DNA of 64,000 nucleotides from Roseivivax sp. GX 12232 (GTDB taxonomy: Bacteria; Pseudomonadota; Alphaproteobacteria; Rhodobacterales; Rhodobacteraceae): NCBI RefSeq assembly GCF_021272185.1, contig NZ_JAJSEC010000003.1, positions 124,001 to 188,000 of the forward strand, in the 5' to 3' direction. Position numbers and translations under genes: made by a program. The notes beneath the pieces were generated by a model. It was not told the origin of the DNA and ran no database searches. It worked only from the letters and a program-made list of their open reading frames with translations. This document shows, one piece after another, positions 1 to 64,000 of the stretch. Each line of letters opens with the position of its first letter. The stretch's first letter is position 1.

Positions 1-337
1 GGCCGATCGGCTTGTTGGTGCAGAGCCCCAGCCGGTGGCCCGCCGCGGCAAGTGCCTCGCGCGCCCGGGGCACCCCGGGATACAGCCGGGTCAGCCCGAA
101 GCTCACCTCGTAGCGGGCCTCGAAGCGGGCGCGCAGGTCTTCCTGGGCGCTCTCGGGCAGGTCGCGGGCGGCGCGCATCCGGGCGATGAAGACGCCCGCG
201 CCGCTGCCGATGAAGCCGGTGGCCTCGGCCAGGCTCAGGGGCGCGCGGCCCTCCTCGGCCAGGATCCCGTTGGCGATGCCGCGGATCTCGGGGGCGCTGT
301 CGATCAGCGTGCCGTCGAGGTCGAAGGCGATCCTCAC
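1..337 (-). CDS. gph: Phosphoglycolate phosphatase-like HAD hydrolase (C-terminus cut by window edge)
   Basis: Partial gene running off the left edge; about 112 N-terminal residues are visible. The protein opens with RIAFDLDGTLIDSAP, the HAD motif I with nucleophile and acid/base aspartates, and the last visible residues GLCTNKP are the motif II threonine region typical of phosphoglycolate phosphatases. These enzymes dephosphorylate 2-phosphoglycolate from Rubisco oxygenation or DNA repair. The start is a GTG that overlaps the rpe stop (GTGA), so translation is probably coupled to rpe. An rpe-gph pair is common in proteobacteria. Substrate is inferred from family and context; the core and motifs III/IV lie outside the window. 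Confidence 0.85.
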   Translation of the reverse strand, partial: MRIAFDLDGTLIDSAPEIRGIANGILAEEGRAPLSLAEATGFIGSGAGVFIARMRAARDLPESAQEDLRARFEARYEVSFGLTRLYPGVPRAREALAAAGHRLGLCTNKPIG

Positions 338-1014
338 CGGCCGGCCGCCGCGCGGATCGCCGCGATGTTCTCGCCGTAGACGCCGGGCGCATCCGCCGAG
401 CCGCCCTTGAAGACCGCCGAGCCCGCGACCAGCACGTCGGCGCCGGCCTCGGCGACCAGCGGCGCGGTGGTGGTGTCGACCCCGCCGTCGATCTCGATGT
501 GGGTCTCGCGGTCGCCGATCATCGCGCGCAGCCGGCGCACCTTCTCGGTCAGGTCGATGAACTTCTGCCCGCCGAAGCCCGGGTTCACGGTCATCACGCA
601 CACGAGGTCGGCGAGCGGCAGAAGATGCTCCACCGCCTCGGCCGGGGTGCCGGGGTTCAGCGCGACGCCCGCCTTCATGCCCGCGGCGCGAATCGCCTGC
701 AGGGTGCGATGGGTGTGCGGGCCGGCCTCGACATGGGCGGTCAGGATGTCGGCGCCGGCCTCGGCATAGGCCTCGATGTAGGGATCGACCGGGGCGATCA
801 TCAGATGCACGTCCATGACCGTTTTCACATGCGGGCGGAAGGCCTTCACCGCCGGCGGGCCGAAGGTGAGATTGGGCACGAAATGCCCGTCCATGACGTC
901 GATGTGCACCCAGTCGGCGCCCTGGTCCTCGATGGCGCGGATCTCGCGGCCGAAGTCGGCGAAATCGGCCGAGAGGATCGAAGGGGCGATCTTGATCGAA
1001 CGGTCGAACGGCAT
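334..1014 (-). CDS. rpe: Ribulose-phosphate 3-epimerase
   Basis: 226-residue TIM-barrel enzyme interconverting D-ribulose 5-phosphate and D-xylulose 5-phosphate in the pentose phosphate pathway. Visible signatures: APSILSADF near the N-terminus, HIDVMDGHFVPN at 37-48 (metal ligand His37, catalytic Asp39), His70 in MDVHLM, NPGFGGQ at 144-150, and EIDGGVD around catalytic Asp176. Length is normal. The ATG at 1014 was chosen because it follows an AGAGGGA ribosome site and matches the family N-terminus; an in-frame ATG at 1110 would add 32 unrelated residues. gph overlaps its stop codon, so the two form an operon. Confidence 0.97.
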   Translation of the reverse strand: MPFDRSIKIAPSILSADFADFGREIRAIEDQGADWVHIDVMDGHFVPNLTFGPPAVKAFRPHVKTVMDVHLMIAPVDPYIEAYAEAGADILTAHVEAGPHTHRTLQAIRAAGMKAGVALNPGTPAEAVEHLLPLADLVCVMTVNPGFGGQKFIDLTEKVRRLRAMIGDRETHIEIDGGVDTTTAPLVAEAGADVLVAGSAVFKGGSADAPGVYGENIAAIRAAAGR

Positions 1015-1174
1015 GGTCTGTCCCTCTTGTGGGTCTGGATCGGCCCGCTTCTGGCACGCCGGGCCGCCCAGGTCGAGAGCGGCGCGCGGCGGGCCCTTGC
1101 CGAGTGTCATGGCAGCGTCACGGGGCTGAGCTAGGTCACGCGGCAGAGATGGATCGGATCCGGGGGACCGAGAG

Positions 1175-1285
1175 ATGATGGAGCTGAACCCGCTGCGCTA
1201 CGTGCTGACCTGCTGCTTCGCGGCCTCGCCGAGCGGCCCGATCGCCCGGCTCCTGGGCCGGCCGCGGCCGGACCTCTTCGACTGA
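1175..1285 (+). CDS. Candidate 36-residue microprotein or leader peptide upstream of aroQ
   Basis: A short frame opens with ATGATG after a purine-rich GGGGGACCGAGAG and ends at TGA 1283-1285. It reads [14 protein letters not shown], then an Ala/Ser/Pro stretch, then [12 protein letters not shown]. There is a double cysteine at 13-14 and an Arg/Pro-rich tail. No family is recognised and no signal peptide is present. A strong nested hairpin starts 10 bases after the stop and aroQ starts 125 bases after it, so the frame could be an independent microprotein with its own terminator or a leader peptide for aroQ. Aromatic residues are not enriched, which argues against classical aromatic attenuation. 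Confidence 0.45.
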
Positions 1286-1295
1286 GCTGGCCTCG

Positions 1296-1334
1296 GGCCC
1301 CGCGCGGCGGTTTTTCCGCCACAGCGCGGGGGCC
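1296..1334 (+). terminator. Nested GC hairpin between the 36-codon ORF and aroQ
   Basis: GGCCCCGCGC (1296-1305) pairs with GCGCGGGGGCC (1324-1334) with one bulged G. Inside it GGCGG and CCGCC pair around a TTTTT loop (1306-1320). No U-tract follows, so it could be a factor-assisted terminator, an attenuator or an mRNA-stabilising structure. Confidence 0.5.
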
Positions 1335-1409
1335 GACCGGCGCCCGCCCCTTGCCGGGCGGGGCAGGGAGGCCCCACAAGGGCGGCATTTGCCGCGCGAG
1401 GGGCCAGCC

Positions 1410-1847
1410 ATGAGCACACAGATCACTCTTCTCAACGGGCCGAACCTGAACCTGCTCGGCCAGCGCCAGCCCGAGATCTACGGGTCCGAGACGCTGGCGG
1501 ATGTGACCCGCGACTGCACCCAGCTGGCCGAGCGGCTGGGCTTTGCGCTGAAGGCGCGGCAGTCGAACTCCGAAGGGCAGCTGGTCGACTGGATCCAGGA
1601 GGCGCGGCTCGACTCCGCGGGGCTGGTGATCAATCCCGGCGCCTATTCGCATACCTCCGTGGCGATCCTCGATGCGCTCAACGCCTTCGAGGGACCGGTG
1701 ATGGAGGTGCATATCTCCAACATCCACAAGCGCGAGAGCTTCCGCCACCACAGCTATGTCTCGCACCGCGCCGATGCGGTGATCGCGGGGGCGGGCACGC
1801 AGGGATACCTCTTCGCGCTGGAGCGGCTGGCGCGGCTCCTGGGCTGA
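1410..1847 (+). CDS. aroQ: 3-dehydroquinate dehydratase, type II
   Basis: 145-residue cytosolic dodecamer-forming enzyme that dehydrates 3-dehydroquinate to 3-dehydroshikimate in the shikimate pathway. Signatures: [11 protein letters not shown] at 7-17, Arg19 and Tyr24 in the flexible catalytic loop, [22 protein letters not shown] and [14 protein letters not shown] with the catalytic histidine region. Length matches type II enzymes. The start at 1410 gives the standard [12 protein letters not shown] opening after a GAGGGGCC ribosome site. It stands alone on the plus strand, convergent with the sulfur operon to its right. A hairpin-bearing leader of about 120 bases lies upstream. Confidence 0.97.
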
Positions 1848-1935
1848 AGGGCCCCGGGCGGGTTTTCAGGAAAATTTTGCGAAAGCGGTGGCGCGGGGCC
1901 GGGCGCCTGCGCCCCCGGTCCCGCGTCGTAAGTCC

Positions 1936-2106
1936 CTACTGCGGCAGCGCGGCGCAATGCGCGCCGCCGGCGCTCTCGTTGCTGCCCCAGGCGATGGCGG
2001 CGGGCTGCTGGAAGCGGTTCACCGGCCCGCTCTGGGCCTGATCGAGGATCAGGAGCCCCAGGACGAAGGCCAGCGTCAGCCCGGCGGTCAGCTTGCGCGT
2101 CCTCAT
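1936..2106 (-). CDS. 56-residue single-span membrane protein coupled to the YedE transporter
   Basis: Small protein starting MRTRKLTAGLTLAFVLGL, with a hydrophobic segment at about residues 8-22, then a polar tail containing NRFQQPAAIAWGSN and a single Cys five residues before the C-terminal Gln. Its ATG overlaps the stop of the YeeE/YedE gene (ATGA at 2103-2106), strong evidence that it is a real, translationally coupled gene. The positive N-terminus followed by one hydrophobic span suggests either an uncleaved anchor with a periplasmic tail or a signal peptide. No family is recognised. By context it may be an accessory subunit of the sulfur-compound transporter. Confidence 0.7.
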   Translation of the reverse strand: MRTRKLTAGLTLAFVLGLLILDQAQSGPVNRFQQPAAIAWGSNESAGGAHCAALPQ

Positions 2107-3236
2107 GAGCGCGCCTCCAGCCCCAGCCAGGGGCGCAGCTTCACGCCGTAGAAGGCGCCGCCGAAGGCCGCGACGAACCAGGCCCAGCCATGCAGCGAGC
2201 CGGTGGAGATGCCCGAGAAGAAGGCGCCCACGTTGCAGCCGAAGGCCAGCCGCGAGGAATAGCCCAGCAGGAACCCGGCGATCACCGTGGCGACCCAGGC
2301 CCGCGCCGGCAGTTTCGGCAGCCCCTGGCTGAAGCCGCCGCGCCAGGCCGCGACCAGGAAGGCGCCGCCGATGATCCCGAGGTTGGTGAGCGAGGTCACG
2401 TCGGTCAGAAGGCTGTCGCCCAGCCGCTCCATGTTGCCCGGGGTGCCCCAGAAGCTCGAGCCCGAGAGGTCGGCGCCGAGCACCGTCGCGCCCTTGGCCG
2501 CCCAGAGGCCGAGCCCGTAGACCACGCCCCAGGGCTGGCCCGCGACCACCAGGTTCAGGACCGCGAGACCCGCGAGCAGCAGCGCCGCGATCCAGTAGCG
2601 GCGCGGGATGCTGCGCTGCTCGGGGGCCGCGCGCCACATCAGGACGGCGGCGACGCTCGCCAGCGCGGCCAGCGTGATCAGCAGGCCCAGGGTGCCCTCG
2701 AAAACCACCGTCGGCAGGGTGCCGAAGCCGGTCCACCAGAGCAGGTGATCGGCCCCGAAGAAGCTGCCGAGCGCGAAGAAGGGCAGGGCCAGGAGGCTCA
2801 CCGGGTTGCCGCTGCCCGAATTGACCAGCGTGCCCGAGCCGCAGCCCATGACCACCTGCATGCAGGCGCCGAAGACGAAGGCCCCGCCGATCATGGCAAA
2901 GCCCACCGGCGCATGGGCGCCGATCAGTTCGCCGCCGCTCGAGGCCAGGAGCGGGAAGGCCACCAGCGCCACCACGGCGATCGAGACGAGCTGCGCCACC
3001 GTGCCGGTCGGGTCACCCTCGCGGATGAGCCGCCGCCAGGGGCCGGCGAAGCCGAAGCGGTAGCCCTCGAGCACCAGGCCGAAGCCGAGGCCGATGGCCA
3101 AGAGCAGCCCGAAGCGCAGCCCCACCAGCATCGCCACGGCGAGGACAAGAACAAGCGCACCGGCCAGAAGGCCGGTGCGGGTCAGAAGCGATGTCGCGGG
3201 GGCCGCAGCGGCCCCCGTCGCGCTGGCATGGGACAT
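2103..3236 (-). CDS. YeeE/YedE family sulfur-compound (thiosulfate-type) transporter
   Basis: 377-residue polytopic inner-membrane protein with roughly nine to eleven hydrophobic spans. Two conserved cysteine-bearing loops mark the YeeE/YedE (TsuA-like) family: FGACMQVVMGCGSGTLVNSG with Cys125 and Cys132, and SSRLAFGCNVGAFFSGIS with Cys334. In TsuA, cysteines pass thiosulfate through the membrane by transient hydrogen bonding. The upstream gene encodes a periplasmic rhodanese and ends three bases before this start, while the 56-residue gene overlaps the 3' end. Together these indicate uptake of thiosulfate or another sulfane-sulfur compound. The exact substrate is inferred. Confidence 0.88.
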   Translation of the reverse strand: MSHASATGAAAAPATSLLTRTGLLAGALVLVLAVAMLVGLRFGLLLAIGLGFGLVLEGYRFGFAGPWRRLIREGDPTGTVAQLVSIAVVALVAFPLLASSGGELIGAHAPVGFAMIGGAFVFGACMQVVMGCGSGTLVNSGSGNPVSLLALPFFALGSFFGADHLLWWTGFGTLPTVVFEGTLGLLITLAALASVAAVLMWRAAPEQRSIPRRYWIAALLLAGLAVLNLVVAGQPWGVVYGLGLWAAKGATVLGADLSGSSFWGTPGNMERLGDSLLTDVTSLTNLGIIGGAFLVAAWRGGFSQGLPKLPARAWVATVIAGFLLGYSSRLAFGCNVGAFFSGISTGSLHGWAWFVAAFGGAFYGVKLRPWLGLEARS

Positions 3237-3239
3237 GGT

Positions 3240-4172
3240 TTAGAAGACGTCCTTGATCTGATTCCACAGCGTGCTGAGCGGACCCGGCACATTGGCCATG
3301 TCATAGCCCGCGTTCGACCAGCCGACCATGCTTTCGGGATAAAGCTTCACGTTGTCGATCCCGGCCAGCTCGGAGAGCGCGAACCAGTTGGTCGCGGCCC
3401 AATGCCCGGTGTTGCAGAAGGAGATCAGGTTCTCCGCCGAGGACAGGTCGTTCTCCTCGGCCAGCGAGCGCGCGGCGGCGGCGTCGATGATCGCCGGGCC
3501 GCCCGAGAACCAGCTCGAATGCACGAAATACTGCGACTGCGGCAGGGTGCCGGGCTTGGCGGCGGCCGGATGCGACTGCTGGCCGTTCCAGAAGCTCTCG
3601 GGCCGGGCGTCGAGCAGGAGCGTGTCGCTGCCGCCGTCGATGGCGGTCTGCACGTCCTCGACGCTGGCGGTCCAGCTGTCGTCCCAGCTCACGGTGATGT
3701 CGGAGGCCTCGGGGCTCACCGCCTCGGTCGAGAGCGCGAAGCCCTCGGCGTCCCAGGCGTTGATGCCGCCGTTCAGGATGGCGATCTCCTCGAAGCCCGA
3801 GGATTTCAGCGTCCAGTAGACCCGGGCGGCGGCGCCGAAGTCGGTCTCGCTCGCGCCCTGGTAGGTCACCACGACGGGCTTGTCCTGCTCGAGGCCGAGG
3901 CGCTGGAAGGTCGCGGTCAGCTCCTCGGCGGGCACCAGCTGGCCCGGGTTGTCCGAGGGGCCGCGGAAGAGGCCGTAGGGCGCATTCACCGCCCCCTCGA
4001 TGTGGCCGCCGCCGTAGCCGTCCTCGCCCTCGGCGCGGATGTCGAGAAGCTGCACCTCGCCCTGGCCCAGCTCGGCCTGCAGATCGGCGGCCGAGACCAG
4101 CGGGCCGTCGATGGCGGCGAAGGCGGGCGCGGCGAGAAGCGCCAGCGCGGAAGATGTGGCAAGAGTTTTCAT
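3240..4172 (-). CDS. Periplasmic tandem-domain rhodanese (sulfurtransferase)
   Basis: 310 residues with a clear signal peptide (MKTLATSSALALLAAPAFA). Two rhodanese domains follow. The first has LLDIR at 42-46 and GHIEGAVNAPY at 56-66, but its active-site loop reads VVTYQGASETD, with Gln105 where the catalytic Cys would sit. The second has LLLDARPESFW and loop ISFCNTGHWAAT with Cys253, the only cysteine I find in the whole protein. This is the usual inactive/active arrangement of tandem rhodaneses. It probably handles thiosulfate or persulfide sulfur in the periplasm for the membrane protein encoded downstream. The start follows a GGGGATCC purine stretch. Confidence 0.88.
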   Translation of the reverse strand: MKTLATSSALALLAAPAFAAIDGPLVSAADLQAELGQGEVQLLDIRAEGEDGYGGGHIEGAVNAPYGLFRGPSDNPGQLVPAEELTATFQRLGLEQDKPVVVTYQGASETDFGAAARVYWTLKSSGFEEIAILNGGINAWDAEGFALSTEAVSPEASDITVSWDDSWTASVEDVQTAIDGGSDTLLLDARPESFWNGQQSHPAAAKPGTLPQSQYFVHSSWFSGGPAIIDAAAARSLAEENDLSSAENLISFCNTGHWAATNWFALSELAGIDNVKLYPESMVGWSNAGYDMANVPGPLSTLWNQIKDVF

Positions 4173-4600
4173 GTCGGATCCCCAAAGCCGATTTGTGTCT
4201 GTGTCTCCCTTCTGAATTGTCGCTCGGACGGCCAGGGACAAGGCGGGGCCGGCCAGGCGCGCATCCCGCGCCGGGAACAGCGTTCCGCCGGGGCAGGCGG
4301 GCCCGTGGCGCTGTTTTGGACCGGGCGGGCGGGGCAAAACAGCCGTTTCGCGCCCCGGGCAAGCGCCCGACGCCCGTCCTTATTTTTCCATTCTGCCGAA
4401 AAAAGCGGCACCAAGGCCGCGGGTGGCGCGCCGAGCGCGCGCAACCCCACGCTGCGGAGCTGCCGAAACCGCTTTGACCCGGTCCGTTTCCGCACCATTT
4501 CGCCTCAGAAATCGTGCAATCCGGTCCGGTTCGCCTTGAGACCGGGGCAAAATTTTCGCAATAACGCCGCCATCGGTGTCATTCCTGGGAAGGGGTAGTC
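4173..4600. other. Divergent intergenic region, rhodanese operon versus mrp operon
   Basis: 428 bases between two divergent operons. It contains a patch CAAAATTTTCG at about 4548-4558, resembling the AATTTTCGC arm of the repeats at 19441, and GGGAAGGGG before mrpA. A TTGAGA/CAATAA pair spaced by 17 bases (about 4535-4563) is a weak promoter candidate for mrp. No gene or convincing operator is seen. Confidence 0.4.
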
Positions 4601-7462
4601 TTGTCGCTTTTCCTCATCGTGGCCTTGCCATTCCTCGGGGCGCTTCTGCCCGGGCTGATGTATGGTGCGGGCCGCCGCGCCTGCGCGAGCGTGACCCTGG
4701 CCGTATCGCTGACCGCGCTCATCGGGCTTCTGACCCATCTTCCGGCGCTCTGGCGGGGCGAGGTGATCTCGGCCCGGGTGGACTGGCTGCCGGTCCTGGG
4801 GCTGAACCTCGAGCTCTGGCTCGACCCCCTGGGCTTTTTCTTCGCCGCCCTGATCCTGGGCATCGGCTGCCTGATCATCGCCTATGCGCGCTATTACCTG
4901 TCGCGCGGCGACCACATGGGCGAGTTCTTCACCTATCTCTTGCTCTTCCAGGGCGCGATGGTGGGCATTGTCCTCTCCGATAACATCCTGCTTCTGCTGA
5001 TCTTCTGGGAGCTGACCTCGCTGTCCTCCTTCCTGCTGATCGGCTACTGGAAGCACCTGCCCGAGGGCCGGCAGGGCGCCCGCATGGCGCTGGCGGTGAC
5101 CGGCGCGGGCGGGCTCGCGATGATCGGTGGCGCGCTGATCCTGGGCGAGATCGCCGGCAGTTACCGCATCTCCGACATCATCGCGGCACGCGAGGCGATC
5201 CAGAGCTCCGAGCTCTTCACCCCGGCGCTGATCCTGATCCTGCTGGGCTGTTTCACCAAGTCGGCGCAGTTCCCCTTCCACTTCTGGCTGCCGCACGCCA
5301 TGGCCGCGCCGACGCCGGTCTCGGCCTATCTGCACTCGGCGACCATGGTGAAGGCGGGCATCTTCCTGATGGCGCGGCTCTGGCCGGCCTTCTCGGGCAC
5401 GCCCGAATGGTTCTACCTCGTCACCACGGCGGGGCTGATCACCATGTGCCTGGGCGCGGTGATCTCCTTCTTCAAGCACGACCTGAAGGCGATCCTGGCC
5501 TTCTCGACGGTCTCGCACCTGGGGCTGATCACCATGCTCCTGGGCACCGGCACGGCCTTCGGGGTGCTGACGGCGGTCTTCCACATCCTCAACCACGCGA
5601 CCTTCAAGGCGGCGCTCTTCATGTCGGCGGGCATCGTCGACCACGAGGCGCATACCCGCGACATCCGCAGGCTCGGCGGGCTCCGGCGGCTGATGCCGGT
5701 GACCGCGGCCATCGCGATCACCGCGGCGCTTGCCATGGCGGGCATTCCGCTCCTCAACGGCTTCATCTCCAAGGAGATGATGCTGGAAGAGGCGGTGAAG
5801 ACCACGCTCTTCGGCCCGGCCTGGCTGGTGCCGGCGCTGGCGACCTTCGGCGCGCTCTTCTCGGCGGCCTATTCCTTCCGCTTCATCGCCCATGCCTTTC
5901 TCGGGCCCGAGCGCAATGATTACCCCTCGCATCCGCATGACCCCAATCCGGGCATGTGGCTGCCCCCGGCGCTTCTGGTGGTTCCGGTGGTGGTGATCGG
6001 TGTGGCGCCCTTCCTCGCGGAGCCCTTCGTGAAATTCGTCACCGGGGCGGTGCTGGGCGGCGTCTCGCCGGTGCCCGAGTATCACCTGGCAATCTGGCAC
6101 GGCTTCAAGCCGCCGCTCTACATGTCGGCGGTGGCCGTCGCGGGCGGCCTGGTCCTGCTGGCGCTGCACCGCGGCCTGCAGAAGGGCTGGGACGCGGCGC
6201 CGCGGCCCGAGGCCAAGACCATCTTCGACGCCATCATCCAGGGCGCCATCACGCTGGCGCGCGGGCTGACCGGGGCGCTGCACGACGGCGCCTTCACCCG
6301 CTACGCCGCGATCCTGGCGCTGGCGATCATCGCCGCGGCGGGCCATGCCTGGATGACCGGCACCGGCGCGCCCGCCTCCCAGGAGGCGGAGCTGCCGAAC
6401 CTCGCGGCGGGGCTTGGCTGGCTGATGCTGGTGGCGGCGACGGGCCTTCTGGTCCTGACCCATCACAACCGGCTCCTGGCGCTGATCCTCATGGGGGTGA
6501 TCGGCACCATGGTGTCGGTGGGCTTTGCCTATTTCTCGGCACCCGACCTCGCGATGACGCAGATCTCGGTCGAGGTGGTCACGATCATCCTGATGCTCCT
6601 GGCGCTGAACTTCCTGCCCGACTGGACGCCCAAGGAAAGCCTGCCGATGCAGCGCTTCTTCGACGGCACCGTCGCGGTGCTGGGCGGGCTCGGCGCGGGG
6701 CTTCTGTGCTTCAACCTCTTGAACCGCGAGGCGGTCATGGCGCCGATCTCGGGCTATCACCTCGAGAACAGCTACCTCGGCGGCGGCGGCACCAATGTGG
6801 TCAACGTGATCCTCGTCGACTTCCGGGGCTTCGACACCTACGGCGAGATCATCGTGCTGGGGATCGCCGCGCTGGTGATCTACGCGCTGACCGAGACGCT
6901 GCTGTCCGGCCCGGTCCGGGCGCGGCTTCTGAACCGGGTAGCCGACAAGCCGCTGGCAGGGGACATGCATCCCCTGATGATGGTGGTGCTGACCCGGGTG
7001 ATGATGCCGATCGTGCTCATGGTCGGGGTCTACATCTTCCTGCGTGGCCACAACGAGCCCGGCGGCGGCTTCATCTCGGGGCTGATCGTCGCCGTGGCGG
7101 TGGTCATGCAATACATGGCCTCGGGCTTCGCCTGGGCCTCGGACCGGCAGCGCTTTCCCTATCACGGGATCATCGGTTCGGGCGTGCTGGCAGCGGGGCT
7201 GACCGGCATCGGCGCCTGGTTCACCGCGACCGAGTTCCTGGCCTCGAGCTTCGGCTATGTGAAGCTGCCGGGCCTCGCGCCCTTCGAGGTCGCCTCGGCG
7301 CTGTTCTTCGACCTCGGGGTCTTCCTCGCGGTGGTGGGCGCGGTGCTCCTGTCGCTCGAGAGCTTCTCGCGGCTCGCGCGGCGCGCCGACAGCCGAGATC
7401 CGGAACATCCGATGGACATCGACCCCTCGCGCGGGGACGGGGACACGAGGGAAGGGGCCTGA
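4601..7462 (+). CDS. mrpA: Mrp/Mnh monovalent cation/H+ antiporter, fused subunits A and B
   Basis: 953-residue inner-membrane protein. The N-terminal ~500 residues resemble NuoL/ND5-type proton-translocating subunits: LEMWL-type discontinuous helices, GYWKHLPEGRQGARMAL, then TKSAQFPFHFWLP and LHSATMVKAG with conserved Lys and His. A middle section (about 600-700) is the MrpA C-terminal extension, and residues from about 790 (MMVVLTRVMMPIVLMVGVY, RGHNEPGGGFISG) form an MnhB domain. Fusion of A and B is the group 2 arrangement known from Sinorhizobium Pha2. It carries Na+ or K+ export against protons, supporting alkali and salt tolerance. The start is a TTG preceded by AAGGGG at 4590-4595; no ATG or GTG fits better. 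Confidence 0.94.
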   Translation: MSLFLIVALPFLGALLPGLMYGAGRRACASVTLAVSLTALIGLLTHLPALWRGEVISARVDWLPVLGLNLELWLDPLGFFFAALILGIGCLIIAYARYYLSRGDHMGEFFTYLLLFQGAMVGIVLSDNILLLLIFWELTSLSSFLLIGYWKHLPEGRQGARMALAVTGAGGLAMIGGALILGEIAGSYRISDIIAAREAIQSSELFTPALILILLGCFTKSAQFPFHFWLPHAMAAPTPVSAYLHSATMVKAGIFLMARLWPAFSGTPEWFYLVTTAGLITMCLGAVISFFKHDLKAILAFSTVSHLGLITMLLGTGTAFGVLTAVFHILNHATFKAALFMSAGIVDHEAHTRDIRRLGGLRRLMPVTAAIAITAALAMAGIPLLNGFISKEMMLEEAVKTTLFGPAWLVPALATFGALFSAAYSFRFIAHAFLGPERNDYPSHPHDPNPGMWLPPALLVVPVVVIGVAPFLAEPFVKFVTGAVLGGVSPVPEYHLAIWHGFKPPLYMSAVAVAGGLVLLALHRGLQKGWDAAPRPEAKTIFDAIIQGAITLARGLTGALHDGAFTRYAAILALAIIAAAGHAWMTGTGAPASQEAELPNLAAGLGWLMLVAATGLLVLTHHNRLLALILMGVIGTMVSVGFAYFSAPDLAMTQISVEVVTIILMLLALNFLPDWTPKESLPMQRFFDGTVAVLGGLGAGLLCFNLLNREAVMAPISGYHLENSYLGGGGTNVVNVILVDFRGFDTYGEIIVLGIAALVIYALTETLLSGPVRARLLNRVADKPLAGDMHPLMMVVLTRVMMPIVLMVGVYIFLRGHNEPGGGFISGLIVAVAVVMQYMASGFAWASDRQRFPYHGIIGSGVLAAGLTGIGAWFTATEFLASSFGYVKLPGLAPFEVASALFFDLGVFLAVVGAVLLSLESFSRLARRADSRDPEHPMDIDPSRGDGDTREGA

Positions 7463-7463
7463 C

Positions 7464-7832
7464 ATGGAACTTGTCGTTGCAAGCGCCGTCGGCGTGCTGA
7501 CCGCGGCCGGCATCTACCTGGTGATGCGGCTGAGAACCTTCCCGGTGATCCTCGGGACCGCGCTTCTGACCTATGCGGTCAACGTCTTCCTCTTCGCCAG
7601 CGGACGGCTGACCGTCGGCGCCGCGCCGATCCTGCGCGACGGCATGGAAAGCTATGCCGACCCGCTGCCGCAGGCGCTGGTGCTGACCGCCATCGTGATT
7701 TCCTTCGGGATGACCGCCGTGGTGGTGGTGATCGCGCTCGGGGCCTACCTGGGTGGTGACGACGACCGCGTGAACGACGCGCAGGCCGCCTTCGACAACG
7801 GGCGCGAAGGCCGCAAGGAGAACGCGCAATGA
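7464..7832 (+). CDS. mrpC: Mrp antiporter subunit C (NuoK-like)
   Basis: 122-residue protein with three predicted membrane helices and the NuoK/MnhC signature: LRTFPVILGTALLTYAVNVFLFA followed by DPLPQALVLTAIVISFG. The acidic, soluble C-terminus (GGDDDRVNDAQAAFDN) is typical. The ATG begins one base after the mrpA stop and the gene's end overlaps mrpD, showing tight operon coupling. In the complex it packs between the A and D antiporter-like subunits and contributes to the central ion path. Start choice is supported by GGAAGGGGCC upstream. Confidence 0.94.
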   Translation: MELVVASAVGVLTAAGIYLVMRLRTFPVILGTALLTYAVNVFLFASGRLTVGAAPILRDGMESYADPLPQALVLTAIVISFGMTAVVVVIALGAYLGGDDDRVNDAQAAFDNGREGRKENAQ

Positions 7833-9484
7833 GCCATTGGATCATCGCCCCGGTCGTTCTGCCGGCCTTCCTGGCGGCCTTCATCGTGCTGACCGCGCGC
7901 TTCCATCGCGGCATCCAGCGCGCCGTGTCACTGGGCGGCGCGACCCTCGGGCTGGTCATCGCGCTGGGGCTCTTCGTCCAGGCCTCGGACGGCACGCTGA
8001 GCCTCTACCAGCTTGGCGACTGGGCCGCGCCCTTCGGGATCGTGCTGGTCGCCGACCGGCTGGCCACGATGATGCTGGTGCTGACCGGCACGCTGTCGAT
8101 CGCGGTGCTGCTTTATGCCATCGGCTCGGGCTGGGACGCCCGCGGGCGGCATTTCCACGCGCTGATGCAGTTCCAGATCATGGGCATCAACGGCGCCTTC
8201 CTGACCGGCGACCTGTTCAACCTCTTCGTCTTCTTCGAGGTGCTGCTGATCGCCTCCTACGGGCTGATGATCCACGGCGGCGGCGCGCGGCGGCTGAAGG
8301 CGGGCACGCAATACGTGCTCTATAACCTCCTGGGCTCGACGCTCTTCCTCTTCGCGCTAGGCACGATCTACGCCGAGACCGGAACGCTCAACATGGCCGA
8401 TCTCGCGGGCCGGGTGGCGGCGATCCCCGAGGACGGCAACGCCGGGATCCGGGTGGCGGCGGTGCTCCTGATCATCGTCTTCGCGATCAAGGCGGCGGTG
8501 GCGCCGGTGCATTTCTGGCTGCCCTCCTCCTACTCCGAGGCGCCGGGGCCGGTGGCCGCGCTTTTCGCCATCATGACCAAGGTCGGCGCCTATGCGATCC
8601 TGAGGATCTACACCATGGTCTTCCCGCCCGAGCTGGACATCGTGGCGGGGCTGCACGGTTGGTGGCTGATGCCGCTGGGGCTTCTGGGGCTCGCCGTCGG
8701 CATGGTCGGCGTGCTGGGCGCCTGGCGGCTCGACCGGTTGGTCGCCTTCTCGGTGATCGGCTCGATGGGCATGGTGACCATCGCCATCTCGATCTTCACC
8801 GAGGCGGGCATCACCGCCGGGCTCTATTACATCGTGCACTCCACGCTGGCGACAGCGGCGCTTTTCCTGATCGCCGACCTGGTGCTGACCCAGCGCGGCG
8901 GGGCGGGGCTGCGGCTCTACGCGACCACGCCCATTCGCGGCAACGCGATGATCGCGGGCTTCTTCTTCGCCTCGGCCATCGCCATGACCGGGCTGCCGCC
9001 GCTCTCGGGCTTCCTCGGCAAGCTGATGATCCTCGACGCGGCCTTCACCAGCGAGCTGGTGGTCTGGGCCTGGGCGGTGATCCTCGGCTCTTCGCTGATC
9101 GCCGTGGTGGGTTTCGCCCGCGCCGGCAGCATCGTCTTCTGGAAGGCCAAGCAGATCGCCTCGGAGCAGGACGACCCGCGCAGCGAGATGGACAACGTCG
9201 CCTCCAAGCCCGACTACCCCGAGGGCCAGCCCGCCGCGCTGCCGGCGGTGGCGATCGGCGGGCTCGTGGCGCTGATCGCGGTGCATTCGCTCTGGGCGGG
9301 CCCCGCGACGGCCTATTTCCGGGCCACCGCCGACCAGCTTCTGAACCCCGCGCCCTATATCAACCTGGTGCTCGGCACCGAGGGCAAGACCATCGAAGAG
9401 GGTGGCAACGCGCTGGGCTACAAGAAGGACAAGGGCGGCAAGGATGACGCGGCCAAGGGCAGCGACGAAAGCGGAGGGCACTGA
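7829..9484 (+). CDS. mrpD: Mrp antiporter subunit D (NuoN/NuoM-like)
   Basis: 551-residue polytopic membrane protein, the second antiporter-like subunit. Signatures: NLFVFFEVLLIASYGLM with the conserved helix-5 Glu, FAIKAAVAPVHFWLP with the conserved Lys, SEAPGPVAALFAIMTKVG, and GLPPLSGFLGKLMI. The C-terminal ~60 residues are Lys/Asp/Gly-rich (YKKDKGGKDDAAKG) and probably cytoplasmic, somewhat longer than in typical MrpD. It overlaps mrpC by ATGA at 7829-7832. Together with MrpA it is thought to form the ion and proton pathways of the complex. Confidence 0.94.
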   Translation: MSHWIIAPVVLPAFLAAFIVLTARFHRGIQRAVSLGGATLGLVIALGLFVQASDGTLSLYQLGDWAAPFGIVLVADRLATMMLVLTGTLSIAVLLYAIGSGWDARGRHFHALMQFQIMGINGAFLTGDLFNLFVFFEVLLIASYGLMIHGGGARRLKAGTQYVLYNLLGSTLFLFALGTIYAETGTLNMADLAGRVAAIPEDGNAGIRVAAVLLIIVFAIKAAVAPVHFWLPSSYSEAPGPVAALFAIMTKVGAYAILRIYTMVFPPELDIVAGLHGWWLMPLGLLGLAVGMVGVLGAWRLDRLVAFSVIGSMGMVTIAISIFTEAGITAGLYYIVHSTLATAALFLIADLVLTQRGGAGLRLYATTPIRGNAMIAGFFFASAIAMTGLPPLSGFLGKLMILDAAFTSELVVWAWAVILGSSLIAVVGFARAGSIVFWKAKQIASEQDDPRSEMDNVASKPDYPEGQPAALPAVAIGGLVALIAVHSLWAGPATAYFRATADQLLNPAPYINLVLGTEGKTIEEGGNALGYKKDKGGKDDAAKGSDESGGH

Positions 9485-9486
9485 AC

Positions 9487-10011
9487 ATGGCCGAACCCCG
9501 TGACACCGAAGGCCCCGGCCTGATCCGGCGCATCCTGCCGCACCCGCTGCTGACGCTCCTGCTGATCGTGGTCTGGTGCATCCTGTCGAACGCGTTGACG
9601 CTCAACACGCTGGTCCTGGGGGTGATCCTCGGGGTCCTGATCCCCTTCTTCACCTATCCCTACTGGCCCAACGTCCCGGCGGGCTTCCGGCCCTTGAAGA
9701 TGCTCAGCTACACCGGTCTGGTGATCTGGGACATCATGGTCGCCAACGTCGTGGTGGCCTGGATCGTGCTGACCCGGCGCAACGCCGACATGCGGTCCTG
9801 CTGGGTGACGATCCCGCTCGAGCTGCGCACGCCCGAGGCGATCACCGCGCTGGCGGGCACGATCACCCTGACCCCGGGCACCGTCTCGGCGGATCTGTCG
9901 GAAGACGGGCGCTGCCTCCTGGTGCATGCGCTCGACGCCGAGGACCCGGCGGCGGTGCGCGACGAGATCAAGAGCCGCTACGAGGCCCGCCTGAAGGAGA
10001 TTTTCGAATGA
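9487..10011 (+). CDS. mrpE: Mrp antiporter subunit E
   Basis: 174-residue MnhE-domain protein with two to three N-terminal helices (HPLLTLLLIVVWCILSNAL; LGVILGVLIPFF) and a cytoplasmic C-terminal half. The family hallmark ITLTPGTVSADLSEDGR, followed by LLVHALDAEDPAAV, is present. It starts two bases after mrpD stops and ends inside the mrpF start (ATGA). MrpE is required for assembly and full activity of the seven-subunit complex; it is not itself an ion carrier. Length is within the family norm. Confidence 0.93.
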   Translation: MAEPRDTEGPGLIRRILPHPLLTLLLIVVWCILSNALTLNTLVLGVILGVLIPFFTYPYWPNVPAGFRPLKMLSYTGLVIWDIMVANVVVAWIVLTRRNADMRSCWVTIPLELRTPEAITALAGTITLTPGTVSADLSEDGRCLLVHALDAEDPAAVRDEIKSRYEARLKEIFE

Positions 10012-10295
10012 TGCCTCCCGAGAGCCTGTTCGACTGGGCGCTGGTCATCGCCGTCGCCGCGGTGGCGCTGAGCCAGGTGCTGGCCATGGTGCGGCTGATC
10101 CTGGGGCCGAACACCGGCGACCGGATCCTCGCGCTCGACACCATGGTGATCAACGCCATCGGCCTGATCGTGCTGCTCGGCATCGCCGAGGGCTCCGAGG
10201 TCTACTTCGAGGGCGCGCTGATCTTCGCCATGCTGGGCTTCGTCTCGACCGTGGCCTATGCGCGCTTCATCCTGAGGGGGGACATCATCGAATGA
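10008..10295 (+). CDS. mrpF: Mrp antiporter subunit F
   Basis: 95-residue protein with three membrane helices: WALVIAVAAVALSQVLAM, VINAIGLIVLLGI and ALIFAMLGFVSTVAYARF. The MnhF signature RLILGPNTGDRILALDTM with the central Asp/Arg is visible at 29-46. Two consecutive ATG codons occur; the first, at 10008, overlaps the mrpE stop. It sits in the standard E-F-G order and is a small structural subunit of the antiporter. Its end overlaps mrpG by ATGA. Confidence 0.93.
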   Translation: MMPPESLFDWALVIAVAAVALSQVLAMVRLILGPNTGDRILALDTMVINAIGLIVLLGIAEGSEVYFEGALIFAMLGFVSTVAYARFILRGDIIE

Positions 10296-10672
10296 GCCAG
10301 CTTCTGGAATTTGCCGCGGCCCTGGCGCTGATCATCGGGGCGCTCTTCACGCTGGTGGGCTCCTACGGGCTCTTGAAGCTCGACGACCCGATGAAGCGCC
10401 TGCACGCGCCGACCAAGGCGGGCACGCTGGGCATCGGCTCGCTGATCATGGCCTCGATCCTGCATTCATTCGCCACCGGCGGGAACTCGGTGCACGAGGT
10501 GCTGGTCATGGCCTTCCTCTTCGTGACCGCGCCGATCTCGGCGCATTTCGTCTCCAAGGTGCATCTGCACCGGGGCACCTGCGCCGAGCCGCCCGCGCCC
10601 GAGCCGGGCCGCGACTGGGCGACCCGCGCCCGCCCCGAGGAGATCGGCGGCGCCAACAGAACCGACGCCTGA
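10292..10672 (+). CDS. mrpG: Mrp antiporter subunit G
   Basis: 126-residue MnhG family protein with three helices: ALALIIGALFTLVGSYGLL, LGIGSLIMASIL and VLVMAFLFVTAPISAHFVS. The motif KLDDPMKRLHAPTKAGTLG is the diagnostic MrpG sequence. A hydrophilic tail of about 35 residues (EPPAPEPGRDWATRARPEE) extends the usual length. It is the last gene of the mrp operon, overlapping mrpF by four bases, and a hairpin follows ten bases after its stop. Confidence 0.93.
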   Translation: MSQLLEFAAALALIIGALFTLVGSYGLLKLDDPMKRLHAPTKAGTLGIGSLIMASILHSFATGGNSVHEVLVMAFLFVTAPISAHFVSKVHLHRGTCAEPPAPEPGRDWATRARPEEIGGANRTDA

Positions 10673-10681
10673 GGGAAGGGT

Positions 10682-10697
10682 GCCCCGCGTGCGGGGC
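10682..10697 (+). terminator. Hairpin after mrpG
   Basis: GCCCCGC and GCGGGGC are separated by two bases, so the real loop is larger; GCCTATTTGGGC follows. Position right after the operon end suggests a terminator, although the T-tract is poor. Confidence 0.45.
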
Positions 10698-10926
10698 GCC
10701 TATTTGGGCGTGTTGCGTTTGCCTTGTCCCGCGTCGCGGCGGGGCAGGGGCCGCATGGCATTTCCGGCCATCCGCCCGCCAAACCCCGCCCTTTCTGTTG
10801 CGCAGAAGCCACCCGTGGCCTCCGACCGGGCCCGAAGCGGCGCCTCGCTCGCTGTCTTTCTTTGAGAAACAATCGCGACTTGCTAGGTTTGCCGAAGAAA
10901 AAAAGAACAGAGGCAGGCAGCAGAGA

Positions 10927-11991
10927 ATGGGAACGGGCTATCGTGGCACGTTCGTCATCTCGTGGTCTCAAACGGGTATAGACGGGCTCGACGCGGCACC
11001 AGTCGCGTCGATCGACGTTGGGGCGGTATGGTCCTGGCAGGGCGAGGCGGTGCGTGTGGACGGACCGAGCGCCGTGTTGCAACTCGAACGGACCGAGGAT
11101 GACGTGCATCTGAGGAAACGGGCGGCGCGCATGGTGCGGCGCCTCGTGGGCGCGGCGCTGGACGGCAGCCGCAGCCCCGCCGAGGATCTGCCCGAACCGC
11201 CGCTCGCGGACCAGAGCTTCGTGGTCACCGACGGGCGGCAAAGCTTCACCGTCACGCTGATCGAGGTCGGCCCGGACAGCGCGCCGCTTCTGATGTTCGT
11301 CGACGCGGTGCCGCCGCCGCGCACCGATCTCTGGGTCGTGCATCACAGCCTCGACCGGGCGCAGGGCGACCCGCAATCGCATCTCGGCACCGGGGTGATC
11401 TGCTTCACCCGCGGCACCCGCATCCGCACCGCGGGCGGCAGCCGCGCGGTCGAGGATCTGCGCGAGGGCGACCTGGTGCAGACCAAGGACAACGGCCTCC
11501 AGCCCATCGCCTGGATCGGCAGCCGCCGAATGAGCGGCGCGCGGCTCTTCGCGCTGCCGAAGCTCCGGCCGGTGCGGATCCGCGCGGGCGCGCTCGGCAT
11601 CGAGCGGCCGGACGAGGAGCTTCTGGTCTCGCCGCAGCACCGGCTCCTGGTGCAGGGGCGCAAGGCGCGGTCGCTCTTCAACACCGACGAGGTGCTGGTC
11701 GCGGCCTCGGACCTGATCGACGGGCGTTCGGTCCTGGGCGACACCCAGGTGCGCGAGGTGACCTATATCCACCTTCTGCTGCCGCGCCACGAGATCCTCT
11801 TTGCCAATGGCGTCGAGTCCGAGAGCTTCCATCCCGGGGAAACCGCGCTCGACACGCTCGATCCCGGCGACCGGGCGCGGCTCGCGCGGGTGGTGCCCGA
11901 GGTGGAGCGCATGCCGCAGGCCTATGGCGCCTGCGCGCGGCGGATGCTGAGCGCCTCGGAGGCGGCGATCCTGTTCCACGACGCGGCCTGA
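10927..11991 (+). CDS. Hint (Hedgehog/intein) domain-containing protein
   Basis: 354 residues. The first ~150 show no recognised domain. A Hint_2-type fold starts at GVICFTRGTRIRTAGG with candidate nucleophile Cys159, followed by VEDLREGDLVQTKDNG and PIAWIGSRR, then LVSPQHRLLVQG and EVTYIHLLLPRHEIL, and a tail SESFHPGETAL. This arrangement is characteristic of Rhodobacteraceae Hint proteins, where the domain may catalyse self-cleavage or covalent attachment. The usual RTX or Ca-binding repeats are absent. No signal peptide is evident. The start at 10927 was chosen because it lies downstream of an AGGCAGGCAGCAGAGA purine stretch; earlier in-frame codons are low-complexity. Biological role is unknown. 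Confidence 0.75.
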   Translation: MGTGYRGTFVISWSQTGIDGLDAAPVASIDVGAVWSWQGEAVRVDGPSAVLQLERTEDDVHLRKRAARMVRRLVGAALDGSRSPAEDLPEPPLADQSFVVTDGRQSFTVTLIEVGPDSAPLLMFVDAVPPPRTDLWVVHHSLDRAQGDPQSHLGTGVICFTRGTRIRTAGGSRAVEDLREGDLVQTKDNGLQPIAWIGSRRMSGARLFALPKLRPVRIRAGALGIERPDEELLVSPQHRLLVQGRKARSLFNTDEVLVAASDLIDGRSVLGDTQVREVTYIHLLLPRHEILFANGVESESFHPGETALDTLDPGDRARLARVVPEVERMPQAYGACARRMLSASEAAILFHDAA

Positions 11992-12132
11992 GGAGCGCGG
12001 GGACTTAAGGGATCTCTTGAAGTGCGGTGACGTGGGGCAGGGCGGCTCGCGGCCTGTCCGTCTTGCGGCTCGTGGGCTAGGGGGCGTCTCGTCCGAAGCG
12101 GCGGCGCTTGCGCGTCGCGCGCGCGCCCCACG

Positions 12133-12636
12133 CTACTCCCGCAGCTCGCCCGGCTTCACGCCCCACAGCGCCGATTTCGGCGCCCAGCCGGAATAGCCCC
12201 CGGCCTCGATCTCGCACCAGGCGGGCTCGCAGCGGCCGAGCCGCGCGATCACCCCGAGCGCCAGCTCGGCGGTGGCGGGGGCGGCGTCCTCGGGGCGGGC
12301 GCGGATCTGCAGCTTGTCGCGTTCGACGATCACCGTGCGCACGCCGGAAAGCAGCGCGTAATGCACCCAGCCGCCGGCGCCGTCGCGGTCGCGCACCCGG
12401 CGCCAGTGGCCGAACTCGGCGGTGATCTCCAGCGGCATGTCGCGCCGGACGTAGACCCAGTCGATGCGATGGCTGAGCGAGGGGCCGCGGCGCACGTTGC
12501 CCTCGGCGGCCTTCAGCGAGACGTAGCGCGGCAGCGGCAGATTGGTGATGGGGCCTCGCTCTTCGGCGGCCTCGGCCGCGACGCTCTGCGCGAGAAGGGC
12601 GAGGGCGAGGAGGACGCCCGTAAACGCTTGGATCAT
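12133..12636 (-). CDS. Secreted bacterial SH3-domain protein
   Basis: 167 residues with a signal peptide (IQAFTGVLLALALLAQSVA, cleavage near AEAAEE). Two SH3-like repeats follow: PRYVSLKAAEGNVRRGPS with the conserved NVRRGPS turn and W60VYVRRDMPLEI, then DGAGGWVHYALLSG and a second copy with IRARPEDAAPA, CEIEAGGYSGWAPKSAL. Two cysteines (137 and 141) could form a disulfide. Such proteins sit in the periplasm and are thought to bind cell-wall peptides or partner proteins. It is divergent from the hydroxyacid dehydrogenase, 100 bases away. Confidence 0.85.
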   Translation of the reverse strand: MIQAFTGVLLALALLAQSVAAEAAEERGPITNLPLPRYVSLKAAEGNVRRGPSLSHRIDWVYVRRDMPLEITAEFGHWRRVRDRDGAGGWVHYALLSGVRTVIVERDKLQIRARPEDAAPATAELALGVIARLGRCEPAWCEIEAGGYSGWAPKSALWGVKPGELRE

Positions 12637-12736
12637 GGCCTCTGCTCGAGTTTTTGAGGCGGGGTTCTTGTGCCCCGTCCGGTCTTGGGACACTCTGCCT
12701 CCGATCAGCGGATCGGGAAAGATGAGGAGGGCTCGG

Positions 12737-13723
12737 ATGCCGTCAAAACGTCTGAGTGTTGTCGTCACGCGACGCTTGCCGGAGGCGGTGGAAACCCGCC
12801 TGTCCGAGCTGTTCGACGTGTCGCTGAGGGATGACGACACCCCGATGACCAAGCCCGAACTGGCCGCCGCCATGCGCGAGGCCGACGTGCTGGTGCCGAC
12901 GGTGACCGACCGCATCGACGCGGGCCTGATCGGCCAGGCGGGCAACCGCCTGAAGCTGATCGCGAACTTCGGCGCGGGCGTCGATCACATCGACGTCGAC
13001 ACCGCCCGGTCGCGCGGGATCCTCGTCTCCAACACCCCCGGCGTGGTCACCGAGGACACCGCCGACATGACGCTGGCGCTGATGCTTGCGGCGACCCGCC
13101 GCATCCCCGAGGGGCTGGCGACCATGCAGGCGGGCGACTGGCAGGGCTGGGCGCCGACGGCCTTCCTGGGCGGGCGGCTCGGCGGGCGGCGGCTCGGCAT
13201 CCTGGGCATGGGCCGGATCGGCCAGGCGGTGGCGCGCCGGGCGCGGGCCTTCGGCATGCAGATCCATTACCACAACCGCCGCAAGCTGCGCCCCGAGACC
13301 GAGGCCGCGCTCGAGGCGACCTACTGGGACAGCCTCGACCAGATGGTCGCGCGGATGGACATCCTGTCGATCAACTGCCCGCATACGCCGACGACCTTTC
13401 ACCTGATGAACGCCCGGCGGCTGAAGCTGATGAAGCCCGACGCGGTGATCGTGAACACCTCGCGCGGGGAGGTGATCGACGAGAACGCCCTGGTGCGGAT
13501 GCTGCGCGCGGGGGAACTGGCGGGCGCGGGGCTCGACGTCTACGAGCACGGCACCGACATCAATCCCGACCTGCGCAACCTGCCGAACGTGGTGCTGCTG
13601 CCGCATATGGGCTCGGCCACCCGCGAGGGGCGGCTTGAGATGGGCGAGAAGGTGATCATCAATGTGAAGACCTTCGCCGACGGGCACCGCCCGCCGGATC
13701 AGGTGGTGCCCGCGATGCTGTGA
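12737..13723 (+). CDS. D-2-hydroxyacid dehydrogenase (glyoxylate/hydroxypyruvate reductase type)
   Basis: 328-residue NAD(P)-dependent oxidoreductase. The nucleotide-binding loop LGILGMGRIGQAVARRA lies at about 154-170. Catalytic residues are visible in NTSRGEVIDE (Arg), GLDVYEHGTDINPDL (Glu) and LLPHMGSAT (His). It probably reduces glyoxylate or hydroxypyruvate, or oxidises D-glycerate. The start follows a strong GAGGAGGG site at 12724-12731; longer frames upstream are unlikely because they cross the promoter of the divergent SH3 gene. Its last 25 bases overlap the end of the convergent diguanylate cyclase gene. Substrate specificity cannot be settled from sequence. Confidence 0.88.
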   Translation: MPSKRLSVVVTRRLPEAVETRLSELFDVSLRDDDTPMTKPELAAAMREADVLVPTVTDRIDAGLIGQAGNRLKLIANFGAGVDHIDVDTARSRGILVSNTPGVVTEDTADMTLALMLAATRRIPEGLATMQAGDWQGWAPTAFLGGRLGGRRLGILGMGRIGQAVARRARAFGMQIHYHNRRKLRPETEAALEATYWDSLDQMVARMDILSINCPHTPTTFHLMNARRLKLMKPDAVIVNTSRGEVIDENALVRMLRAGELAGAGLDVYEHGTDINPDLRNLPNVVLLPHMGSATREGRLEMGEKVIINVKTFADGHRPPDQVVPAML

Positions 13724-14949
13724 TGCCCGGCGCTGGCGCGGGCCTGCCGCGCGCGCTTGTCGGCATACATCCGGTCATCGGCCAGCGCGAGGAGGAGCGC
13801 GTAGCCCACGCCGTCCCCCGGCGCCGTGGCCGCCCCGATCGCGAGGCTCACCGGGATTTCCTGCGCTGTGTTCTCCGCCGGGCAGAGATGTGCGACCGGC
13901 CGGTCGAGCGCATCCCGCAGGGCGTTGAGCCGGCGGGGCAGGGCCTCGGGGCGCGCGCCCTCGAGCCAGAGCGCGAATTCGTCCCCGCCGATGCGCGCGG
14001 CCAGGTCGCGCGGGCCGAGAGCCGCGCGCAGGCGGCTGCCGATCTCGGTCAGGACGCTGTTGCCTGCGGGATGGCCGAAGCGGTCGTTCACCTGTTTGAA
14101 GCGGTCGATGTCGAGGAAGACCAGCGCGCCCGCGGCGCCCCCCGCCGCACCCTTTCCGGCTGTGAGCCGCCCGGCGCAGCGCTGCTCGAAACCCGCGGCG
14201 TTCAGAAGCCCGGTCAGCGCATCCGCGGTCGCCATGCGCGACAGCCAGGCGGCCTGGCTGCGCAGGCGGCGGCGCTCTTCCTCGAAGGCGGCGGTCGGGC
14301 GCGCGGCGGGGTCGGGGCCCCGGCTTGGCGCGGTCGGTTCGGCGTCTTTCAGGACCACGAGCCCCGGCGGCAGCCCCGGCAGTTCGCCCACGCGCCAGCC
14401 AAGCATCGCGTGCCGCTGGCCCGCGATGGTCAGCGAGAGCACCCGCGCCCGCCCGGTTGCGGCGATCTGCGCCAAGGCGCGCAGCGCCGCGCGGTCGGGG
14501 CCGGAGGGCGGGGTGGGGCGTTTGGCGCCCAACTCGGGTGAGCCACCCAGAGCTGCCGCCTTCGCGCCCGCCACGGAGCCCCCGGCACGGAGCCCGGCTT
14601 GCACCAGGGAGGGCAGAGACGCCCGGGCGGCGGGGTTGAGGTAGATCACCCGCCCCACGCGGTCGCAGACGATGATCCGCCGGGGCGCATCGCCGAAAAG
14701 CGCCGCCAGAGGGGCAAGCGCGGTGTCCTCGCCTGCCGCGCTCGGCGAAACAGCCTGCACCCCTTCACCCAGCGCACCGACCTGCGCCTCCACCAGAGCG
14801 CCGCCATCCCCGGCGCCCGCGACCACCTTGCCGCCGCGACAGCCGCCCGAGGCGGCGCGGCCCGGGTCCCTGGGGTCGCTTCTGTCCTCCGGGCCGGGGA
14901 CGGCCGGAGACCGGCGCGCCGCGGCGCGCGCCCTGCTGCGATAGGACAT
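13699..14949 (-). CDS. PAS-GGDEF diguanylate cyclase
   Basis: 416 residues, apparently cytosolic. Residues about 85-210 look like a PAS sensor (RRIIVCDRVGRVIYLNPAA), interrupted by a Gly/Pro-rich insert. A short helix EEERRRLRSQAAWLSRM leads into DALTGLLNAAGFEQR and the GGDEF domain with LVFLDIDRFKQVNDRFGH and the intact active site RIGGDEFALW. The inhibitory I-site RxxD is absent; the aligned residues read GPRD, so product inhibition through that site is unlikely. It should make c-di-GMP. The start is preceded by GATGAGGTGAGG. The terminator of the upstream same-strand leuA gene lies at 15077-15115, so it is probably transcribed separately. Confidence 0.88.
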   Translation of the reverse strand: MSYRSRARAAARRSPAVPGPEDRSDPRDPGRAASGGCRGGKVVAGAGDGGALVEAQVGALGEGVQAVSPSAAGEDTALAPLAALFGDAPRRIIVCDRVGRVIYLNPAARASLPSLVQAGLRAGGSVAGAKAAALGGSPELGAKRPTPPSGPDRAALRALAQIAATGRARVLSLTIAGQRHAMLGWRVGELPGLPPGLVVLKDAEPTAPSRGPDPAARPTAAFEEERRRLRSQAAWLSRMATADALTGLLNAAGFEQRCAGRLTAGKGAAGGAAGALVFLDIDRFKQVNDRFGHPAGNSVLTEIGSRLRAALGPRDLAARIGGDEFALWLEGARPEALPRRLNALRDALDRPVAHLCPAENTAQEIPVSLAIGAATAPGDGVGYALLLALADDRMYADKRARQARASAGHHSIAGTT

Positions 14950-15076
14950 GCCTCACCTCATCCTTTGCCCCGGGAGACTGCGCCGAGGAGGTGAACAAAT
15001 CCTTAACGACGGCCCGCGCGGCGCCCATCAATGCTGCAACGCCGCCTTCCGGGAACCCGACAACCAGGCGCGGCCC

Positions 15077-15115
15077 AAAAGAAAAGGGGCGCGCGATCCG
15101 CCGACCGCGCGCCCC
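15077..15115 (-). terminator. Rho-independent terminator of leuA
   Basis: On the minus strand GGGGCGCGCG pairs perfectly with CGCGCGCCCC around a 10-base loop and is followed by TTTTCTTTT. It starts 28 bases after the leuA stop. Confidence 0.9.
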
Positions 15116-15143
15116 CAAGGCTCCTAGCCCGAAGACCCGGGCC

Positions 15144-16718
15144 TCAGCCCACGTCCTTGTAGCTGATCTCCTTCTGGTCCGAGCCGGGGCCGGACTTTTC
15201 GCGCCGGACGATCAGCCGGTTGAGCGCGTTGATATAGGCCTTGGCCGAGGCCACCACCGTGTCGGTATCCGCCGACTGGCCGGTGGCGATCATCCCGTCC
15301 TCCTCGAGCCGCACGCTGACCGTGGCCTGGGCGTCGGTGCCCTCGGTCACCGCGTGCACCTGGTAGAGCTGCAGCCGCGCCTTGTTGGGATGCAGCTCGC
15401 GCACCGCCTTGAAGGTCGCGTCGACCGGCCCGTCGCCCTGGCAGGTGGCGCTGGCCTCGGTGCCGTCGATCTCCATCTCGAGCGTCGCCTCGGCGGGCCC
15501 GCCGGTGCCGCAGGTCACCGCGAGGTTCACCAGCTGCAGCCGGTCCTTGTGCCCGTCCGTGGTGGTCGCCGTCACCAGCGCCAGGATGTCCTCGTCGTAG
15601 ACCTCCTTCTTGCGGTCGGCGAGCTCCTTGAAGCGGACGAAGATGTCCTTGAGCTGGTTGTCGCCCACGTCGACGCCCAGGTTCTTGAGCTTGTCGCGCA
15701 GGGCCGCCCGGCCCGAGTGCTTGCCCATCACCAGGTTGGTCGCGGCGAGGCCCACGTCCTCGGGGCGCATGATCTCGAAGGTCTCGGCGTTCTTCAGCAT
15801 GCCGTCCTGGTGGATGCCCGACTCATGCGCGAAGGCGTTCTTGCCGACGATCGCCTTGTTGAACTGCACCGGGAAGCCCGAGACCGTCGCGACGCGGCGC
15901 GAGATATGCATGATTTTCTTGGTATCGACGCGGGTGTCCCAGGGCATGATGTCGCCGCGGGTGCGGAGCGCCATGACCACCTCTTCGAGCGCGGTGTTGC
16001 CCGCCCGCTCGCCGAGGCCGTTGATCGTGCATTCGATCTGCCGCGCGCCGCCTTCCACCGCGGCCAGGGCGTTGGCCGTCGCCATGCCGAGGTCGTTGTG
16101 GCAATGGGTGGCGAAGACCACCTCGTCGGCGCCGGGCACATCCTCGATCAGCCGGCGGATCAGGTCGGCGCTTTCGCGCGGCGCGGTATAGCCCACGGTG
16201 TCGGGGATGTTGATCGTGGTGGCGCCGGCCTTGATGGCGATCTCCACGACCCGGCGCAGGTAGTCCCACTCGGTCCGGGTGGCATCCATCGGCGACCACT
16301 GGACGTTGTCGCAGAGGTTGCGCGCATGGGTCACCGTCTCGTGGATGCGCTCGGCCATCTCGTCCTGGCTGAGGTTCGGGATCGCCCGGTGCAGCGGCGA
16401 GGTGCCGATGAAGGTGTGGATGCGCGGCCGCTCGGAGCGGCGCACCGCCTCCCAGCAGCGGTCGATGTCGGGCAGCTGCGCGCGCGCCAGCCCGCAGATC
16501 ACCGACTGCTTGGAGCGGTCGGCGATCTCGGCCACGGCGCGGAAATCGCCCTCGGAGGCGATCGGGAAGCCGGCCTCGATGATGTCGACACCCATGTCGT
16601 CGAGCAGCTCGGCGATCTCGAGCTTCTCGTCATGGGTCATGGTCGCGCCCGGGCTCTGCTCGCCGTCGCGCAGGGTCGTGTCGAAGATCAACACGCGGTC
16701 TTTGTCGGTGGTGTTCAT
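15144..16718 (-). CDS. leuA: 2-isopropylmalate synthase
   Basis: 524-residue enzyme condensing acetyl-CoA with 2-oxoisovalerate, the first committed step of leucine synthesis. The catalytic barrel has LIFDTTLRDGEQSPG at the N-terminus, the metal-binding THCHNDLGMA, the NGLGERAGN loop and HESGIHQDGM. The C-terminal ~130 residues (from about 390) form the LeuA dimer regulatory domain for leucine feedback inhibition. The start is preceded by AGCAAGAGACG. It is preceded on the same strand by a leucine-rich leader peptide and a GC hairpin, so transcription attenuation by charged tRNA-Leu is likely. A strong terminator follows. Confidence 0.97.
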   Translation of the reverse strand: MNTTDKDRVLIFDTTLRDGEQSPGATMTHDEKLEIAELLDDMGVDIIEAGFPIASEGDFRAVAEIADRSKQSVICGLARAQLPDIDRCWEAVRRSERPRIHTFIGTSPLHRAIPNLSQDEMAERIHETVTHARNLCDNVQWSPMDATRTEWDYLRRVVEIAIKAGATTINIPDTVGYTAPRESADLIRRLIEDVPGADEVVFATHCHNDLGMATANALAAVEGGARQIECTINGLGERAGNTALEEVVMALRTRGDIMPWDTRVDTKKIMHISRRVATVSGFPVQFNKAIVGKNAFAHESGIHQDGMLKNAETFEIMRPEDVGLAATNLVMGKHSGRAALRDKLKNLGVDVGDNQLKDIFVRFKELADRKKEVYDEDILALVTATTTDGHKDRLQLVNLAVTCGTGGPAEATLEMEIDGTEASATCQGDGPVDATFKAVRELHPNKARLQLYQVHAVTEGTDAQATVSVRLEEDGMIATGQSADTDTVVASAKAYINALNRLIVRREKSGPGSDQKEISYKDVG

Positions 16719-16762
16719 GATGTCGTCTCTTGCTGTCGCTTCTTCTCGCGGGGCTTCAAGGT

Positions 16763-16802
16763 CCGGCGCGGTGTCCCGATCTCCCCTGAGCGGTCGCGCC
16801 GG
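16763..16802 (-). promoter_or_regulatory. leuA leader hairpin (candidate attenuator element)
   Basis: On the minus strand CCGGCGCG (16802-16795) and CGCGCCGG (16770-16763) form a perfect 8-bp stem with a 24-base loop. It begins 12 bases after the leader-peptide stop codon and lies 44 bases before the leuA start. No U-tract follows, so it may act as an attenuator stem needing a factor or as a structure controlling access to the leuA ribosome site. Confidence 0.55.
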
Positions 16803-16814
16803 TGCGGCCCACGC

Positions 16815-16901
16815 TCAGAGGCGGGTAAGCAGAAGAAGCAGGGCAAGCGGCAGCGCGCGCAGGTCGCGCGTCATGCAGCTGATATGGCCCGTCATCGTCA
16901 T
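16815..16901 (-). CDS. leuL: Leucine-rich leader peptide of leuA (28 residues)
   Basis: The minus-strand frame starts with ATGACGATGACG and encodes a 28-residue peptide ending LPLALLLLLTRL. Nine of 28 codons are leucine, including five in a row (CTG CTT CTT CTG CTT) that use the less favoured CTT codon in this GC-rich genome. This is the classical composition of a leucine attenuation leader. It ends 96 bases before leuA. No ribosome-binding site precedes it: a TATAGT box ends seven bases before the first A, so the mRNA probably begins at the AUG and is translated as a leaderless message, as known for trpL in Sinorhizobium. The second ATG (residue 3) is an alternative start. Confidence 0.8.
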   Translation of the reverse strand: MTMTGHISCMTRDLRALPLALLLLLTRL

Positions 16902-16908
16902 GGGGCGG

Positions 16909-16914
16909 ACTATA
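16909..16914 (-). promoter_or_regulatory. Probable -10 box for the leuL-leuA transcript
   Basis: TATAGT on the minus strand, seven bases before the leader ATG. The region 17 bases upstream reads CTTTTC, a poor -35. The spacing places the transcription start at or next to the A of the leader start codon. Confidence 0.5.
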
Positions 16915-17193
16915 AGTGACAAAGGCCAAATGAAAAGCCCCGATTTTCGCGGCGGGAGTTTCGGCGAACTCGCGGGCCCCCGGCGGAACGTCCTTGCCGT
17001 GAGGGCAGGCTCCGGGCTAAGGCGCTTCCCATGATGCGTGGGACGTTTATCCGACGAGGCCGCTAGGTCCTCCCTGCCCGGTGCCGGATGGCGCCCGGGC
17101 CGTCGCGCTGCGTCCCCATCAATCTGCCCTCAGAAACTTGACTTGGCCCCGGGTGCTTGGCACCACTTCGGCCTTCATGCCTAGGAGACATCC

Positions 17194-18378
17194 ATGATCC
17201 CCTCCGTCCTGCCGACCTACAACCGCGCGGAGCTGACCTTCGTGAAAGGCGAAGGCGCCTGGCTGATCGAGGCGGACGGGCGACGCTTTCTCGACCTGGG
17301 CGCGGGCATCGCGGTCAACGCGCTGGGCCATGCCCATCCCGCGCTGGTCGCGGCGCTGACCGAACAGGCGCATGCGCTCTGGCATGTCTCGAACCTCTAC
17401 AAGATCCCGCAGCAGCAGGCGCTGGCCGATGCGCTGGTCGCCGAGACTTTCGCCGACACGGTCTTCTTCACAAACTCCGGCACCGAGAGCTGCGAGCTGG
17501 CGGTGAAGATGGCGCGCAAGCACTGGTCCGCGGCGGGCGAGCCCGAGCGCACCGAGATCGTCGCCTTCACCGGCTCCTTCCACGGCCGCTCCTCGGCGGG
17601 CATCGCCGCGGCGGGCTCGGAGAAGATGACCGCGGGCTTCGGGCCGCTCCTGCCGGGCTTCACCCACGTGCCCTTCGGCGACCACGAGGCGCTGAAGCGC
17701 GCGGTCACCGAGAAGACCGCCGCGGTGATCGTCGAGCCGGTGCAGGGCGAGGGCGGCATCCGCCCCTTGCCCGACGCCTGCCTGAAGGGGCTGCGCGAGC
17801 TCTGCGACGAGACCGGCGCGCTTCTGATCTTCGACGAGGTGCAATGCGGCATGGGCCGGACCGGCAAGCTCTTCGCGCATGAATGGGCGGGCATCGCGCC
17901 CGACATCATGATGGTCGCCAAGGGCATCGGCGGGGGCTTCCCGCTGGGCGCGGTCCTGGCCAGCGAGAGCGCCGCCGCGGCGATGAGCGCGGGCAGCCAC
18001 GGCTCGACCTACGGCGGCAACCCGCTGGCCTGCGCGGTGGGCCTGAAGGTCATGGAGATCATCGCCGACCCCGAGTTCCTGGCCGGGGTCAGCCGCCGCG
18101 CGGGGCTCTTCCGCCAGCGGCTCGAAGGGCTCGTCGCCGATCACCCCGAGGTCTTCGAGGCGGTGCGCGGTGCGGGCCTGATGCTGGGCCTCGTCTGCAA
18201 GGCGCCCAACACCGAGGTGGTGAAGGCGGGCTATGCCGCGGGCCTTCTGACAGTGCCCGCCGCCGACAACGTGGTGCGCCTCCTGCCGCCCCTGACCATC
18301 ACCGAAGAGGAGATCGGCGAGGCCACCGACCGTCTCGCGCGCGCCGCCGAAAGCCTCGCGCCCGCCGAAGCCTCGTGA
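17194..18378 (+). CDS. argD: Acetylornithine aminotransferase
   Basis: 394-residue PLP-dependent class III aminotransferase converting N-acetylglutamate semialdehyde to acetylornithine in arginine synthesis (may also act on succinyl-diaminopimelate). Signatures: DLGAGIAVNALGHAHP, FFTNSGTESCELAVKMAR, FTGSFHGRSSAGIA, IFDEVQCGMGRTG and the PLP lysine in MVAKGIGGGFPLGA. argF follows 71 bases downstream on the same strand, forming an arginine pair. A TTGACT hexamer at 17138-17143 may be its -35 box. The start follows TAGGAGACATCC. Confidence 0.95.
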   Translation: MIPSVLPTYNRAELTFVKGEGAWLIEADGRRFLDLGAGIAVNALGHAHPALVAALTEQAHALWHVSNLYKIPQQQALADALVAETFADTVFFTNSGTESCELAVKMARKHWSAAGEPERTEIVAFTGSFHGRSSAGIAAAGSEKMTAGFGPLLPGFTHVPFGDHEALKRAVTEKTAAVIVEPVQGEGGIRPLPDACLKGLRELCDETGALLIFDEVQCGMGRTGKLFAHEWAGIAPDIMMVAKGIGGGFPLGAVLASESAAAAMSAGSHGSTYGGNPLACAVGLKVMEIIADPEFLAGVSRRAGLFRQRLEGLVADHPEVFEAVRGAGLMLGLVCKAPNTEVVKAGYAAGLLTVPAADNVVRLLPPLTITEEEIGEATDRLARAAESLAPAEAS

Positions 18379-18449
18379 TCCCGACCGACCGTCTCCGGTG
18401 CGCGCGGGGCTGACCCCCCGTGCCGCCGGACCGCAGAAAGCTGAAGCCG

Positions 18450-19376
18450 ATGAACCACTTCCTCGACATCCATAAGACCGACCCCGCCGAGCTGCGGGCG
18501 ATCCTCGACGCCGCGCGGCGGATCAAGACCGCCCGCGACGGCGCGCCCAAGGCCTCGCCCGACGCCGAGCAGCCGCTCGCCGGCCACATGGTTGCGCTGA
18601 TCTTCGAGAAACCCTCGACCCGGACGCGGGTCTCCTTCGACGTGGGCGTGCGCCAGATGGGCGGCGAGACCATGGTGCTCTCGGGTTCCGACCTGCAGCT
18701 CGGCCATGGCGAGACCATCGCCGATACCGCGCGGGTGCTCTCGCGCTTCGTCGACCTGATCATGATCCGCACCTTCGACGAAAGCGTGCTGACCGAGATG
18801 GCGGAGTTCGCCGAGGTGCCGGTGATCAACGGGCTGACCGACCGCACCCATCCTTGCCAGATCATGGCCGACATCCTCACCTACGAGGAGCACCGCGGCC
18901 CGATCGCCGGCAAGAAGGTGGTCTGGTCGGGTGACGGCAACAACGTCTGTTCCTCCTGGCTGCATGCGGCCGCGCAGTTCGGCTTCGACTTCACCTTCAC
19001 CGGGCCGGTGCAGCTCGATCCCGAGATGGAGTTCGTCGGCCTGGCGCGGAACCAGGGCGTGACCGTGGGCATCGAGCGCGACCCGAAGAAGGCCGTGGAG
19101 AACGCGGACCTCGTGGTCACCGACACCTGGGTCTCGATGCATGACGCCCAGAGCGCGCGCGAACGGCGTCACAACATGCTGCGGCCCTACCAGGTCAACG
19201 CCGATCTGATGGCGGCGGCGAAGCCCGACGCGCTTTTCATGCATTGCCTGCCCGCGCACCGCGAGGAAGAGGTGACCTCGGAGGTCATGGACGGCCCGGC
19301 CTCGGTGATCTGGGACGAGGCCGAGAACCGGCTGCACGCGCAGAAGGCCATTATGCGCTGGTGCCTCGGGGCGTGA
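18450..19376 (+). CDS. argF: Ornithine carbamoyltransferase
   Basis: 308-residue enzyme forming citrulline from ornithine and carbamoyl phosphate. Diagnostic motifs: [13 protein letters not shown] (carbamoyl-phosphate loop), [27 protein letters not shown] and [13 protein letters not shown] with the ornithine-binding HCLP. Length is typical. The ATG at 18450 gives the family N-terminus MNHFLDIHK and lies 71 bases after argD, so the two are probably cotranscribed. The region after its stop is filled by three twin-hairpin repeats that probably end the transcript. Confidence 0.96.
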
Positions 19377-19440
19377 GCGGGGCGGGGTCCTGTCCGGACA
19401 CCGCCCGCCTGTCACCCGGGGCGTGCCGCATGGGCGCCTG

Positions 19441-19487
19441 GCGAGAATTTTCGCAAAATTCCGTGCGAAACCTTGGGAAGGTTTCGC
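19441..19487. repeat. Twin-hairpin repeat, unit 1
   Basis: A first stem GCGAGAATTTTCGC (19441-19454, imperfect) and AAAATTCCG are followed by GCGAAACCTT-GGG-AAGGTTTCGC (19465-19487), a perfect 10-bp stem with a GGG loop. The unit is followed by a GC-rich linker that also follows unit 2 (CGGCGCACCCGCGTCG). Confidence 0.85.
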
Positions 19488-19537
19488 GCGCTCCGGCGCA
19501 CCCGCGTCGCCCCAGGCGCCCAACCCGCGCGCCGCGC

Positions 19538-19581
19538 GGGAATTTCCGTGAAATTCCCCCCGAAACCTTGGGAAGGTTTCG
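19538..19581. repeat. Twin-hairpin repeat, unit 2
   Basis: GGGAATTTC-CGT-GAAATTCCC (19538-19558) forms a perfect 9-bp stem. It is followed at once by CGAAACCTT-GGG-AAGGTTTCG (19561-19581), also a perfect 9-bp stem. The period from unit 1 and to unit 3 is about 97-105 bases. Confidence 0.88.
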
Positions 19582-19641
19582 CGCACCCCGGCCCGACCGG
19601 CGCACCCGCGTCGTCCCTGGCACGCACCCCGAGCCGCGCGC

Positions 19642-19686
19642 GGGAATTTCCGTGAAATTCCCCGCAAAACCTTGGAAAGGTTTTGC
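19642..19686. repeat. Twin-hairpin repeat, unit 3, ending at the hrpB start codon
   Basis: GGGAATTTC-CGT-GAAATTCCC (19642-19662) is identical to unit 2. The second hairpin is GCAAAACCTT-GGA-AAGGTTTTGC (19664-19686); it carries paired changes relative to unit 2 (C-G to A-T), which preserve the stem. The hrpB ATG begins at the next base and its ribosome site GGAAAGG lies in the loop and 3' arm. Confidence 0.88.
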
Positions 19687-22131
19687 ATGACCCGCGCGCC
19701 GCACCTGCCCATCGAAGAGGCGCTGCCCGCGCTGCTCGAAGCCCTCGGAGAAAACGGCCGCGCCGTCCTGCAGGCCCCGCCCGGCGCGGGCAAGACCACC
19801 CGCGTGCCGCTGGCGCTTCTCGAGGCCGGGCTGACCTCCGGCACCATACTCGTCCTCGAACCCCGCCGCCTCGCCGCCCGCGCCGCCGCCGAACGCATGG
19901 CCGAGATGCTGGGCGAGCCGCTCGGCGCCACCGTCGGCTACCGCATCCGCGGCGAGGCCAAGGTCTCGCGCGAGACCCGCATCGAGGTGGTGACCGAGGG
20001 CATCCTGACCCGCCGCCTGCAGCGCGACCCCGAACTGCAGGGCGTCGGCGCGGTGCTCTTCGACGAGTTCCACGAACGCTCGCTCAACACCGATCTCGGC
20101 CTCGCGCTCTGCCTCGAGGTCGCCGAGGCCCTGCGCGAGGACCTGATCCTGCTGCCCATGTCCGCGACCCTCGACGCGGGCCCGGTGGCGGAGCTGATCG
20201 GCGCGCCGGTGATCACCTCCGAGGGCCGCAGCTTCCCCGTCGAGACCCGCTGGCTGGAGGCGCCGCGCCCCAAGTCCCGAAGGCTCGAAGAGGCGCTGGC
20301 CGACCTCGTGACCGAGGCCGCCGAGGCGACCAGCGGCGGCATCCTCGTCTTCCTGCCCGGCGAGGCCGAGATCCGGCGCACCGCGGCGAAACTCTCGGGC
20401 CGGCTGGGTGCCGACACGGTGATCCGCCCGCTCTACGGCGCGCTGCCCTTCGCCGAGCAGCGCCGCGCCATCCGCCCGGAGCCCCAGGGCCGCAAGCTGG
20501 TGCTGGCCACCGCCATCGCCGAGACCTCGCTGACCATCGAGGACGTGCGCGTGGTGGTCGATGCCGGGCTGGCCCGCCGGGCGCGCTTCGATCCCGGCTC
20601 GGGCATGTCGCGGCTGGTCACCGAACGGGTCTCGCGCGCCGAGGCCGCGCAGCGCGCGGGCCGGGCGGGTCGCGTCGCACCGGGCCGCGCCTACCGGCTC
20701 TGGACCCGCGGCGAGGAGGGCGCCCTGCCGGAGTTCCCGCCTGCCGAGATCGAGGTCGCCGACCTGGCCGGGCTGGCGCTGGAACTGGCGGTCTGGGGGG
20801 CGGCGCCGGGAGATCTGCCCTTCCTGACCCCGCCGCCCGCCGGGCCTTATGTCGAGGCCCAGGCGCTTTTGCGCATGCTGGGTGCGCTCGATGCCGAGCA
20901 CCGCGTCACCGCCCATGGCCGCGAGATGGCGGGCACGCCCTTGCACCCGCGGCTCGCGCATATGCTGGCCCGCGCGGGCCAGGGCGCGGCGCCGCTGGCG
21001 GCGCTTCTAGCCGAACGCGACCCGCTGCGCGGTGCCCCCGCCGACCTGACGCTGCGGCTGGAGGCGCTGCGCGACCCCAAGGGCTTCGCCGAACGAAGAC
21101 CCTACCAGCTGCACCGCCCGGGTCTCAGCCGCATCCAGGCCGAGGCCAAGCGCCTCGCGCGCGGCGCCGGGCCAGACCGGGGGCTTTCCCCCGCCGAGAT
21201 GGCGGCGCTCGCCTATCCCGACCGCATCGGGCTTCGCCGCAAGGGCGACGCCCCGCGCTACCGGCTCTCGGGCGGCAGCGGCGCGGCCCTGCCGGAGGAG
21301 GACAGCCTCGGCGGCGCCCGTCTGATCGTGGCGACCGACCTCGACGGCGACCGCCGCGAGGCGCGCATCCGCCAGGCCCTGCGCATCGAGGAAGGCGCCC
21401 TGCGCGCGCTTTTCCCCGAAGCCATCGCCTGGCAGGACATCTGCGCCTGGTCGCGCCGCGAGGGCAAGGTCATCGCCCGCCAGGAGGAACGCCTCGGGGC
21501 CATCGCGCTCGACAGCCGGATCTGGCGCGACGCCCCGCCCGAGGCCTTGGCCCGCGCCATGCTCGAAGGCGTCTCCGAGATGGGCCTGCGGCTCTCGGAG
21601 AAGGCCCGCCGCTTCCTCGCCCGGATCGAGATCGGCCGGGCGGGCGGCCTCGACCTGCCGGCCTCGGACGAGGCGCATCTCCTCGAGACCGCGGAGGACT
21701 GGCTCCTGCCCTTCCTGGCCGGCGTGACCAGCCGCGAGGACTGGCGGCGCTTCGACCTGCTGCCCGCCCTCGAGGCACGGCTCGACTATCCCGCGCGCCA
21801 GGCGCTCGACGCCCAGGTGCCCGGCGCCTTCACCACCCCGCTCGGCCGCTCGATCCCGATCGACTACGGCGCGCCGGACCCCGAGATCAGCCTGCGCCTG
21901 CAGGAGATGTTCGGCCAGCGCGACCACCCGACGGTGGCGGGCAAGCCGCTCCGGGTGACGCTCCTGTCCCCCGCCGGGCGGCCGGTGCAGACCACCATGG
22001 ACCTGCCAGGCTTCTGGGAGAGCTCCTACGCCGAGGTGCGCAAGGAGATGCGCGGGCGTTACCCAAAGCACCCCTGGCCCGAGGATCCGCGCGAGGCCGA
22101 TCCGACGCTGCGTGCGAAGCGGCGGGGGTAG
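19687..22131 (+). CDS. hrpB: ATP-dependent helicase HrpB
   Basis: 814-residue DExH-box helicase of the HrpA/HrpB family. Motifs in order: PPGAGKTTRVPLAL (Walker A), VEPRRLAARAAAERMA (Ia), VTEGILTRRL, LFDEFHERSLNTDL (motif II, the DEFH variant usual for HrpB), PMSATLDAG (III), ATAIAETSLTIEDVRVVVD (V) and AAQRAGRAGRVAPG (VI). The C-terminal ~300 residues carry the HrpB-specific domain ending KHPWPEDPREADPT. Cellular role is probably RNA remodelling but is poorly defined. The ATG at 19687 directly abuts the third twin-hairpin repeat; a TTG at 19672 in the same frame is a less likely start. Confidence 0.95.
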   Translation: MTRAPHLPIEEALPALLEALGENGRAVLQAPPGAGKTTRVPLALLEAGLTSGTILVLEPRRLAARAAAERMAEMLGEPLGATVGYRIRGEAKVSRETRIEVVTEGILTRRLQRDPELQGVGAVLFDEFHERSLNTDLGLALCLEVAEALREDLILLPMSATLDAGPVAELIGAPVITSEGRSFPVETRWLEAPRPKSRRLEEALADLVTEAAEATSGGILVFLPGEAEIRRTAAKLSGRLGADTVIRPLYGALPFAEQRRAIRPEPQGRKLVLATAIAETSLTIEDVRVVVDAGLARRARFDPGSGMSRLVTERVSRAEAAQRAGRAGRVAPGRAYRLWTRGEEGALPEFPPAEIEVADLAGLALELAVWGAAPGDLPFLTPPPAGPYVEAQALLRMLGALDAEHRVTAHGREMAGTPLHPRLAHMLARAGQGAAPLAALLAERDPLRGAPADLTLRLEALRDPKGFAERRPYQLHRPGLSRIQAEAKRLARGAGPDRGLSPAEMAALAYPDRIGLRRKGDAPRYRLSGGSGAALPEEDSLGGARLIVATDLDGDRREARIRQALRIEEGALRALFPEAIAWQDICAWSRREGKVIARQEERLGAIALDSRIWRDAPPEALARAMLEGVSEMGLRLSEKARRFLARIEIGRAGGLDLPASDEAHLLETAEDWLLPFLAGVTSREDWRRFDLLPALEARLDYPARQALDAQVPGAFTTPLGRSIPIDYGAPDPEISLRLQEMFGQRDHPTVAGKPLRVTLLSPAGRPVQTTMDLPGFWESSYAEVRKEMRGRYPKHPWPEDPREADPTLRAKRRG

Positions 22132-22149
22132 GATTGGCTTGAGGGATGT

Positions 22150-22197
22150 GCGGGGGCTCTGCCCCCGCGCCCCCGAGGTATTTTTGCCAAGCTGAAG
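22150..22197 (+). repeat. Interspersed hairpin element after hrpB
   Basis: GCGGGGGC-TCT-GCCCCCGC (22150-22168) is a perfect 8-bp hairpin followed by GCCCCCGAGGTATTTTTGCCAAGCTGAAG. Related copies lie at 36351, 36496 and (minus strand) 53163. The TATTTTTG may serve as a U-tract, so it probably doubles as the hrpB terminator. The remaining ~280 bases to 22480 are G- and T-rich with no gene seen. Confidence 0.7.
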
Positions 22198-22481
22198 CAG
22201 GGGCGGGGCGCTTAGGGGGCGTGGTGTGGTGCTTTTTGGGGTGGCGGTTTTTGGGGAAGGCGTTTGGTGGGGGCGTGCCTAAAACCGCGAGCGGTCGCGC
22301 CGGGGTGGGCCGTAACGACGGGGCGGTCCGTGGGGCTCTCGCGCCGTCATTTGGGCCGTTGCGTTGGACTATCGCGCGGGCTCGGTAGCGCACAAATCAA
22401 GCCGTTGGGCCGAGGAGCCCCGCGCCACGTCCAATGCCCTTGAGCGCCCAGACCTCGCCCGAACCTCCCCAAGACCCTAGG

Positions 22482-22508
22482 AAAAGGGGCAGGCACCAGG
22501 CCCGCCCC
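22482..22508 (-). terminator. Terminator of gnd
   Basis: On the minus strand GGGGCGGGC pairs with GCCTGCCCC (one G-U pair) around a 5-base loop, followed by TTTTCC. It begins 8 bases after the gnd stop. Confidence 0.8.
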
Positions 22509-22516
22509 CGATCACA

Positions 22517-23917
22517 TCAATCCCACCAGGGACCGTGGAAGCCCTTGCCCTCGCGGTCGGTGCGCTCGAAGCCGTGGCGGCCGAAGACGTCGCGCTGGGC
22601 TTGGATCAGCCGGGCGGTGCCGCGCGGGGTGCGCATGGTGTCGAACCAGGCCAGCGCCGAGGCCAGGACCGGCACCGGCAGCCCCGCGGCGACGGCGGTG
22701 CCGACGACCTTGCGCAGGGCCGGGATGCCCGTCTCCAGCGTCTCGCGGAAGGCCTCGGCGCGCATCAGGTCGGCCATGGCCGTGCCCTCGGCGAAAGCTC
22801 CTGCGATGTCGTCCAGCATCTTGGCGCGGATGATGCAGCCGGCGCGCCAGATCTCGGCGATCCGCGCGGGCGCCAGCGGCCAGTCGTATTCCTCGGCCGA
22901 GGCGGCGAGGATGCGGAAGCCCTGGGCGTATTCCAGCACCCGCGCCGCGCGGGCCGCGGCCTCGAGCGTCTCGACCTCGAGCTCGACGGTAGCGCGGGCG
23001 CTGCCGAAGACCTCGGCCCCGGCGCGGCGGGCGTCGCGTTCGGCCGACCAGGCGCGGGCCGCGACCGCGCCCTCGATCATCGTGGCCGACTGGCCGAGCT
23101 TGACCGCCTCGATCACTGTCCAGCGCCCGGTGCCCTTCTGCCCGGCGCTGTCCTGGATCACGTCGAGGATCGGCGCGCCGGTGGCGCTGTCGGTCCGGCG
23201 CAGGAGCCCGGCGGTGATCTCGAAGAGATAGGAGCCGAGCGGACCCTCGTTCCAGCCCGCGAAGATATCGGCGATCTCGCCCACGTCGCGGCCGCCGGTC
23301 TCGAGCAGGTCGAAGAGCTCGCCGATCATCTGCATGTCGGCATATTCGATGCCGTTGTGCACGGTCTTGACGAAATGGCCGGCGCCGTCGGGGCCGAGAT
23401 GGGCGACGCAGGGGTCATCGCCGAAACGCGCGGCGATGGCGCGCAGCATCGGCGCCAGCCGCTCCCAGCTGTACTCGGTGCCGCCGAACATCATCGAGGG
23501 CCCGCGCCGGGCGCCCTCTTCGCCGCCCGAGACGCCGAGACCCACGAAATGGATGCCGTGCTCTGCCAGCTTGGCGCTGCGCGCGCGGGTGGCGTGGAAA
23601 TCGGCGTTGCCGGCGTCGATCAGCGTGTCGCCCTCGGCCAGCTTGGGGATCAGCTCGTCGATCAGCGCATCCATCGGCGCGGTCGAGGGGATCATCGCCA
23701 GAAGCTGGCGCGGCCGGGGCAGGGCGGCGATCAGCGCGTCGAGGTCCTCGGCGGTGGCGATCCGCGCAGCAAGTGGCCCCGCGCGGTCGAGGAAGGCCGG
23801 GATCGCTTCCGTGCTGCGGTTGGCGACGGCGATCTCCACGCCGTTTTCCGCCAGGTTCAGGGCCAGCGCGGCCCCCATGGTGCCAAGGCCGTAGATGCCG
23901 ATCTGTGGGTCTGCCAT
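22517..23917 (-). CDS. gnd: 6-phosphogluconate dehydrogenase, decarboxylating
   Basis: 466-residue enzyme converting 6-phosphogluconate to ribulose 5-phosphate with CO2 and NADPH. N-terminal Rossmann loop [15 protein letters not shown], then [12 protein letters not shown], the substrate loop [18 protein letters not shown], catalytic Lys in [16 protein letters not shown], and the C-terminal domain with [17 protein letters not shown]. Length is typical of the dimeric long form. The ATG at 23917 follows GGAAAGGAACG. It has its own terminator and is divergent from meaB. The sixth codon region and motifs match gnd rather than the related 3-hydroxyisobutyrate dehydrogenases. Confidence 0.96.
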
Positions 23918-24023
23918 ATGCGTTCCTTTCCGAGCTGGCCCTCCTCGTATGCATCTGCGGGTTGCTGGACAAGAGGCGGAGGCGGCGTCAGAACGAGGCG
24001 GAACCGGCACATCTGGGGGCGCG

Positions 24024-25022
24024 ATGGACATCGAGGCGGAAAGCGCGAACATTCTGGCGGGCCGGCGGCGCGCCCTGGCCCGGGCGATCACGCTGGTCGA
24101 AAGCGGCCGCGGCGATCACCGCGCCGATGCGGTGGCGCTGCTGCAGCGGCTGAAGGAGGCCGACCACGGCCGCCAGGCGCTGCGGATCGGGCTTTCGGGC
24201 ACGCCGGGCGTCGGCAAGTCCACCTTCATCGAGACCTTCGGCATGATGCTGACCGCGCAGGGCATGAAGGTCGCGGTGCTGGCGGTCGATCCCTCCTCGG
24301 CGCGCTCGGGCGGGTCGATCCTGGGCGACAAGACGCGGATGGAACGGCTCTCGCGCGAGCCCAACGCCTTTATCCGGCCCTCCCCGAGCCAAAGCCACCT
24401 GGGCGGCGTCGCGCGCCGCACCCGCGAGGCGATCGAGCTGTGCGAGGCCGCCGATTTCGACGTGATCCTGATCGAGACCGTGGGCGTCGGGCAGTCCGAG
24501 ACCGTGGTGGCCGAGCTTTCCGACCTCTTCGTGCTCCTGCTGGCGCCTGCGGGCGGCGACGAGCTGCAGGGGGTCAAGCGCGGGATCATGGAGATGGCCG
24601 ACATCATCCTGATCAACAAGGCCGACGGCGAGCTCAAATCCGCCGCCTCGCGGACTTGCGCGGACTACGCCGGCGCGCTCCGGCTGCTGCGCAAGCGCCC
24701 GCAGGACCCCGAGGGCTTTCCCAAGGCGCTGACCGTCTCGGCGGTGGAATCAGAAGGGCTCGCCAAGGCCTGGGACGAGATGACGGCGCTGGCCGAATGG
24801 CGCCGCGAGGCCGGGCACTGGGATGGCCGCCGCCGCGCCCAGGCGCGTTACTGGTTCGAGGCCGAGGTGCGCGAGGCGCTGCTCGCCACCCTGGCCCGCG
24901 AGCCCGTAAAAGGCGCCATGGCACGGCTTGCGGGCGCGGTGGAGACCGGCGATCTGACCGCGGCGGCCGCCGCCGAGGAGCTTCTGACCACCTACCTGCA
25001 ACGGCCCGGCCTCGGGACTTGA
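24024..25022 (+). CDS. meaB: Methylmalonyl-CoA mutase-associated GTPase MeaB
   Basis: 332-residue G3E-family P-loop GTPase that protects and reloads the B12-dependent methylmalonyl-CoA mutase. Motifs: [15 protein letters not shown] (G1), [32 protein letters not shown] (G3) and [10 protein letters not shown] (G4). A C-terminal helical tail (residues ~265-332) supports dimerisation in the family. The ATG at 24024 follows TGGGGGCGCG. It is divergent from gnd with about 100 bases between. The mutase genes are not in the window; the nearby prpE (37.4-39.3 kb) acts in the same propionate route. Confidence 0.94.
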
Positions 25023-25145
25023 CGCCGCTCCCGCGCTTGCCTAGAGAAGCGCGACGAGATTCCGGGCGTCGCTCCCGCGGCGCCCTTTCCATTTGGTGAA
25101 AGTCGACCACCGATCTTTCGCCCTGACATTGACGAGGATGAACCC

Positions 25146-25436
25146 ATGTCGCGCGTGTGCGAACTGACCGGTAAAGGCCCGATGGTTGGCAACAATGTCA
25201 GCCACGCCAACAACAAGACCAAGCGGCGCTACCTGCCGAACCTGAACAACGTGACCCTGCAGTCCGAGACCCTGGGCCGTGGCGTGAAGCTGCGGATCTC
25301 CTCGGCGGCGCTGCGCACCGTGGATCACCGCGGCGGGCTCGACCGGTTCCTGGAGAAGGCCAAGGACAGCCAGCTGTCCGACGTGGCGCTGAAGGTCAAG
25401 AAAGAGATTGCCAAGGCGCGCGCCGCCCAGGCCTGA
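25146..25436 (+). CDS. rpmB: 50S ribosomal protein L28
   Basis: 96-residue alphaproteobacterial-type L28. It starts [28 protein letters not shown], as split by [16 protein letters not shown] and [12 protein letters not shown], the family signature, and ends with a basic helix [12 protein letters not shown]. The start follows ACGAGGATGAACCC. It is monocistronic, with a strong intrinsic terminator 22 bases after the stop. Confidence 0.98.
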
Positions 25437-25457
25437 TCCTTTCGGAAGAACGCGAAG

Positions 25458-25489
25458 AAGGCGTGTCCGCATGGCGGCGCGCCTTTTTT
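25458..25489 (+). terminator. Terminator of rpmB
   Basis: AAGGCGTG (25458-25465) pairs with CGCGCCTT (25478-25485), with one G-U pair, and runs into a TTTTTT tract ending at 25489. Confidence 0.85.
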
Positions 25490-25641
25490 GTTGTGTCGTG
25501 GCGGGCTTGGTGGGGGCGTGGCGGCGCGGGGCGCGCGCGCCCGGTGCCGGAGCGCCGGTTCGGCAAAGGGACGCTTGGTCGCGGGCCCCAGACCCCCGGT
25601 GCGGCTTTCCCGCGTCCGCGCCAGCGGGTAGACAAGCGCCC

Positions 25642-25983
25642 ATGCACGCCCGCCTCCTGTCCCTCTGCCTGGCCGTCCTGCTCGCGCTGACCAGCGTCGA
25701 GACGGCCGCCGCGCGCGCCGCGCCGCAGCCGGCGGACAGCGTGGTGCTCTGCACCGGGCTCGAGCGGGTGGTGATTCACCTCGACCGCGACGGGCGCCCG
25801 GTGCGGCAGAGCGTGCTCTGCCCCGATGCGGGCGATGCGCTGCTGGCGCTCGACCCCGAGACCCTGGCCCTCGCCCCCCGCGAAGGTGTGCTCACCGCGC
25901 CCCGCTGGGCGGCCACCGCGCGCCATGCCTCCGGCCGCAGGGGCCCCGCGCCCCGGGCCCGGGCGCCGCCTGCAGTGCTCTGA
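25642..25983 (+). CDS. Secreted 113-residue protein with RAPP C-terminus; candidate copper-linked regulatory upstream ORF
   Basis: Starts with a signal peptide (MHARLLSLCLAVLLALTSVE, cleavage near AAARAA). The mature part has VVLCTGLERVVIHLD (Cys37) and QSVLCPDAGDALLALD (Cys60). This resembles DUF2946/CutF-type proteins, although the usual CPxC reads CPDA here. The C-terminus is Arg/Pro-rich and ends ARAPPAVL; the RAPP at 107-110 matches a known ribosome-arrest motif. A perfect 8-bp stem-loop starts one base before the stop codon, and the copper chaperone gene follows 48 bases later. I infer a leader protein that senses copper or secretion and controls the next gene. It could instead be an ordinary periplasmic protein. 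No strong ribosome site precedes the ATG. Confidence 0.65.
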   Translation: MHARLLSLCLAVLLALTSVETAAARAAPQPADSVVLCTGLERVVIHLDRDGRPVRQSVLCPDAGDALLALDPETLALAPREGVLTAPRWAATARHASGRRGPAPRARAPPAVL

Positions 25984-26009
25984 AATCCCAAAGAATTTCC
26001 AGATTTCAG
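25980..26009 (+). promoter_or_regulatory. Stem-loop between the RAPP protein gene and the copper chaperone gene
   Basis: CTGAAATC (25980-25987, including the TGA stop) pairs perfectly with GATTTCAG (26002-26009) around a 14-base loop. The loop contains TTTCC (25996-26000), which could pair with GGAAA (26016-26020) in the downstream ribosome site. A ribosome halted at the RAPP codons (25960-25971) would reach the 5' arm. Confidence 0.6.
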
Positions 26010-26031
26010 CAGCCGGGAAAGGACCCCGCAG

Positions 26032-26583
26032 ATGTTTCGCACCTTCCTTGTCGCCGCGGCGCTTGCCGCAACCGCCACGCTTGCCAACGCCGAGATCCGC
26101 GTCTCGGACGCCTATATCCGCTCGGCCACGCCGGTTTCGCCGACCGGCGCCGCCTTCATGGTGATCGAGAACACCGGCGCGGCGCCCATGCGCCTGACCG
26201 GCGCCGCCTCCGAGGCCGCCGCCCGGGTCGAACTGCACAGCCACAGCGAGGACGCCAGTGGCATGATGGTCATGGGCGAGATCGAGGGCGGCATCGAGAT
26301 CGCCCCGGGCGCCAGCCACCGCCTCGCGCGCGGGGGGGATCACGTAATGTTCATGGGGCTCGCCGATGCGCTCGAAGAGGGCGCCAGCGTGCCGCTGACG
26401 CTGATCTTCGAGGACGGCAGCGAGGTGGCGCTCGAGGTGCCGGTCGACCGCGAGCGGCAGGACGCGCATGGCGGTCACGGGGAGATGGATCACGGTTCGG
26501 GTGATGGCGCGATGGGCCATGGAGAGATGGACCACGGCGGCATGGACCACGGCGCGGCCAAGGACGACAGCGCCAAGGAGTGA
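26032..26583 (+). CDS. Periplasmic copper chaperone PCuA(C)
   Basis: 183 residues with signal peptide MFRTFLVAAALAATATLANA. The cupredoxin-like domain has the canonical H-x10-M-x21-H-x-M copper site: VELHSHSEDASGMMVM, then IAPGASHRLARGGDHVMFMG. The C-terminal ~35 residues are His/Met/Gly/Asp-rich (HGGHGEMDHGSGDG; GHGEMDHGGMDHG), an added metal-binding tail found in longer members. PCuA(C) delivers Cu(I) to cytochrome oxidase. The ribosome site is GGGAAAGGA. The preceding 113-residue ORF and stem-loop suggest copper-responsive translational control. Confidence 0.93.
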   Translation: MFRTFLVAAALAATATLANAEIRVSDAYIRSATPVSPTGAAFMVIENTGAAPMRLTGAASEAAARVELHSHSEDASGMMVMGEIEGGIEIAPGASHRLARGGDHVMFMGLADALEEGASVPLTLIFEDGSEVALEVPVDRERQDAHGGHGEMDHGSGDGAMGHGEMDHGGMDHGAAKDDSAKE

Positions 26584-26663
26584 GCCGGTGATGCGCGGGC
26601 CTTGCTTCAGGTCCGCGCGCGGCGTCGCAGGTTGCGCCGGGCTGACTGACCCGGCCAGCCTTG

Positions 26664-26695
26664 CTTCTGAGCTTCTGAGCTTCTGAGCTTCTGAG
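26664..26695. repeat. Octanucleotide tandem repeat, four copies
   Basis: CTTCTGAG is repeated four times without a mismatch between the copper chaperone gene and the sirtuin gene. It lies outside any gene I accept. Copy number could vary by slippage. Confidence 0.9.
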
Positions 26696-26750
26696 CCTTG
26701 GGGCCCTTAGACCGCAACCCTCCGCGCCCTCGGCCCCGCTGAACGCACAG

Positions 26751-27443
26751 CTACCCGCGCAGCAGCCCCGCCACCCAATCCGGCACCGCTTCGCTCGCCG
26801 GGCCGGTCAGGGTCCGGTCGAAAAGCGCCGAAGCCTCGGTGGCCTCGAGATTGATCTCCAGCGTCTCGATCCCGGCTACCCGCGCCTCCTCGACGAAGCC
26901 CGCGGCGGGATAGACATTGCCCGAGGTGCCAATCGCAACAAAAAGGTCCGCCGAGAGCAGGTGATCGAGGATTTCCTCCATGTAGTAGGGCATCTCGCCG
27001 AACCACACCACATCTGGGCGCGCCGCGGGGCGGTGGCAGGCAGGGCAGGGCTCCTCGGCCCCCATGGCGGCCGGGGCCTCCCAGCGGTGATCGCAGGCCC
27101 CGCAGAGCGCGCCCGCCAGCGCCCCGTGCATGTGCAGCACCTCGGCGCCCGCCGCCTCGTGCAGCCCGTCGACGTTCTGCGTGACGATCACCACCTCGCC
27201 CGGGTGGGCGCGCTGCAGCTCGGCCAGGGCGGCATGGGCGGGATTGGGCCGCGCTTCCGCCGCCTGCGCCCTTCGGGCGTTGTAGAACTCCTGCACCAGC
27301 AAGGGGTTGCGGGCGAAAGCCTCGGGCGTGGCGACATCCTCGATCCGGTGCTTGGTCCAGATCCCGTCCTTGTCGCGGAAGGTGCCGAGACCACTTTCCG
27401 CCGAGATCCCGGCGCCGGTCAGAATCACGATTTTCGGGGCCAT
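26751..27443 (-). CDS. cobB: Sir2-family NAD-dependent protein deacylase (CobB type)
   Basis: 230 residues. Motifs: LTGAGISAESGLGTFRD (NAD loop), FYNARR carrying the Tyr-x-x-Arg of class III sirtuins that accept succinyl and malonyl groups, VTQNVDGLHEAAG, catalytic His in LHMHGALAGALC, two zinc cysteine pairs CGAC and CPAC, and IGTSGNVYPAAGFV. It should remove acyl groups from lysines using NAD+, for example on acyl-CoA synthetases such as the nearby PrpE. The start follows GAGGAGGCAATC. It is divergent from the phosphatase gene, 57 bases away. Confidence 0.94.
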   Translation of the reverse strand: MAPKIVILTGAGISAESGLGTFRDKDGIWTKHRIEDVATPEAFARNPLLVQEFYNARRAQAAEARPNPAHAALAELQRAHPGEVVIVTQNVDGLHEAAGAEVLHMHGALAGALCGACDHRWEAPAAMGAEEPCPACHRPAARPDVVWFGEMPYYMEEILDHLLSADLFVAIGTSGNVYPAAGFVEEARVAGIETLEINLEATEASALFDRTLTGPASEAVPDWVAGLLRG

Positions 27444-27500
27444 GATTGCCTCCTCGGGTTGGCCTGCTAGGCTCCGGGACACACGCGGGGCCTGGTGCGC

Positions 27501-27959
27501 ATGATCCGATCTATCCTCTTCGTCTGTCTTGGAAATATCTGCCGATCGCCGGTGGCGGAAGGGGTCGTGGGCGCGCGCGCCCGGGCGCGGGGGCTGGCCT
27601 TGCGGCTCGACAGCGCCGGGACCGGGCGCTGGCACCTGGGCGAGCCGCCCTATCCGCCGATAATCCGCGCCGCGGCCGCCCGGGGCTACGACCTCTCGGA
27701 CCAGCGCGCGCGGCAGGTCACAGCACGCGATTTCAACAGTTTCGACCTGCTCCTGGCGATGGATGCGGAGAACCTCGCGACGCTCCAGGCGCTGCGGCCC
27801 GAGGGCACGCCCGCGCCCCGGCTCTTCACCGAGGCGCTGGGCCGGCCCGGGCTCACAGAGGTGCCCGACCCCTACTACACCCGCGATTTCGACGGCGTGC
27901 TCGACCTCGTGGAAGAGGCTGCCGAGGCGCTTCTGGACCAGCTCGAAGCGGCGGGGTGA
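27501..27959 (+). CDS. Low-molecular-weight protein tyrosine phosphatase
   Basis: 152 residues starting MIRSILFVCLGNICRSPVAEG. The CLGNICRS sequence is the CX5R phosphate-binding loop with catalytic Cys and Arg. DSAGTGRWHLGEPP and the late VPDPYYTRDFDG supply the general acid Asp. Family length is normal. An in-frame GTG two codons upstream (27495) is an alternative start. Function is dephosphorylation of tyrosine residues or small-molecule phosphoesters; the physiological target is not indicated by neighbours. Confidence 0.93.
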   Translation: MIRSILFVCLGNICRSPVAEGVVGARARARGLALRLDSAGTGRWHLGEPPYPPIIRAAAARGYDLSDQRARQVTARDFNSFDLLLAMDAENLATLQALRPEGTPAPRLFTEALGRPGLTEVPDPYYTRDFDGVLDLVEEAAEALLDQLEAAG

Positions 27960-27996
27960 GGGGCAGGATGATCCCCGCGCAAGGAAAGGCAAGCGC

Positions 27997-28374
27997 ATGA
28001 AAAAAGAGGGAATTCTCAACGCCGATCTGGCCCGCGTGGTGGCGGCACTTGGCCATACCGATGCGCTGGTGATCGGCGACGCGGGCCTGCCGGTGCCGCC
28101 CGGCGTGCGGGTCATCGACCTGGCCGTGACGCGCGGGCTGCCGAGATTCTGGCCGGTGCTCGACGCGGTGCTCTCCGAGATGGTCGTCGAACGCGCCGCG
28201 GTGGCCGAGGAGGCGGGCCCCGAGGTCCGCGCGGGCTTCGCGCAGCGGCTGACGCCGAAGACGGTGCCGCACGCCGAGCTAAAGGCGCTCTCTGCGGGGG
28301 CGGTCTGCCTGGTGCGCACCGGCGAGGTGGTGCCCTATACCAACGTGATTCTCTGGAGCGGCACGGGGTTCTGA
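27997..28374 (+). CDS. rbsD: RbsD/FucU-type sugar mutarotase (D-ribose pyranase)
   Basis: 125 residues. Signatures: KEGILNADLARVVAALGHTD with the conserved His, VIGDAGLPVPPGVRVIDLAV with the catalytic Asp region, and the C-terminal VVPYTNVILWSGTGF with the RbsD-type YxNxxL. It interconverts pyranose and furanose forms of ribose. No ribose transporter or kinase lies nearby, so it is an orphan here; it follows the phosphatase by 37 bases with an AAGGAAAGGC ribosome site. FucU (L-fucose) is a less likely alternative because the protein is short. Confidence 0.85.
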   Translation: MKKEGILNADLARVVAALGHTDALVIGDAGLPVPPGVRVIDLAVTRGLPRFWPVLDAVLSEMVVERAAVAEEAGPEVRAGFAQRLTPKTVPHAELKALSAGAVCLVRTGEVVPYTNVILWSGTGF

Positions 28375-28482
28375 GCGGGCTTTAACGCGCCGTTAGGGGC
28401 CCGGGTGCTAGACCCCGCCTCAGGGCTTCGCCGCTGAGGGGCGGCTGACGGCGGGGCCTGATTTGTTGTTTTGAGGGCAGGG

Positions 28483-28530
28483 CACCGCGCTCAAGCGGTG
28501 TCTTGGCTTAGGCCGGGCAGCTGCCCGGCC
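28483..28530. terminator. Paired hairpins between convergent rbsD and lepA
   Basis: CACCGC-GCTCAA-GCGGTG (28483-28500) and the perfect 20-base palindrome GGCCGGGCAGCTGCCCGGCC (28511-28530) lie between the two 3' ends. They probably act as bidirectional, factor-assisted terminators. Confidence 0.55.
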
Positions 28531-28562
28531 CGAAACCCGTGGCGAGGGGCGATGACCGCCCC

Positions 28563-30368
28563 TCAGCTGTCCATCTTCAAGGCCGAGATGAAGGCCTCTT
28601 GCGGGATCTCCACCTTGCCGAACTGGCGCATCTTCTTCTTGCCGGCCTTCTGCTTCTCGAGCAGCTTCTTCTTCCGGCTGGCGTCACCGCCGTAGCACTT
28701 CGCCGTCACGTCCTTGCGCATCGCCGACAGCGTCTCGCGGGCGATGACCTTGGCGCCGATCGCGGCCTGGATCGGGATCTTGAACATGTGGCGCGGGATC
28801 AGCTCCTTGAGCTTCTCGCACATCGCCCGGCCGCGCATCTCGGCGCGGTCGCGGTGCACCATCATGGCCAGCGCGTCGACCGGTTCGTCGTTCACCAGGA
28901 TCGACATCTTCACGAGGTTGTCCTCGCGGTAGCCGATCATCTCGTAATCGAAGCTGGCGTAACCCTTTGTTACGGATTTCAGGCGATCGTAGAAGTCGAA
29001 GACAACTTCATTCAGAGGGAGGTCATACACCGCCATGGCGCGGCCGCCGACATAGGTCAGGTCCATCTGGATGCCGCGGCGCTCCTGGCACAGCTTCAGC
29101 ACGTCGCCCAGGTAGTCGTCGGGCACCATGATCGTCGCCTTGATGCGCGGCTCCTCGATATGGCCGACATAGGTCATGTCGGGCATGTCGGCGGGGTTGT
29201 GCAGGTCGCGGCGCTCGCCGTCCTTGGTATAGAGGTGATAGATCACCGACGGCGCGGTGGTGATGAGCTCGATGTTGTATTCACGCTCCAGCCGGTCGCG
29301 GATCACCTCGAGGTGCAGAAGCCCGAGGAAGCCGCAGCGGAAGCCGAAGCCCAGCGCCGCCGAGGTCTCCATCTCGTAGGTGAAGGAGGCGTCGTTCAGC
29401 GCCAGCTTCTCGATCGCCTCGCGCATGTCCTCGAAGTCGTTGGCATCGACCGGGAAGAGCCCGCAGAAGACCACCGGGACCGAGGGCTTGAAGCCCGGCA
29501 GCGCCTGGGCGCAGGGCTTCTTCTCGTGGGTGATCGTGTCGCCGACGCGGGTGTCGCGCACCTGCTTGATCGAGGCGTTGAGATAGCCGATCTCGCCGGG
29601 GCCCAGGCTCTCGACCGCCTTCATCGCCGGGCGGTAGACGCCGACGTCGTCGACGTCATAGGTGCCGCCGGTCTTCATCATGCGGATCCGGTCACCCTTC
29701 TTTAGGGTGCCCTCGACGATGCGCACGATGCAGATCACGCCCAGGTATTGGTCGTATTTCGAATCGACCAGCATGGCCTTCAGCGGCGCATCCGCCGTGC
29801 CGCCCTCGGGCGGGGGCAGCTTTTGGACGATGGCCTCGAGCACATCGGGGATGCCGACCCCGGTCTTGGCCGAGATCAGGCAGGCCTCGGAGGCGTCGAT
29901 GCCGATCACGTCCTCGATCTGCTCGCGCACCCGGTCGGGCTCTGCCGCCGGAAGGTCGACCTTGTTCAGGACCGGCACGATTTCGTGGTCGGCGTCGATC
30001 GCGGTATAGACATTGGCGAGGGTCTGCGCCTCGACCCCTTGCGTGGCATCGACCACCAGGAGCGAGCCTTCGACCGCCTGCATGGAGCGCGCGACCTCAT
30101 AGGCGAAGTCGACGTGTCCGGGCGTGTCGATCAGGTTCAGCACGTAGGTCTCGCCGTCCTTGGCCGGATATTCGATGCGGACGGTGTTGGCCTTGATGGT
30201 GATCCCGCGCTCGCGTTCGATGTCCATGGCATCGAGGAGCTGGTCCTTCATGTCGCGTTCTGAGACCGTGCCGGTGAGCTGGATCAGCCGGTCGGCCAGG
30301 GTGGATTTCCCGTGGTCGATATGGGCGACGATGGAGAAGTTGCGGATGCGCGAAAGAGGCGTTGTCAT
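28563..30368 (-). CDS. lepA: Elongation factor 4 (LepA)
   Basis: 601-residue translational GTPase that acts on stalled or misplaced ribosomes. GTP-binding motifs: [17 protein letters not shown] (G1), ERGITIK (G2), [13 protein letters not shown] (G3) and VLNKVDLP (G4). The LepA-specific C-terminal domain is complete, ending [16 protein letters not shown]. Length is typical. It is divergent from the acylphosphatase gene, with 128 bases between. Confidence 0.98.
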
Positions 30369-30496
30369 GGGGCTGGGATATGACGCGGGGGGGCGTCACG
30401 GTCAAGGTGGGTTGAATGCCGGGGCCCCTCGCTGACAGGCTGGGGGTCGCCGTGTCGCGGGGCCCCGCCGCCCCGGCACGAGGTGAAGGAGGCGAG

Positions 30497-30775
30497 ATGG
30501 CGCGACAGCACATCCGGGTGATCGTCACCGGGCGGGTCCAGGGCGTGTCCTTCCGGGCCTGGACCCAGGCCACCGCGCGCGAGCTGGGCCTTTCGGGCTG
30601 GGTGCGCAACCGCGAGGACGGCAGCGTCGAGGCCGAGATCGCGGGCCCCGAGGCGCAGGTCGCCGCGCTCTGCGAGCGGCTCTGGAAGGGTCCGCGCATG
30701 GCGCGCGTCTCGGATGTGGCGGTGAGCCCCGCGAGCGGCTCGCTGGCGGATGGTTTCGAGATCCGGCCGGGGTGA
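30497..30775 (+). CDS. acyP: Acylphosphatase
   Basis: 92-residue enzyme hydrolysing acyl phosphates. Both active-site signatures are present: IVTGRVQGVSFRAW with the catalytic Arg, and LSGWVRNREDGSVE with the catalytic Asn. The start has a strong GAAGGAGGCGAG ribosome site eight bases upstream. It is monocistronic. Assignment is secure; cellular role in bacteria is uncertain. Confidence 0.96.
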   Translation: MARQHIRVIVTGRVQGVSFRAWTQATARELGLSGWVRNREDGSVEAEIAGPEAQVAALCERLWKGPRMARVSDVAVSPASGSLADGFEIRPG

Positions 30776-31102
30776 GGCGCGGGCGCGGGCCGTTGGTGCA
30801 GTGATCAATGCGTCTCTTGCCGTCTCTCGGGGCGGATTTGCTGCGGAACGAGCGTCTGTGCCGGGGCAGGGGCATTCTGCGGCGCGTGTCTGGAGCGCCA
30901 ATTCGGCGGTAGCGCAGGCGCCGAGGCGCCCATGCGGAGCCCGTGCAGCCGCGCCTCTGCCGCACCTTCCGGCCCCCCGCTGGCCGCCTCCCGCCGGGCC
31001 GCGCGCTTTTGGCCAGAGGTCAATTGCAGCGCGCCCCCGCTTCGGGCATCATGGCCCCAAGAATGCCGGGACAAACCCGGCCAGGCATGAGCAGGCGGAG
31101 TT
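30776..31102. other. Gap between acylphosphatase and lipoprotein genes
   Basis: 327 bases of GC-rich sequence. Only the GCAGGCGGAG ribosome site of the next gene stands out. Frames across it have skewed composition and I accept none as genes. Confidence 0.4.
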
Positions 31103-31459
31103 ATGACGGGCAATGCACGGGCGCTTCTGGGCGCGGTCTCGGCACTTCTGATCCTTTCGGCATGCGGCGGCGGCGGGTCGTCCTATTCGGCCCCGGTGGT
31201 GAAATTCGCCTCGGGCCCGATCTACTCGGGCTGCATGGCCTCGGACCGCAAGGCGCGCAGCCGGGCGCTCTGCGGCTGCGTGCAGGCCATGGCGAACGAC
31301 ACGCTCACCGGCTCCGATTCGCGGCGCGCGGCGCGCTTCTTCCGTGACCCGCAGGAGGCGCATGACGTGAAATACTCCAAGACCGCCCGGGACGACGCCT
31401 TCTGGGACCGCTACGAGGCCTTCGTCTCGCGCTCGGAACGGACCTGCCGGGGGCTGTGA
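31103..31459 (+). CDS. Small cysteine-rich lipoprotein of unknown function
   Basis: 118 residues with a type II signal: LLGAVSALLILSACGGGGSS, lipobox LSAC, so mature residue 1 would be a lipidated Cys. The rest contains YSGCMASDRKARSRALCGCVQAMA, with three cysteines, followed by LTGSDSRRAARFFRDPQEAHD and FWDRYEAFVSRSERTC. Similar short alphaproteobacterial proteins are sometimes labelled arginine transporter, which nothing in this sequence supports. It probably sits at the outer membrane. The ribosome site GCAGGCGGAG is good. Confidence 0.8.
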   Translation: MTGNARALLGAVSALLILSACGGGGSSYSAPVVKFASGPIYSGCMASDRKARSRALCGCVQAMANDTLTGSDSRRAARFFRDPQEAHDVKYSKTARDDAFWDRYEAFVSRSERTCRGL

Positions 31460-31602
31460 GGTCTTGGGCTTGTGCGGTTCGAGTGGTGCCGTGTGCGGTT
31501 GCGGGGCGGATAAGCGTCGCCCGTAGTCGCCGACCCGGTCCCCGGTCTGTCAGCCCTTCACGCGCTCACTCATCCAGTGCACTGGCTGCACCCATCCCCC
31601 TC

Positions 31603-31771
31603 TTGCGCCCGAATAGCACCGAAGGTGCCGGGCGCGCGCCGGACCGGCCCGATGGGCCGGCGCTCCTTGGGATGGCGCGCATAGCTTGTCTTTCGTCCTG
31701 ACCTTGCTGCCATTAAGCGCATAGCTCTGAGGTCGGCAGCGCCGGCCCCCGGTCCGGCGCGCGCCCTCTGG
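31603..31771 (+). repeat. 169-bp dispersed element, copy 1
   Basis: The element begins TTGCGCCCGAATAGCACC and ends GCGCGCGCCCTCTGG. Inverted arms GGGCGCGCGCCGGACCGG (31630-31647) and its exact complement (31749-31766) would fold into an 18-bp stem around about 100 bases. A copy of equal length, in opposite orientation, lies at 50083-50251. The outer ~55 and ~40 bases are nearly identical while the centres differ. The rest of the 31460-31982 gap shows no gene. Confidence 0.9.
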
Positions 31772-31982
31772 AGGTGCTTGGTTGCAAGGGGGGCGGGCTT
31801 GCGGCGGAGCGTAAAAGTGCCGGGCAGCGGAGCGGTTTGGCAGGTGAGGCGGTAACAGGGACCGTGCCTGCGGGGTGCGGCTTGCTTCTCGAGGGCCTCT
31901 CGCCTTCAAGCTAGGCGATAGCCGAAGCGGCGGGCATCTTCAGCTCATCCGAGGCACCGCGCGCCACCTCGCCACCCCCACA

Positions 31983-32747
31983 TCACCCCTCCGCCGTCAG
32001 AAACGCCTCCAGCGCGGCGATGAAGTCGTCGGGCTTCTCCGCATGCAGCCAGTGCCCGGCCCCGCGGATCTTCGCGAAGCGCGCGCGGGGAAACAGCGCG
32101 CGGATCGCGGGGCGCATCTCGGGGGTGACGTAGTCGCTCTCGGCGCCCGAGAGAAACAGCGTCGGTCCCTCGAAGACACCCTCGCTGCCCGGCCAGCCGA
32201 GGATCTTCGGCATCTCCCGGCCCAGCACCTCGAGGTTCAACAGCCAGCGCTTCTCCTTCATGTCGAGCGACTGGGTGAAGAACCCCTGCAGCGTCGGGTC
32301 CGAGACATGTTCTGCGAGCTGCGCCGCCGCCTCGGAGCGCTTGCTGACCTGCTCGAGGTCCACCGCCTGCATCGCCCGGATGTAGCCCGACTGGTGGTCG
32401 TGGTCGTAGCTCACCGGCGCCATGTCCGCCGAGACCAGCCGGCGCACCAGATCGGGCCGGGTCAGCGCCGCCAGCATCGAGGCCTTGCCGCCCATGGAAT
32501 GGCCCACGAGGTCCACCGGCCCGCCCAGATCCTCGATCACCTCGATCAGATCGGCGGCCATGTCCTCGTAGCCGTGGCTCTCGCGCCAGTCCGAGGCGCC
32601 GTGGTTGCGCTGGTCGACCGCCACGACGTGGCGGATGCCCGAGAGCGCGCGGGCGATGCGGGTCCAGTTCTTCGCCTGGCCATAAAGGCCATGGACGATG
32701 ACAAGCGGGGGCAGGGAGGCGTCGCCGTGGCGGATGGTGTTCAGCAT
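31983..32747 (-). CDS. Alpha/beta hydrolase (YbfF-like esterase)
   Basis: 254 residues. Oxyanion motif VIVHGLYGQAKNW at the N-terminus, DQRNHGAS, nucleophile elbow VGHSMGGKAS and C-terminal GAGHWLHAEKPDDF with the catalytic His; LSGAESDYVTPE probably holds the acid. This pattern fits the YbfF/esterase group acting on short acyl esters or acyl-CoA. No strong ribosome site precedes the chosen ATG at 32747. It is divergent from a small membrane protein gene. Confidence 0.88.
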   Translation of the reverse strand: MLNTIRHGDASLPPLVIVHGLYGQAKNWTRIARALSGIRHVVAVDQRNHGASDWRESHGYEDMAADLIEVIEDLGGPVDLVGHSMGGKASMLAALTRPDLVRRLVSADMAPVSYDHDHQSGYIRAMQAVDLEQVSKRSEAAAQLAEHVSDPTLQGFFTQSLDMKEKRWLLNLEVLGREMPKILGWPGSEGVFEGPTLFLSGAESDYVTPEMRPAIRALFPRARFAKIRGAGHWLHAEKPDDFIAALEAFLTAEG

Positions 32748-32822
32748 GCCGCATGGATAGCGGCAGGCCGCGCGGGCATCCAGCCGCTTTTCCTCGCGCC
32801 CGGGGCGGGATAGGAGGACGCC

Positions 32823-33197
32823 ATGCGCGCGGATCCCAAACTGGAAAAGATGGTGGCCCGGCTCGAGCGTCTGCTCGAGGCGAAGTTCGGCGCGTCTCGC
32901 GGCCCGCTGCGGCGGCGGATCGCGGCGCCGGGGCGGCTTCTGCCCGGCAAGGTCCGGCGCGACCTCGATCAAGTCGAGCGCGCCTGGTCGCTCGCGGGGC
33001 ATCCGAAGCTCGGCCGGCAGATCGACCTGCCGCAGACGCTGGCGGCGGGGGCGCGGGCCGAGGACTGGCTGAAGACGGTGGACGTGCGCGACCGGCGGAT
33101 CGGGCGGCTCCTGGGGCTGCTCGGCGGGCTCGCCTTCAACCTGATCCTGCTCTTCGCGCTGGTGCTGGCGGTGCTGCTCTGGCGCGGGTTTCTCTGA
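32823..33197 (+). CDS. Unknown 124-residue protein with C-terminal membrane anchor
   Basis: A basic N-terminal half (LEKMVARLERLLEAKFGASRG, then RRRIAAPGRLLPGKVRRDL) is followed by EDWLKTVDVRDRRIG and a single hydrophobic helix at about 103-121 (GLAFNLILLFALVLAVLLW). It would be tail-anchored in the inner membrane with a positively charged cytosolic part. The ribosome site GGAGGA is excellent, which supports a real gene. No family is recognised. Confidence 0.75.
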   Translation: MRADPKLEKMVARLERLLEAKFGASRGPLRRRIAAPGRLLPGKVRRDLDQVERAWSLAGHPKLGRQIDLPQTLAAGARAEDWLKTVDVRDRRIGRLLGLLGGLAFNLILLFALVLAVLLWRGFL

Positions 33198-33310
33198 GCG
33201 CGCAGGTGGTGCGCGTGTCACCGCCTGACGCGGGGCAGGCGGTCAGAGCGCAGGGGCGAACGGGGCAGGCCGATAGCGCCGACCGCCCCGCTGTGCACGT
33301 TGCTTTCCCC

Positions 33311-33724
33311 TTACGAGCCCCCCGCCCGCGGGCCGCTGTAATCCGCCTCCGAGACCGGCTCGGCCCAATCGGCGGTGGCGCCGTCGCGGGCCTCCTGCAC
33401 GGCGATATGCACCATGGCCACCTCGGGCGCGGCGCCGTGCCAGTGGCGCACGTCGGCGGGAAACCAGGCGGTGTCGCCGGGGCGCAGCTCCTCGATGGCT
33501 TCGCCCTCGACCTGCGCGAGGCAGAGCCCCGAGACCACGTGGATCGTCTGGCCGTAGGGATGCGTGTGCCAATTCGTGCGCGCGCCGGGCTCGAAGGTCA
33601 CCCGCAGGATGCGGTGGCGGCCCGGCTCCTCGGCGGCGCCGATCGGGTCCATGCGGACGCGCCCGGTGAAATACTCGAGCGAGGGGGTCTGCGAGGGGCG
33701 GCTGCCGGCGCGGGTGATCTGCAT
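33311..33724 (-). CDS. Cupin-domain protein
   Basis: 137 residues with a single cupin barrel: RTNWHTHPYGQTIHVVSG (motif 1 with two His and Gln in place of Glu), GDTAWFPADVRHWHGAAPE (motif 2). N-terminal SLEYFTGRVRMDPIG resembles cupins of the quercetinase/mandelonitrile-lyase-like group that binds Mn or Fe. The start follows AAAGGACG. Substrate cannot be stated; neighbours give no hint. Confidence 0.87.
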   Translation of the reverse strand: MQITRAGSRPSQTPSLEYFTGRVRMDPIGAAEEPGRHRILRVTFEPGARTNWHTHPYGQTIHVVSGLCLAQVEGEAIEELRPGDTAWFPADVRHWHGAAPEVAMVHIAVQEARDGATADWAEPVSEADYSGPRAGGS

Positions 33725-33986
33725 GGGGCGTCCTTTCGGGAAGACGGGTCGGAGCGGTTGCGGGCAGATGACCACGCCCCGGCGGCAGGGTCAAAGGTGT
33801 GGGCGCGGGCGCGGGGGTGCGGAGGGATTGGGTCCGGGCGTCTTGAGCCGGGGCTGGCGCAGGTTCGGGCGCGCTATTCGCGCGGCAGGCTTGGGTGCCG
33901 GGTGTGCCTGATGCCACAGCGCGACAAGAGCGGCCTGCCTGCCACCCCCGCGAATGCCCAAACCGACCCACCCCACGGCACCCAGG

Positions 33987-34022
33987 AAAAAAAAGAGGAC
34001 GCGGGATATGCCCCGCGTCCTC
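33987..34022 (-). terminator. Intrinsic terminator of glyA
   Basis: On the minus strand GAGGACGCGGG pairs perfectly with CCCGCGTCCTC (11 bp, six-base loop), followed by eight T. It begins 31 bases after the glyA stop. The rest of the 33725-34052 gap holds no recognised feature. Confidence 0.95.
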
Positions 34023-34052
34023 CCTGTCACCCTTCGGCGAAGAAACCGCCGC

Positions 34053-35348
34053 TCAGAGCCCGGCGTAGATCGGGAAGCGCGCGCAGAGCGCCTCGACCTC
34101 GGCCTTCACCTTGGCCTCGACCTCGGCATTGCCCTCGGGGCCGTTGGCGGCCAGCCCGTCCACCACCTCGATGATCCAGTCGGCGATCTGGCGGAACTCC
34201 GCCTCGCCGAAGCCGCGGGTGGTGCCGGCGGGCGAGCCGAGGCGGATGCCGCTGGTCACCGTCGGCTTCTCGGGGTCGAAGGGCACGCCGTTCTTGTTGC
34301 AGGTGATATGCGCACGGCCGAGCGCCTTCTCGGTCTCGTTGCCCTTCACGCCCTTGGGCCGCAGGTCGACCAGCACCACATGGGTGTCGGTGCCATGGGT
34401 CACCGTGTCGAGCCCGCCCTTGATCAGCTGGTCCGAGAGCGCCTGGGCGTTCTTGATCACCGACTGGGCATAGGTCTTGAAGCCCGGCTCCAGCGCCTCG
34501 CGGAAGGCCACCGCCTTGGCGGCGATCACATGCATCAGCGGGCCGCCCTGGATGCCGGGAAAGATCGCCGAGTTGACCTTCTTGGCGATGGTCTCGTCAT
34601 TGGTCAGGATCATGCCGCCGCGCGGGCCGCGCAGGGTCTTGTGGGTGGTGGTGGTCGCCACATGGGCATGCGGGAAGGGCGAGGGATGCTCGCCCGCGGC
34701 CACGAGGCCGGCGAAATGCGCCATGTCCACATGCAGCCAGGCGCCGACCTTGTCGGCGATCTCGCGCATGCGCTTGAAGTCGATCTGCCGCGGGATCGCC
34801 GAGCCACCGGCGATGATCAGCTTCGGCTGGTGCTCCAGGGCCAGGGCCTCGACCGCGTCGTAGTCGAGCATGTTGTCCTGCTGGCGCACGCCGTATTGCA
34901 CCGCGTTGAACCATTTGCCCGACTGGTTCGGCTTGGCGCCATGGGTCAGGTGCCCGCCGGCGTCGAGGCTCATGCCGAGGATCGTGTCGCCGGGCTGCAG
35001 GAGCGCGGTGAAGACGCCCTGGTTGGCCTGGCTGCCCGAGTTCGGCTGCACGTTGGCGAAGTCGCAGCCGAAGAGCTGCTTGGCCCGGTCGATGGCGAGG
35101 TTCTCGGCCACGTCCACCCAGTCGCAGCCACCGTAGTAGCGCCGGCCCGGGTAGCCCTCGGCGTATTTGTTGGTCATCACCCCGCCCTGGGCCTCCATCA
35201 CCGCCCGGGAGACGATGTTTTCCGACGCGATCAGCTCGATCTCGTCGCGCTGGCGGCCAAGCTCGCCCTCCATCGCGGCGAAAAGCTCGGGGTCGCGGCT
35301 GGCGAGCGTCTCGGTGAAGAAACCGTCGTCACGATGAGGCGCGTTCAT
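34053..35348 (-). CDS. glyA: Serine hydroxymethyltransferase
   Basis: 431-residue PLP enzyme interconverting serine and glycine with tetrahydrofolate, a main source of one-carbon units. Signatures: [59 protein letters not shown] and the PLP lysine in [16 protein letters not shown]. The start follows AAGGAGAT at good spacing. It is divergent from nadK and ends in a strong terminator. I see no glycine riboswitch in the upstream 200 bases. Confidence 0.97.
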
Positions 35349-35545
35349 GGGCAGATCTCCTTGCAATCTGGCCTGGGGGCGCCGGGCCCCCGGCATCGGG
35401 TCTGGCGGCGATGTATCGCGTTTCGCCGCCGGCACAAAGCCCGCAAGCGGCGTTTCGGGACAATATGCCGTCCCCGCTGGCGCTTTGCGGGCCGCTGTGC
35501 TTGTTTCGGAACGGCACAGGCAGGACAGGAAACAGGTCGAGACGG

Positions 35546-36301
35546 ATGAGGATCGCATTTGCCGCCTCGCATGCAGCCATCGCGCAATCCGCCAAGGCGG
35601 CGCTCTCGCGGCGCTACGGCGATCACGCCGAGGCCCAGGCGGACGTCATCGTCGCGCTGGGCGGAGATGGCTTCATGCTGCAGACGCTGCACCGCACGCA
35701 GGAGCTGGCCGCCCCGGTCTACGGGATGAACCGCGGCACCGTGGGCTTCCTGATGAACGAATACTCCGAGCACAATCTGACCGAACGGCTGGCGGCCGCC
35801 GAGGAGGCGGTGATCACGCCGCTCGCGATGCGCGCGGTGCAGACCGACGGCGGCACCTACGAGGCGCTGGCGATCAACGAGGTCTCGCTCCTGCGCGCCG
35901 GGCCGCAGGCGGCGCGGCTGAAGATCTCGGTCGACGGCAAGCTGCGCATGGCCGAGCTGGTCTGCGACGGGGCGCTGGTGGCGACGCCGGCGGGGTCCAC
36001 GGCCTACAACTATTCCGCCCACGGCCCGATCCTGCCGATCGGCGCCGACGTGCTGGCGCTGACCGCCATGGCCGCCTTCCGCCCCCGCCGCTGGCGCGGG
36101 GCGCTCCTGCCCAAGACCGCCGATGTCTCGATCGAGGTCCTGGAGCCCGAGAAGCGCCCGGTCATGGCCGAGGCCGACAGCCGCTCGGTCCGCGACGTGC
36201 TGCGCGTCGACATCCGCAGCGCCCCGGAGATCGCCCATCGGGTGCTCTTCGACCCGGGCCACGGGCTCGAGGAACGGCTGATCCGCGAACAGTTCGTCTG
36301 A
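35546..36301 (+). CDS. nadK: NAD kinase
   Basis: 251-residue ATP-NAD kinase producing NADP. Motifs: [17 protein letters not shown] (GGDG phosphate loop), [22 protein letters not shown] (NE/D motif) and [17 protein letters not shown]. Length suits the short alphaproteobacterial type. The ATG at 35546 gives the normal start MRIAFAAS; its ribosome site is weak (GGTCGAGACGG). Two 90-bp direct repeats follow the gene. Confidence 0.95.
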
Positions 36302-36313
36302 GGGGGAGGGCGA

Positions 36314-36403
36314 TCCGTCCGGCCGGGCCATCGAGGCCCGCCCGGCCGGAGCGAGGGCTCTGCCCTCGCGCTCCCGGAGTATTTGGAGCCCGGTCAGGCC
36401 TGG
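36314..36403 (+). repeat. 90-bp direct repeat, copy 1
   Basis: From TCCGTCCGGCCGGGCC to GTCAGGCCTGG. It contains the hairpin GCGAGGGC-TCT-GCCCTCGC (36351-36369) followed by GCTCCCGGAGTATTTG, the same architecture as the elements after hrpB and fdsB. It differs from copy 2 at three positions that I can see. Confidence 0.9.
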
Positions 36404-36458
36404 GGGTGGGCCTGGGTGGTTGGGTTGGTTCTTTTGGTTTTGGGGGTCGGGCTGGCTG

Positions 36459-36548
36459 TCCGTCCGGCCGGGCCATTGAGGCCCGCCCGGCCGGAGCGAG
36501 GGCTCTGCCCTCGCGCTCCCGGAGTATTTGCGGCCCGGTCAGGCCTGG
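36459..36548 (+). repeat. 90-bp direct repeat, copy 2
   Basis: Second copy, starting 145 bases after the first; hairpin at 36496-36514. The spacer is G/T-rich with GGTTGGTTCTTTTGG. Recent duplication is likely given the near identity. Confidence 0.9.
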
Positions 36549-36657
36549 AAGGGGTGGCGCCTGGTGGGGCGGCGCGCCCGGACGCGTCGACGGGGGCGGG
36601 GAACCGGGGGGCGCGGCGGGGCGTTTTTTCGGCGCGTGGGGCGAAGGGGGCACTGGA

Positions 36658-37194
36658 GTGGCAGAGTTTCTCGACATGCTGGTCAAGACCGTCGCCATCA
36701 TGGCGGCGATCGTCCTTTTGACGCGGCTTCTGGGGCTGCGGTCCTTTTCCAAGATGTCGGCCTTCGACTTCGCGGTCACCGTGGCCATCGGCTCGGTGCT
36801 GGCGGCGGTGGTCTCCTCGCCGGACAAGAGCCTCTGGACCGGGATCGGGGCGATCGCGGCGCTTTATTTGTGGAAGATGGCCATGGCGCCGCTGCGCACC
36901 CGGGTCGACTGGCTGCGCCGGCTGATCGACGCGCGGCCGGTCCTGGTGATGCGCGACGGCGAGATCCTCTGGGACGGCATGATGCGCGCCAATGTCACCC
37001 GCGAGGACCTCATGGCCAAGCTGCGGCAGTCGAACGTGCATGACCTCTCCGACGTGAAGGCGGTGGTGGTCGAGAGCACCGGCGTCGTCAGCGTGGTGCA
37101 GAACACCGAGGGCCGGGCGGTCTCGGAGGCGCTTCTGGCGGATGTGGTGGAGGTCGCGGGGCCGCGCGGGCGCGAGGCGCCGGGACGGGGGTGA
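36658..37194 (+). CDS. YetF/DUF421 family membrane protein
   Basis: 178 residues. Two to three N-terminal helices (MLVKTVAIMAAIVLLTRL; FAVTVAIGSVLAAVV; GIGAIAALYLWKMA) are followed by the DUF421 signature RLIDARPVLVMRDGEILWDG, MMRANVTREDLMAKLRQSNV and a conserved SDVKAVVVESTGVVSVV. Function is unknown; related YetF/YrbG-like proteins are linked to envelope stress in Bacillus. The GTG at 36658 is preferred because AAGGGGG lies seven bases upstream; an ATG at 36676 would remove six residues. Confidence 0.85.
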   Translation: MAEFLDMLVKTVAIMAAIVLLTRLLGLRSFSKMSAFDFAVTVAIGSVLAAVVSSPDKSLWTGIGAIAALYLWKMAMAPLRTRVDWLRRLIDARPVLVMRDGEILWDGMMRANVTREDLMAKLRQSNVHDLSDVKAVVVESTGVVSVVQNTEGRAVSEALLADVVEVAGPRGREAPGRG

Positions 37195-37371
37195 GGTTGC
37201 GCGGCGGGCTCTTATGGCCGGGCTGGCGGGATTGAGGCAAGCGTGGCGCGCTGGGTTATCGCGTCGGTGCTGGCGCGCTGATTGACCGGAAAGGCGACCG
37301 CCCCGCTCGCTCTCACGGTAGATGCTCCACGGCGACCCCGGCACCGCCCGGAGCCGCCACCGGCGCGCGCT

Positions 37372-39270
37372 TCAGCCGCCGCTTTGGGGGTAGCCCAGGG
37401 TCTTCACCGCGGCGCGGATCTCGTCGACGATGGCGGGATCGTCGATCGTCGCGGGCATCTTGAAGTCCTGGCCGTCGGCGAGATTGGCCATGGTCCGGCG
37501 CAGGATCTTGCCCGAGCGGGTCTTCGGCAGCCGGTCCACCACCTTGCAGAGCTTGAAGGCCGCCACCGGGCCGATCTGCTGGCGCACCCGGGCGACGCAT
37601 TCGGCCTCGATCTCGTCATGCGGGCGGTTCACCCCCTTGGTCAGGCAGACAAAGCCCATGGGCAGCTGGCCCTTGAAGTCGTCGGCGACGCCGATCACGG
37701 CGCATTCGGCCACGTCGGGGTGGCCCGCCAGCACCTCTTCCATGGCGCCGGTCGAAAGCCGGTGGCCCGCCACGTTGATGACGTCGTCGGTGCGCGCCAT
37801 GATGTAGAGGTAGCCGTCCTTGTCGATCAGGCCCGCGTCGCCGGTCTCGTAGTAGCCCGGGAAGCGCGCGAGGTAGCTCTTGTGGAAGCGCTCGGGCGCG
37901 TTCCAGAGCGTCGGCAGCGTGCCCGGCGGCAGCGGCAGGCGGATCGCGATGGCCCCGAGGTTGCCCGGCGCCACCGGGGTGCCGCCCTCGTCGAGGACCT
38001 GCACGTCGTAGCCCGGCATGGCGACGGAAGGGGAGCCGACCTTGACCGGCATGGCCTCGAGCCCGGCGGGATTGGCGACGATCGGCCAGCCGGTCTCGGT
38101 CTGCCACCAGTGGTCGTAGATCGGCTTGCCGGAGATTTCCTGCGCCCATTCCACCGTGTCGGGATCGGCGCGTTCCCCGGCGAGGTAGATCGCCCGGAGC
38201 TTCGAGATGTCGTGGCCTTCCAGAAGCGCGCCCTTGGGGTCCTCGCGCTTGACAGCCCGGAAGGCGGTGGGGGCGGTGAAGAAGTTGCGCACCCCGTGTT
38301 CGGCGATCACCCGCCAGAAGGTCGAGGCGTCGGGCGTGCCCACCGGCTTGCCCTCGAAGAGCACCGTGGTGTTGCCGTGCACCAGCGGGCCGTAGACGAT
38401 GTAGCTGTGGCCCACGACCCAGCCCACGTCCGAGGCCGCCCAGAAGACCTCGCCGGGGTCGACGTTGTAGATGTTCTTCATCGACCAGTAGAGCGCCACC
38501 AGGTGCCCGGCGGTGGGCCGCACCACGCCCTTGGGCGCGCCGGTGGTGCCGGAGGTATAGAGCACATAGACCGGGTGGGTGCCCTCGACCGGGACGCAGG
38601 TCGCGGGCTCGGCGCCCTCCTGGAAGGCGTGCCACTCGAAGTCGCGGCCCTCGGTCAGGCCGGCCTCCTCCTCGGGGCGCTGGAAGATCACCGTGAACTC
38701 GGGCTTGTGCGTGGCCTGGTCGAGCGCCCCGTCGAGCAGCGGCTTGTAGGCCACGGTGCGGCCCGGCTCGATGCCGCAGGAGGCGGCGATCACCGCCTTG
38801 GGGGTGGCGTCGTCGATGCGCACCGCCAGCTCGTGGCTGGCGAAGCCGCCGAAGACCACCGAATGAATCGCGCCGAGCCGGGCGCAGGCCAGCATGGCCA
38901 CCGCGGTCTCGGGCACCATGGGCATGTAGATGATCACCCGGTCGCCCTTTTCCACGCCGCGCGCCTTCAGCGCGCCGGCCAGCCGGGCGACCCGGTCCTG
39001 AAGCTCGGCATAGGTGATCGTCGCCTTGGTACCGGTCACCGGGCTGTCGTAGATGATCGCGGCCTGCTCTCCGCGGCCGGCCTCGACGTGGCGGTCGACG
39101 CAGTTGTAACAGGTGTTGAGCCGCCCTTCGGCGAACCACTCGAAGACATGGTGGCCGCGGTCGTAGAGCGCGCGCGTCGGCGGTTCGTCCCAGTCGATGG
39201 CGCGGGCCTGCTCCAGCCAGAAGGCCTCGGGGTCTGTCTTCCAGGACTGGTAGACATCGGCATATGTCAT
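37372..39270 (-). CDS. prpE: Propionyl-CoA synthetase
   Basis: 632-residue AMP-forming ligase of the acetyl-CoA synthetase group. The N-terminus MTYADVYQSWKTDPEAFW and NTCYNCVDRHVEAG are typical of PrpE. Core motifs: VLYTSGTTGAPKGVV (P-loop), QTETGWPI, GYYETGDAG and RLPKTRSGKILRRT, where the Lys is the regulatory acylation site that sirtuins such as the nearby CobB can deacylate. It activates propionate for the methylmalonyl-CoA or methylcitrate route. The start follows GGGAGGAG. No other prp genes are adjacent. Confidence 0.93.
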   Translation of the reverse strand: MTYADVYQSWKTDPEAFWLEQARAIDWDEPPTRALYDRGHHVFEWFAEGRLNTCYNCVDRHVEAGRGEQAAIIYDSPVTGTKATITYAELQDRVARLAGALKARGVEKGDRVIIYMPMVPETAVAMLACARLGAIHSVVFGGFASHELAVRIDDATPKAVIAASCGIEPGRTVAYKPLLDGALDQATHKPEFTVIFQRPEEEAGLTEGRDFEWHAFQEGAEPATCVPVEGTHPVYVLYTSGTTGAPKGVVRPTAGHLVALYWSMKNIYNVDPGEVFWAASDVGWVVGHSYIVYGPLVHGNTTVLFEGKPVGTPDASTFWRVIAEHGVRNFFTAPTAFRAVKREDPKGALLEGHDISKLRAIYLAGERADPDTVEWAQEISGKPIYDHWWQTETGWPIVANPAGLEAMPVKVGSPSVAMPGYDVQVLDEGGTPVAPGNLGAIAIRLPLPPGTLPTLWNAPERFHKSYLARFPGYYETGDAGLIDKDGYLYIMARTDDVINVAGHRLSTGAMEEVLAGHPDVAECAVIGVADDFKGQLPMGFVCLTKGVNRPHDEIEAECVARVRQQIGPVAAFKLCKVVDRLPKTRSGKILRRTMANLADGQDFKMPATIDDPAIVDEIRAAVKTLGYPQSGG

Positions 39271-39382
39271 TTTGCGGCTCCTCCCTGCCTCAAGCTCCTC
39301 GTCTGTTGTGTTACGGAGCCACGGGGCGGGGATGCAAGCGCCGCGCGCGCGGCCCGGGTCGGAAAATGGTCGGAGAGGGCGC

Positions 39383-40039
39383 TCAGGCCGGCTCGAAGCG
39401 GTAGCCGAAGCGGGCGATGTCGGGGGCGCAGAGATCGGCCACCCGGGCGCGGGTCTCGGCGTCGTAATAGCCGCGCCAGTCTTCGGCCCGGGCCGAGCGG
39501 TTGGCATGGGGCAGCGCGAGCCGGAAGCCCAGGAGCGCCTCGAAGGCGGGCAGGTCGGTCTGCAGATATTCGAGCCGCAGGAAGAGCGTCTCGGCCTCCT
39601 CGCCGTCGGGGCGGGTGACATAGCTGCCGTAGGGAGCCGCGCGCAGCGCCGCGCCGGTGGCGGGGTCGGCGAGGAAATCGGCGAAGCTCAGCGCCTTGGC
39701 GCGCCGCACCGCGGGGTGGTCGAAGCTCTGATCCTGCAGCCAGTGGTAGTAGCTGACCATCCGGTCCCAGGGGTTGCGCACCAGGGTGACGACCTTGAGG
39801 GGCGCGAGCGCCGCCTCGGGCAAGAGGCCCGCCACGTCCCGCAGGCTGGCGTGTTTCCAGACCCGCCCGGCGGCGGGGCCCAGCGTCTTCAGCCGCTTGC
39901 GCCGGGCGCGCGCCTTGGGGGTGTCGCCGATCAGGATGTCATCGCGATGCGCCCGCGCCTCGAGCGCCAGCGCCAGCGAGGTGCCGCCGGTCTTGGGGAT
40001 ATGCACGAAGAGATAGCCGCGTCCGGGCGAGATGATCAT
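39383..40039 (-). CDS. Sulfotransferase family protein
   Basis: 218 residues. The PAPS 5'-phosphosulfate loop YLFVHIPKTGGTSLAL is at about 10-25, and the 3'-phosphate motif VVTLVRNPWDRMVSYYHW at about 83-100. FLRLEYLQTDLPAFEALLG and the C-terminal LCAPDIARFGYRF fit bacterial sulfotransferase_2-like proteins that modify surface polysaccharides or lipids. Acceptor is unknown. Its ATG overlaps the stop of the upstream flavin-oxidase-like gene (ATGA at 40036-40039), so the two are coupled. Confidence 0.85.
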   Translation of the reverse strand: MIISPGRGYLFVHIPKTGGTSLALALEARAHRDDILIGDTPKARARRKRLKTLGPAAGRVWKHASLRDVAGLLPEAALAPLKVVTLVRNPWDRMVSYYHWLQDQSFDHPAVRRAKALSFADFLADPATGAALRAAPYGSYVTRPDGEEAETLFLRLEYLQTDLPAFEALLGFRLALPHANRSARAEDWRGYYDAETRARVADLCAPDIARFGYRFEPA

Positions 40040-40518
40040 GGGCGCTCGCCTCCGGGGCGGACGCCGTAGAGGCGATGCGCCTCGGCGATCATCTGGCCCT
40101 CGGTCTTGTCGGGGAAGACCCGGTAGCCCGGCGCGAGGAGCGGCCGGGCGCGGGTCACGCTGACCGCGATGACATGGCGGATGGCGAAAGCGGGCCCGGC
40201 CTTCCGGGCGAGCGGCGCCGCGGCCTCGGCGAAGTCGGGCGCCTCGGGGGCGATGATCCGCGCGGTGCCGTGAAACGTCATGCCCTTCTGCCGGAAGACG
40301 TCCAGCGCCGAGACGCAGACCTCGGGGTTGGCGCGGATGTTGCGCAGGCTGCCGGCCGAGGCGATCTCGGCGATCAGGATCTCGCCCGAGGGGGCGGGCA
40401 GGAAGACCTCCTTGGGCGAGACATTGGGCCGGCCCTCCGCATCGGCGGTGGCGAGCCAGACCAGCACCGCGCGGTCGAGCGCGGCGCGGCTGTCGTCGGA
40501 AAGCGCGCTTCGGGACAT
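40036..40518 (-). CDS. Pyridoxamine 5'-phosphate oxidase-like flavin-binding protein
   Basis: 160 residues with a split-barrel FMN-binding fold: VLVWLATADAEGRPNVSPKEV, EILIAEIASAGSLRNIRANPEVCVSA, FRQKGMTFHGTARII and a C-terminal SVTRARPLLAPGYRVFP. It may reduce or oxidise a small molecule with FMN, or bind a deazaflavin; it lacks the substrate residues of true PdxH as far as I can judge. The start follows CCGGAGG. It heads a two-gene unit with the sulfotransferase and is divergent from the acyl-CoA ligase. Confidence 0.8.
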   Translation of the reverse strand: MSRSALSDDSRAALDRAVLVWLATADAEGRPNVSPKEVFLPAPSGEILIAEIASAGSLRNIRANPEVCVSALDVFRQKGMTFHGTARIIAPEAPDFAEAAAPLARKAGPAFAIRHVIAVSVTRARPLLAPGYRVFPDKTEGQMIAEAHRLYGVRPGGERP

Positions 40519-40645
40519 CGGGCCTCCGGGGTGGCGGGGTCAGGGTCGGGCGCAGCTTGCCTCCAGCCCGAGGGCCGCCGCAAGGCTTGCCTGCGCCCGC
40601 GCTTGGCCGCAATCTGAGCGCGAGCGACGGGCAAGGGAGGACAGC

Positions 40646-42271
40646 ATGGGCTGGTTGCCGGACGAGACCGGGCTGGGCAAGGTGCCTGCCAATTACACCC
40701 CGCTGACACCCCTGTCCTTCCTGAAGCGCGCGGTGGAGGTCTATCCCGACCACCTGGCCGTGGCCTACGGCAGCCACCGGGTCGACTACCGCGCCTATGC
40801 CGCGCGGGTGAGCCGGCTGGCCTCGGCGCTGGCGGGGCGCGGCATCCAGCCGGGCGACGTGGTTGCGACGCTCCTGCCCAATATCCCCGCCCATGCCGAG
40901 GCGCATTTCGGCGTGCCTGCCGCGGGGGCGGTGCTGAACGCGATCAACACCCGGCTCGATGCGGGCACCGTGGCCTATATCTTCGCCCATGGCGGGGCCA
41001 AGCTGGCACTCGTCGACAGCGAGGTGATCGAGGTCGCCGAGGCGGCCCTGGTGGAGATGGAGGGTCCGGGCCCGGTGCTGATCGAGGTGGTCGACGCCGA
41101 GGCGGGCTGCATCGCCAGCGGGCGCCACACCACCTATGACGCGCTTCTGGCCGAGGGCGCGCCCGATGCGCCCTGGATCATGCCCGAGGACGAATGGGAG
41201 AGCATCGCGCTCAATTACACCTCGGGCACCACCGGGCGGCCGAAGGGCGTCGTCTACCACCACCGGGGCGCCTATCTGAACGCCATGGGGCAGGTGCTGT
41301 CCTGGCGCATGGTGCTGAACCCGGTCTATCTGACCATCGTGCCGCTTTTTCACTGCAACGGCTGGTGCCACACCTGGATGATGCCGGTGGTCGGCGGCAC
41401 GCTGGTCTGCTGCCGCGAGATCCGCGCCAAGCCGATCTTCGACGCCATCGCCGAGGAAGGCGTGACCCATTTCGGCGGCGCGCCGATCGTGCTCAACACG
41501 CTGATCAACGCCCCCGAGGCCGAGCGGCGCGCCTTCCCGCAGGTGGTCGAGGTCTTCACCGCGGGCGCCCCGCCGGCGCCCTCGACGCTGGCGAAGATCG
41601 AGCCCATGGGCTTCAACGTCACCCATGTCTACGGGCTGACCGAGACCTACGGGCCGGGCACCGAATGCACCTGGCAGGCCAAGTGGGACGGCACCGCGGG
41701 CGCTGCGCGGGCCGATCTGAAGGCCCGGCAGGGCGTCGCCATGCCCTTCCTCGAGCATGTGACGGTCATGGACGATCGCATGGTCGAAGTGCCGCATGAC
41801 GGCGAGACCAAGGGCGAGATCATGTTCCGCGGCAACGGCGTGATGAAGGGCTACTACAAGAACCCCGAGGCCACCGAGGAAAGCTTCGCGGGCGGCTATT
41901 TCCATTCGGGCGACATCGCGATCCTCGAAGAGGACGGCTACATCCGCATCGCCGACCGCGCCAAGGACATCATCATCTCGGGCGGCGAGAACATCTCTTC
42001 GGTGGAGGTCGAGGGCGTGCTGATGGGCCATGACGCGGTCTCGCTCTGCGCGGTGGTCGCCAAGCCCGACGAGACCTGGGGCGAGGTGCCCTGCGCCTTC
42101 GTCGAGCTGAAGACCGGCGCGGAGGCGGAGGAGGCGGAGCTGATCGCCTTCGTCCGCGGCCAGCTCGCCGGGTTCAAGACACCGAAGAAGGTGGTCTTCG
42201 GGGAACTGCCGAAGACCTCGACGGGGAAGATTCAGAAGTTCCAGCTCCGGGCGCAGGCGAAGGAGATGTGA
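40646..42271 (+). CDS. Acyl-CoA synthetase (AMP-forming; DmdB-like)
   Basis: 541 residues. Adenylation motifs: LNYTSGTTGRPKGVVYHH, YGLTETYGPGTECTW, YFHSGDIAILEEDGYI, IISGGENISSVEVE and the catalytic Lys in LPKTSTGKIQKF. Length and the N-terminus PDETGLGKVPANYTPL resemble medium-chain ligases and the methylmercaptopropionyl-CoA ligase DmdB of the DMSP demethylation route in marine relatives. Without neighbours such as dmdC or dmdD the substrate is open. The start follows a strong AAGGGAGG. Confidence 0.88.
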   Translation: MGWLPDETGLGKVPANYTPLTPLSFLKRAVEVYPDHLAVAYGSHRVDYRAYAARVSRLASALAGRGIQPGDVVATLLPNIPAHAEAHFGVPAAGAVLNAINTRLDAGTVAYIFAHGGAKLALVDSEVIEVAEAALVEMEGPGPVLIEVVDAEAGCIASGRHTTYDALLAEGAPDAPWIMPEDEWESIALNYTSGTTGRPKGVVYHHRGAYLNAMGQVLSWRMVLNPVYLTIVPLFHCNGWCHTWMMPVVGGTLVCCREIRAKPIFDAIAEEGVTHFGGAPIVLNTLINAPEAERRAFPQVVEVFTAGAPPAPSTLAKIEPMGFNVTHVYGLTETYGPGTECTWQAKWDGTAGAARADLKARQGVAMPFLEHVTVMDDRMVEVPHDGETKGEIMFRGNGVMKGYYKNPEATEESFAGGYFHSGDIAILEEDGYIRIADRAKDIIISGGENISSVEVEGVLMGHDAVSLCAVVAKPDETWGEVPCAFVELKTGAEAEEAELIAFVRGQLAGFKTPKKVVFGELPKTSTGKIQKFQLRAQAKEM

Positions 42272-42746
42272 GGTCGGGCCGGGCAGGGGGCTCGGGCGAA
42301 GGCGCGGCCTTTGAAGTCCGCGCCCACCGCCGCCGCCAGCCGCCGCGCCTGCCGGGGCGTCGCGCCGCTCAACCCATTCTCAGCCGCCGCTCCCTGCGGT
42401 GTGTGGCGCCGCGCGCCCGGCCCAAATCCGCCACGCCCGCCGGGGCAGCACACCACGCACCCCGCTCTCAACTCCGCGCCCCACCCAGGGCCCGAAGCGC
42501 CCCACCCCAGGCTTCAGCTTGGCAAAAATACCTAAACCGGCGCCCTCAGCCGCCGCCCAAGCCGGGGCGGCGCGCCTCTCACCCCCACACCCAAGCCAAG
42601 CCCCAACGCCATCACCCTCGGCAAAAATACCGCACTCCCCGCGTCCGAAACCGGCGTCACAGCCCCGCGCGCCCATGCGATTGCCGTCTCCCACCGCCGC
42701 GTGTAGCTTGCGCCGAGCCACAGGTGCAGACGAGCCCCCGGAGCGC
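42272..42746. other. Gap with two fragments of the interspersed element
   Basis: 475 bases, C-rich on the plus strand. CTTCAGCTTGGCAAAAATACC (ends at 42532) and GGCAAAAATACC (42620-42631) are the complement of the GGTATTTTTGCC tail seen at 22180, here without the hairpin. No gene is accepted. Confidence 0.55.
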
Positions 42747-43775
42747 ATGACAGCCCTTACCCAATACCAGCGTCTCGAAGCCTCGGGCCTCTGGCGTGCC
42801 GATGCCGAGGCGCAGCGGCGCGAGGTGATCGTCTCGCTGGGCGAGGCCTCCCTGACGATCAGCGACGGCAACGAGCGCCCGCTGGCGCATTGGTCGCTGG
42901 CGGCGGTGGAGCGGGCCACGGCGCGGGGCGAGCTGCCGGCGATCTACCACCCCGACGGCGACCCCGGAGAGACGCTGGAGCTGGGCGAGGACGCCCCCGA
43001 GATGATCGAGGGCATCGACCGGGTGCTGCGGGCGATCTCGCGGGCGCGGCCCCGGCCGGGCAAGCTGCGGCTCTGGATCACCGGCGGGCTGGCGGCGGCG
43101 GGCGTGTTGGCGACGGTCTTCTGGCTGCCCGGCGCGCTTCTGGCCTATTCGACCGAGGTTGTCCCCCCGGTCAAGCGCGACGAGATCGGCGCGGCGCTTC
43201 TGGAGCGGATCGAGCGGGTGGCGGGCCGGCCCTGCAGCGCCAGCGAGGCCGAGGAGCCCCTGCGCGCGCTGGGCCGCCGGGTGCTGGGCCCTGAGCGCGG
43301 CGGCGACCTGACGGTCCTGCGCCAGGCGGTGCCGGACACCGCGCATCTGCCGGGCGGGCGCATCCTTCTGAACCGGCGGCTGGTCGAGGACCCCGAGGAC
43401 CCCGATGTCACCGCGGGCTATGTCCTGGCCGAGGCGCTGCGCGCCGGGCGGGCCGATCCGCTGGGTGAGCTCCTCCAGCGCGCGGGGCTTTTCGCGACGC
43501 TGAAGCTTCTGACCACGGGCGAGCTGCCGGAAAGCGCGCTGGACGCCCATGCCGAGGCGATCCTCTCGGAGACCCCGGCGCGGGTCTCGACCGAGGCGCT
43601 CCTGACCGCCTTCGACGGGGCGGAGCTGCGCTCGAGCCCCTATGCCTATGCGATCGACATGACCGGCGAGACGACGCTGCCGCTGATCGAGGCCGACCCC
43701 CGGCGCGAGACCGGCAGCCGCCCGGTGCTGACGGACGCGGAATGGGTGCGGCTGCAGGGGATCTGCACGGGGTAG
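42747..43775 (+). CDS. Membrane protein resembling M48 peptidases but lacking HExxH
   Basis: 342 residues. The N-terminal ~100 residues are soluble (VIVSLGEASLTISDGNERPLAHW). One membrane helix lies at about 112-132 (GLAAAGVLATVFWLPGALLAY). The C-terminal half resembles the M48 fold: IERVAGRPCSASEAE, then TAHLPGGRILLNRRLVED and DVTAGYVLAEALRAGRADPL. In M48 enzymes the equivalent of YVLAEALRA reads LAHELGH; here both zinc histidines are missing, so it is probably catalytically dead. The resemblance is inferred by eye. The ribosome site is CCCCCGGAGCGC. It stands alone. Confidence 0.7.
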   Translation: MTALTQYQRLEASGLWRADAEAQRREVIVSLGEASLTISDGNERPLAHWSLAAVERATARGELPAIYHPDGDPGETLELGEDAPEMIEGIDRVLRAISRARPRPGKLRLWITGGLAAAGVLATVFWLPGALLAYSTEVVPPVKRDEIGAALLERIERVAGRPCSASEAEEPLRALGRRVLGPERGGDLTVLRQAVPDTAHLPGGRILLNRRLVEDPEDPDVTAGYVLAEALRAGRADPLGELLQRAGLFATLKLLTTGELPESALDAHAEAILSETPARVSTEALLTAFDGAELRSSPYAYAIDMTGETTLPLIEADPRRETGSRPVLTDAEWVRLQGICTG

Positions 43776-44049
43776 GGTGCGGGGGCTGAGCGGCCGCGCG
43801 GGAGGCGCGTCGCCTGTCTCGGATCAGGTCGGGAAAGCGGCCTTTGGCACCACGGCATGAGCGAGGCTGGGCACATCACCTCGGTAGGGTTAAGCTGCAC
43901 TTCGGCAGTGTGACACGGCGGAGCTTTTCCAAGGACGAACAGGGCCCACAACGGGGTTTTTGCTTGTCTCGCCAAAGGGGTGAGACGCACACCGCACCAA
44001 CTCAGCGCAGAACCGCTTCAAGCGGCCCCGCCCAACCTCGGCGCGGACG

Positions 44050-45009
44050 TCAGCGCGGAATGATGATGATCGGATCGCGCACCCGGTGGCGGTCGGCGGT
44101 GGCGACCAGCCGGCGCGGCACGGTGTTGGTCCAGACCTGTTGGGTCGCGTAGTAGCCCTCCGGCGTCTGGAAGGCGCGGCGCGGGTTCAGGCGGTCGTCG
44201 TCCCAGGCGCGCTCGTAGCCCTCGGGCACGCGGACGGCGGCCTCGGCGCGCAGGGTCTCGTAGACCTGGTCCGGCACGATGGTCGGCCCGGGGCCGCTGC
44301 GGGTCGCCGCGGGGGCAAGGCGCAGGTTGCTGTCGTCGTAGCCCTGCCGGATGTAGACATTGGCGTTCGGCCCCGGCGTCTCGCCGCGGCGGATCACCGT
44401 CACATGGCTGGTGGTCTGCGGCCCGCAGCGCACCGGCAGCCCTTGAGAGTTGCCGATATACTGCTGCGAGATCGCCGAGGCGCCGCGGCAGCCGCCCTCG
44501 GTCGCGACGCGGGTCCGGGCGGGCGCGGGCTGCGCGGCGGGCGCGGGCACCTGGCGGACGATCTGGGGTGCGGGTTTGACCTGCTGCGGCTGGGGCGCGG
44601 TGGCGCGGCGCTGGGCCTGCGGCTGCGGCGCGGTGGTCGTCGTCCGGGCCTGCGCTTGGGCCTGCGCCTGGCGCGGCGCAGCCGCCGAGGGCGCGCTGTC
44701 GAGGGTGATCCGCTCCACCTCGCTGCCGGGCGCGGCGGCGGCGGTGCGGGTGCCGCCTTCGCCCAGGGTCGGGGTCTGGCCGCAGATGTGGCGGCGCTGG
44801 CGGCTCACCCGTGGCACCCAGTTGGTCGCCCCGTCGATGCCCGCGCGGATGTAGACGCAGCCGCGGCTGTCGACATACTGGCGGCCCTCGTAGGAACTGG
44901 GCGGAAACTCCATCGGCACATCGGTCGAGCGCTGCTGGGCGGAGAGCTCGCCCGCAAGACCGAAAGTCCCGGCAGCCAGGGCCAGCACGGCCAGACGTGT
45001 CAGTTTCAT
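44050..45009 (-). CDS. Secreted protein of unknown function with a Gln/Ala/Pro-rich linker
   Basis: 319 residues with signal peptide MKLTRLAVLALAAGTFGLA (cleavage near LSAQQ). An N-terminal domain has YEGRQYVDSRGCVYIRAGIDG and VPRVSRQRRHICGQ. A low-complexity linker (RQAQAQAQARTTTTAPQPQ) follows, then GGCRGASAISQQYIG, a paired-cysteine domain with CGPQTTSHVTVIRRG, and a tail NPRRAFQTPEGYYATQQVW. Such proteins are common upstream or downstream of upp in relatives. Four cysteines suggest disulfides in the periplasm. The start follows GGGGGGCCGTGAT, 70 bases after upp on the same strand. Confidence 0.8.
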   Translation of the reverse strand: MKLTRLAVLALAAGTFGLAGELSAQQRSTDVPMEFPPSSYEGRQYVDSRGCVYIRAGIDGATNWVPRVSRQRRHICGQTPTLGEGGTRTAAAAPGSEVERITLDSAPSAAAPRQAQAQAQARTTTTAPQPQAQRRATAPQPQQVKPAPQIVRQVPAPAAQPAPARTRVATEGGCRGASAISQQYIGNSQGLPVRCGPQTTSHVTVIRRGETPGPNANVYIRQGYDDSNLRLAPAATRSGPGPTIVPDQVYETLRAEAAVRVPEGYERAWDDDRLNPRRAFQTPEGYYATQQVWTNTVPRRLVATADRHRVRDPIIIIPR

Positions 45010-45079
45010 ATCACGGCCCCCCGAAGGCGTTTTCGCAACGATGCCGCAACAGGTTGCGTCTGTAAAGCTATGCCATGGC

Positions 45080-45712
45080 CTATTTAGTCCCGAACATCCG
45101 GTCGCCCGCATCGCCGAGACCAGGCACGATATAGCCCTTTTCGTTCAGCCGCTCGTCGAGCGCGGCGGTCACTACCTGCACGTCGGGATGCGCCTCGGCC
45201 ATGCGCTGGACGCCCTCGGGCGAAGCCAGAAGGCAGAGGAAGCGAATGTTCGTCGCGCCGGCCTTCTTCAGCAGGTCGATGGCCGCGACCGAGGAATTGC
45301 CGGTGGCCAGCATCGGGTCGACGGCGATGGTCATCCGGTCCGAGAGGCCCTCGGGCACCTTGAAGTAGTATTCCACCGGCTGCAGCGTCTCCTCGTCACG
45401 GTAGAGCCCGACAAAGCCCACCCGGGCCGAGGGGATCAGCTCGAGCACGCCGTCCAGAAGCCCGTTGCCGGCCCGCAGGATCGAGATCAGCGCCAGCTTC
45501 TTGCCGTCGAGGACCGGCGCCTCCATCGGCATCAGCGGGGTTTCGATGCGGCGGGTGGTCATCGGCAGTTCCGAGGTGATCTCATAGGCCAGGAGCTGCG
45601 AGATCTCGCGCAGGAGCTGCCGGAAGGAGGCGGTCGAGGTCTCCTTCTCGCGCATCAGCGTGAGCTTGTGCTGCACCAGCGGGTGATCGACGATCTTCAG
45701 GGTCTCGGTCAT
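45080..45712 (-). CDS. upp: Uracil phosphoribosyltransferase
   Basis: 210-residue enzyme converting uracil and PRPP to UMP. PRPP loop [19 protein letters not shown], uracil-binding [13 protein letters not shown] at the C-terminus, and N-terminal [14 protein letters not shown] are all canonical. Its ATG overlaps the add stop (ATGA), so it is the last gene of the salvage cluster. It captures uracil released from uridine by the upstream enzymes. Confidence 0.97.
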
Positions 45713-46740
45713 TGGGTGTCCAGTCTCTTGGCGATGGCCGCGCGGGTGGTCTCGTCGCAGAAGGCATGGGCCAGCGCGGTGCGGTTGAGGGTGGTGAAAT
45801 CCTCGGCGTGCCAGCCGAAGCAGCGCGCGAGGTTCACGTATTCGTCGCGCATCGTGGTGTGGAAGAAGGGCGGATCGTCGGTCGAGACGGTGACCGGCAC
45901 CCCGGCCCGGCGCAGCCGTGCGATCGGGTGGTCGGCAAGCCGCTTGTAGACCCCCAGCGCCACGTTCGAGCCCGGGCAGACCTCGAGGCAGATGCCCGCC
46001 TCGGCCAGCTGCTCGACAAGGGCGGGGTCCTCGGCGGCGCGCACGCCGTGGCCGATCCTTGCGACGCGCAGGTCGTCCACCGCCGAGGCGACCTCGGCGG
46101 GCCCGCGCCATTCGCCGGCGTGCACGGTGAGCTGGAGCCCGGCCTCGCGGGCCATGTCGAAGGACCAGGCGAAATCCTTGAGCGCGCCCTGGTTCTCGTC
46201 GCCGCCCATGCCGAAGCCGGTGATGAAATCACCCGCGGTCTCGGCGGCGCAGCGCGCCGCGCGGCGGGCCTGGTCGGGGCCGAAGTGGCGCACGCAGGTC
46301 ACCACGCCGCGCAGGGTCACGCCCATGTCGCGCTCGGCGATCTCGGCGGCCTCGCGGATGGCGGCCAGGTAGTCCTGCCAGGCCGAGATGTCGCCGCCGC
46401 CGCAGAAATCGGGCGACAGGAAGCTCTCGGTGTAGACCACGCCGTTCTCGGCCGATTGCTCAAGGAGCGCCAGGGTCAGGCGGTGGAAGTCCTCGGGCGA
46501 TTTCAGCACGGCGGTGGCCGCCTCGTAGGTGCGCAGGAAGCGCTCGAAGCCCGAGAAGGCATAGCCGCCGTCGGCGTCGAAGACGCCGTCGAGGCGGATG
46601 GATTTCTCCTCTCCGAGGCGGCGGATGAACTCCGGCGGGGCGGCGCCCTCGTGGTGCAGGTGCAGCTCGACCTTGGGCAGGTTGGCAATCGCTGCGAGGC
46701 TCTCTTCGTCGTGGCGGATCTCTTGGGTCTCGTCGGTCAT
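45709..46740 (-). CDS. add: Adenosine deaminase
   Basis: 343-residue metal-dependent amidohydrolase converting adenosine to inosine. Metal and catalytic motifs: [50 protein letters not shown] and [15 protein letters not shown]. The GDE and STDDP sequences distinguish it from adenine deaminases, though some alphaproteobacterial members of this group act on adenine or related purines. It starts four bases after deoB and overlaps upp. The ATG at 46740 gives [10 protein letters not shown]; no good ribosome site is visible beyond CGAGTGACCAG. Confidence 0.9.
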
Positions 46741-46744
46741 CTGG

Positions 46745-47962
46745 TCACTCGTGGGGCGCGGGGCGTCCGGGCCCCTTTGCGGGAATGTCGAGGTGTCGCG
46801 CGATGGTCGCGGCGACATCGGCGAAGGCGATCCGGCCCAGCTCTCCCGGGCCCTGGCCGGCGATCAGCACCGGCACCCGCTCGCGGGTGTGGTCGGTGCC
46901 GAACCAGGTCGGATCGTTGCCATGATCGGCGGTCAGGCACAGCATGTCGTCCGGGCGCAGCCGGTCGAGGAGCGGGCCCAGCTCGGCGTCGAACCATTCG
47001 AGCGCCCGGGCATAGCCCGAGACGTCGCGGCGGTGGCCGTAATGGCTGTCGAACTCGACGAAATTGGCGAAGGTCAGGCTGCCCTCGGGCATCTCGTCGA
47101 TCGCCGTGCCGAGATGGGTCATCAGCTCGGCGTCGGCGCCCTTCCGCAGCTCGTCGATGCCTTCCATGGTGAAGATGTCGCCGATCTTGCCGATGGCGCG
47201 CACCCGGCGGCCGGCGTCCTGGGCCCAGTTGGTCAGCACCGGCTGGGGCGGGCGGATCGCGTAGTCGCGGCGGTTGGCGGTGCGCTGGAAGGCCCCGGGG
47301 CTGCCCACGAAGGGCCGGGCGATGACCCGGCCGACGCGCATCTCGTGCAGGCGCGGGGCGATGTCGCGGCAGAGCTGGAGCAGCCGGTCGAGGCCGAAAT
47401 GTTCTTCATGGGCGGCGATCTGGAAGACGCTGTCGGCGGAGGTGTAGCAGATCGGGAAGCCGGTCTCGATGTGCTCTTCGCCGAAGCGGTCGAGCATCAC
47501 CGTGCCCGAGCCGTGGATATTGCCGAGGATGCCTTCGGTGCCCGCGAGGCGGCAGACCTCGGCGGTCAGATCCTCGGGGAAGGCGGGCCTTGTGTCGGGG
47601 AAATAGTGCCAGTCCCAGGGCACCGGCAGGCCGGCCAGCTCCCAGTGGCCCGAGGGCGTGTCCTTGCCGGGCGAGACCTCGGTCGCCGCCCCCCAGGTGC
47701 CGGAGAGGTCTCCGCCGCCGAGGTCCGGGGCGGGATCGCCCGAGGCCAGCGTCACCGCGCGCGAGAGGCCCAGCCCGTCGAGATGCGGCAGGTGCAGGGG
47801 GCCCGAGCGGCCTTCCTCGGCCCGGCCCTCGGCGCAGGCCCGCGCGATATGGGCGAGCGTGTTGGCGCCGCTGTCGGGCTTGCCGTCGTTGAAGAAGTCG
47901 CCCGCATCCGGGGCGCCGCCGATACCGACGGAATCCATCACGACAAGGAAGGCGCGGGGCAT
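46745..47962 (-). CDS. deoB: Phosphopentomutase
   Basis: 405-residue Mn-dependent enzyme converting ribose/deoxyribose 1-phosphate to 5-phosphate. Metal sites: [17 protein letters not shown] at the N-terminus, and [18 protein letters not shown] near the C-terminus. [13 protein letters not shown] holds the phospho-accepting Thr region. It links deoA products to central carbon metabolism. The start follows AAGGATCACCC. add begins four bases after its stop, but 315 bases separate it from deoA. Confidence 0.97.
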
Positions 47963-48277
47963 GGGTGATCCTTCACGGGCAGGCGTCTGAGGGTGGCACC
48001 GGGCCTAGCGCGCGCGAAAGATTTGGGCAAGGGGCGGGCGGCGGGGCGCCGCCGCGTCGGGCGGTGGTCTGGCGGCTGGCGCCGGGCTGCGGGCTGGCGG
48101 GGCGCTTGCCGCCTGGAGGCTCGGGTCCGGGGCGCCTGCCGCCTGGAGGTTCAGGTCTGCGGCGCCCGCTGCATGGGGGCCCACCGCGGAGCCACCCGCC
48201 GCTGAGATGCCCACCGCTCGAGCGCTCTCGGCTGACACGCCCGCTTCAGGGCCGCCTGGTGCTGATCCGCCCCCCGC
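47963..48277. repeat. Gap with two imperfect 30-base repeats between deoA and deoB
   Basis: GGCGCTTGCCGCCTGGAGGC... (48101-48130) and GGCGCCTGCCGCCTGGAGGT... (48131-48160) are tandem and about 83 percent alike by my count (five differences). Surroundings are simple GC-rich sequence. No gene or promoter is evident, though deoB may have its own promoter here. Confidence 0.6.
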
Positions 48278-49585
48278 TCAGGCCCCCGCCGCGATGCGGC
48301 CGATGGGCTTGCGCGCCGGGGCCTCGCCCAGGGTGAAGGCCGCGCGGATCGCCGCTTCCACCGCCTCGGCGTCCTCGACCCGGGCGGCGTGCAGCTTCAC
48401 CAGCGGCTGGCCCGGCGCGACCGCGCGCCCGAGCGGCGCCACCTCGGAGAGACCCACCGCCGGGTCGACGCTGTCGGTCTCGACCCGCCGCCCGCCGCCG
48501 AGCCGCACCACCACGTGCCCCAGCGCCTCGCCGTCGATCGCCGCCACATGGCCCGCGCCCTCGGCGGTGACCTCGCGGATCACCGGCGCCTCGGGCAGGA
48601 AGCGGCCCGGCGTCTCGACGAAACCCATGGGCCCGCCCTGGGCATAGACCATCTTCTGGAAGGCCTCGGCCGCGCGCCCGTCGCCCAGCGTCGCGCGGAC
48701 CTGGGCGGCGCCCGCCTCGGCATCCTTGGCAAGCCCCGCCTTGGCCAGGAGCGCGCCGCCCAGAAGCTCGGTCAGCGCCGCGAGCCTTCCCTCGGGATCC
48801 TGGCCCTTGAGGACCGCCGCCGCCTCCCAGACCTCGAGCGCATTGCCGAGCGCCGGCGCCGCCGGGGCGTCCATGTCGGTCAGGCAGGCCACCGTCGGGC
48901 AGCCCGCGTCATTGGCCGTCGCGGCCAGCGCCTCGGCCAGTTCCAGGGCCTCGGCCTCGGTCTTCATGAAGGCGCCGGAGCCCAGCTTCACGTCGAGGAC
49001 CAGCCCCTCGAGCCCGGCGGCCAGCTTCTTCGACAGGATCGAGGCGGTGATCAGGTCGATCGAGGCCACGGTGCCGGTCACGTCGCGCACCGCGTAGAGC
49101 CGCCGGTCGGCCGGCGCGATATCCGCCGAGGCGCCGACGATGGCGGCGCCGGTCTCGCGGACGCAGCGGGTGAACTCGGTCTCGCTCAGCGCCGTGCGGA
49201 AGCCGGGGATCGCCTCGAGCTTGTCGAGCGTGCCGCCGGTATGGCCCAGCCCGCGCCCCGAGATCATCGGCACATAGACCCCGAGCGCGGCCAGCGCGGG
49301 GGCGAGCACCAGGCTCACGCAGTCGCCCACGCCGCCGGTCGAATGCTTGTCGAGGACCGGGCCCGGCAGGTCCCAGTCGAGCTTCCGGCCCGAATCGCGC
49401 ATCCCCCGGGTGAGCGCCGTGCGCCCCGCCTCGGAGAGCCCGCGCCAGCAGACCGCCATGGCGAAGGCCCCGGCCTGGGCGTCCGAGACCGAACCCTCGG
49501 CGAGCCCGCGCGCGAAGCCCGCGATGGCCGCGGGATCGGGCTCCTGGCCCTGGCGCAGGGCCGCGATCAGCCGGGCGGGCTCCAT
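48278..49585 (-). CDS. deoA: Thymidine phosphorylase
   Basis: 435-residue enzyme splitting thymidine to thymine and deoxyribose 1-phosphate. Signatures: DKHSTGGVGDCVSLVLAP (phosphate site), VPMISGRGLGHTGGTLDKLE (the family pattern), ASILSKKLAAGLEGLVLDVKLGSGAFM and the C-terminal beta domain with GPMGFVE and HAARVED. Length is typical. Its ATG shares one base with the cdd stop (TGATG), showing coupling. No strong ribosome site is needed at such junctions. Confidence 0.96.
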   Translation of the reverse strand: MEPARLIAALRQGQEPDPAAIAGFARGLAEGSVSDAQAGAFAMAVCWRGLSEAGRTALTRGMRDSGRKLDWDLPGPVLDKHSTGGVGDCVSLVLAPALAALGVYVPMISGRGLGHTGGTLDKLEAIPGFRTALSETEFTRCVRETGAAIVGASADIAPADRRLYAVRDVTGTVASIDLITASILSKKLAAGLEGLVLDVKLGSGAFMKTEAEALELAEALAATANDAGCPTVACLTDMDAPAAPALGNALEVWEAAAVLKGQDPEGRLAALTELLGGALLAKAGLAKDAEAGAAQVRATLGDGRAAEAFQKMVYAQGGPMGFVETPGRFLPEAPVIREVTAEGAGHVAAIDGEALGHVVVRLGGGRRVETDSVDPAVGLSEVAPLGRAVAPGQPLVKLHAARVEDAEAVEAAIRAAFTLGEAPARKPIGRIAAGA

Positions 49586-49977
49586 CAGGACTTGTCCATA
49601 TGCGACGCGGCGAAGGCCCCGGGCAGCAGCTCGCCCACCGAAAGCCGGGTCTCGGTGCCCTCGAGCGTGGCCAGGGTGACCATGGTCGCGGGGGCGGCGA
49701 ACTCGGCGATCTTCTGGCGGCAGCCGCCGCAGGGCGGGACCGGGGCGGGGCTGTCGGCGACCACGTAGATCTCGGCGATCTCGGTCTCGCCCGCGGCGAC
49801 CATGGCGGCGATGGCCCCGGCCTCGGCGCAGGTGCCCTCGGGGTAGGCGACGTTCTCGACGTTGCAGCCCCGGTGGACGGCCCCCGAAGGGGTGGTCAGC
49901 GCCGCCCCCACCTTGAAGCCGGAATAGGGGGCATGGGCGTTCTCGCGCACGGCAAGCGCGGCGTCGCGCAGGGACAT
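49585..49977 (-). CDS. cdd: Cytidine deaminase
   Basis: 130-residue zinc enzyme deaminating cytidine and deoxycytidine. AHAPYSGFKVGAAL, the substrate loop GCNVENVAYPEGTCAEAGAI with zinc Cys and catalytic Glu, and PPCGGCRQKIAEF with the other two zinc cysteines are all present; this is the short tetrameric type. First gene of the salvage cluster, with GAGAGGTGCC upstream. It feeds uridine and deoxyuridine to the following phosphorylase. Confidence 0.97.
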   Translation of the reverse strand: MSLRDAALAVRENAHAPYSGFKVGAALTTPSGAVHRGCNVENVAYPEGTCAEAGAIAAMVAAGETEIAEIYVVADSPAPVPPCGGCRQKIAEFAAPATMVTLATLEGTETRLSVGELLPGAFAASHMDKS

Positions 49978-50082
49978 CGGGGCACCTCTCGCAGCTCTCG
50001 GGAAGCGGCATGGTGGAGCGCGGGCGGAGGCGGCGCAAGGGGGGAGGCGGGAATGGGCCCCGCCGCCCTCTCACCCCTCGCA

Positions 50083-50251
50083 CCAGAGGGCGCGCGCCGG
50101 ACCGGGGGCCGGCGCTGCCGACTGTCGAGCGGGGCGCTTTATCGCGGCAAGGTCAGGGCTAGAGGCTATTTATGCACGTCACCCACAAGAGCGCCAGCCC
50201 AAGGGGCCGGTCCGGCGCGCGCCCGGCACCTTCGGTGCTATTCGGGCGCAA
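50083..50251 (-). repeat. 169-bp dispersed element, copy 2 (opposite orientation to copy 1)
   Basis: Read on the minus strand it begins TTGCGCCCGAATAGCACC and ends GCGCGCGCCCTCTGG, as at 31603-31771, and has exactly the same length. Inverted 18-base arms are also intact. The centre shares CCTGACCTTGC and AAGCGC with copy 1 but is otherwise diverged. It lies in the 549-base gap between cdd and maeB; the part from 50252 to 50526 is less GC-rich and probably carries the maeB promoter. Confidence 0.9.
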
Positions 50252-50526
50252 GAAGTGGCCGGTGTTCGGGTGGGGTAGCTTTGGAGATTGTTTGAACTGT
50301 GGCAGTCCCCAGAGGCGCGGCCTCGATGTGATGTTGCGGCCTTCTGAGCAGCAACCCCGCTCGCACACAGACGCTTTCACTACCTTGGACAGTTCAGCGC
50401 GTCCCCACCGCACCTATCTGCGCAGGCCCCAACCTCAGGCTCACCCCCCCCCAAATGACGTCACGTCTTTCCGCCCCCCGCGTTTTGCGCTACGCGAGAT
50501 TCCCGGACCAGTGAGGGGAGAGAGGC

Positions 50527-52809
<2,283 letters not shown>

Positions 52810-52816
52810 CGGCGCC

Positions 52817-52845
52817 CGCGCCCGGCCGCTGGGAGGTCGGGCGCG
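52817..52845 (+). terminator. GC hairpin after maeB
   Basis: CGCGCCCG (52817-52824) and CGGGCGCG (52838-52845) form a perfect 8-bp stem with a 13-base loop, starting seven bases after the maeB stop. No T-tract is present. Confidence 0.5.
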
Positions 52846-52941
52846 CGGCGCTTCGGCCCGGCCCCGAGCAGAGGCGCGCGACCACCGCCGCCGCCCCGCG
52901 CGACAAACGTCTGCGCCGCCCGACGCCTCGACCAAAGGCAC

Positions 52942-52966
52942 CGCCGCGCGCCCCCCCCGCGCGGCG
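52942..52966. repeat. Perfect hairpin with an all-C loop
   Basis: CGCCGCGCG and CGCGCGGCG flank seven C. ACGCCTC-CAA-type sequence occurs on both sides (52923 and 52969), hinting at a 46-base imperfect repeat. The 52810-53253 gap is strongly C-rich on the plus strand and holds no gene that I accept. Confidence 0.6.
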
Positions 52967-53144
52967 CAACGCCTCAATCAAAGCGCCACCGCGCAATCCC
53001 AGCCGCGCCCGCACCCAACAAACCCGCGCCCCCCCGGCCACAGCCGACCCACCTCACCACTCAAACCAAAAACCCGCGCCCGCCCTCACCCCCGGCGCGC
53101 AGCCCCTCTTTGCGCATGACCGGGCTGAAAATACCTCCGGGAGC

Positions 53145-53163
53145 GCGAGGGCAGCGCCCTCGC
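53145..53163 (-). repeat. Interspersed hairpin element after fdsB
   Basis: On the minus strand GCGAGGGC-GCT-GCCCTCGC is followed by GCTCCCGGAGGTATTTTCAGCCCGGTC. It is the same family as at 22150 and 36351 and is oriented with the upstream gene, so it may be its terminator. Confidence 0.65.
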
Positions 53164-53253
53164 CCGCCCGATGATCGGAACGATCAGCGGGCCAGACAGT
53201 CCGCCCGCCGCCAGGCGGGCGACCGCCCAACCAACGGCCCAACCAAACCCGCT

Positions 53254-54939
53254 TCAGATCTCCTCGGGGAAATGCCGCATCACCGCGCGGATCGGGTTCG
53301 GAGCGGCCTGGCCGAGGCCGCAGATCGAGGCGTCGACCATGGCCTGGCTCAGCTCTTCCAGAAGCCCCTGGTCCCAGTGCTCGGCCTGCATCAGCTTCAC
53401 CGCCTTCTCGCAGCCGACCCGGCAGGGGGTGCATTGCCCGCAGCTTTCGTCCTCGAAGAAGCGCAGCATGTTGAGCGCGGCAGCCCGGGCGCTGTCCTGG
53501 TCGGAAAGCACCACCACCGCCGCCGAGCCGATGAAGGAGCCGTGCTCCTGCAGCACGTCGAAATCGAGCGGGATATCGCCAAGCGAGGCGGGCAGGAGGC
53601 CCGAGGAAGGGCCGCCGGGCTGGTAGGCCTTGAAGACATGGCCCTGGGCCATGCCGCCGGCGGCTGCGATGATCTCGGTGATCGTGGAGCCTGCGGGCAG
53701 CAGGTAGACCCCCGGCGAAGCCACCCGGCCCGAGACCGAGAAGCTGCGCAGCCCGCGGCGTCCGTTGTGCTCGGTGGATGAGAGCACCTCGGGCCCCTCG
53801 CGGCAGATCCGGGCGACCCAATGCAGGGTCTCGACGTTGTGCACCAGCGTCGGGCGGCCGAAGACGCCGACCTGGGCGACATAGGGCGGGCGGTGGCGGG
53901 GCAGGCCGCGCTTGCCCTCGATGGATTCGATCATCGCGCTTTCCTCGCCGCAGATATAGGCGCCGGCGCCGCGCCGCAGCTCGATGAAGTCGCGCGGGGC
54001 GAGCCCGGCCTCCTCGAGCGCGGCGATCTCGCGGCGCAGGATCTCGAGGACGGCGGGATATTCGTCGCGCATGTAGAGGAAGACGTGGTCGGCCTCGACG
54101 GCCCAGGCGGCGATCAGGAGCCCCTCGAGGAAGAGATGCGGCTGGCGTTCGAGGTAATACCGATCCTTGAAAGTGCCGGGCTCGCCCTCGTCGCCGTTCA
54201 CCGCGAGGTAGCGCGGCCCGGGTTCGGCGCGCACGAAGCCCCATTTGCGCCCGGCGGGAAACCCCGCGCCGCCGAGGCCGCGCAGGCCGGCGCTCAGGAC
54301 CCGCTCCTGCACCTCCTGCCAGTCGCCCTCGGCGCGCAGATGCTCCAGCGCCGCGTAGCCGCCGCCCGCGCGGTAGGACGCGAGGGCCTCGTAGTCGGGG
54401 ATGCGGGGGTGGATGGCGCCGGCGGTGATCGCGGCGCGGACGCTCTCGGGCGTGGCGGCGTCGATGTGGTTGTGGCCCAGCTCGCAGACCGGGGCGGTGT
54501 CGCAGCGGCCCATGCAGGGGGCGCGCAGGACGCGCACCTCGGCGGGGTCGAGCCCCGCCTCCAGCGCCTCGCGCAGCGCCTCGGCTCCGGCCAGCTCGCA
54601 GGAGAGCGAATCGCAGACCCGCACGGTCAGCGCCGGCGGCGGGGTCTCGCCTTCGCTGACCGGGTCGAAATGGGCGTAGAAGCTCGCGACCTCGTAGACC
54701 TCGACCTGCGACAGGCGCAGCTCCTCGGCGAGCGCGCGGATATGGGCCGCCGAGAGATGCCCGTAGGCGTCCTGGATGCGGTGCAGGAATTCGATCAGCA
54801 GATCGCGCCGCCTGGGCGCGGTGCCCAGGAGCGCGCGCACCTCGGCCTGGGCCGTCTCGTCGAGCGGCCGGCCCTTGGGCGTGGGGCGGCCCTTGCCGCG
54901 CCCGGATTTCCAGCTGCCCTTGCCCTGATCGAGCGCCAT
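53254..54939 (-). CDS. fdsB: NAD-dependent formate dehydrogenase beta subunit (NuoE-NuoF fusion)
   Basis: 561 residues. The N-terminal ~160 are a thioredoxin-like NuoE domain with [2Fe-2S] cysteines in VRVCDSLSCELAG and APCMGRCDTAP. From ~205 follows a NuoF-like part: GLRGLGGAGFPAGRKW (NADH/FMN loop), VNGDEGEPGTFKDRYYLE, GAGAYICGEESAMIESIEG, an SLBB segment, and the [4Fe-4S] ligands in ESCGQCTPCRVGCEKAV. Such fusions transfer electrons from a molybdenum/tungsten formate dehydrogenase to NAD+. No alpha subunit or fdhD gene is adjacent in this window, so the partner is elsewhere or the protein has another role. The start follows GAGGAGGCGAC. Confidence 0.87.
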   Translation of the reverse strand: MALDQGKGSWKSGRGKGRPTPKGRPLDETAQAEVRALLGTAPRRRDLLIEFLHRIQDAYGHLSAAHIRALAEELRLSQVEVYEVASFYAHFDPVSEGETPPPALTVRVCDSLSCELAGAEALREALEAGLDPAEVRVLRAPCMGRCDTAPVCELGHNHIDAATPESVRAAITAGAIHPRIPDYEALASYRAGGGYAALEHLRAEGDWQEVQERVLSAGLRGLGGAGFPAGRKWGFVRAEPGPRYLAVNGDEGEPGTFKDRYYLERQPHLFLEGLLIAAWAVEADHVFLYMRDEYPAVLEILRREIAALEEAGLAPRDFIELRRGAGAYICGEESAMIESIEGKRGLPRHRPPYVAQVGVFGRPTLVHNVETLHWVARICREGPEVLSSTEHNGRRGLRSFSVSGRVASPGVYLLPAGSTITEIIAAAGGMAQGHVFKAYQPGGPSSGLLPASLGDIPLDFDVLQEHGSFIGSAAVVVLSDQDSARAAALNMLRFFEDESCGQCTPCRVGCEKAVKLMQAEHWDQGLLEELSQAMVDASICGLGQAAPNPIRAVMRHFPEEI

Positions 54940-55138
54940 GTCGCCTCCTCGCGCGCTGCTGTCTCTGGTCCCCGGGTGTAGCCCGCGCGAGGCCCCGCCG
55001 TCACGCGGGATGCGGCGCCTGAGGGCCGCCTTGCGACCTCATCCTGCCGCGAAGGGGCCTTCGTGGCGACGAAATTTTCCGATAGGAGACGGGGGGAGAG
55101 ATTTTAGACCGACCCCCCTCAAACTCTACTGGAGGCCC

Positions 55139-56152
55139 ATGGCGCGTTTCACGCTCATCACGCTGTCGCTCGTGGCGCTCCTGGCGCTGGGGGTCGTCTT
55201 TGGCGGGGCGCTGGCCTGGGCGGCGCTGGCCTATATCACCCTGGTGGCCTTCTTCCTCGACCGGCTGGGGGCGCTTGCCGCGCCCGATGCGCCCGAGGGG
55301 GCGGAATTTCCCGCGGGGCTCGCGCTGTCGGTGACGCTCGGGGTCTTGCATTTCCCGCTACTCTTCGGTGGCGCGCTGGCGCTTGCGGCGGGCGGGCGGG
55401 GCCTCGCCGAGGCCGCGGCGCTGTTCTTCGGGCTGGCGCTCTTCCTGGGGCAGGTCAGCATGGCCAACGCCCATGAGCTGATCCACCGGCCGGGCCGGGG
55501 TCCGCGCGCCTTAGGCGTCGCGGTCTACGTGAGCCTGCTTTTCGGGCATCACGCCTCGGCGCATCGGCTGGTGCACCATGTCCACGCGGCGACCAAGCGC
55601 GACCCCAATTCCGCGCGCCTGGGCGAAGGCTTCTGGCGCTTCGCGCTCCGGGCCTGGCGGGGCAGCTTCCGGGCGGGCTACCGGGCCGAGGCCAAGCGCG
55701 CCGCCCGCGCGGGCCGGCCCTCCTGGCGCACGCCTTACGCGCTTTATCTCGGCGGCGGGCTCGTGGCCTTCCTGAGCGTTCTGGCGGCGGGCGGTTGGCG
55801 GGCGGCGCTGATCTACGGGGCGCTTTGCCTTTACGCGCAGCTTCAGCTCCTGCTGTCCGATTACGTGCAGCACTACGGGCTGCGGCGGCGGCCCGGCAAG
55901 GCGGGCCGGCCCGAGCCCATGGGCGCGCGGCACAGCTGGAACGCGCCGCAGGGCTTCTCGGGCGCGCTCATGCTGAACGCGCCGCGGCATTCGGACCACC
56001 ACGCGCATCCCGGGCGCGCCTATCCCGGCCTGCGGCTCGACCGCGCGGAGATGCCGATCCTGCCGCAATCGCTGCCGGTCATGGCGGTGATCGCGCTGGT
56101 GCCGCCGGTCTGGCGGCGGATGATGGACCGCCGGGCGCGGGCCTGGCGGTGA
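55139..56152 (+). CDS. AlkB-like integral-membrane monooxygenase
   Basis: 337 residues with about six membrane helices. Histidine boxes of the alkane hydroxylase family are complete: NAHELIHRPG, HHASAHRLVHHVHAATKRDP followed by SARLGEGFWRF, DYVQHYGL, and MGARHSWNA with RHSDHHAHP. These bind a non-heme diiron centre. The protein is shorter than classical AlkB (~400) mainly at the N-terminus, so its substrate could be a medium-chain alkane, a fatty acid or another lipid. The start follows TGGAGGCCC. It is divergent from fdsB. No rubredoxin gene is next to it. Confidence 0.85.
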   Translation: MARFTLITLSLVALLALGVVFGGALAWAALAYITLVAFFLDRLGALAAPDAPEGAEFPAGLALSVTLGVLHFPLLFGGALALAAGGRGLAEAAALFFGLALFLGQVSMANAHELIHRPGRGPRALGVAVYVSLLFGHHASAHRLVHHVHAATKRDPNSARLGEGFWRFALRAWRGSFRAGYRAEAKRAARAGRPSWRTPYALYLGGGLVAFLSVLAAGGWRAALIYGALCLYAQLQLLLSDYVQHYGLRRRPGKAGRPEPMGARHSWNAPQGFSGALMLNAPRHSDHHAHPGRAYPGLRLDRAEMPILPQSLPVMAVIALVPPVWRRMMDRRARAWR

Positions 56153-56193
56153 TCCCTTCCGCAGAAGGGGGCGCTCGTGTCAGACTGAAGGAC

Positions 56194-56613
56194 ATGAGAC
56201 CGCGTGTTTTCCTTCTCGCCCTGACCCTCGCGCTGGGGTTTCTGACCGCCGCTGCAGCCCCGCCCGCGCGGGCGCTCGAGGCGCCGATGACCGCGGCGGA
56301 GTTCGAAGCCTATGTGACCGGGCGCACGCTGACCTTCTCGGAGGCCGGGCAGCCCTACGGGATCGAGCGCTACCTGCCGGACCGGCGGGTGCGCTGGTCC
56401 TTCCTCGACGGCGCCTGCAAGGAGGGGCGCTGGTTCCCGCAAGGCGAGCGCATCTGCTTTGTCTACGAGGACGACCCGATGCCGCAGTGCTGGCGCTTCT
56501 TCCGCGAGCCCGGCGGGCTTCGGGCGCTTTTCGACGGGGGCGGGGCGACCGAGCTTTACGAGGCCGAGAGCCAGGGCGAGATGCTCTGCCTCGGCCCCGA
56601 GGTCGGGGTCTAG
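56194..56613 (+). CDS. Secreted protein of unknown function
   Basis: 139 residues with signal peptide MRPRVFLLALTLALGFLTA (cleavage near PPARALEAP). The mature part has MTAAEFEAYVTGRTLTF, then PYGIERYLPDRRVRWSFLDGAC, RICFVYEDDPMPQCWRFFRE and a terminal EMLCLGPEVG. Four cysteines probably form disulfides. Related alphaproteobacterial proteins of this length exist but have no established function as far as I know. The AAGGA site precedes the ATG, 41 bases after the AlkB-like gene; cotranscription is possible. Confidence 0.8.
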   Translation: MRPRVFLLALTLALGFLTAAAAPPARALEAPMTAAEFEAYVTGRTLTFSEAGQPYGIERYLPDRRVRWSFLDGACKEGRWFPQGERICFVYEDDPMPQCWRFFREPGGLRALFDGGGATELYEAESQGEMLCLGPEVGV

Positions 56614-56667
56614 GCGCGGGCGGTCAGCCGGCGCTCGCCACGCGACAGCCCCAGCTCAAACCGCCCG

Positions 56668-57579
56668 TCACGGGTTCTCATGCACCGCGCAGCGGCAGCC
56701 CCGGGCGCGCAGCCCGTCGCAAAGCTTGCCTGCCGCCTCCGGCGTCTCGACGCCCAGCCGCGCCATGACGTAGCCCTGCCGCCCCGCCACCCGATGCGCC
56801 ACCGACACCAGTTCCAGCGGTGCGCTCTCGGCCAGCGCCCGGCAGGCGCGGGTCCGGGCGCGGAAGGCCGCGCGGGCGGCCTCGGCGTCGGGCCCGAAGG
56901 CCAGCTGCACGCCCCAGGGCGCGTGGTCGCGCTCGGGCGCGGGGTAGGGGCTGAGCCGCCGCGTCCGGGCCAGCGCGCGGCAGGCCGGCTCGAAGGGCGC
57001 CGCGCCGTCGAGCCGGAAATCGGGTGCCTCGGGCGGGGCGTCGCGCCAGGTCTCGGCGCTGAGCCCGGTGATGATCCGCACGTAGTCGCGGGTCTCGGGC
57101 GGCAGCGGGCGTTTTTCGCGGACATGCGCCGCGGTGCGCGCTTCGCCCGCGTTATAGGCCGCCGCCGCCAGCCCGGGATTGCCGAAGCGGCGGGTCAGCT
57201 CGCCCAGGTAATGGGCGGAATATTCCAGCGCCTCGGCGGGGTTGAGACTGTCGGTGAGCCCGCGCCGCGCGGCGGTTCTGTCGATGAACTGCGCGATGCC
57301 CCGTGCCGCGGCGGGCGAGAGGGCATTCGGGTCGAAGCGGCTTTCCTGCCAGAGGAGCCGCGCGAAGAAATGCGGGTCGATGCCATGGGTCCGCGCGAAG
57401 CTGCCGATCGCCGCGCAGGTGTCGTAGACCTGATGCGCGGGCCGGATGCAGAGCGCGGCACTGAACCGCCCCGCCGAGCAGAGCGTGCCGGGATCGCGCG
57501 GGCCCGCGCCGGGCGCCGGGCCCGGCAGTGCGGGCGCCAGGAGGCAGGCGAGGAGAAGGGCTCTGAGGGCGCGGCGCAT
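56668..57579 (-). CDS. Lytic transglycosylase, SLT domain
   Basis: 303 residues with a signal peptide (MRRALRALLLACLLAPALPG). The goose-lysozyme-like SLT domain reads FFARLLWQESRFDPNALS, with the catalytic Glu in QES, then AAARGIAQFIDRTAARRG, and GLAAAAYNAGEARTAAHV (the AYNAG motif) and ETRDYVRIITG. The C-terminal ~110 residues look like a SPOR-type peptidoglycan-binding domain (WGVQLAFGPDAEAARAAFR, YVMARLGVETPEAAGKLCD). It cleaves murein glycan strands in the periplasm. Convergent with the secreted protein gene and divergent from ftsY. Confidence 0.92.
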   Translation of the reverse strand: MRRALRALLLACLLAPALPGPAPGAGPRDPGTLCSAGRFSAALCIRPAHQVYDTCAAIGSFARTHGIDPHFFARLLWQESRFDPNALSPAAARGIAQFIDRTAARRGLTDSLNPAEALEYSAHYLGELTRRFGNPGLAAAAYNAGEARTAAHVREKRPLPPETRDYVRIITGLSAETWRDAPPEAPDFRLDGAAPFEPACRALARTRRLSPYPAPERDHAPWGVQLAFGPDAEAARAAFRARTRACRALAESAPLELVSVAHRVAGRQGYVMARLGVETPEAAGKLCDGLRARGCRCAVHENP

Positions 57580-57685
57580 GGCGCCAGTCTAAGGGCCGCC
57601 GCCGCCGCCCGGTCAACGGGCCTTTTCCTCGGGCGGGTGAGGGGATAGGTGAAAAGGGTCTGGAAGCGCGCGAGGCCCCCCTCAG

Positions 57686-59281
57686 ATGTCCTTTTTCGGC
57701 AAGCTGAAATCCCGGTTGTTCAAATCCTCCTCGAAGCTCGAGGAGGGGCTCGACGCGATTGTCGCCGAGGGCGGCAGCGCCGAGCCGGAGGCCCCCGAGG
57801 CGGAGACCCGCCGGGAGGGTGAGGGGCAGGCCGGGCAGGCCGGACCGGAGACGGGGGCTGCAGAGGCGCCCGCCGAGACGCCGCCTGCGCCCGAGAGCGC
57901 CGAGGAAGCCCCCCGTCCGTCCGAGGATACCCCGCCGTCCGAGCCCGCGCCGCGCGACGGTGGTCCCGCAGAGCAGACCGAGGCTCCCGCGCCAGAGCCC
58001 GAGACCCCGGAGACCCGCCCCGAGGCGCCCGCGCCCGAAGCCGCTCCGCGCCCGGAGGCTCCCGAGAATAAAGCGCCCGAGCCGAGGCCGACGTCCGAAG
58101 AGGCGCCGCAGGCCCCCGAGAGCGACCCGGCACCGACGCCGCGCCCTGACGCAAAGGAGCCGGCCAAGACTGCACCCGCGCCGCGGGCGGAGAGCCAGAC
58201 GCCCGCGCCCGAGGCACGCCCTGCAAGCACCAAGCCTGCCGACACGGCACCGCCCAAGAGCGACGCCCCCGCACCCGCAGCCCATAACGACGCCGCCCTT
58301 CAAAGCGACACCCCCCGCAGCGACCCCGCCCCCGCGGGCCCCGCGCCGATCGGCGTCGAGGCGGCCGCCCCCGCGCCCGAACCCGAAGCGCCCAAGGGCG
58401 GCATGCTCTCGCGGCTCTTCGGGCGGCGCGACACTCCGGGCGAGACCCGCCGGGCGCTCGACGACGACATGCTCGAAAGCCTCGAGGAGCTGCTCATCGC
58501 CGCCGACATGGGCGTCGAGACCGCTCTGCGCGTCACCGCCAACATGGCCGAGGGGCGCATGGGCAAGCGGCTCTCCTCGCGCGAGATCAAGGAGCTCCTG
58601 GCGACCGAGATCGCCCGCATCATGGAGCCCGTGGCCAAGCCGCTGCCGCTTTATCCCTCGAAGCCGCAGGTGGTGCTGGTCGTGGGCGTGAACGGCTCGG
58701 GCAAGACCACCACCATCGGCAAGCTCGCCAGCCAGTTCCGCGCCGCAGGCAAATCGGTGGTCATCGCCGCCGGCGACACCTTCCGCGCCGCGGCGGTCGA
58801 ACAGCTGCAGGTCTGGGGCGACCGCGCCGGGGTGCCGGTCCTGACCGCGCCCGAGGGCTCGGACCCCGCAAGCCTCGCCTTCGACGCCATGGGCAAGGCC
58901 CAGTCCGAGGGCGCCGACCTGCTGATGATCGACACCGCCGGGCGGCTGCAGAACCGCGCGGACCTCATGGCGGAGCTGGAAAAGATCGTCCGGGTGATCC
59001 GCAAGAAAGATCCCGACGCGCCGCACAACACGCTCCTCGTGCTGGATGCGACCACCGGGCAGAACGCGCTGAACCAGGTCGAGACCTTCCAGAAGCTCGC
59101 CGATGTCTCGGGGCTGGTGATGACCAAGCTCGACGGCACCGCCAAGGGCGGCGTGCTGGTGGCCTTGGCCGACCGCTTCGGGCTGCCGATCCACGCCATC
59201 GGCGTGGGCGAGCAGATCGACGACCTGGCGCCCTTCGACCCCGAGGAGTTCGCCGCGGCCCTGACCGGGGTGGGCGCGTGA
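57686..59281 (+). CDS. ftsY: Signal recognition particle receptor FtsY
   Basis: 531 residues. The first ~235 form a Pro/Glu/Ala-rich acidic A domain with low complexity, longer than usual. The N domain starts at [19 protein letters not shown] domain: [17 protein letters not shown] (G1, about 333), [31 protein letters not shown] (G3), [15 protein letters not shown] (G4) and [13 protein letters not shown]. It docks SRP-ribosome complexes at the membrane. The start ATG at 57686 precedes the typical [11 protein letters not shown] membrane-targeting helix; no good ribosome site is visible. The GNAT gene overlaps its stop. Confidence 0.96.
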
Positions 59282-59673
59282 GCCTGACCTGGTCCGACCA
59301 GGTGCCCGCCGTGGGCGAATACACCGAGCTGCGCCGGCTCGCCGGGCTCGGGCGGCGCGCGCCGGGCGCAGCGGCGCGCGGGCTCGAGGGCTCGCTGGCC
59401 GCCGTCTCGGTGCGCAGCCGCGGGCGGCTGGTCGGCATGGGAAGGATCGTCGGCGACGGCGGCTGTTTCGCCCAGGTCGTGGACATCGCCACCGACCCGG
59501 GCTTTCGCGGCCAGGGCATCGCCACGGGGGTGCTGGAGCGGCTCATGGCCTGGGCCGAGGCCGAGCTGCCGGCCTCCTGCCACCTGAGCCTGATCGCGGA
59601 CCCCGGGGCCTTCGAGCTCTACAAGCGCTTCGGCTTCGAGATCCGCACCGGGATGGCGCGGACGCTGCCGTGA
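59278..59673 (+). CDS. GNAT family N-acetyltransferase
   Basis: 131 residues. The acetyl-CoA loop GFRGQGIATGVLERLM is clear (Q/R-x-x-G-x-G/A), preceded by VVDIATDP and followed by SLIADPGAFELYKRFGF, the canonical GNAT motif B. The GTG start overlaps the ftsY stop (GTGA), so translation is coupled. Substrate is unknown. C-terminal RTGMARTLP is typical for small-molecule GNAT enzymes. Confidence 0.9.
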   Translation: MSLTWSDQVPAVGEYTELRRLAGLGRRAPGAAARGLEGSLAAVSVRSRGRLVGMGRIVGDGGCFAQVVDIATDPGFRGQGIATGVLERLMAWAEAELPASCHLSLIADPGAFELYKRFGFEIRTGMARTLP

Positions 59674-59734
59674 GCGGCGCGGCCCTGCCGGCAGGCGCGG
59701 CGGGCCAGGCGCCCGGGCGCGCGACAGGGCGGGC

Positions 59735-60223
59735 TCAGCGCTCCTGCAGGGTGTCGCGCACGAAGCGCCGCAGGAGCCACATCACCACCACGGTCAGCGT
59801 CGTCGCCAGCGCCGCCAGCGGCACGTTGCCGGTCCCGCAGGAGAGCCCCACGGCGCCCGCCATCCACATGCCCGCGCCGGTCGTCAGCCCGCGCACCTGC
59901 GCGCCCTGGGTGATGATCGAGCCCGCCGCGAGGAAGGCCACGCCCGCGGTCACCGCCTCGATCACGCGGATCGGATCGACCCGCAGCGCATCGCCCGCCG
60001 CCTTCTCGTCCAGCGCCATGAGGTCGAAGGCGATCAGGGTGAACAGGCAGGCGGCGATCGAGATCAGGATATGCGTGCGCAGGCCCGCGGGCTTGTCATG
60101 GGCCTCGCGCTCCCAGCCGATCACCGCGCCAAGCAGCGCCGCGGCCATGAGCCGGAAAAGCGCCGCGGGCAGCGAGGTCGCGGCAAAGGTCGTGAGCAGT
60201 TCGGTGCGCACAAGGTCGAGCAT
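59735..60223 (-). CDS. MgtC/SapB family membrane protein
   Basis: 162 residues with four to five helices. Signature: LLGAVIGWEREAHDKPAGLRTHILI, then TAGVAFLAAGSIITQG and GLTTGAGMWMAGAVGLSCG, closely matching the MgtC N-terminal domain. The C-terminal cytoplasmic ACT-like domain of virulence MgtC proteins is missing; it ends after VVVMWLLRRFVRD. Function is probably in magnesium or membrane homeostasis. The start follows GAGGAGG. Divergent from the EamA transporter gene. Confidence 0.88.
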   Translation of the reverse strand: MLDLVRTELLTTFAATSLPAALFRLMAAALLGAVIGWEREAHDKPAGLRTHILISIAACLFTLIAFDLMALDEKAAGDALRVDPIRVIEAVTAGVAFLAAGSIITQGAQVRGLTTGAGMWMAGAVGLSCGTGNVPLAALATTLTVVVMWLLRRFVRDTLQER

Positions 60224-60343
60224 CTGGGCCTCCTCGGGGATCTGCGGGTCTGACGCGGGCCCAACGCGCGCCCCGTGCGCGCGGTTGCGCGGGACGGGCT
60301 TCGGGACGGGCCGCGGCGCCGCCCCAACCGCCGGGATGCGCCC

Positions 60344-61246
60344 ATGAGCGCCTGGCTTCTCTCGCTCGAGGGCACCGAGGCGGGGCATCACCTCGCCATG
60401 GCGCTGGCGCTGCTCGCGGCCTTCCTGCACGCGGTCTTCGGGGCGCTGCAGAAGGGCCGACACGACCCCTGGCTCTCGCGCGGGGCGATCGACATCTCCT
60501 ACGGGCTCATGGCCGCGCCCATGGCGCTGTTCCTCGTGCCCTGGCCCGAGCCGCACATGTGGCCGATCTTTGCCGGGGCCTTCGCGATCCACACGGTCTA
60601 CAAGATCCTGCAGGCGCTGGCCTATACCCGCGGGGCCTATACCGTGGTCTATCCGGTGGTGCGCGGCAGCTCGCCCTTCTTCGCGGTGATCGGCGCCTAT
60701 CTTCTCTTCGGAGAGACCTTCGCGCCGATGCAATGGCTGGGCGTTGGCGTGCTCATGGCGGGTATCTTCGGGCTCGCGGTCTACAATTACATCTTCCTCG
60801 AACAGGGCCGCGCGACGCTGGGCCCGGCCCTGGCCTTCGCGGTGGCGACCGGGCTCTTCGTGGCGCTTTACACCACCTATGACGCCTTCGGCATCCGCTC
60901 GACCGCCGATCCTTTCACCTTCCTGGCCTGGTTCTTCATGATCGACGGCATCGCCATGCCGATCTTCGCGGCTTTCCGTTACGCGCGGATGCCCGATCCG
61001 CCGCCGCCCGGGCCGCTGGCCCTGCGCGGGCTGATCGGCGGCATGGTGGCCTTCCTGAGCTTCGGGTCGATCATGCTGGCGACCCGGCTCGACAAGGTCG
61101 GCGAGGCGGCGGTCCTGCGCGAGACCTCGACGGTCTTCGCCGCGCTGATCGGCTGGATCGTCCTGAAAGAGACGGTGGGGCCCCGGCGCATCTTCCTGAT
61201 GACCCTGATCGCGCTTGGCGCGGTCATCGTTGAGTTCGGCGGCTGA
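60344..61246 (+). CDS. EamA/DMT-superfamily transporter
   Basis: 300 residues with ten predicted helices in two EamA repeats. The first repeat ends AYTVVYPVVRGSSPFFAVIG and YLLFGETFAPMQWLGVGVL; the second with EAAVLRETSTVFAALIGW and LKETVGPRRIFLMTLIALG. Both have the characteristic E-T/R glycine-proline turn pattern. Substrate is a small metabolite of unknown identity. The ATG at 60344 was chosen over longer frames because the helical repeat starts soon after; the purine GGGATGCG lies close. ispZ starts 38 bases downstream. Confidence 0.88.
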   Translation: MSAWLLSLEGTEAGHHLAMALALLAAFLHAVFGALQKGRHDPWLSRGAIDISYGLMAAPMALFLVPWPEPHMWPIFAGAFAIHTVYKILQALAYTRGAYTVVYPVVRGSSPFFAVIGAYLLFGETFAPMQWLGVGVLMAGIFGLAVYNYIFLEQGRATLGPALAFAVATGLFVALYTTYDAFGIRSTADPFTFLAWFFMIDGIAMPIFAAFRYARMPDPPPPGPLALRGLIGGMVAFLSFGSIMLATRLDKVGEAAVLRETSTVFAALIGWIVLKETVGPRRIFLMTLIALGAVIVEFGG

Positions 61247-61284
61247 GCGCCCCATATCCCCCGGAAACCAAAGTGAGGACGAAG

Positions 61285-61887
61285 ATGAGCGACCGGCGCG
61301 AGGTCAACCCGCTAGTGAAGACGGCCCTGGAGCTGGGCCCGGTGATCCTGTTCTTCGCGGCCTACCTCTGGCTGAAGGACGAGGTCTTCACCATCGGCGG
61401 CAGGGAATACGACGGCTTCATCGTGGTCACCGCGGGCTTCATCCCGGTGATCCTGGCCTCGACCGCGGCGCTCTGGGCGCTGACCGGGCACCTGAGCCGG
61501 ATGCAGCTCGTGACCGCGGTGCTGATCGTGGTCTTCGGCGGGCTCTCGGTCTGGCTCAACGACGAGCGGTTCTTCAAGATGAAGCCGACGCTGATCTACC
61601 TGCTGTTCGGCGGTGTTCTCGGCATCGGGCTGATGCGCGGGCAGAGCTACCTGCGCTCGCTGATGGAGGGGCTGATGCCGCTCCAGGAGGCCGGTTGGAT
61701 GAAGCTGACGAAGCGGCTCTGCGGGTTCTTCTTCGCGCTGGCGCTGCTGAACGAGCTGGTCTGGCGGACGATGTCGACCGAGAGCTGGGTCTACTTCAAG
61801 ACCTTCGGCCTGACCGCGGCGCTGTTCCTGTTCTTCCTCGCGCAAAGCGCGCTCTTCCGCGACTACGCGGTGGAGGAGGAAGAGTAG
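61285..61887 (+). CDS. ispZ: Inner membrane septation protein (IspZ/YciB)
   Basis: 200 residues with five to six helices. Diagnostic parts: LVKTALELGPVILFFAAYL, KPTLIYLLFGGVLGIGL, GWMKLTKRLCGFFFALALLNELVWR and STESWVYFKTFGLTAALFLFF. YciB/IspZ proteins affect septum formation and envelope integrity. The start follows GTGAGGACGAAG. The acidic C-terminus VEEEE ends inside the end of the convergent imuA gene (25-base overlap). Confidence 0.95.
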   Translation: MSDRREVNPLVKTALELGPVILFFAAYLWLKDEVFTIGGREYDGFIVVTAGFIPVILASTAALWALTGHLSRMQLVTAVLIVVFGGLSVWLNDERFFKMKPTLIYLLFGGVLGIGLMRGQSYLRSLMEGLMPLQEAGWMKLTKRLCGFFFALALLNELVWRTMSTESWVYFKTFGLTAALFLFFLAQSALFRDYAVEEEE

Positions 61888-62486
61888 GGCGTCGCTGACC
61901 AAGCCGGGTTCGCGGGCGCGCCGGGGCCGCGGGACAGGGTGAAGGCGCGGGGCGGGGCCATGCGGGCGCGCAGCCGCTCGGCCTGCCAGCGGGTCCGGGC
62001 GGGCGCATGCTCCGGGGTCAGCCGCCAGCGGCTCTCGACCCCCGCCGCGCCGCCGGGATCGGGGGTCAGCAACAGCCCCGTCGGGCGCAGCCCGCCCTGG
62101 CTGCCGGCCTCGGCGGCGAGCTGCAGGCGCCGCACCGGGGTCAGCGCGGGCGGCGCATCGAGATCGGCCACCGCCAGCGCCGTGGCGCCCGAGCGCAGCG
62201 TCTCCTCCAGCGCCCAGAGCCGGTCGGCCGGGCGCCGCGCGGCCACGAAGAGAAGCCGCCCGGGGTCGCAATAGGGCGCCAGCCCCTCGGCGGCGAGCCC
62301 GGCGGCCTCGGCGTCTCCGATCCAGACCACCGCCCCCGTGCAGCGCCCGGCCAGCGCCGCGGCGAAGGCATGGCGGCCAAGCCCGCAGGCCTCGTGCACC
62401 CGGCCCTCGGTCAGGCGGATGTCCCCGACAAGCGTCAGGGCCGGCGCGGCGGTCTGGGGTTTGCGGGCAAGGAGCGTGTCGGGCAT
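61863..62486 (-). CDS. imuA: ImuA-like SOS mutagenesis protein
   Basis: 207 residues of the RecA-like ImuA family: DIRLTEGRVHEACGLGRHAF, VVWIGDAEAAGLAAEGL, GRLLFVAARRPADRLWALEE, and the C-terminal RTRWQAERLRARMAPPRAF. It lacks a Walker A loop, which is normal for ImuA. In other bacteria ImuA works with ImuB and DnaE2 in translesion synthesis. Here the downstream gene is the convergent ispZ, so imuB does not follow. A GTTC-N7-GTTC LexA box lies 18-32 bases before the start codon, supporting SOS control. The start at 62486 gives MPDTLLARK. Confidence 0.83.
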   Translation of the reverse strand: MPDTLLARKPQTAAPALTLVGDIRLTEGRVHEACGLGRHAFAAALAGRCTGAVVWIGDAEAAGLAAEGLAPYCDPGRLLFVAARRPADRLWALEETLRSGATALAVADLDAPPALTPVRRLQLAAEAGSQGGLRPTGLLLTPDPGGAAGVESRWRLTPEHAPARTRWQAERLRARMAPPRAFTLSRGPGAPANPAWSATPYSSSSTA

Positions 62487-62503
62487 GGGCTCAAATGTAG
62501 CGT

Positions 62504-62518
62504 GTTCCTATTTTGTTC
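62504..62518. promoter_or_regulatory. LexA-type SOS box upstream of imuA
   Basis: GTTC-CTATTTT-GTTC matches the alphaproteobacterial SOS operator GTTC-N7-GTTC exactly. It lies in an AT-richer patch, 18 bases upstream of the imuA ATG on the minus strand and about 100 bases before modA on the other side. Confidence 0.82.
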
Positions 62519-62620
62519 TCAAGTGCGACGCGACAGGGCAGCGACCAAAGGCGGCTTGCCGGGCGGGCCGGCCGCATGCCACCCATGGGCGCAGGACCCC
62601 TGCCGGAGCCGGACCCGCCG

Positions 62621-63466
62621 ATGCGCCTTCTGCCGCTTCTACTCCTGATGATCCTCGGTGCCGGCCTGCCGGCGCGGGGGGCGGAGCTGACCGTCTTTGC
62701 CGCCGCCTCGACTCGCGAGGTGCTGGAAGCCGCGGCGGCGCGCTACGCCGAGACCCGGGACGTCACGATCCGCGTCGCCCCGGCGGGCAGCGCCACGCTC
62801 GCCCGGCAGATCGCCCGGGGCGCCCCGGCGGATCTGTTCGTTTCGGCCAATCCGGGCTGGATGGACTGGCTGGAAGGCGAGGGCGCGCTGGCGGGGGCGC
62901 CGCAGGTGCTCTTCGGCAATCGGCTGGTGTTGATCGGCCATGGCGCGGGGCCGGATGAGGCGCTCGGTGACGCGGCGGAGGCGCCCGGCGGGCAGGGGGG
63001 TGACACGGCATCGGACCCCTCCGCCACCCAAAGCGCAGACCTGCCCGAGGTCACCCGGACCACCCCGATCCTCGAGCGGCTCGGCCCCGAAGGGCGGCTC
63101 GCGGTGGCGCTGACCGACGCGGTGCCGGCGGGGCTCTATGCCCGGGCGGCGCTCGAGAGCCTGGGCCTCTGGGAGGGGCTCGCCCCCCGGCTGGCCGAGA
63201 CCGACAGCGTCCGCGCGGCGCTCGCGCTGGTGGCGCTCGGCGAGGCGCCCCTGGGCGTGGTCTATGCCACCGACGCCCGGGCCGAGCCCCGGGTGCAAGC
63301 CCTCGCGGTCTTCCCCGAGACCAGCCACCCGCCGATCCGCTACCCGGCCGCGGTCACCCGCTCCGCCCGCGCCCCCGAGGCCGCCGCGGCCTTCCTGGAC
63401 TGGCTCGCCGGGCCCGAGGCCCAGGCCATCTACCGGCGCCACGGCTTCCCGCCGGTGCCGGACTAG
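62621..63466 (+). CDS. modA: Molybdate ABC transporter substrate-binding protein
   Basis: 281 residues with signal peptide MRLLPLLLLMILGAGLPARG. ModA signatures: ELTVFAAASTREVLEAAA, APAGSATLARQIARGAP with oxyanion ligands, DLFVSANPGWMDWLE, then VALTDAVPAGLYARAALES and GVVYATDARAEPRVQ. An insertion at about 107-150 (PDEALGDAAEAPGGQGG and SDPSATQSADLPEV) makes it ~30 residues longer than usual. It binds molybdate or tungstate in the periplasm; the cofactor need would include the molybdenum formate dehydrogenase. modB starts 16 bases later. No ModE palindrome is visible upstream. Confidence 0.93.
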   Translation: MRLLPLLLLMILGAGLPARGAELTVFAAASTREVLEAAAARYAETRDVTIRVAPAGSATLARQIARGAPADLFVSANPGWMDWLEGEGALAGAPQVLFGNRLVLIGHGAGPDEALGDAAEAPGGQGGDTASDPSATQSADLPEVTRTTPILERLGPEGRLAVALTDAVPAGLYARAALESLGLWEGLAPRLAETDSVRAALALVALGEAPLGVVYATDARAEPRVQALAVFPETSHPPIRYPAAVTRSARAPEAAAAFLDWLAGPEAQAIYRRHGFPPVPD

Positions 63467-63482
63467 GGTATCGGCAGAAGGG

Positions 63483-64000
63483 ATGGAGAGCCTCGGACCC
63501 GAAGCCTGGGAGGCGGTGCGCCTTTCGCTCAAGGTCGCCTTCTGGGCGACGCTCGTGGCGCTGCCGCCGGGGCTGGCGGTGGCCTACCTGCTCGCGCGCG
63601 GGCGCTTCCCGGGCCACGGGCTTCTGAACGGGCTGGTGCATCTGCCCTTGATCCTGCCGCCGGTGGTGACCGGCTACCTGCTGCTTCTGAGCTTCGGGCG
63701 GCAGGGCTGGCTCGGCGCCCCGCTCGAGGCGGTCTTCGGCATCAGCCTGGCCTTCCGCTGGACCGGGGCGGCGCTGGCCGCGGGCATCATGGCCTTTCCG
63801 CTCCTGGTGCGCGCGATCCGGCTGGCGATCGAGGCGGTGGACCCCGGCCTCGAGGAGGCGGCGGCGACGCTCGGGGCCTCGCGGGCACGGGTCTTTGCCA
63901 CGGTGACCCTGCCGCTGATCCTGCCCGGGGTGATCGCCGGCGCGGTCCTGGCCTTCGCCAAGGCCATGGGCGAGTTCGGCGCCACGATCACCTTCGTGTC
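63483..64000 (+). CDS. modB: Molybdate ABC transporter permease (C-terminus beyond window)
   Basis: About 172 residues visible. N-terminus MESLGPEAWEAVRLSLKV leads into helices FWATLVALPPGLAVAYLL, and HLPLILPPVVTGYLLLLSFG, the standard ModB pattern. The EAA motif that contacts the ATPase is LEEAAATLGASRARVFATV, followed by LPLILPGVIAGAVLAFAKAMGEFG. An AGAAGGG ribosome site precedes the ATG. It forms an operon with modA; modC is expected downstream. Confidence 0.93.
   Translation, partial: MESLGPEAWEAVRLSLKVAFWATLVALPPGLAVAYLLARGRFPGHGLLNGLVHLPLILPPVVTGYLLLLSFGRQGWLGAPLEAVFGISLAFRWTGAALAAGIMAFPLLVRAIRLAIEAVDPGLEEAAATLGASRARVFATVTLPLILPGVIAGAVLAFAKAMGEFGATITFV

Follow-up and report, generated by a model that had tools for sequence, protein, structure and literature searches.

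The closest described systems are the leader peptides CutF of Rhodobacter capsulatus (cutFOG) and CruR of Bordetella pertussis (DUF2946, bp2923), together with the arrest peptides ApdA and ApdP. CutF, found via iterated profiles rather than Pfam (PMC8456105), is described as needing a signal peptide, a Cys motif, a Pro-rich end and a stem-loop, and in the published tests its proline-rich end was not enough by itself for strong arrest. CruR is reported to need RAPP for expression, and PcuAC is named among the genes that lie in operons with CruR homologues. RAPP and RGPP are described as robust arrest motifs and RDPP and RSPP as partially permissive, and the copper chaperone PCu(A)C is listed among the genes enriched downstream of RAPP/RGPP small ORFs (PMC12992588). 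PCuAC/PccA has also been published among the common neighbours of CutF-like/DUF2946 leaders.

A first-pass annotation of the window (the whole 64,000-nucleotide stretch of Roseivivax sp. GX 12232 analysed here) had proposed that a 113-residue ORF ending in ARAPPAVL is an arrest-peptide-type leader of the CutF/CruR kind placed before a PCuAC gene. We found this ORF ahead of PCuAC as proposed, with 48 nt from its stop to the PCuAC start, and the assignment to this kind of leader is borne out by an RxPP end, a PCuAC neighbour and an RNA complementarity that are conserved in the family. These features, together with the Cys spacing and the extension of the complementarity through the stop codon, are directly visible in the sequences. 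The leader is probably a member of the already described class of metal-responsive translation switches, and we consider it likely that this CutF-like peptide governs PCuAC translation in cis.

The leader ORF and its surroundings

With 113 residues and RAPP at codons 107-110, the ORF has the size and ending of CutF-like/DUF2946 small ORFs (fewer than 150 aa, PP in the last 15 residues); the motif had been correctly recognised and placed slightly differently, at codons 108-110 (Table 1). Past the hydrophobic start there are two cysteines, C37 and C60, the latter in a CPDA and not a CPxC context, as already noticed, so that the window leader has CPDA where the CruR subgroup has CXXC. Its score against the Pfam DUF2946 profile is 12 bits, below the cut-off of 23.7, with an alignment that runs nearly end to end; of ten scanned relatives, six match this profile at E <=1 (one above the cut-off and five below) and four have no match.

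Table 1. Features of the leader-PCuAC locus (positions in the window)
Feature	Position	Strand	Remarks
Leader ORF (uORF), CutF-like/DUF2946-like, 113 aa	25642..25983	+	stop TGA 25981-25983; C-terminus ARAPPAVL
Likely Sec signal peptide, residues 1-26	25642..25719	+	by inspection only (hydrophobic start); aligned relatives have similar N-termini
C37 codon, first conserved Cys	25750..25752	+	invariant in 34-row alignment
C60-P-D-A, family CXXC position with second Cys replaced by Ala	25819..25830	+	CXXC in 66/127 loci
RAPP arrest-type motif, codons 107-110 (CGG GCG CCG CCT)	25960..25971	+	three codons before stop; putative stall register by analogy with ApdA/ApdP (PMC10951233)
Stop-codon hairpin	25977..26013	+	predicted fold; 5' arm 25977-25987, loop 25988-26001, 3' arm 26002-26009 plus 26011-26013
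Probable PCuAC ribosome-binding site GGAAAGGA	26016..26023	+	sequence
PCuAC periplasmic copper chaperone, 183 aa, Met/His-rich tail	26032..26583	+	Pfam PF04314, E 5.8e-36

The tail of the chaperone (26470-26580), with repeats like GEMDHGGMDHG, is likely an extra copper-binding segment. Rfam returned nothing up to E 1 in 25400-26720, and a scan of the same region, covering sigma-70-type promoters and terminators, found none. A single-protein query with the window leader found no relatives in the genome_contigs and viral_contigs collections. Concerning further leader copies in the same genome, two weak matches (E 0.0057 and 0.099) proved on inspection not to be of the leader kind, and a third had an E of 6.6.

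Conservation of the leader and of its neighbour

The comparison covered 127 loci of the genus and the family, counting that of the window. Strong leader homologues (E 2.1e-13 or better) are present in seven of the nine genus genomes, and matches at E <=0.1, including some that were not individually checked, in 142 of 198 family genomes (own genome counted in both cases). An R[G/A/D/S]PP motif stands near the leader C-terminus in 124 of the 127 loci (RGPP 69, RAPP 43, RDPP 10, RSPP 2) and is followed by exactly three residues in 84 of these 124; the motif is not scored in L069, where RGPP has a longer tail, in L097, whose frame is disrupted, or in L144, which has QAPPP. The motif is present in 26 of the 27 relatives whose query alignment stopped short of it; among other open frames of at least 100 codons in the same loci, 11 of 1283 carry it (last 24 residues). 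Its conservation is therefore not merely a product of query selection.

A same-strand PCuAC gene follows the leader in 123 of the 127 loci. The next gene is PepSY_TM in three of the others (L134, L144 and L145; Pfam E 4e-58 or better in all three) and is unclear in the last (L148). A second set of 80 loci from named records (Ruegeria, Roseovarius, Sulfitobacter and other Rhodobacteraceae), whose genomes partly overlap those of the first, has RxPP in 79 and PCuAC in 79, the missing PCuAC belonging to a contig that ends after 143 nt.

The search for homologues upstream of other PCuAC genes, suggested by the first-pass annotation, thus gave conservation, with two exceptions in the genus. Genome G005 has no leader homologue and keeps a PCuAC gene (L157) with no recognisable leader upstream, which makes it a natural comparison strain. 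G003 (L170) has only a more distant leader-like ORF, with the end LPRAPPASPSR and its stop at 1342 of the oriented locus, and another PCuAC gene shortly after. There are 26 PCuAC matches in the genus. Under a strict rule, nine of them have an RxPP-ended frame in the examined stretch, two of these frames being about 700 nt from PCuAC; a tenth case (L153, with the L004 leader) fails the rule through its long tail. The leader is therefore tied to particular PCuAC copies and not to all.

Several individual loci depart from the common arrangement. Two leader-PCuAC pairs (L150 and L061) share a strand of contig C47 of G020 (157.3-161.2 kb) and are separated by about 2 kb. In the genus relatives G001 (L151) and G002 (L152), a second PCuAC gene is preceded at a distance of about 700 nt by another type of small ORF, which contains HCPFCHK and has a RAPP end (stops at locus positions 823 and 807). 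Finally, the leader frame is broken before RxPP with PCuAC kept in L097 (G151) and L247 (Meinhardsimonia xiamenensis), probably one genome, through either natural loss or sequencing error.

Within the leader, C60 is nearly invariant in a 34-row alignment. The Cys-RAPP spacing of the CruR subgroup (45, kept to one or two residues) is closely approached, with a Cys-to-RxPP distance of 43 in 94 of the 123 scored loci and of 41-45 in 122 of them, and the distance corresponding to C37-C60 is 23 in 109 of 119. CXXC is absent from all seven genus leaders (CPDA in five, CPDG in one, CPEA in one), and its second Cys is lost in about half of the PCuAC-leader group, window included. Two cysteines 23 residues apart are as compatible with a disulfide as with a metal site, and other RAPP-type arrest peptides sit before protein-localisation genes (PMC12992588), as would fit a leader that senses Sec export or the thiol redox state of C37/C60 instead of copper. 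We regard this as decidedly unlikely, given that the neighbour is a copper chaperone in 123 of 127 loci.

Complementarity of the leader end with the spacer

Pairing of the leader's last seven codons plus stop reaches -15.71 kcal/mol with the spacer of the same locus and -11.98 with those of other genomes (n=118), an own-spacer residual of -3.73 (p 2.5e-15). Three upstream control segments show smaller excesses (residuals -0.40, -1.08 and -0.32, the middle one with p 0.002), and the PCuAC coding sequence as target gives -0.04. The RxPP codons alone have little excess (-0.43 and -0.48, and -0.01 against mid spacer). For the 8-mer that ends with the stop codon, the spacer contains a perfect complement in 15 of 118 loci, compared with 0 of 118 for PCuAC stops and 2 of 114 for other junctions; with the 8-mer shifted upstream, the count is three (6 nt), two (9 nt) and then zero to one (12-48 nt). 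Likewise, the 6-mer of last codon plus stop is exactly complemented in 19 of the 80 named loci, against 0-5 for shifted 6-mers. An unbroken stem of at least 8 pairs through the stop is found in 34 of 118 loci, against 9% of swaps, and is absent in about 70%. Among the named loci, three leaders have a TAA stop: that of L194 (Sulfitobacter marinus) is matched by TTA, and the other two lack an exact match. In L134, L144 and L145, where the leader lies 36-40 nt before PepSY_TM, complementarity between stop region and spacer can also be seen by eye.

The complementarity persists while the residues after RxPP vary, a pattern that suggests selection at the RNA level. The second proline codon of the motif is more often CCT than other Pro codons are (41 of 121 versus 227 of 1997), an excess that is compatible with pairing and equally with codon bias or pausing. 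CutF was first proposed as a copper-binding component (PMC8456105), and the present leader could similarly be a copper-binding protein of the periplasm that has a proline-rich tail and is simply co-transcribed with PCuAC, the hairpin after it having no regulatory role; between Cys and RxPP the sequence shows poor conservation, yet its length, the RxPP and the RNA complementarity are kept, and we find this explanation very improbable.

In the window, the perfect 8-bp stem-loop annotated over the stop codon is present (CTGAAATC/GATTTCAG, 25980-25987 / 26002-26009, stop inside), and in the fold of 25975-26031 it grows to 11 bp with one bulge. By itself the hairpin does moderately better than shuffled sequences (z -2.6 for the 32 nt of 25981-26012, z -1.9 for the 57 nt of 25975-26031), and the 84-nt fold of 25960-26043 is ordinary (z -0.8). 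The helix stops two bases short of GGAAAGGA and could, through its position, hinder 30S binding.

A different pairing, of the loop TTTCC (25996-26000) with GGAAAGG at the ribosome site (26016-26022), had been put forward as the switch. Both motifs are present, but over 111 loci the own-partner residual is +0.55 kcal/mol, in the wrong direction, and we rejected this pairing as unsupported in the family. The initial interpretation therefore stands for the type of leader and its conservation and falls for the loop.

In the published CruR mechanism, a stalled ribosome shields the transcript from Rho, and control is exerted at transcription termination and not at initiation. The leaders studied here share the RAPP end and a similar Cys-RAPP spacing with CruR, and three relatives precede PepSY_TM, a gene type of the CruR operon. 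However, the spacers measure 30-57 nt in 105 of 123 loci (median 42), against the 162 nt described for cruR, and a translational switch requires just such a hairpin, on the stop and next to the ribosome site; termination control is in our opinion unlikely.

Covariation tests gave a mixed picture. RNAalifold found no structure in 30 mixed rows, the stop helix plus two to three Pro-codon pairs in 15 rows chosen after that result, and only four stop-helix pairs (-0.08 kcal/mol) in 18 Ruegeria-group leaders, among which three omitted Ruegeria rows had been restored. These 18 rows were scored on a hand-drawn structure against 500 shuffles. Cells changed on both sides (10 versus 4.2; reached by 0/500 shuffles) and the covariation score (0.097 versus 0.062; 1/500) stand out, unlike paired cells (78.7% versus 77.0%; 40/500 as high), pairs changed on both sides (4 versus 2.7; 90/500) and further pair types (6 versus 6.5; 401/500), and a slide of -2 scores 0.100, matching the drawn structure itself. 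One Ruegeria pair beside the stop covaries (C-G in 10, U-A in 5, other in 2 of 17), and alignment-based covariation in the Ruegeria columns is otherwise weak.

We tentatively suggest that the RxPP codons and stop might be dual-coded, as a protein arrest signal and as an RNA arm pairing with the PCuAC ribosome-site region, so that the paused ribosome itself would occupy the repressing arm, and that about half of the family might sense via two cysteines 23 residues apart instead of CXXC. Such dual coding would be clearest in some Ruegeria (CCTCCTGT versus ACAGGAG). Because of the mixed covariation and the small residual of the RxPP codons, we hold this somewhat more doubtful than we did before those results.

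A possible switch and its relation to described leaders

For control of PCuAC translation by the leader in cis, we infer stalling, copper as ligand, the sign of the response and an effect on PCuAC as follows. The nascent chain would be exported, with its conserved Cys region just out of the exit tunnel when RAPP is at the peptidyl-transferase centre. A spacing of 43 residues sets the cysteines about at the tunnel exit. By analogy with ApdA/ApdP, Pro109 (codon at 25966) would occupy the P site and Pro110 the A site. The state of the Cys region, most likely copper-bound versus copper-free, would determine how long the pause lasts. When there is no pause, the last codons and stop would pair with the spacer, forming a hairpin that lies next to the PCuAC ribosome site or covers it and holds translation down; a paused ribosome would keep the 5' arm unpaired, and PCuAC would be made. 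It had been suggested that a stalled ribosome would cover the 5' arm: with Pro109 in the P site and an assumed footprint, its edge would fall at about the stop codon, covering roughly half of the 11-bp arm and leaving the rest.

We modelled this step by masking the leader up to the assumed edge of the stalled ribosome and predicting the cost of opening the ribosome-site region. Over 118 loci the mean predicted cost falls from 7.6 to 4.5 kcal/mol, the mean gain being 3.2 against 1.9 with shuffled spacers, and a gain of 2 or more is predicted in 68 loci against 37 with shuffled spacers. The window is an exception, with a predicted change from 7.2 to 8.1 kcal/mol and a worse value under three other definitions as well, because early PCuAC codons offer its ribosome site a pairing partner.

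Copper starvation is reported to induce a B. japonicum operon with a PCuAC homologue (PMC12617631), and the CruR target gene is described as on without copper; for these reasons we lean mildly towards low copper causing the pause and PCuAC synthesis, and copper causing release and shut-off. The reverse sign, in which copper on the nascent chain lengthens the pause and switches PCuAC on, is reported for R. capsulatus CutF, where a Sec signal is combined with a short spacer and with a stem-loop that covers the downstream site (PMC9973294). PccA (PCuAC) is, on the other hand, described as required for oxidase assembly at low copper, and the CutF end PEPEGPPPRL lacks RxPP whereas the PCuAC-leader family has the CruR type of end; a response with the CutF sign is here the less probable of the two, by a modest margin.

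Against the proposed translational switch count the lack of predicted site opening in the window, the absence of strong arrest by the proline-rich end of CutF alone, the weak covariation, the missing second CXXC Cys and the sub-cut-off DUF2946 score, as well as the excesses in control segments, the small RxPP-codon residual, the restriction of the long stem to 34 of 118 loci and the leaderless G005.

The class as such is already published, and the gain lies in mechanism and not in kind. In the literature searched, supplements apart, we found no description of a helix through the leader stop codon in the PCuAC group, which may still be in print, nor of the loss of the second CXXC Cys in roughly half of its members; none of the terms 'stem-loop', 'secondary structure' and 'mRNA structure' appears in the PMC12992588 main text. 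The locus links a copper chaperone of oxidase assembly to a putative translation-arrest-type sensor in a large, mostly marine bacterial family, whose natural variants (CXXC loss, altered hairpin partners, leaderless relatives) may serve the study of how metal sensing is coupled to initiation.

As described, ApdA and ApdP share the terminal motif of the window leader and differ in preceding protein-localisation genes (PMC12992588). CutF resembles it as a small leader, Sec-secreted in CutF and probably so in the window, with a Cys motif, a Pro-rich end and a copper gene downstream, and the CutF stem-loop at the downstream ribosome site may have a counterpart in the predicted hairpin of the window. 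CutF differs by its CxxxC, its PEPEGPPPRL end and its control of the multicopper oxidase CutO, where the window has a lone C60, a RAPP end, PCuAC downstream and a predicted helix through the stop codon. CruR is alike in having RAPP three residues from its end and a Cys-RAPP spacing of 45 against 43. Its reported differences are a CXXC of which both cysteines are needed for copper control and which is lost in the window, a 162-nt spacer, Rho-dependent termination and a dispensable signal peptide. The PCuAC-leader family is thus a combination of CruR's type of end with CutF's short spacer.
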